Positions 1-20,328 of a stretch of 20,328 nt of DNA are shown one piece after another. Made by a program: the position numbers and the translations under genes. Every line of letters starts with the position of its first letter. The first letter of the stretch is position 1. The notes below the pieces were generated by a model. It saw only the letters and a program-made list of their open reading frames with translations, had not been told where the DNA came from and made no database searches. Source of the stretch: Deferribacteres bacterium JdFR-76 (GTDB taxonomy: Bacteria > Zhuqueibacterota > JdFR-76); contig MTOL01000065.1 in assembly GCA_002011685.1 (NCBI GenBank), positions 1,981 through 22,308 of the forward strand. The letters are read 5' to 3'.

Positions 1-569
1 ATTTTTTTCAATACCTTTTTGGCATAATGCAAACGCGATTTCACCGTCCCGACCGAACAGTTCAGAATTTGGGCTACTTCTTTTTCTTTCAGGCCGTGTA
101 GTTCGTGCAAAATCACCACAGACCTGTGTTTTTCTGAAAGCTTTTCCAAAGCCATCCAGACAGCCTGTTTCGCAGTATAGCCTTGATGCTCAGGGTCTTG
201 GCTATCAATGGCATCCAGAATATTAAACTCCGCGTTACCGTTTCCAGATCGGTACAAAGACAACATAGGGACTCTTTTTTTACGGTCCAGAAAATTTAGG
301 ACATGATTAATTAACACACGAAAAAACCAAGGGCGAAAAGGCTGTGATGGATCATATTTGTCCGCCTGTAAGAAAATCTTTACAAAGACATCCTGAGACA
401 AATCTTTGGCGTCCTCCCAATTTCGCACATAATGGTACGCGAGGCGTACAGCATCCAGCTGGTATTTCTGCACAAGGCGATCAAAAGCCTCGCGGTCGCC
501 CTGCTGAACAGCCGCCATTAACTCTTCATCGGAAACGAGTTTACTTTTCTGTATCACGCCAATTGCCAA
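1..569 (-). CDS. ECF-type RNA polymerase sigma factor (C-terminus cut by window edge)
   Basis: Reading the minus strand gives an open frame running off the left edge. Region 2 is visible as WEDAKDLSQDVFVKIF followed by PFRPWFFRVLINHVLNFLDR, the core-binding and -10-recognition helices. Region 4 is visible near the edge as LKEKEVAQILNCSVGTVKSR, the helix-turn-helix that reads the -35 element. This is the short two-domain architecture of extracytoplasmic-function sigma-70 factors. The N-terminus is complete but its start is uncertain: a TTG at 569 follows a GAGGGG motif very closely, and a GTG at 557 lies further from it, giving about 185 visible residues. No anti-sigma factor is visible; it could lie beyond the left edge. 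The gene follows the Spy-like gene on the same strand with a hairpin between them. The family is secure; the stimulus is unknown. Confidence 0.9.
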   Translation of the reverse strand, partial: MAIGVIQKSKLVSDEELMAAVQQGDREAFDRLVQKYQLDAVRLAYHYVRNWEDAKDLSQDVFVKIFLQADKYDPSQPFRPWFFRVLINHVLNFLDRKKRVPMLSLYRSGNGNAEFNILDAIDSQDPEHQGYTAKQAVWMALEKLSEKHRSVVILHELHGLKEKEVAQILNCSVGTVKSRLHYAKKVLKK

Positions 570-580
570 GATCCCCTCAC

Positions 581-611
581 AGAAAACAGGAGCGCCTAAT
601 TAAAGGCGCCC
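581..611 (-). terminator. Terminator-like or attenuator hairpin between the Spy-like gene and the sigma factor gene
   Basis: On the minus strand the arms at 604-611 and 590-597 form an 8-bp stem (GGGCGCCT / AGGCGCTC, one G-U pair) with a 6-nt loop. CTGTTTTCT follows. It lies just after the Spy-like stop codon and just before the sigma factor start. The T-tract is short and interrupted, so it may be a partial terminator that lowers sigma factor expression relative to the upstream gene. Confidence 0.5.
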
Positions 612-620
612 CGTCACTAT

Positions 621-1088
621 TTAACTCTGCCGTCCCATTGTGCCCCGCGGTCGGTGTCTCATCCGCATCAACCCTTTTTTGGCCTGAAATTTCATTTTCT
701 GGATTTCCTGCCACTGTTCATCCGTGAGCAGTTTGCGAAACTCGATTTGCTGCGCAAGCTGATTTTTCCTTAATTGCTCAGTTAGCCGCGTTATTTCGGA
801 GAGCTTTTTATACACTTCTTTTTCATTGGGTACTCTCTGGTTTTTCAGCAACTGTTGCAAGTCAAGACGAGCGTTTCTCAATCTTGCCCGAAGTTCATTC
901 CGTTCCTTCTGGAATTTTATGCGGATTTCATCCCATTTTCTGATTTGGTCTTCATTAAGAATATCTTGAATTCTTTCCCCTGCCATCCACCTGGCGAACA
1001 ATCGTTCCCTCATTGAACCTTGTTGTGCCAATGCGACGCTGACGCCGATAAAAATCATCATAAAAGAAAATACTGCTACTTTTCTCAT
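621..1088 (-). CDS. Periplasmic Spy/CpxP-like LTXXQ-family protein
   Basis: A 155-residue secreted, highly charged helical protein. The chosen ATG at 1088 sits 7 nt after a strong GGAGG site (AAAGGAGGTGGCATCATG) and opens a clear signal peptide, MRKVAVFSFMMIFIGVSVALAQQ, with probable cleavage after ALA. The mature part is almost entirely Arg/Lys/Glu/Gln-rich helix. It carries LNEDQ at about 44-48 and LTDEQ at 121-125, the paired LTxxQ-type motifs of Spy, CpxP and CnrX/ZraP-like periplasmic stress proteins. Those proteins act as chaperones or metal or stress sensors. An ECF sigma gene follows directly, so it may be a sensor or target of that envelope-stress regulon (inference). The C-terminus is basic (MRMRHRPRG). 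Confidence 0.75.
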   Translation of the reverse strand: MRKVAVFSFMMIFIGVSVALAQQGSMRERLFARWMAGERIQDILNEDQIRKWDEIRIKFQKERNELRARLRNARLDLQQLLKNQRVPNEKEVYKKLSEITRLTEQLRKNQLAQQIEFRKLLTDEQWQEIQKMKFQAKKGLMRMRHRPRGTMGRQS

Positions 1089-1107
1089 GATGCCACCTCC
1101 TTTTGTG

Positions 1108-1185
1108 CAAAAGTTCACTATTTTATCCATACATCTTTTATGGTTGATTCTGTAAATCATACAGTGACCTTGCAACAAAAGTTCA
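1108..1185 (-). promoter_or_regulatory. Repeated TGAACTTTTG element upstream of the Spy-like gene, possible ECF promoter
   Basis: The minus-strand decamer TGAACTTTTG occurs twice, at 1185-1176 and 1117-1108. A GAACTT core resembles the GAAC-type -35 element of many ECF sigma factors, and the distal copy has room for a -10 element. The proximal copy is part of a dyad, CTTTTG-TG-CAAAAG (1100-1113), directly before the ribosome binding site. The repeats are seen directly; the promoter role is inferred. Confidence 0.3.
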
Positions 1186-1560
1186 AATCCAAATCAATTT
1201 CAATTGGAAAATATTTCAAACTTCAAAAGGGAACGATTCTTTGTACAGGATGCAGCAAATCTTTTTGAGGGCGCTAATGATTGGAGGGACATAATAGGAA
1301 CACTGTTAGATATAAACAAAAGTCATGAGCTATGTCGTTTAACGTATTCGATGTCTTTGTTTGCCGCGCACGTATCGATTAATTCCGATAAATGATCTAG
1401 AACGATTTTTCAATGTAATGTTCTTGAATAACAAAAAACACCAGGTATTTTTGAAAATAACCGATGTGAATCAGAATGATACAATAAAGCGTTTTTGTGA
1501 AAACATGATACAAAAAGAAACATAGGGTACACAAAGAGACCTATGTATATATCTTAAATT

Positions 1561-1572
1561 AAAACATGTTTT
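1561..1572. repeat. 12-bp palindrome AAAACATGTTTT, copy 1
   Basis: A perfect palindrome in noncoding DNA about 430 bp before the activator gene. An identical copy lies at 4787-4798, also in noncoding DNA. It is a candidate operator; the function is unknown. Confidence 0.4.
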
Positions 1573-2001
1573 TACATCAACTTTTCTGAATGACGGAAAT
1601 CTTGGAGCAAAAATTGCTAGTACTCTTTTTGTTTCAAGTCTTAAGCGGGGCCCTTCAATCGAACGGGGCAGGGGTGAAAAAACGGACTTATCTTTTTCCT
1701 TAAATCGAAAAAACATATCCCCGCTAATTTGCTGCTTATTAATCGTGCTAATGGTTGTTTTTTAAAAATTCTTCGTCTTTTTGATCTATTGCTTTCCGCA
1801 AAAAATAGACATGGGTTGAAGATTGATAAAGAAGAATGCAATCCATGGCGTTTAAAAAATCTCAAATTTTCTTAAGGGGATGGGATCTTCTTTATGCCTG
1901 TAGTAAATTTTTATTTAATATTTTCCACTTCAAAAAGCTGTTTCGCAGATTTTTGCATAGTCGCCTCGTCTCATCCACTGCATTAACATGGAGAATGGGA
2001 A

Positions 2002-3375
2002 ATGGCGAAAGTCGATGAGGTTTATCTTTTCGACGAAAACCGGTTTTCGCTAAACCAACGTCTTGCACTATTGAGAAAACATGGAATTAGAGTACGCCTA
2101 TTCGACAATTGTGATCTGCTTTTCCAAATACTTATTAACCAAAAACCCGCTGTCATCCTTCTCGCGGATAGCAACATAGAGAAAATCTTGTCAACTTTAT
2201 CGAAAATAAAGGCGATCAACCCTGATCATAAATGTATTGTTATTGGTGAGACGACAAACGTTGAAGATGTGGTTATAATTTTGAAATCTGGAGCATTTGA
2301 TTATATATGTCCACCTTTTGGAGAAAAACGTCTGATTCGCGCAATCAAAGAGGCATCTTCTGAATTATGCGAAAATAAAAAAAATATGCAGGAAAGTCTC
2401 GATAACGGATTTTACGGTATCATTGGACAGACAAAATGCATGCTTGATATTCTTAAAAAGGCCAAAAAAATATCCCAGACAAATGTCAGTGTATTGATTC
2501 AGGGCGAGAGCGGCACCGGAAAAGAATTGCTGGCGCGGGCCATTCACGCCATGAGCAATAGATCAAGATACCCGTTTATTCCCGTTTCTTGTTCATCTTT
2601 GCCGCCGACACTTATAGAAAGTGAACTATTCGGATTCGAAGAGGGATCATTCACAAATGCCAAAAGATCAAAAAAAGGACTAATTGAGCTTGCACACAAT
2701 GGAACTCTATTCCTAGACGAAATTGGTGAAATAAACCTGGAAATGCAGCCAAAACTATTGCGATTTCTCCAGGATCATAAAATCCGTCGCATAGGAGCGT
2801 TAAAGGAAATAAGAATAGACACCAGAATTATTGCAGCCACTAACCGAAATCTCTATGAACTTGTGCAGCAGGGTCGTTTTCGTGAAGACCTTTATTATCG
2901 GATTAACGTCGTCAAATTCGACATACCTCCGCTAAGAGAGCGAAAAGAAGATATTCCTCTCCTCGTTAGCTACTTTATAAAAAAGTTCAATCGCCAGCAT
3001 GAATTCACCATTCATGGGATTGAGGATGAAGCCATAGAACTTTTGACCAATTACCATTGGCCGGGCAATGTTAGACAACTGGAAAATGTTATCAAAAAAG
3101 CGATCATTTTATCCGATTCTGAGGTCATCAAAGCCGATGACATTATTGATCATCTCGACAATGCTGTAAGAATCGACTTTAAAGATATGCTAAATGGGAG
3201 AAAAAGATCATTTAAAGAGCTGAAACAATCCTTTATTCAACAATTTGAACGGCAATATATCATTGAATTGCTTCAAAAACACAACGGTAACCTTTCACGG
3301 GCTGCCCGCGAAGCCGGAGTCAATCGGAGAACGATTTATCGAATGATCGAACAATACGGAATCCAATACAAATAG
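2002..3375 (+). CDS. Sigma-54-dependent transcriptional activator, PrsR/NtrC-like, with degenerate receiver domain
   Basis: 457 residues in three parts. The N-terminal 1-120 has a CheY-like fold with an acidic pair D11/E12 and a GAFDY segment at 97-101. The usual phosphorylation motif is altered to LLAD56, and the conserved Lys of the KPF motif is Pro104 (YICPPF). The central AAA+ domain, about 138-375, has Walker A GESGTGKE (168-175), Walker B GTLFLDEIGE (234-243, D239/E240), and the sigma-54 contact loop as GSFTNA (215-220) rather than GAFTGA. The C-terminal Fis-type helix-turn-helix spans about 424-452. It would hydrolyse ATP to open sigma-54 promoters. Exosortase loci often encode such a regulator (PrsR) with the kinase PrsK, but no kinase is visible here. 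The start at 2002 is supported by GGAGA 8 nt upstream. It is convergent with the next gene. Confidence 0.93.
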   Translation: MAKVDEVYLFDENRFSLNQRLALLRKHGIRVRLFDNCDLLFQILINQKPAVILLADSNIEKILSTLSKIKAINPDHKCIVIGETTNVEDVVIILKSGAFDYICPPFGEKRLIRAIKEASSELCENKKNMQESLDNGFYGIIGQTKCMLDILKKAKKISQTNVSVLIQGESGTGKELLARAIHAMSNRSRYPFIPVSCSSLPPTLIESELFGFEEGSFTNAKRSKKGLIELAHNGTLFLDEIGEINLEMQPKLLRFLQDHKIRRIGALKEIRIDTRIIAATNRNLYELVQQGRFREDLYYRINVVKFDIPPLRERKEDIPLLVSYFIKKFNRQHEFTIHGIEDEAIELLTNYHWPGNVRQLENVIKKAIILSDSEVIKADDIIDHLDNAVRIDFKDMLNGRKRSFKELKQSFIQQFERQYIIELLQKHNGNLSRAAREAGVNRRTIYRMIEQYGIQYK

Positions 3376-3429
3376 AAATGAGAAAACTCTGATTCGAAAA
3401 CTAAAAAGTTCTTGAAGAAATAAACAGAG

Positions 3430-4323
3430 CTATCTTAGAAAGGTTACTTTCGTAGTTTTCGTTCCATATCGAGTTCTTAAAATAATCAAATAAGTCCCAT
3501 TTGCGAGCCAAGTGCCATCGGCTTTTCTTCCTTCCCATTTTATCTCATTAAACCCTGCTGGAAATTTTTGACTTTGGATACGTTGCACAAACCTACCGAG
3601 CACATTGTAGACCCAAACATCAACGATTTCATCTTCTGGTAAATAGAAAGCTATTCGGATGAACCCGGACGAGGGATTCGGATAAACAGAATAGAGTATA
3701 AATTCTCGCGGAATGTCCCAAACGGTATTTAGCGTGTCAGAGAAAGTAAAACTGCCATCGAGATTTACCAACTTAAGGCGATAATAATATTTTCCAGAAT
3801 TATTTGGATAATCAAAGTATGAATATTCCGTTTTCGTATTTTTTGTTCCTTGCGCCTTTATGAAAGCAATTTTTCTAAAACTCGTTGGAGAACTAAACGC
3901 CCGCTGTATTTCAAATCCATAAAAGTCTTTCTCGGTTAGTGTGGTCCATTTCAAAATAACTCTTCCGTTCTTTTTATCAATGTTGAAATTTAACAATTCT
4001 ACCGGCAAAACGCTGGGATGTATAAAAATGGGATATCCTATTGGATTTCTATAGCCCTGATGATTCCTCACAAAAACCCAGTGAAGGCCCGGTTTTAAAT
4101 CGCCCAGCACAAAACTAAAAAGAATCAACGTATCCGAGACCGATTCCACTTGTTGCACCACACGTACACTCGCTTTCTCATAATAGGGCGAATCACAAAT
4201 TTCTACAACAATATTCGGCGGTCCTGATTGGCCCGATACTGTGGAATGGAACATTCCGGAAGAGAAAATAAACCCTAAAAGCAAAAGGACAGCATAAGTA
4301 TTGTTCAAATATGTTCGCTTCAT
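3430..4323 (-). CDS. Secreted protein with T9SS type A/FlgD-like C-terminal sorting domain (297 aa)
   Basis: It begins with a signal peptide (hydrophobic 10-24, cleavage near SGQ at 30-32). Residues about 34-103 form a module ending KPGLHWVFVRN...IGYPIFI, related to the TIG-like module of the 912-aa protein. Residues 106-200 start LPVELLNF and include VILKWTTLTEKDFYGFEIQR, an FN3-like domain typical of Bacteroidota secreted proteins that precede a sorting domain. Residues about 208-297 carry YPNPSSG, VYNVLGRFV and NGTYLI, the hallmarks of T9SS type A/FlgD-like C-terminal domains, which direct outer-membrane export and surface attachment. No enzyme motif is seen, so it is probably structural or adhesive. 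The ATG follows GGAGG by 9 nt, inside an inverted repeat. A sigma-54-like box lies just upstream. Confidence 0.8.
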   Translation of the reverse strand: MKRTYLNNTYAVLLLLGFIFSSGMFHSTVSGQSGPPNIVVEICDSPYYEKASVRVVQQVESVSDTLILFSFVLGDLKPGLHWVFVRNHQGYRNPIGYPIFIHPSVLPVELLNFNIDKKNGRVILKWTTLTEKDFYGFEIQRAFSSPTSFRKIAFIKAQGTKNTKTEYSYFDYPNNSGKYYYRLKLVNLDGSFTFSDTLNTVWDIPREFILYSVYPNPSSGFIRIAFYLPEDEIVDVWVYNVLGRFVQRIQSQKFPAGFNEIKWEGRKADGTWLANGTYLIILRTRYGTKTTKVTFLR

Positions 4324-4326
4324 TTA

Positions 4327-4369
4327 GGCACACCTCCTCATTCAAGGAGGTTATATCAAGAGGTGTGCC
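4327..4369 (-). promoter_or_regulatory. Inverted repeat overlapping the ribosome binding site of the 297-aa protein gene
   Basis: Perfect 10-bp arms, GGCACACCTC at 4327-4336 and GAGGTGTGCC at 4360-4369 (plus-strand reading), flank a 23-nt spacer. The spacer holds a second pairing (CCTCC 4333-4337 with GGAGG 4346-4350). The start-proximal arm contains the Shine-Dalgarno GGAGG of the gene starting at 4323. In RNA either pairing would hide that site; in DNA it could be an operator. If transcription starts from the overlapping sigma-54 box, the distal arm would not be in the mRNA, which favours the DNA-site reading. Confidence 0.4.
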
Positions 4370-4371
4370 AA
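4355..4371 (-). promoter_or_regulatory. Candidate sigma-54 promoter for the 297-aa protein gene
   Basis: The minus strand reads TTGGCACACCTCTTGAT. It matches the sigma-54 consensus TGGCAC-N5-TTGC except that the -12 dinucleotide is GA instead of GC, with the invariant GG-N10 spacing. The predicted start is near 4344, giving a leader of about 20 nt. Confidence 0.5.
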
Positions 4372-4861
4372 TTCTTATATACTGATTTTGCTATATTTAG
4401 GTGAAGTGTTTGTTCCGACATAATTACGATTTTGAAGTTTAAAATACAAATTGGTAAGAATATTTTCCATTTTCTTGCATTGAACAAAACGACATTTTCT
4501 TTGTCATTTTTGCCAGAGGTTTTTTTGTTTGGCAAACTTATATAGCAACGTTGTCATCAAAATTCACATTCTATTTTGCCTTCCCAGAGCCTCACTTGGC
4601 TCTAATTTTCCAGTGAAACGTTGTAAGAAGTGCAAAACAGTCTCTTTGAGAACGCGCGAACAAAAAATGAAGCATTGCCTCGGTTACTATAAATCGATTT
4701 TGTCATTCAAAATATTTTCTATCTATCAGCAAAAAATCGTACACCGTTTCTTGCCCTGCAATTCATGCATGAAGCATAAAAAATACAAAACATGTTTTCA
4801 CGCTGCATCATTTTATTATCCATGAACCATTCTGAAGATCGATCAAAAAATTACATCCCTA
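4372..4861. other. Noncoding stretch between the 297-aa protein gene and the 197-aa PEP-CTERM gene
   Basis: About 490 bp without a supported gene; the plus-strand frame through 4529-4825 shows no family features. It contains an inverted repeat TTTGCCA-N14-TGGCAAA (4509-4536) about 150 bp upstream of the sigma-54 box (a plausible distance for an enhancer), a palindrome TTCATGCATGAA (4762-4773) and the second AAAACATGTTTT copy. No rho-independent terminator is evident after the 4862 stop codon. Confidence 0.45.
4787..4798. repeat. 12-bp palindrome AAAACATGTTTT, copy 2
   Basis: Identical to the copy at 1561-1572; both lie outside genes. Confidence 0.4.
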
Positions 4862-5455
4862 TCATGAAAATCTTTTGCTCAAAATAATAAAAGTCGTCAT
4901 AACAAACAAAGCACTTCCAAATAACAACACAGGAGAAGGTTCCGGAATCAAAGCTACCCGTCCCAACTTTGATCTATAGCCTTTTCCGTAATCGTTGCCA
5001 AAAATGTCAACGGGTTGAAAAGACACATAGATCCTTTCGGGCAAAAAGGAAACTTCATCCGGAAAAGGTCCACCATTTAGATCGAATTGCCAATAAAACG
5101 TAGCACTACCAACCACTTCTGCCCCCGGCACGTCTTTTCCGTAAATCCTCTTGCCGCGATGCGATGCGGGAACATAAAACGAAATACTGCCACTTGCATA
5201 AATTCTTTTTCTCCAACCTGGAGGAAGAAGAAAGGAATAATTGCTCCATTGCTCGGGAATCAGAGAATATGATATTGACCATCTTCTAATTGCATCGGGA
5301 GCAGGTCCCTCATTTCTTAAAACGAATTCATACTGGTACGTTTGTTGACTCAGATGATGAATCCTATAAAAGAGTGCCCAACTATTTATCGCATATGTGC
5401 TTTTGGCCATCAAAATGAACAGAAACAAGAGAACCACGTGTTTTAATTTTCTCAT
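4862..5455 (-). CDS. PEP-CTERM sorting domain protein (197 aa)
   Basis: The start at 5455 (MRKLKHVVLLFLFILMAKS) is preferred over an in-frame ATG four codons earlier, because the latter lies within the GGGGGG ribosome binding site. The signal peptide is followed by a beta-rich extracellular domain of about 145 residues that I do not recognise. The C-terminus, about 170-197, is the exosortase signal: IPEP, then a hydrophobic segment LLFGSALFVMTTFIIL and a short basic end SKRFS. Exosortase is expected to cleave near PEP and transfer the protein to the envelope or matrix. A strong terminator stands about 45 bp before this start and no promoter is obvious between them, so expression may depend on readthrough from the 198-aa PEP-CTERM gene. 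Confidence 0.85.
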   Translation of the reverse strand: MRKLKHVVLLFLFILMAKSTYAINSWALFYRIHHLSQQTYQYEFVLRNEGPAPDAIRRWSISYSLIPEQWSNYSFLLPPGWRKRIYASGSISFYVPASHRGKRIYGKDVPGAEVVGSATFYWQFDLNGGPFPDEVSFLPERIYVSFQPVDIFGNDYGKGYRSKLGRVALIPEPSPVLLFGSALFVMTTFIILSKRFS

Positions 5456-5500
5456 GATACCCCCCATTTTCTTTATTCTATGATTTTGATGTATCCCGAC

Positions 5501-5530
5501 AAAAAAAGAGCAGGTAAAAATTACCTGCTC
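5501..5530 (-). terminator. Rho-independent terminator after the 198-aa PEP-CTERM gene
   Basis: On the minus strand GAGCAGGTAA (5530-5521) pairs perfectly with TTACCTGCTC (5517-5508) around a 3-nt loop. Seven T residues follow (5507-5501). This is a textbook intrinsic terminator, about 65 bp past the stop codon at 5594. Confidence 0.9.
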
Positions 5531-5593
5531 CAGGATTTATGAATCTTTTGATAAATGTCCTCCCGGTCAAAAGTGCGTCATTTGCTCCCCACT

Positions 5594-6190
5594 CTACTTT
5601 TTGCGCCTTGCTACTCCACCAAATAAACCTAATCCCAGAAAACCGCTCCCCAAAAGCAGAATCGTAGAAGGTTCGGGTACAAGAGCAGTTACACCAGCCG
5701 TTGGAAAAATCTGTCGCGGCCCATAGGCATAATAGCTCAACGCCCAATTCTTGCGTCCTGAAAAAGCCGTTTGATTGTACATGGTTTCAAACAAATTCAC
5801 GGGAGCCTTTAGCTGGTAATACACATCGAAAACAAGAGATCTGGTCGTTGGAGGCCCATAAAAGATAATTCCTGCAGGATGGTGAGCTTCAGAAAGAAAG
5901 GAGCCTCTCCAATGCCATCCCGGTTTTCTTACAATACTAAGCCCCCAATCTGAAGGGAAATTTGAGAGATCAAAGATATTCGACCCGTAAAACTGAAGGA
6001 AAAAGATCGAATACGGATCAGAATTTCCAGCCCACCGTACATTGAACCTGGCCCATCCTTCCGTTGAAGAATACGGATTATAATTTGGATCAATATACGG
6101 ATTTACCGTAACATAAACCATCGTCTGTGCCATAAGCACATGTGGGAGAATAAAAGCGAAAAGCAACGCAAGAAAAATCCCCTTTTTCAT
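5594..6190 (-). CDS. PEP-CTERM sorting domain protein (198 aa)
   Basis: The start has a strong GGAGG site 8 nt upstream. Signal peptide MKKGIFLALLFAFILPHVLMA, then a Tyr/Trp/Asn-rich beta-type domain (about 23-168) of no family I recognise, then a canonical PEP-CTERM tail: VPEPST at 171-176, the glycine-rich hydrophobic segment ILLLGSGFLGLGLFGG, and the basic end ARRKK. It is the most typical exosortase substrate in the window. A sigma-54-like box lies about 45 bp before the start and a strong terminator follows, so it is probably a monocistronic, separately controlled gene. That pattern is known for PEP-CTERM genes under PrsK/PrsR control. A role as extracellular matrix or surface protein is inferred. 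Confidence 0.9.
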   Translation of the reverse strand: MKKGIFLALLFAFILPHVLMAQTMVYVTVNPYIDPNYNPYSSTEGWARFNVRWAGNSDPYSIFFLQFYGSNIFDLSNFPSDWGLSIVRKPGWHWRGSFLSEAHHPAGIIFYGPPTTRSLVFDVYYQLKAPVNLFETMYNQTAFSGRKNWALSYYAYGPRQIFPTAGVTALVPEPSTILLLGSGFLGLGLFGGVARRKK

Positions 6191-6234
6191 AATGGTGCCC
6201 TCCTTTTTTGCCAGCTCTTTTGGAAGAAAACTCT

Positions 6235-6251
6235 TTCAAATTTTATGCCAT
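6235..6251 (-). promoter_or_regulatory. Candidate sigma-54 promoter for the 198-aa PEP-CTERM gene
   Basis: The minus strand reads ATGGCATAAAATTTGAA, i.e. TGGCAT-N5-TTGA with GG-N10-GA spacing; the -12 C is A. The predicted start is near 6224, giving a leader of about 34 nt that includes the ribosome binding site. It shares the form TGGCA(C/T)A with the boxes before the two T9SS-type genes. Confidence 0.45.
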
Positions 6252-6304
6252 CACGAGGAATTATGTAAATTGTTAAAAATTAATCAATTACATTTCTCTT
6301 AATT

Positions 6305-6329
6305 TTGACAAGCCTTTCTATTCTGTCAA
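6305..6329. promoter_or_regulatory. Dyad TTGACA-N13-TGTCAA, possible activator (enhancer) site
   Basis: Perfect 6-bp arms (6305-6310 and 6324-6329) centred about 93 bp upstream of the predicted sigma-54 start, within the usual enhancer range. It overlaps the 9-mer CAAGCCTTT (6309-6317) that recurs at the same distance before the 912-aa gene. Binding by the plus-strand activator is inferred. Confidence 0.35.
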
Positions 6330-6370
6330 GTATCATAAACAGATCCTTAATTTTTGCATCAACCTATTGT

Positions 6371-6410
6371 AATTATGTATGTTACAACTGTAAGAATTGT
6401 TTACATAATT
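6371..6410. repeat. Nested inverted repeat across the 3' end of the 270-aa PEP-CTERM gene
   Basis: Outer arms AATTATGTA (6371-6379) and TACATAATT (6402-6410) are perfect; an inner TTAC/GTAA stem lies inside. It spans the stop codon at 6382-6384. On the minus strand no T-run follows, so it may protect or fold the mRNA end rather than terminate transcription. Confidence 0.4.
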
Positions 6411-7194
6411 TGCAAAAATGGACACAAAAAGACTTCCTTTTTTTGCGATTCTGCTCCGTATCGAAAGCGATAAATAGAATGATGATTGCACCCAAAAACA
6501 ATGCGATGAATGTATTCGGTTCGGGAATTACAGAAACCGTTACGAAGTCAAAAAGAAATTTCCGATGCGTCATTCCGCCATATATTTTGTCTTTGTCATA
6601 AAAGTTCGTGTTCAATCCGTAACCCGTTGGTGAATATATATGTAGGCCGACAGCTTGCACACTTTCATCCAACAACGCAAAAGAGCCTATTATTAACCGG
6701 TGCCATTGGTCACTTTTGTAAAGTAATACTTTGTCTTGAGAGTAAAAAAGAGAGGGCCCGTAAAATATGCGGCCGGATTTACCTCTTACATATAAATTCG
6801 CAAAAAACTCCTCATCCCCACTTAAAGAACGGAGAAAAAAGTAGCCACTGATTTCCCTTATCCGACCCGAATTTAGCCGATAAGGCACCTCAATGAAGAT
6901 TTCTCCTTCTGGCCCTAACCGCAGATCTGTAATTGATAGGGCTGCCCTATCACCAAATCCATCCCCGCAAATGTGGACAATGTTCTTGCTTGGAGACAGC
7001 AAATTCTTTTTTGCCACAATTTGCCAACCTGATAGGCCACTGGTAAAATCTGTTAATAAAAAACTATGTACCTTATCTGGCAAAATTACCCACCAGGCCA
7101 ATATCAAAAACAAAGTTACATAGGAAAACTTATGCCCTAAGAACAAATCAACAATGCCATATCCAAATCTACCCGGCTTTTTCTTTACATCCAT
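6382..7194 (-). CDS. PEP-CTERM sorting domain protein with C-terminal extension (270 aa)
   Basis: The ATG at 7194 is chosen because GGGAG lies about 7 nt before it; a TTG nine codons earlier has no such site. A long basic N-terminal region precedes one hydrophobic segment (about 26-40), an extended signal peptide. Residues about 45-215 are beta-rich and may be a jelly-roll or LamG-like fold (weak). The sorting signal starts IPEPNTF at 223, with hydrophobic segment IALFLGAIIILFIAF and basic cluster NRKKRK. Unusually, about 16 more residues follow, with three cysteines (SFCVHFCKLCKQ), whereas these signals normally end at the basic cluster. It starts 23 bp after the EpsI-like gene, so it is probably co-transcribed with the sorting enzymes and may be a dedicated cofactor or substrate. 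Confidence 0.82.
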   Translation of the reverse strand: MDVKKKPGRFGYGIVDLFLGHKFSYVTLFLILAWWVILPDKVHSFLLTDFTSGLSGWQIVAKKNLLSPSKNIVHICGDGFGDRAALSITDLRLGPEGEIFIEVPYRLNSGRIREISGYFFLRSLSGDEEFFANLYVRGKSGRIFYGPSLFYSQDKVLLYKSDQWHRLIIGSFALLDESVQAVGLHIYSPTGYGLNTNFYDKDKIYGGMTHRKFLFDFVTVSVIPEPNTFIALFLGAIIILFIAFDTEQNRKKRKSFCVHFCKLCKQFLQL

Positions 7195-7217
7195 AAACAA
7201 CTCCCTTTTCCAAAGTC

Positions 7218-7880
7218 TCAATTGCCATAGCCTAGGAACAAAGTCGTGTAATTTGCAAAAACCCCCAAAAATTCAACCAGGGTTTTCATTGCTTTGCCAG
7301 AATCCCCATCCTCCACAGGCACAGCTACGCGGACCAATGCACCTCCAGATCCTTGAAATCCCAATGCATTCTTAAACATTTGAACCTTAAATTTGTAAAT
7401 GCTATCGGTTCGCATCCCCTTTGTTTCATAATAATAGGCCACAATTTGCTCCGTCGTATTTCTTCTATAAAGAAGGAAAACAACCTGAAGAAAATCATAA
7501 TCGGTATTATATAGCTTCAGTTTTAGTTTCTGTTTTTTTACTACGCTATAGCCCTCTCCCCCCAGGCAGGCTTCCGGCGAATGAAATGGAGTGCGACTAT
7601 TAGGATAATAAATAATCGAAAATAGCACCCGCCGGCTCTTGTGCCTATAAATTCTGTGCAGTATATAGGGAGTTTCCAAGATCTCTGGAACACGGTTATC
7701 CAAAAATGCCTCTACTCCTTTCCATTCTTCAATCTCATACGGATAAACAGAAAAATCGATACTCTTTTCAGGAATTATTACACGTTCATAGTTCCAAACA
7801 GCCAGGGAAGACAGGCACATGATAACCAACAACGGGAAAGCATGAAAAGATTTCACGGGAAAAATCCTCATTATGGACAT
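7218..7880 (-). CDS. epsI: EpsI family exosortase-associated protein (DUF3485)
   Basis: 220 residues with an N-terminal membrane anchor (about 12-28) and a periplasmic domain. The family signature FHSPEACLGGEGY (99-111) is clear, with the Cys in the motif usually written H-S/T-P-x-x-C-x-P/G-G-x-G-W/Y. It is followed by a segment on a YYYETKG strand and an amphipathic C-terminus. EpsI-like proteins occur beside or fused to exosortase and are thought to help in sorting or in polysaccharide export; the biochemical role is not settled. No Shine-Dalgarno precedes the ATG at 7880 (the region reads CCTCCTCTTAAAACAT), so either the start is weak or translation is coupled to an upstream event. It lies 110 bp after the exosortase gene on the same strand. 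Confidence 0.85.
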   Translation of the reverse strand: MSIMRIFPVKSFHAFPLLVIMCLSSLAVWNYERVIIPEKSIDFSVYPYEIEEWKGVEAFLDNRVPEILETPYILHRIYRHKSRRVLFSIIYYPNSRTPFHSPEACLGGEGYSVVKKQKLKLKLYNTDYDFLQVVFLLYRRNTTEQIVAYYYETKGMRTDSIYKFKVQMFKNALGFQGSGGALVRVAVPVEDGDSGKAMKTLVEFLGVFANYTTLFLGYGN

Positions 7881-7990
7881 ATGTTTTAAGAGGAGGCAAA
7901 TCTGCAGAAAATTTCGATTTTTACCTCAAAATTGACCGAGAAGATAAGTGAATACGAATCCACTCGATTTGTATCCTGCCAATTCTGCGA

Positions 7991-8848
7991 TTACTTTGAC
8001 AACTCAACCACTTCGCTTGGCAATAGACGTTTAATAAGAAGGACAAACAACAAACCAAGGATAAAAACGGATATACCGCTTAAATCATGAATAGGAGTTC
8101 CTGGCGATGCATATGATGGAGATCCGAAATAAGAGACAAAAATAAGAAAGATAACCCGGAACATATTTGCAAACAAAGCTACTGGTATAACCAGAAGAAA
8201 CAGAAATACTCGTATCCACAGCTTTGCTTCATGGAGATATCCGATCAATGCCCCCAATGCCAAAAAAGAAATTAAAGATCGCAATCCACTGCACGGATCT
8301 CCAATAAGTAACATGCCATTGGGAAGGTGGATATAAAAACCGGATTTCAAAACAGGAATTCCCATGGCTGTTGCCAATTTACTGGATGAATTTACAACCA
8401 GAAATTTGACGGGAAGAGAAATTGCTTTAATCCATGGCAACGGCAGGGGAATCATAAACAAAAGATAGGTCAGTGGAAACAGAATTGATTGGACGTTTGA
8501 ATAAAAATAATAAGCTACTCCCCAAATAAATAAGATCAGAGACAAACCAGAGATAAAATGGATATCTGCCACTAACGCGAATATATGAATAACTTGGCTA
8601 AATAGAATAAGATAAAAACCAAATTTCCCATATCCCTTTTTGCGTGGCTTCACTTTCCCATAATTCTTATAAATCAAAAAAATAACTATTATGGGAATAA
8701 GAAAACCGTGCGAATAATAGGAGTTGGCGGCAGTATACCTCTCGAAAAGCCAGGTGAACGTCGAATGATAAATATATAAAAAAAGAAGAACTCCAAATAT
8801 GACCCAAAAAGGATTATGGTTTCTCAAAAAACCTGATTTAATGTTCAT
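7991..8848 (-). CDS. xrt: Exosortase (PEP-CTERM transpeptidase)
   Basis: 285-residue polytopic inner-membrane protein with about eight hydrophobic segments. The catalytic triad of the exosortase/archaeosortase family is intact: Cys186 in GDPCSGLRSL, Arg231 in ANMFRVI, and His254 in PIHDLSG. YYSHGFLIP (44-52), also typical of the family, is present. It recognises the PEP-CTERM tail (Pro-Glu-Pro, membrane helix, basic cluster), cleaves it and probably transfers the protein to an envelope acceptor, working with the EPS made by the neighbouring operon. The subtype cannot be settled by eye. The ATG at 8848 has a weak AAGG site 8 nt upstream. Three PEP-CTERM substrates are encoded downstream on the same strand. 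A dyad TTCTCT-CA-AGAGAA (8881-8894) lies 33 bp before the start. Confidence 0.93.
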   Translation of the reverse strand: MNIKSGFLRNHNPFWVIFGVLLFLYIYHSTFTWLFERYTAANSYYSHGFLIPIIVIFLIYKNYGKVKPRKKGYGKFGFYLILFSQVIHIFALVADIHFISGLSLILFIWGVAYYFYSNVQSILFPLTYLLFMIPLPLPWIKAISLPVKFLVVNSSSKLATAMGIPVLKSGFYIHLPNGMLLIGDPCSGLRSLISFLALGALIGYLHEAKLWIRVFLFLLVIPVALFANMFRVIFLIFVSYFGSPSYASPGTPIHDLSGISVFILGLLFVLLIKRLLPSEVVELSK

Positions 8849-9517
8849 TTTATTGCCTTAAGAATGATAAGAAAGCAAAATTCTCTCAAGAGAAGATAAA
8901 ATTCAAACATGGACAAGGAGTCAACATAATGCCGGAAAAAATTGTCTTAAAAACTTTTTTGAAATTGCTCCCATACTGCCCTGAAAACTGTTTTGCAAAA
9001 GATCAGATTTCCTATGTTTGTTAAAAGCAACCCATTAATAAATCCCTTTCAAACCAAAATCGAAAAGAAACTTGCAAATTTCTCGCAGATATCATTTAAA
9101 AAGACTATTTACCAGTCATCGCCGCGGTAATACATAGATGGTTGCAAAAGTAAGAATTTTTTGAACTTCTTTACCCACCGGAGGGACACTTCCCACTATG
9201 ACATAGATTCTATGCCGATAAAACAAAATAATTTCCAAGATCCATCTTGGAAGGCTAAATCTATAGAGATAAAATCGCCGTTACATTCATTCCCCCAAAA
9301 AATTTTTGATGGCGAATTAGCTTATCGTTGGAGTATTGGCAATGATCGTATAAACCACAAAAGCCTTTTCTGCTTGAAAAATCACGGAAGAAGTTGACAG
9401 GATGGATAGCAATAAGGCACCCATTTTTCTCAAACGTTGATCAACTTTAACCTTTTGTTTGTTCTATCTGTTTCTTCCAAATAATTCAACATATGATCCA
9501 ATCGAATCTAACGATCT
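8849..9517. other. Noncoding stretch upstream of the exosortase gene
   Basis: About 670 bp with no supported gene; the plus-strand frame 9161-9397 has no recognisable features. It holds two adjacent dyads (9202-9252), the hexamer dyad near the exosortase start, and a weak GG-N10-GC pair at 8966-8981 (minus-strand GGGCAGTATGGGAGCA) about 120 bp before the exosortase ATG. That pair matches sigma-54 poorly outside the GG and GC. No strong terminator was seen after the 912-aa gene. Confidence 0.45.
9202..9252. repeat. Two adjacent palindromic dyads upstream of the exosortase gene
   Basis: CATAGA-T-TCTATG at 9202-9214 and TTCCAAGAT-CC-ATCTTGGAA at 9233-9252, both with perfect arms (6 and 9 bp). 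Short centres suggest protein-binding sites rather than RNA hairpins. They lie about 350-400 bp upstream of the exosortase start. Confidence 0.4.
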
Positions 9518-12256
9518 TCACTGCAAGAGAACCATCTTGACCGTTTTTCTATAAACGACTTTCCCATTTCCAGGTATTTCTTCCTCTCCAATTATGGCCG
9601 CCATTTCCAAAAAATAAATTCCATTGCCCATTTTTTCTTTTGAAATCGTTTGCGGATTAAAAGAAAAGACATAAGAACCAGGCGTTACAGATTGTCTCAA
9701 AAATTCGCCTATTTTTCTGCCCAAAATGTCATAAAAACGAAAAACAACAGACGAAGATTGGCGAACCGAAAAAATTACGTTCCCCTCCCCGGTTAATGGA
9801 TTTGGGAAGACTTGGGATAAACCAAATTCTTTTGGATAAGTCTTTTTGTAAAAGTCAAAATCGCCGGCCGTCTGGATTTGTATAAAAACGGGATACCCCA
9901 CAATATTCCTTTTTCCCCATTCATTGCTCACAAATATATAATAAATACCAGGCTTTTCAATTGAAGCATAATGCTCAAAATTAAATATTAACAAGCTGTC
10001 ATATGAAGCTACCAGCTGTTGGCTGCTCAGGAATTTCGCACGAAGATCATACCAATCATCACCGATCATCACACTTGTTTTTGTAGTATCCTTGCCAAGA
10101 TTTTTCCCTTCGATTTTTATATTCTTTTGCCCCGGTCCAATTGTATCTGGTAATACCCTGTAGATTTCAGGGATCCTCTCCCCACCTGTCGATGTCACGG
10201 CTACATTTGAGATTGAAGATAGATTGCCGGCATCATCATATGCTTTTATAGCAAAAAAGTACACTTTTCCGCTGTCCAAACCCGTTACAAAAAGACTATC
10301 TTTGTCTCCAGGCATTTGGGGATCGTGAGGAATTGAAAAAATGGGACACACGGACCATGAATATTCATCGATCGGAAGGTCAGAAAATACAATGTTATAT
10401 CCAGAAACTTTCCCTCCGCTTGAACCATCATCACCAGGAGACGTCCAGCATAACAATACAGCATTGGATGAAATCTTTCGGGCCATTAAATCCGAAACTG
10501 CGGCTGGCGATATAAAATCGGATTTTTCGTAATTTTCGGGAACATATTCATACGGCCCGATATCCAACGCTCCCCCTCCATCGATGCCAGCTTTAAAGAA
10601 CCTACATTTATAATCCATATCATACATTGAACCAAATCCCATATTGCCATTGTCGATCGCAAGACTCCCAGAGGACAGACGAAAATTTAAATTTGAAATA
10701 TCCTTGAAACCAGGGTCTCCAACAAACGGTAGAGAATCGTCAGTTCCGACCCCAAAATAAACAGGAGGTTTTTCATAAAGATTATTACTTGCGACAAAAT
10801 GAGATGGTATATATTTGGGATACTTCCCATTCTTTACATGTTCCGATGCTATGTTCCAAAAGATATTGTTCACGATATTCACATGATCAAAATGTTTATT
10901 TTCAAAGATGCCAAACAGTACACCATATTTAAAACCCGCGATTAAGTTGTTATAGATGTACAAGTTTTTAATCTCCCCTCCCCAAACATATACGCCCGAC
11001 ATAGTGGCACTTCCATCCGAATAGATAACATTATTTCTTATAGTTATGTTTTCTACTCCTTCTTGGGGTAGGCCAGTTTCCGGTTCAACAAAACCGATCA
11101 GAATTGCTGCCCTAAATCCTTTTCCCCGATCACTAGCATCAAACCAGTTTCCTTCCAAAAGAAGATTTTTCATTCCTCGCCCCACATCGTTGCAGCTCGG
11201 CCTATCTTCATCATATATATGAACATTGTACATGGAGCCCCCTTTTATGTAATTATCTTTCAATGCAAGGTTCTTACCGCTTGCCAAATAAAGGGCATAC
11301 GAAGTTTCGTCCACCGGCATTATGTCAATAAAATTCGCTGCGATAAGAAAATTATCACCAAATGTCTGAATAGCATGGTCGAAATATCCCGAAAATTCAC
11401 AGCCTACCAAAGTGAGTCCAACTGCATGATCAGAATAACTTTCACAGAAAGAAGGTTGCCCGCCGAATTGTATGATGGTATATTCCGAATCAGAAACAAA
11501 TTTTAAATTGGCCAATGTCCAGTAATCGGCCCATATCCTTATCGAGGCATTTTTAATCATGGCCAACTCGCCGGGAAAAGAGGTCAGTGTAATTCTCAAA
11601 TCACGACTTCCACTGGGTTTCACTTGATCATATCTACTTCCAATGTAAGCATATCTGCGGCTTCCGTCCTTGTGTATGTAGGTATATTCTCCTTCCCGGA
11701 GATACAAGAAATCTCCAGGACCGACCTTATATGCTGCAGCTCCGATGGTTTTCCAAGGTCCATGGTTATTACCCTGAAAAGAGGCAAATTTTCCATCGTT
11801 TGCATCATCGCCATATGGAGATATAAAATAAATTCTTCCCCTATTATCGACCCTAAAAGGGATCTTGTTGGAAACCTTGCCATTTACCGTGACCGAAATG
11901 TACGTATCGCCTTCCGGTATTGAACTATTCAGCCAAAAAATTATACGTTGCATCCCCTTTGCTGTTCTTGGGTTTGTCGTAGTTCCCCATTCTGCATAAT
12001 CAGCATCAGAAGACAATATAACATCCCCAACTTGTACATAACTGTCATTCCGAGATATACCAAAGCCATACCCCCAAATGATTATTGCAGCTCCTCTATC
12101 CGGCGATCCTTCCCAACCGTGATTTGGACCTGAATAGCTACTTAAATAGCAAATTATAGGGCGATCAGCGGCAAAAACCGGAAGAAAGCCGAAAGGTAAA
12201 ATAACTACCGAAAGGATAAACGAAAACAAAACGTATGATAAATGCGGCCTTTTCAT
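9518..12256 (-). CDS. Large secreted beta-helix protein with TIG, FN3 and T9SS type A C-terminal domains (912 aa)
   Basis: The signal peptide occupies 1-30 (ends PVFAA). A TIG/IPT-like domain follows (about 33-138). The right-handed parallel beta-helix (about 141-590) begins IYFISPYGDDANDG...PWKTIGAAA...PGDFLYLREGEY, the entry motif of pectate-lyase-like and choice-of-anchor helix proteins, and shows repeated N-N-x-I/L rungs. An FN3 domain (about 600-690) contains SGYNIVFSD and GLDSGKVYFFAIKAYDDAGN. A second TIG-like module (about 695-795) ends PGIYYIFVSNEWGKRNIVGYPVFI. The C-terminal sorting domain (about 810-912) has FPNPLTGEG, FYDILGRKIG and NGIYFLEM. It is probably exported and surface-bound, binding or cleaving polysaccharide; catalytic residues cannot be assigned by eye. 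AAGGG lies 8 nt before the ATG. A good sigma-54 box is about 50 bp upstream, between this gene and the EPS operon. Confidence 0.85.
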   Translation of the reverse strand: MKRPHLSYVLFSFILSVVILPFGFLPVFAADRPIICYLSSYSGPNHGWEGSPDRGAAIIIWGYGFGISRNDSYVQVGDVILSSDADYAEWGTTTNPRTAKGMQRIIFWLNSSIPEGDTYISVTVNGKVSNKIPFRVDNRGRIYFISPYGDDANDGKFASFQGNNHGPWKTIGAAAYKVGPGDFLYLREGEYTYIHKDGSRRYAYIGSRYDQVKPSGSRDLRITLTSFPGELAMIKNASIRIWADYWTLANLKFVSDSEYTIIQFGGQPSFCESYSDHAVGLTLVGCEFSGYFDHAIQTFGDNFLIAANFIDIMPVDETSYALYLASGKNLALKDNYIKGGSMYNVHIYDEDRPSCNDVGRGMKNLLLEGNWFDASDRGKGFRAAILIGFVEPETGLPQEGVENITIRNNVIYSDGSATMSGVYVWGGEIKNLYIYNNLIAGFKYGVLFGIFENKHFDHVNIVNNIFWNIASEHVKNGKYPKYIPSHFVASNNLYEKPPVYFGVGTDDSLPFVGDPGFKDISNLNFRLSSGSLAIDNGNMGFGSMYDMDYKCRFFKAGIDGGGALDIGPYEYVPENYEKSDFISPAAVSDLMARKISSNAVLLCWTSPGDDGSSGGKVSGYNIVFSDLPIDEYSWSVCPIFSIPHDPQMPGDKDSLFVTGLDSGKVYFFAIKAYDDAGNLSSISNVAVTSTGGERIPEIYRVLPDTIGPGQKNIKIEGKNLGKDTTKTSVMIGDDWYDLRAKFLSSQQLVASYDSLLIFNFEHYASIEKPGIYYIFVSNEWGKRNIVGYPVFIQIQTAGDFDFYKKTYPKEFGLSQVFPNPLTGEGNVIFSVRQSSSVVFRFYDILGRKIGEFLRQSVTPGSYVFSFNPQTISKEKMGNGIYFLEMAAIIGEEEIPGNGKVVYRKTVKMVLLQ

Positions 12257-12306
12257 TTTGAATACCCTTTGAATACTTTATCAATTATAAAATCAAAAGG
12301 GACATT

Positions 12307-12323
12307 TGCAATTTGTATGCCAA
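12307..12323 (-). promoter_or_regulatory. Candidate sigma-54 promoter for the 912-aa protein gene
   Basis: The minus strand reads TTGGCATACAAATTGCA, a near-consensus -24/-12 promoter (TTGGCAT-N5-TTGCA) with exact GG-N10-GC spacing. The predicted start is near 12296, about 40 nt before the ATG. It is the best match of the set. Confidence 0.7.
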
Positions 12324-12380
12324 TTCTTTACCATTTCAAGAGTTTGCTTTGGATTCGCCATCAAAAAAAACGAATTTCCT

Positions 12381-12389
12381 CAAGCCTTT
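12381..12389. promoter_or_regulatory. Conserved upstream 9-mer CAAGCCTTT, possible activator site
   Basis: It begins exactly 60 bp from the inner G of the -24 GG of this promoter. The same 9-mer at 6309-6317 is exactly 60 bp from the equivalent G of the 198-aa PEP-CTERM promoter. Looser matches (AAACAGAT, then ATCAAC-YTAT) follow further upstream in both regions. The enhancer role is inferred. Confidence 0.35.
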
Positions 12390-12688
12390 GCCAACATAAT
12401 AAACTTTAGAACAAACAGATTTTGATCAACTTATCACAAGCAAAATATAAATCCATTAAAATTAAGAATTAAAAAATTTTCCTTATCACATTTGTTAATT
12501 TAAAATATATTTTCAAAGGAAGCAAAAAATGAATAATATCCTAAAATATTTAACAATAATGTTCTTTGTATTATTCTTTTCTTCATCAAAAAAACATTTC
12601 TCCCTTTTCCCCATTAAAAAATTTTTTGATCACAATGTCTATGCCACTCCTAAAAGTAAAATATATTCTTTATCTTTTTTTGACATAA

Positions 12689-13813
12689 TCACTCAGATTT
12701 TAGCAAGAAAGATAGTCTTCTCTTGAGGGCCTCGTAAATTATCTGCGGTATCCATTTAATTTCCATCCTATGAATGTTCTTTATGAATTCATTAACTCTT
12801 TTCTTTCTCAGGATCTTCATGTTCTTCACATATTGTTGCAGGTACGAATCATTCGATCCGAATCTTGAAATAAAAATATCTTGTATGTCATGTCCCGTTA
12901 AAAAAAATGAATTGCTCCCACAAAAGTTATCATCGCTTGTTTTTGGGAATCCATAATCATGTATATAAGCTGGAATAAATTTGGGATGGTATTCAATTCT
13001 TCCCCCATTTTCTTCGCAAATTATTTCCAATACCCCCGTTCTTTTTGTTTTTTCCCATGGCATATTAAAAACAAAATTTCCTAGTGAATAGGCAATAATT
13101 TTCTTTTGATAAATTTCAACAGGCTGCAATACATGCGGATGCGATCCCAAAACGATATCAGCCCCTTCATCTATCAATTTGTGGGCGAACTTCATCTGCT
13201 CGATATGAGGAAAATCCATGAATTCCCATCCCCAATGTAACATTAAAATCAAAACGTCACATTTTTTTTTAATTTTCTTCACAGCTTCCAGCACTTCCCT
13301 ACCATCCAAATCTCTTGCATAAAAATACGGGTCTTTATTATGCTCATCCTCAACCATGGAAAATCCACAGATGCCTATCTTTTTTCCTTTGATTTCAAGT
13401 ATCTTAAATAAATTATCGCCAAAGATTTTTGCACCAATAGGCCATATTCCCATCGATTTTAAGAAATGTAAAGTTTTTATATATGCTCTTTCTCCATGTT
13501 GTCCAACATGATTGTTCGCTACCAGCAATGCATTAAAACTGAAATGCTCGAAAAACCTTTTCACAAATCTTGGGTCGCCAAGAAATTCTCTAGATCTTAA
13601 CCCTCTTAATTTCGTTTCTCTCGCTATTGTACATTCAAGGTTTCCCAAAAGCAAATCACAATCATCCAAAAGAAGCTTCTCCAACTCGGCGACATGATTC
13701 GCTAATCCGTTCCTTTTAAGATAGCTCCCTATTCCATACCCAATATCAAAATACCCATCAGCTAGCAATATATCACCAACAGCCCGGATTTTTATTCTGT
13801 TTATTTTGCCCAT
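12689..13813 (-). CDS. capA: CapA family poly-gamma-glutamate/capsule metallophosphatase-like protein
   Basis: 374 residues of the CapA/PgsA fold, a calcineurin-like phosphoesterase relative. Signature motifs appear in order: GDILLAD (13-19), GNLECTI (57-63), NNHVGQHG (100-107), LHWGWE (192-197), GSHPHVLQP (223-231) and YSLGNFVFN (242-250). No signal peptide or membrane helix is evident at the N-terminus, unlike the membrane-anchored CapA of Bacillus, so it may act in the cytoplasm. Family members take part in capsule or polyglutamate synthesis and export, but many sit in EPS clusters with unknown substrates. It is the last gene of the operon, 10 bp after the GT4 gene. Confidence 0.88.
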   Translation of the reverse strand: MGKINRIKIRAVGDILLADGYFDIGYGIGSYLKRNGLANHVAELEKLLLDDCDLLLGNLECTIARETKLRGLRSREFLGDPRFVKRFFEHFSFNALLVANNHVGQHGERAYIKTLHFLKSMGIWPIGAKIFGDNLFKILEIKGKKIGICGFSMVEDEHNKDPYFYARDLDGREVLEAVKKIKKKCDVLILMLHWGWEFMDFPHIEQMKFAHKLIDEGADIVLGSHPHVLQPVEIYQKKIIAYSLGNFVFNMPWEKTKRTGVLEIICEENGGRIEYHPKFIPAYIHDYGFPKTSDDNFCGSNSFFLTGHDIQDIFISRFGSNDSYLQQYVKNMKILRKKRVNEFIKNIHRMEIKWIPQIIYEALKRRLSFLLKSE

Positions 13814-13823
13814 GATAAACCGC

Positions 13824-15035
13824 CTACTTCATCGCAAAGGATCTATAAAGAGCATTGAGGTAAGATCCAATCACTTCCCATGAATATTTGCTCTTTATAA
13901 GCATAAGCGCATTCCGACCGATTTCCTCAGTTTCTGACGGTTTTTCCAAAAAATAAAGGATTTTATCCGCAAAAATCTCCAGATCGTCAACGATAATTCC
14001 ATGTGTTCCATTTACTGCCTCGATCCCTTCAAAAGCTATTGGAGTTCCAACCACAGCTTTTGCTTGAGCCATCGCGTTAAGGACTTTTAATTTTGTCCCT
14101 CCGCCACTAAGTAAAGGCGCAACAAACATGGATGCTTTTTGGACAAAGGGCCTTATGTCCTCAACAAATCCCTTATATTCAATGGAATCATCCTGTCGTA
14201 GTGCTTTATCGAGGACACGTATTGATCCCTTCCCTATTATCAAAAATTTTAAATCATGTCTTTGTTTTTTTAACTTTGGCCAGACGTGTTTCAAAAAAAA
14301 GCTAACCGCTTTGGAATTATGAAATGCGTCTATTCTTCCAACCCATACCAGAAGATTCGAATCCATGGTTATTGGAAAGGGCCGGAAATAATCCGTATCC
14401 ACTCCATTTGGTACAACAAATATCTTCTTTCCCCCGCAAAGGTTATTTAATATTTCCATATCCTGTTTTGAAACAGCCACACAATAATCCGCTTTCAGCA
14501 GAACTCGTCTTTCAAATTGTTTTAGCAGAATTGACTGCCATAAAAAAATTAACTTTAACACCACGTTCTTTTCGATTCTTGCAAGTCTATATAATCTCAA
14601 GTACTCGACATTATGATCATTAACCACAATCGGAACGTCAGAAAATAATTTAATGTAATCTATATACTGCCCCAGATGAAGGATATCTACATGTACCAAA
14701 TCGATCTTGTTCTCATTCAAAATCTTCCTGATTGTACAAATAGCTTCCTTACTGAGATATCTATGTATATGACCAGGAATATGACCTAAAAAGCTCCAAA
14801 TAAAATTTTTTAAAAACAAGAAATTATACCCCGTGCGGGGTACACGAAATATATTCACAGACTTCGCAATTCTTTTCAAATGCAGTGCCTTTTCAAATCC
14901 ATTTTGGTCTTGGGAAAACCCCAAAAAATGCAGATTATTTTCACGAGAAAGCAGCTTGAGTATGTTATATGTCCGCTGATAATGTCCAGAATACGGGGGA
15001 TATGGAATATCGGTAGATAAGAAAAGAATGTTCAT
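13824..15035 (-). CDS. Family 4 glycosyltransferase, similar to PEP-CTERM/EpsH1-associated sugar transferases
   Basis: 403 residues in a GT-B fold. The N-terminal acceptor domain opens ILFLSTDIPYPPYSGHYQRTYNILKLLS, resembling the PEP-CTERM-associated sugar transferase family (TIGR03087). The C-terminal donor domain contains VWVGRIDAFHN and FVAPLLSGGGTKLKVLNAMAQAKAVVGT. The glutamate normally found in the LEAMA donor-site segment appears as Asn (LNAMA), which may reflect a subfamily or a changed donor. It would add a sugar from a nucleotide-sugar donor to the growing lipid-linked repeat unit at the cytoplasmic membrane face. The start overlaps the preceding deacetylase stop by one base (TAATG), a sign of translational coupling. 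Confidence 0.87.
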   Translation of the reverse strand: MNILFLSTDIPYPPYSGHYQRTYNILKLLSRENNLHFLGFSQDQNGFEKALHLKRIAKSVNIFRVPRTGYNFLFLKNFIWSFLGHIPGHIHRYLSKEAICTIRKILNENKIDLVHVDILHLGQYIDYIKLFSDVPIVVNDHNVEYLRLYRLARIEKNVVLKLIFLWQSILLKQFERRVLLKADYCVAVSKQDMEILNNLCGGKKIFVVPNGVDTDYFRPFPITMDSNLLVWVGRIDAFHNSKAVSFFLKHVWPKLKKQRHDLKFLIIGKGSIRVLDKALRQDDSIEYKGFVEDIRPFVQKASMFVAPLLSGGGTKLKVLNAMAQAKAVVGTPIAFEGIEAVNGTHGIIVDDLEIFADKILYFLEKPSETEEIGRNALMLIKSKYSWEVIGSYLNALYRSFAMK

Positions 15036-15868
15036 TATTCCAAATCAATTTTTTTAATGAATCGGTAAATCTTCCTATAATTGTTTAATCCTATCACGCC
15101 CTTGATGTAAGTCTTTAGACTATGCATGTATTTTGTTCTTTTAAAATAAAACGAATTTCTATCCAACAGCTTCATTATCGTATCAACCGTATGGTGTGAT
15201 TTTATCGAAATTCTTCCAAAAACTATTACTTCTCCGAAATATGCATGCTGCAAATTTGAGCTAAATATATACCTATATCCAACATCATATGCTATATCTT
15301 TCACAATTGCACTATAGCTTCCAAATGGCAGACTCAACATTAATACTTCTTTTCCTATCTTATCTTCCAGCAGATTTTTGGAATAAAAAAGTTCATTATA
15401 TATTTTTGGGGCCGGCAGTTCTCCAAGGGGGACATGACTCTTTGTATGGGATTGTATCAAATGTCCAGAATTGCTCATTTCTTTTAAATTGCCCCATGTC
15501 ATATATCGGTGATCTCTGGAAATTCTATCAGCAATCACGAAAAATATGCCTTTGCAACCATATTGTTCCAACATTGGAAAAACATATTGATAGTTCCCTG
15601 CAAAACCATCGTCAAATGTAAATACGACAACGGGCTTGTTTAAATTTTTCCATAAATGCGAATACGATCCAGAAAAACACAAATGCCATGATGTAAAAAA
15701 GTTTTCCTTTAAAAAGTCCAAATGGTCTTTAAAAAGTGGCTCCGGAATCACAATATTTTGGTCAACGCTTCTGATAGTTTCTTTGCCATCCTTTCCCCCT
15801 AAAACTTCATGATACATAAGTACTACAGTATCAAACTCCTTGATCAATGAGAGATTCAAAATAGGCAT
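15035..15868 (-). CDS. Polysaccharide deacetylase family protein (NodB-like, CE4)
   Basis: 277 residues. The NodB motifs are intact: TFDDG (84-88) supplies the catalytic and metal-binding Asp pair, and SHTKSH (140-145) supplies the two metal-binding His residues. LPFGSYS follows as the motif-3 equivalent. The start VVLMYHEV is typical of EPS-cluster deacetylases. It would remove N- or O-acetyl groups from a polysaccharide. No signal peptide is visible, so action on a cytoplasmic intermediate or nonclassical export is possible. The ATG at 15868 makes a 38-bp overlap with the ligase gene upstream; no later start keeps the N-terminal strand, so the overlap is accepted. It is not the DUF3473 deacetylase type often linked to XrtA loci. 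Confidence 0.87.
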   Translation of the reverse strand: MPILNLSLIKEFDTVVLMYHEVLGGKDGKETIRSVDQNIVIPEPLFKDHLDFLKENFFTSWHLCFSGSYSHLWKNLNKPVVVFTFDDGFAGNYQYVFPMLEQYGCKGIFFVIADRISRDHRYMTWGNLKEMSNSGHLIQSHTKSHVPLGELPAPKIYNELFYSKNLLEDKIGKEVLMLSLPFGSYSAIVKDIAYDVGYRYIFSSNLQHAYFGEVIVFGRISIKSHHTVDTIMKLLDRNSFYFKRTKYMHSLKTYIKGVIGLNNYRKIYRFIKKIDLE

Positions 15869-17183
15869 ATTTCCCAGATTTCGTTCGTTCTATATTGTCC
15901 ACTTCTTCAAAAATAATTTGAATTTGATTACCAAGAAATTTTCTCAAACGCCGTTCATATTTTGAAAGGAGACGCTCTGAAAAGTCCTTATCCCGGACGA
16001 AGTTAATTTTGACTAAATTTTTTGAAATCTGAATTCCCTTAAAATTTTTTATCCCTTTCCTTAAGGTGTATCCCAATACGACATGATTAACGGATCTACC
16101 ATCTGGCGTTACAATAAACGATCTTGTCCTTCCCGCAATCTCTTCTAAAATGGGAAATGTCCAGCCGCAATTACACCCCCCCTGCCGTACACTACCCATA
16201 TCTCCTAAGCGATAGCGGATCAAGGGATTAAAGAAGTTATTCAATTCAGTAATAACAATCTCATTAATCCCTGTCCATTTTGACGGTATGGTTTCGACAA
16301 AAACATGATCAGCGTTTATATGCATCTTCCCACGTGGACATTCAAACGCAATGACACCAAATTCGGTAGATCCATATTCATTTATTACCGGGCATCCAAA
16401 TATTCGTTTCATTAATTGCCTGTGATGTTCATATAATATCTCACCGGTGGTTATGATACATTTTAGGCTTTCAATCGGAGGTTGCTGGGAACCCAAGTTA
16501 TCATCAATCCATTTTGCGAATTCATAAATAACGGATGGATATCCGTAAAAATATTTGGGCTTAAATGACAAAATACTCTCATAAATACGAGAAAAATTCT
16601 CATTATATAATGCAAAGGCAGATATTCGAATTCTATTCGCACAAAGATCTTTGAATTTCTCTTTCAATCGATCCGTTCTTTTAACAGGTACTCCCCAGAA
16701 TCGGGCCTGTTTCTCTCCAATCGAAATACCATAGATTGAATAGAAGCGGAACATCGTCGCACGGATATAAGCACTTTTCTGCCTATCTTTTGCTATTCTT
16801 AGAGGGATACCGGTTGTACCACTTGTGGCTTCTATATCAAATCGGTTGAAGATCTTCGCAAAACTACTATTTAGCCGATACGGAAAAAAGGCCTCATAAT
16901 GTTTTTGGAAGTCCTCTTTTTCAATGATAGGCAAATGCCGGAGGTCTTCCGGCAAATTCAGTTTCCCAATGTTAATTTTATAATGGTCGTAAAGATTTTT
17001 ATAAAATGGTATATTTTCATATGCATATGTTATTATGCTATGCAATTTATCTTTTTGTATTTTTTTTAATTTATCCGGCGACAAAAACAGATTATTTCTG
17101 ATATTTTTGAGAATGCTATGCACAGGTTCTCTTCTTACAATACCAATCAGACGATACAGGTAATTTGCGAAATAGGGATTCAT
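15831..17183 (-). CDS. CapK/PaaK-like AMP-forming acyl-adenylate ligase
   Basis: 450 residues of the phenylacetate-CoA ligase-like branch of the adenylate-forming superfamily. The phosphate-binding loop is ATSGTTGIPL (119-128). The adenine-site segment NEYGSTEFG and the YRLGDMG hinge-region motif follow, with a Cys cluster CNCGW nearby and a C-terminal lid domain (about 350-450). Such proteins are widespread in capsule and EPS clusters (CapK) and are thought to activate a carboxylic acid for transfer to sugar or lipid; the substrate is unknown. This gene starts 2 bp after the GT4 gene and overlaps the deacetylase gene. An N- or O-acyl substituent on the polysaccharide is a reasonable inference. 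Confidence 0.87.
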   Translation of the reverse strand: MNPYFANYLYRLIGIVRREPVHSILKNIRNNLFLSPDKLKKIQKDKLHSIITYAYENIPFYKNLYDHYKINIGKLNLPEDLRHLPIIEKEDFQKHYEAFFPYRLNSSFAKIFNRFDIEATSGTTGIPLRIAKDRQKSAYIRATMFRFYSIYGISIGEKQARFWGVPVKRTDRLKEKFKDLCANRIRISAFALYNENFSRIYESILSFKPKYFYGYPSVIYEFAKWIDDNLGSQQPPIESLKCIITTGEILYEHHRQLMKRIFGCPVINEYGSTEFGVIAFECPRGKMHINADHVFVETIPSKWTGINEIVITELNNFFNPLIRYRLGDMGSVRQGGCNCGWTFPILEEIAGRTRSFIVTPDGRSVNHVVLGYTLRKGIKNFKGIQISKNLVKINFVRDKDFSERLLSKYERRLRKFLGNQIQIIFEEVDNIERTKSGKYAYFESLIDQGV

Positions 17184-17185
17184 TA

Positions 17186-18319
17186 TTAGCCTAAACTATG
17201 GCATCTATTTCTCAAATAAATTTCCAGATACTTTTCTGCCATTTTTTGAGATGTAAATTTCGAAATCACCGTTTCCCTTGCTCTATGACCAATCTCCGTT
17301 CTAAGTGATTCACAATCAATCAGTCGTGCAATTCCGGCAACTAGTTGATCGATATTTTTTTTCTGTACCAGAATACCATTGATTTCATTCCGAATTACTT
17401 CTCCTATATCCCCCACGTTGGTTGTTACAACAGGCTTTCCTGCTGCCATTGCTTCCAGCAAAACCATTGGCAGTCCTTCTTCGATCGATGAAATAACAAA
17501 AATATCGATGGAAGAGAGAAATCTATTAATATCCTTTTGGTATCCGGCAAATACCACATATTTATCTACACTTAATCTCTTTGCCAACTTAATCAAATCA
17601 GCTTTTAGATAACCGTCTCCTCCCAAAATGAGTCGTAAATTTTTATATTTTCTCAAAAGGGTTGCAAAAGCCATCAATAAAAATTCATATCCTTTTTGTC
17701 TCTTGAATGAACCCAAACTTCCTATTGTAATTGTTTTTTCCTTTCTTTTTGCCTCCATATTTTCGCGACCGCCACCTTTGGATATGCCTTGAACCGGAAA
17801 AAACTCACGGGCATTAACACCATTATGAATCACCGTGATTTTTCGCAAGGGTACTCCTAATCTGAGCATCTTGTTTTTGACATTCTTGGAGACAGCTACT
17901 ACACAATCAAACTTTCTCAAAAAAAGGGCATCAATCATACAGTATGCCACCATTTTAGGATTTGACATAATCCAGTTATGATTTGTGGCAACGATCTTAT
18001 TTTTTTGGGTAGCAGAAAAATAGCAATAAATATCTGACTTATATCCATGGGAATGAATTATATCAACCCCCACATCCTCGATATAGCGACGAATCTCGTA
18101 AACCATTTGCCTGTCCCATCGATCTCTACAGAAAAAAATTTCGCACTCCAACCCGCAATCTGCTGCGTACCTGGCCAATTCTGTATGCGGATTATAAGCA
18201 TTTCTTATAATTCCGATAATAGGAGAAAGTCCCCACTTTTTATGCATCTTAGAAATTTCGGTAACAACTCTTTCGGCACCGTAAAAACCAGAACTGCTTA
18301 TCAAATGCATTACGCGCAT
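17186..18319 (-). CDS. Family 4 glycosyltransferase
   Basis: 377 residues. The N-terminal Rossmann domain begins MRVMHLISSSGFYGAERVV, with the GGAE-like acceptor loop as GFYGAE. The donor domain contains IGSLGSFKRQKGYEFLL, ILGGDGYLKADL and a complete EX7E segment EEGLPMVLLEAMAAGKPVV, then NVGDIGEVI. This is a retaining GT-B enzyme using a nucleotide sugar. The gene overlaps the phosphoglycosyl transferase gene by 10 bp, so it could add the second sugar to the undecaprenyl-linked primer (inference). The middle, around residues 178-192, has a low-complexity Gly/Arg/Lys linker (SKGGGRENMEAKRKEK) between the domains. Confidence 0.9.
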   Translation of the reverse strand: MRVMHLISSSGFYGAERVVTEISKMHKKWGLSPIIGIIRNAYNPHTELARYAADCGLECEIFFCRDRWDRQMVYEIRRYIEDVGVDIIHSHGYKSDIYCYFSATQKNKIVATNHNWIMSNPKMVAYCMIDALFLRKFDCVVAVSKNVKNKMLRLGVPLRKITVIHNGVNAREFFPVQGISKGGGRENMEAKRKEKTITIGSLGSFKRQKGYEFLLMAFATLLRKYKNLRLILGGDGYLKADLIKLAKRLSVDKYVVFAGYQKDINRFLSSIDIFVISSIEEGLPMVLLEAMAAGKPVVTTNVGDIGEVIRNEINGILVQKKNIDQLVAGIARLIDCESLRTEIGHRARETVISKFTSQKMAEKYLEIYLRNRCHSLG

Positions 18320-18960
18320 TTTTTACAACCATGTTTCGATTCACGATTCATTCTCATGCCTGATAGAATTCGTACTATGGTCCTTGTCATAATTTTAAGA
18401 TCCAAGTAAAGCGAGACATTTTGAACATACATCTGCTCATACCACAGTTTTTTGGGCAATATTTCTTCTACATAAAATCTCTCTTTATCCTTTTGTTTTT
18501 CCAACCTGATCTCTTCATCAAAATGTTCTAAAGAAGCCATGCCCGTGATGCCAGGTCTCACAACGAGAATTTTTTTGAATTCCTCACGGAATATCTTTAC
18601 ATACTTTTCTATCTCTGGACGAGGCCCAACCACACTCATATCCCCTCTGATGACATTAATAAACTGTGGCCATTCATCCAGCTTGTATTTTCTAAGGAAT
18701 CTGCCAAACTTTGTGATTCTCGGATCATTTGCAGAAGTTATATACGGTCCTTTGCAATCCGTCGTATGAACCATAGTACGAAATTTGAAAACCTTAAACG
18801 ACTTCATATTTCTGCCAATTCTCTTTTGCGTAAAAAATATAGGACCCTGAGAATCCAATTTGATCAGTATAATGATTACCAAAGCAAAAGGAGAAAAAAG
18901 AACGAGGACAAAAAGAGAAAAAAATATATCAAATAGTCTTTTTAGGAAAAGATAATTCAA
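18310..18960 (-). CDS. Undecaprenyl-phosphate phosphoglycosyl transferase (bacterial sugar transferase family)
   Basis: 216 residues, the small monotopic (PglC/EpsL-like) form without the N-terminal multi-helix part of WbaP. One reentrant hydrophobic segment (about 8-34) carries the KRLFDIFFSL start. Then come GPIFFTQKRIG, FKVFKFRTM and LDEWPQFINVIRGDMSVVGPRPE; the catalytic Asp-Glu dyad is D95/E96. It starts polysaccharide synthesis by moving a sugar-1-phosphate onto undecaprenyl phosphate at the cytoplasmic face. The start appears to be TTG at 18960, since no in-frame ATG lies between the upstream stop codon and the conserved region. It sits 15 bp after the aminotransferase gene. Confidence 0.92.
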   Translation of the reverse strand: MNYLFLKRLFDIFFSLFVLVLFSPFALVIIILIKLDSQGPIFFTQKRIGRNMKSFKVFKFRTMVHTTDCKGPYITSANDPRITKFGRFLRKYKLDEWPQFINVIRGDMSVVGPRPEIEKYVKIFREEFKKILVVRPGITGMASLEHFDEEIRLEKQKDKERFYVEEILPKKLWYEQMYVQNVSLYLDLKIMTRTIVRILSGMRMNRESKHGCKKCA

Positions 18961-18975
18961 TTTATGATGAATTTT

Positions 18976-20217
18976 CTATCTCTTATATGACCTTAAAATG
19001 CAGGAAACTACATTAATTACATAATCCACATCTTCATCATTCATCGATGGATATATAGGCAAGGACACGATGTTTTCATAAGCTTTTGTAGCAACGGGAA
19101 AATCTTGTGGGATATAATTATAGTTCTTTCGATAGTAAGGATGGAGATGCAGGGGAATAAAATGTACCGAGGTTCCTATGCCATAATCCTTCATCTTTTC
19201 AATAAATTCGTCCCTTGAAAGTGTTAAGTATTTCTTATCTATTTTTATCACATAGAGGTGCCAACTGTGCATTGTCTTTTTCCCTTTATACGCTGTTTCT
19301 CTTATCGACTTTGGATCAACAACCCATCTTGCATGAACAGGTTCGATGCCATCCATCTGTTGAAACGCTTTCGTATATTTCTGAGCGATTTCTATCCTTC
19401 TCGACCACATTTTTTCAACTTTTTTCATTTGCGCAAGACCTATTGCTGCCGCGATATCCGTTAAATTGTATTTATAGCCAGGTGCGATAATTTCATAATA
19501 CCAATCACCGTTTGCTGTATACCGACGCCACGCGCTTTTGCTCAAGCCATGTAAGCTCATCAGTCTTATTCTATCTGCCCAATCCTCCCGGCGCGTTGTT
19601 ACCATCCCACCTTCTCCGGTAGTAATATTTTTTGTAGCATAAAAACTGAAACATGTCATATCGCCTATTGTACCTATCATTCGGCCTTTATAAAATGCTG
19701 GAAACGCATGGGCTGCATCTTCTATTACACAAAGATTATATTTTTTGGCCAGGTCCAAGATATCATCCATCTCACAAGGCAAGCCTGCGTAATGCACAGG
19801 GATTATAGCCCTAAAGGGGTTACCTTTTCGATAATTTTTCCTCAAAAAGCTTTCCAACTTTGTCACATCAATATTTAGGGTGTTTTCCTCAATATCGATA
19901 AATACAGGAATAGCATCAAAATATCTTATCACTTCTGCAGTAGCCGCAAATGTCATGGGCGAGGTTATAATCCTATCTCCCCTCTTGACTCCAATTGCCT
20001 CCAACGAAAGATGAAGAGCAGACGTGCATGAATTCACAGCAATTGCGAATCGACAACCAACGAACCGAGAAAAAGCTTCCTCAAATGCCCGAACTTTTTG
20101 ACCACTGGTCAACCAACCGGACTTAATAACATCGCATACGGCATCTATTTCTGAATTATCAATAAAAGGTTTGCTAAAAGGGATTGAACGCTTTTCTGGC
20201 AATTCAAACCGAGGCAT
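18976..20217 (-). CDS. DegT/DnrJ/EryC1/StrS family sugar aminotransferase
   Basis: 413 residues of PLP-dependent fold-type I sugar aminotransferase. The N-terminus IPFSKPFIDNSEI is typical. NSCTSALHLSL binds cofactor phosphate, EDAAHA (166-171) carries the Asp that pairs with the pyridine nitrogen, and Lys196 in SFYATKNITTGEGG is the Schiff-base lysine. It would convert a keto-nucleotide sugar (usually a UDP- or GDP-4-keto-6-deoxy sugar) to the amino sugar using glutamate. It precedes the phosphoglycosyl transferase, so the product could be the first, amino-sugar residue of the repeat, as in PglE/PglC systems (inference). The ATG follows GAGAG by about 8 nt. Confidence 0.92.
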   Translation of the reverse strand: MPRFELPEKRSIPFSKPFIDNSEIDAVCDVIKSGWLTSGQKVRAFEEAFSRFVGCRFAIAVNSCTSALHLSLEAIGVKRGDRIITSPMTFAATAEVIRYFDAIPVFIDIEENTLNIDVTKLESFLRKNYRKGNPFRAIIPVHYAGLPCEMDDILDLAKKYNLCVIEDAAHAFPAFYKGRMIGTIGDMTCFSFYATKNITTGEGGMVTTRREDWADRIRLMSLHGLSKSAWRRYTANGDWYYEIIAPGYKYNLTDIAAAIGLAQMKKVEKMWSRRIEIAQKYTKAFQQMDGIEPVHARWVVDPKSIRETAYKGKKTMHSWHLYVIKIDKKYLTLSRDEFIEKMKDYGIGTSVHFIPLHLHPYYRKNYNYIPQDFPVATKAYENIVSLPIYPSMNDEDVDYVINVVSCILRSYKR

Positions 20218-20227
20218 CGAGCGACTC

Positions 20228-20328
20228 TCAACATTTTCTTGATATTAACAAAACTCGAGATACAAGCAATTCAGACAAAGAATACGTTCGCAAAGCTGCA
20301 GATATTTTCAAATTTCTTATTTCCTGCT
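20228..20328 (-). CDS. Possible 3' end of an upstream operon gene (partial)
   Basis: One minus-strand frame stays open from the right edge to a TGA at 20230-20228, about 32 codons ending LLVSRVLLISRKC. It stops 10 bp before the aminotransferase start, matching the tight spacing of the rest of the operon. The fragment is too short to name. Another frame is open to a TGA nearer the edge, so the choice is tentative. Confidence 0.3.
   Translation of the reverse strand, partial: QEIRNLKISAALRTYSLSELLVSRVLLISRKC

Follow-up and report, generated by a model that had tools for sequence, protein, structure and literature searches.

How are surface-protein genes of two different sorting types switched on when they lie at one and the same locus? 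This question is raised by a stretch of 20,328 nucleotides (the window) on contig MTOL01000065.1 of Deferribacteres bacterium JdFR-76, an uncultured KSB1 bacterium whose genome assembly comprises 3.10 Mb on 557 contigs and is 82% complete.

An exosortase locus with cargo of two sorting types

The minus strand of the window encodes an exosortase of the EpsH family (7991..8848; PF09721 172.6 bits, TIGR02602 143.7 bits) and an EpsI-type exosortase-associated protein (7218..7880; DUF3485, TIGR02914 84.7 bits), directly followed by the gene of a 279-aa protein (6382..7221) with a weak PEP-CTERM tail that scores 17.2 bits in the genome search and 12.9, below the cut-off, in the window search. Gene models and start codons were derived from a simple script rather than from a gene finder. 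A 198-aa PEP-CTERM protein (5594..6190, minus strand; TIGR02595 17.6 bits, cut-off 16) is followed after 126 nt by a 201-aa protein (4862..5467, minus strand), whose likewise weak tail reaches 18.5 bits in the genome search and 14.6, below the cut-off, in the window search. Two further minus-strand genes encode proteins with T9SS type A tails, namely a 912-aa surface protein with a weak beta-helix match, fn3 and TIG domains (9518..12256; TIGR04183 22.8 bits against a cut-off of 23 in the window search, 25.5 in the genome search) and a 297-aa protein (3430..4323; TIGR04183 38.5 bits, cut-off 23). The sorting types that the initial annotation had assigned to the 912-aa, 297-aa and 198-aa proteins are thus confirmed. 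Among the 10 matches listed for the 912-aa protein the first is the protein itself, and P0003 shares its N-terminal part and carries no T9SS tail by eye.

SprA is encoded on contig C289 (TIGR04189 511.8 bits joined, cut-off 200; PF14349 was uninformative for SprA and was replaced by this profile), so that both sorting routes are represented in the genome, and with their sorting domains the 912-aa and 297-aa proteins are predicted to be of the type IX cargo type.

Sigma-54 boxes in the window and across the genome

Each of the three genes named by the initial annotation is preceded on the minus strand by a 17-mer resembling a sigma-54 -24/-12 promoter: TTGGCATACAAATTGCA at 12307..12323 for the 912-aa gene (16.8 bits; 50 nt to the ATG), TTGGCACACCTCTTGAT at 4355..4371 for the 297-aa gene (13.5 bits; 31 nt) and ATGGCATAAAATTTGAA at 6235..6251 for the 198-aa PEP-CTERM gene (13.0 bits; 44 nt). 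Coordinates and spacing (GG-N10-GC once, GG-N10-GA twice) are as first described, and of the reported distance of 35-55 bp to the start codon two values hold while 31 nt lies slightly under the range. All three have the GG-N10-GC pair, with GA at -12 in two of them, consensus flanks and promoter distance. The values of the sigma-54 matrix approximate the published consensus; by this matrix the boxes take ranks 1, 2 and 4 in the window, the third rank (13.4 bits) lying inside the 297-aa gene. The exact pattern TGGCAYN5TTGMW, which was fitted to these boxes, matches the window three times, always at the boxes, and with at most one mismatch nine times versus 3.6 expected from shuffles, and for each box 0/500 dinucleotide shuffles of its region matched the observed score. 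The 279-aa and 201-aa genes carry no box of their own (best upstream scores 2.1 and 1.3).

The genome encodes rpoN, the absence of which had been named as an objection to the promoters, and 22 activator-domain matches of at least 42 bits. Genome-wide, the strict box pattern occurs 37 times, compared with 4 for a reversed-pattern control. In 552 kb of DNA (72 sequences including the window; intergenic share 10.8%) the N5 spacing gives nine matches, seven of them intergenic and three of these the window's own, while other spacings from N1 to N10 give 0-2 intergenic matches; a looser TGGCAN pattern gives nine for N5 versus 0-5. GA at -12, proposed earlier as a local variant, is recurrent, the element being GC in 10, GA in 7 and GT in 3 of 20 boxes. 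A gene that by eye looks like one for glutamine synthetase, a classic target of sigma-54, has TTGAA in its box as well.

The initial annotation had suggested a scan for enrichment before genes of both sorting types. For PEP-CTERM genes it was positive, with boxes before 3/5 genes of the own genome, equal to 3/4 of those with a 60-nt upstream gap, and before 15/20 tested genes of six KSB1 relatives, where 0.48 were expected (the 20 being 23 PEP-CTERM matches minus the permease-like L167 and L170 and the 49-aa fragment L175). A single-protein exosortase scan of named genomes had returned no match, and an alignment-based scan gave 399 relatives, of which the best 80 were kept. The PEP-CTERM box of the window, correctly recognized from the start, fits a phylum-wide pattern, and the three boxes are real in the sense that they exceed chance. 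That all three are accidental matches in AT-rich DNA is conceivable for a short motif picked by eye; with an enrichment that is genome-wide, spacing-specific and phylum-wide, and a PEP-CTERM box whose pattern recurs in relatives, this explanation can practically be dismissed.

The boxes of the T9SS genes

For T9SS genes the same scan showed no enrichment of the class. A box was found at 2/30 tested genes of the own genome outside the window and at 1/36 of the relatives, and T9SS genes as a class were rejected as a sigma-54 regulon. The own set comprises the 32 genes that could be located out of 60 (64 over the cut-off), the others lying at contig ends or having no 60-nt gap; for the relatives, 40 genes were picked by hand from the best-scoring of 675 matches with their upstream DNA unseen, of which 3 extended past a contig end and 1 yielded no reading frame, leaving 36.

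This missing class excess, like the lack of a significant PrsR-type site before either gene (see below), favors a reading in which only the PEP-CTERM box works and the T9SS boxes are look-alikes, the one of the 297-aa gene being an arm of an RNA hairpin or a DNA operator. Indeed, this box is at the same time one half, the 5' arm, of the inverted repeat 4327..4369, the 3' arm of which holds the Shine-Dalgarno sequence of the gene; the predicted leader hairpin has -23.3 kcal/mol (z -5.3), and in our own test a comparable hairpin arm was found at 3/396 genes. An Rfam scan of the window at gathering scores gave no match. Against look-alikes stand the full consensus match of the 912-aa box (16.8 bits), the shuffles, none of which reached either T9SS score, and the counts of T9SS genes including the window (4/32; p 0.12 with a threshold of 10 bits and 0.027 with one of 12). 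Moreover, since boxes of at least 13 bits occur at just 2/161 control genes, three among an assumed 8 promoters are unlikely (P 1e-4; 4e-3 at the upper rate of 4.4%). A precedent also exists in the remFG-sprCDBF gliding operon of Flavobacterium psychrophilum, where a sigma-54 promoter tested by mutagenesis precedes genes of the T9SS-secreted surface adhesin SprB (PMC9723704), so that sigma-54 before T9SS cargo is not the novelty it was first taken for. Taken together, look-alike boxes appear rather doubtful, the box of the 912-aa gene is very probably a sigma-54 box, and both cargo types are probably served by the same sigma factor.

A 17-nt upstream site before the PEP-CTERM gene

In Proteobacteria, PEP-CTERM genes have a sigma-54 motif and a separate 17-nt upstream motif, which among the species studied was confined to this phylum (Haft et al. 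2006, PMC1569441). In the window, a candidate PrsR-type upstream activating site, the 17-nt palindrome TGTAAACAATTCTTACA (6389..6405, read on the minus strand; 15.4 bits), lies 138 nt upstream of the box of the 198-aa gene and shares sequence with the 3' terminus of the 279-aa gene; 0/108 background regions of the own genome reach its score. The matrix was trained on relatives alone (15 genes), with all own-genome sequences excluded, and its seed was picked after k-mer contexts had been inspected. Training gave a mean best score of 13.7 compared with 7.9-10.3 across 15 shuffled trainings, and 3/15 training genes score below 8 bits. In the preceding k-mer test the 7-mer GTCGGAA passed (z 8.9 versus a null of 7.65) and the best 6-mer failed (5.90 versus 5.98); the same 7-mer set occurs in 4/108 own background regions and in 0/36 T9SS regions of relatives. 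A first-guess site, TGTAAA-N5-TTTACA, gave few clear sites and was replaced by the trained matrix, although at the level of the set it was in excess (162 versus 146.8, sd 3.2; 0/300 shuffles). By eye, a TTGACA/TGTCAA dyad was noticed before the own PEP genes.

Elsewhere in the genome, the PEP gene of contig C51 has a site of 11.3 bits, itself the top of the 108 background regions, and that of contig C227 has no significant one (4.9 bits, p 0.17). In other phyla, 4/11 PEP-CTERM genes with a box of at least 9.5 bits have a site of at least 11 bits, a count that leaves out a twelfth row, a KSB1 locus used in training; box and site occur together at single Omnitrophota and Thermodesulfovibrionia loci. 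Because an Hsp20 gene has an 11.0-bit site in addition to a 16.6-bit box, a match of about 11 bits is not specific for PEP-CTERM genes. Neither T9SS gene of the window has a significant site compared with background (912-aa gene: -1.5 bits, p 0.83; 297-aa gene: 6.2 bits, p 0.13). GTCGGAA is present 50 nt before the 297-aa box and was not counted as a site, since its 17-nt partner is absent.

Which activator reads which promoter

The NtrC/PrsR-like activator noted at the locus (2002..3375, plus strand) is a sigma-54 activator with AAA+ domain, Fis HTH and a degenerate receiver. It was rejected as PrsR (TIGR02915 379.6 versus a cut-off of 502.6), a role that falls to a protein encoded on another contig, C12 (539.8). 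The latter is adjoined by a PrsK-like kinase (TIGR02916 best 243.6, cut-off 300, which PrsK of two relatives exceeds); beside this kinase one TPR protein matches the PrsT profile TIGR02917 with 43.2 bits (cut-off 312.2), and an exopolysaccharide-export-like gene lies nearby (105.4 against its cut-off of 180). As in the own genome, a PrsR over the cut-off with an adjoining PrsK-like kinase was found in 4/4 relatives scanned. In the window activator, Pro and Gly replace the aligned Lys and Thr of the receiver and the GAFTGA loop reads GSFTNA.

The initial annotation had placed T9SS cargo under the same control as PEP-CTERM proteins, which amounts to one local regulon in which the window activator drives all three promoters and both cargo types are switched together. 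Its proximity speaks for this, as do contig C51, where a box, a PEP-CTERM gene, a T9SS gene and another sigma-54 activator follow in a row and the ectodomains of both surface proteins have repeats in common (38% over 210 aa), and two relatives in which exosortase, epsI and a PEP-CTERM gene are directly followed by a T9SS-like gene. These arrangements are outweighed by the sub-cut-off PrsR score, by a best match of the activator in six relatives of only 49% over 340 residues, and by a palindrome confined to the PEP gene; a 9-mer common to both T9SS upstream regions, GAACAAACA, is about what we estimate for chance. With neither T9SS gene having a significant 17-nt site and boxes lacking in the class, common control was not borne out, and a single local regulon is improbable.

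The boxes, the upstream site, rpoN, PrsR and SprA are visible in the sequence itself, and we consider it likely that this is an exosortase/exopolysaccharide locus whose surface-protein genes are read with sigma-54, the 198-aa gene via PrsR and the T9SS genes probably via another activator. The 198-aa gene would be under two-part control by its -24/-12 box and the palindrome, most likely bound by the C12 PrsR, which appears to be encoded with its PrsK-like kinase beside exopolysaccharide-export-like genes. Upon a signal from PrsK, site-bound PrsR would spend ATP to open the sigma-54 promoter, and PEP-CTERM synthesis would thereby be timed with exopolysaccharide export. The T9SS genes have no clear PrsR-type site and are therefore probably fired by another activator, for which the orphan activator of the window, with a receiver that looks unable to take the usual phosphorylation, would be the nearest candidate.

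The hairpin would hide the ribosome-binding site of the 297-aa gene; more speculatively, because read-through RNA would fold this site away, transcripts starting at the sigma-54 promoter may be the only ones translated. A full scheme in which sigma-54 times exosortase cargo via PrsR and T9SS cargo via a second, phosphorylation-independent activator at one exopolysaccharide locus, with this translational gate added, is at present unlikely.

Relation to known systems and significance

Like the proteobacterial system, the one described here has non-coding DNA upstream of the PEP-CTERM gene, a -24/-12 box and a separate 17-nt motif, together with a PrsR that exceeds the cut-off and is encoded next to a PrsK-like kinase, close to genes of exopolysaccharide type (PMC1569441). 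It differs in its KSB1 host, the frequent GA at -12, a PrsK below the cut-off, and a spacer between site and box of 75-174 nt for sites of at least 11 bits compared with 32-92 nt; the motifs, ending in TTTACA there and in ACA here, are likened by length and 3' end only (PMC1569441). Experimental cases come from other phyla: pepA of Aquincola needs RpoN1 (PMC9850573), and the Desulfovibrio vulgaris regulator DVUA0057 enriched five predicted PEP-CTERM targets in vitro (PMC3333781), the available portions of both reports describing no T9SS cargo. For remFG-sprCDBF, in turn, the available portion describes no exosortase or PEP-CTERM partner such as the window has (PMC9723704).

The occurrence of box, upstream site and PrsR in KSB1, and of box and site at single loci of Omnitrophota and Thermodesulfovibrionia, suggests that this circuit arose earlier, or has moved between lineages more readily, than the picture confined to Proteobacteria implies. 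It opens to computation the question of when uncultured bacteria produce PEP-CTERM surface proteins, and T9SS-tail genes at the same loci turn it into a concretely testable question whether two sorting routes are fed in step.

Sigma-54 Boxes in the Window and the Genome

The three minus-strand boxes at 12307-12323, 4355-4371 and 6235-6251, which the initial annotation had placed before the 912-aa and 297-aa T9SS genes and the 198-aa PEP-CTERM gene, are confirmed. They are the only exact matches to TGGCAYN5TTGMW within the window, they score 16.8, 13.5 and 13.0 bits with a sigma-54 matrix approximating the published consensus, and the observed scores were reached by none of 500 shuffles in each of the three regions. 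The window corresponds to bases 1981-22308 of contig C2 in a draft genome of 3.10 Mb (557 contigs, 82% complete), in which rpoN was found along with 25 activator-domain matches (22 at at least 42 bits, three weak). The strict box occurs 37 times genome-wide versus four times for a reversed-pattern control, and script gene calls place 20 of the 37 copies between genes (one of them in only one of two overlapping loci); the intergenic share of a 552-kb sample is 10.8%. Within this sample the N5 spacing shows the excess most plainly: seven of its nine matches are intergenic, including the window's own three, and other spacings give zero to two intergenic matches. A glutamine synthetase-like gene on C108, recognized by eye, serves as internal positive control: it has the box TGGCATATTTCTTGAA 64 nt 5' of its start, there too with GA at -12, and another activator lies nearby. 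Further strong sigma-54 boxes lie upstream of genes on C148, C406, C7 and C5 (L023, L138, L007 and L006), identified by eye as encoding response regulators, a cytochrome c-like and a PilZ-like protein.

PEP-CTERM Genes and Their Boxes

The locus contains an exosortase, EpsI, three PEP-CTERM-type genes, two T9SS-tail genes and a sigma-54 activator, and polysaccharide-type genes adjoin it. The exosortase was matched in nine of the 119 genomes searched, the own genome included, and six of the nine come from further members of its phylum, taken here to be KSB1. Five PEP-CTERM matches exceed the cut-off in the own genome, three in the window and one each on C51 and C227; boxes stand 43-48 nt before the start at three of these five, and three of the four genes with a 60-nt upstream gap are boxed. 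The same upstream scan found no box at the 201-aa window gene, which follows the 198-aa gene at a distance of 126 nt, or at the 279-aa window gene directly after epsI. Among six KSB1 relatives, which are partly non-independent (G032 and G054 belong to one genus, G067 and G069 to one family), 15 of 20 PEP-CTERM genes tested have a box of at least 9 bits at 20-115 nt versus 0.48 expected, and eight have one at the 13-bit threshold versus 0.06 expected; two of the five unboxed genes lie directly 3' of epsI. Across 80 exosortase loci drawn from many phyla, a box of at least 10 bits was found at 9/32 PEP-CTERM genes, picked by regular expression and with an 80-nt gap required, versus 21/416 other genes, and many PEP-CTERM genes in these loci have no box.

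A 17-nt Upstream Site

GTCGGAA emerged from a k-mer test applied to the regions upstream of 17 PEP-CTERM genes, and its contexts revealed 17-mers fitting TGT-N11-ACA. When a palindromic matrix was trained solely on 15 regions from the relatives, its mean best score was 13.7, versus 7.9-10.3 when shuffled sequences were used in 15 trainings from the same seed; 12 of the relatives' 15 training genes score at least 11, with sites 75-174 nt from the box, and three score below 8. The candidate PrsR-type site at 6389-6405, before the 198-aa PEP-CTERM gene, scores 15.4, which none of 108 own background regions reaches. The PEP-CTERM gene on C51 has a site of 11.3 and is itself the top region of this background, the next-highest regions scoring 11.0, and the best site of the C227 gene scores 4.9 (p 0.17 versus own background). 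Neither window T9SS gene has a significant site against the own background (297-aa gene, 6.2, p 0.13; 912-aa gene, -1.5, p 0.83), which speaks against the proposal that they share their control with the PEP-CTERM gene.

Some 0.62 Mb of own-genome sequence contains 13 sites of at least 13 bits, nine of them outside the window and within genes according to script gene calls. Sites of about 11 bits are not confined to PEP-CTERM genes, because an Hsp20 gene on C105 (L117, 41-490) has an 11.0-bit copy together with a 16.6-bit sigma-54 box. In other phyla, the site reaches at least 11 bits at 4 of the 11 PEP-CTERM genes whose boxes are at least 9.5 bits. Box and 17-nt site occur together at PEP-CTERM genes of one Thermodesulfovibrionia and two Omnitrophota loci (L269, L222, L234), outside the Proteobacteria to which the motifs of the 2006 report belonged (PMC1569441). 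Two Thermodesulfovibrionia sites (11.0 and 8.6) both end in AATTTACA, fitting the 17-nt motif 1 of Haft et al., for which the paper gives the 3' end TTTACA (PMC1569441).

T9SS Genes and Their Neighborhoods

The T9SS reading is sound because SprA, the T9SS component searched, was found in the own genome. A box of at least 10 bits precedes 4/32 own T9SS genes tested (p 0.12; p 0.027 at 12 bits), compared with control frequencies of 6/97 on the same contigs and 2/64 on systematically picked contigs. With 2/30 outside the window (p 0.49) and 1/36 tested in relatives, T9SS genes were rejected as a boxed class.

T9SS-tail genes recur next to exosortases or PEP-CTERM genes. C51 has a 16.8-bit box in front of a PEP-CTERM gene (264 aa) that stands in tandem with a T9SS-tail gene (799 aa) 180 nt further on (L091, 3144-6518); the two proteins have ectodomain repeats in common (38% over 210 aa, E 3e-27) and are thus predicted to be related surface domains bearing two different sorting tails. 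Two KSB1 relatives encode exosortase, epsI, a PEP-CTERM gene and a T9SS-like gene consecutively; the last gives no TIGR04183 match at E 0.01, and its tail matches that of the C51 protein by BLAST. In a third relative a T9SS-tail gene, its start lost at the contig end, lies upstream of the exosortase (loci of these relatives: L177, L179, L178). The homologous protein P0003 (701 aa) matches the 912-aa protein in its N-terminal portion (41% over 271 aa), and its C-terminus appears by eye as a dockerin-like stretch and no T9SS tail.

The leader of the 297-aa gene contains an inverted repeat (4327-4369) with the sigma-54 box as its 5' arm and the Shine-Dalgarno sequence, which folding would mask, in its 3' arm, giving a 12-bp hairpin of -23.3 kcal/mol (z -5.3); a comparable arm was found at 3/396 genes in our own test. 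Folding depends on a few bases of start position: RNA from about 4344, the putative sigma-54 start, folds no better than shuffles, a start at 4346 forms no hairpin, and with a start at 4358 a hairpin of -12.0 kcal/mol persists. The overlap may be a coincidence that weakens the box, or may possibly make translation promoter-dependent.

Activators in the Window and on C12

The window activator (2002-3375, plus strand) scores 379.6 against the PrsR profile, below the cut-off of 502.6, and in the six relatives nothing matches it better than 49% over 340 residues. Alignment with ten other activators places Pro and Gly in its receiver at positions that in most of them are Lys and Thr, and GSFTNA at the position of their GAFTGA, GSFTGA, GAYTGA or GAFTDA; we take these positions to be the conserved receiver residues and the sigma-54 contact loop. 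A PrsR above cut-off (539.8) is encoded on C12, adjoined by a PrsK-like kinase (243.6, below its cut-off of 300) and an export-type gene (TIGR03027, 105.4, below its cut-off of 180). The pair lies within a run of genes on one strand that also includes export-type genes (L332, 1372-12146), and an 18.1-bit box stands upstream of the 136-aa gene heading this run. In all four relatives scanned, PrsR exceeds its cut-off (503.8-570.4) and adjoins a PrsK-like kinase, which exceeds the PrsK cut-off in two relatives, and export-like genes accompany these pairs by eye.

Implications

Sigma-54 is described as a controller of the bacterial exterior in one report (PMC3162934). Another describes a mutagenesis-tested sigma-54 promoter upstream of the operon for the T9SS-secreted adhesin SprB (PMC9723704), so a sigma-54 promoter upstream of T9SS cargo has precedent. 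The open-access literature searched contained no account of KSB1 genes under PrsR-type control, no paper treating PEP-CTERM together with KSB1, and none linking KSB1 with type IX secretion or exosortases. The T9SS genes of the window probably have sigma-54 promoters, and the 198-aa PEP-CTERM gene appears to be an outlying new member of a known regulon.
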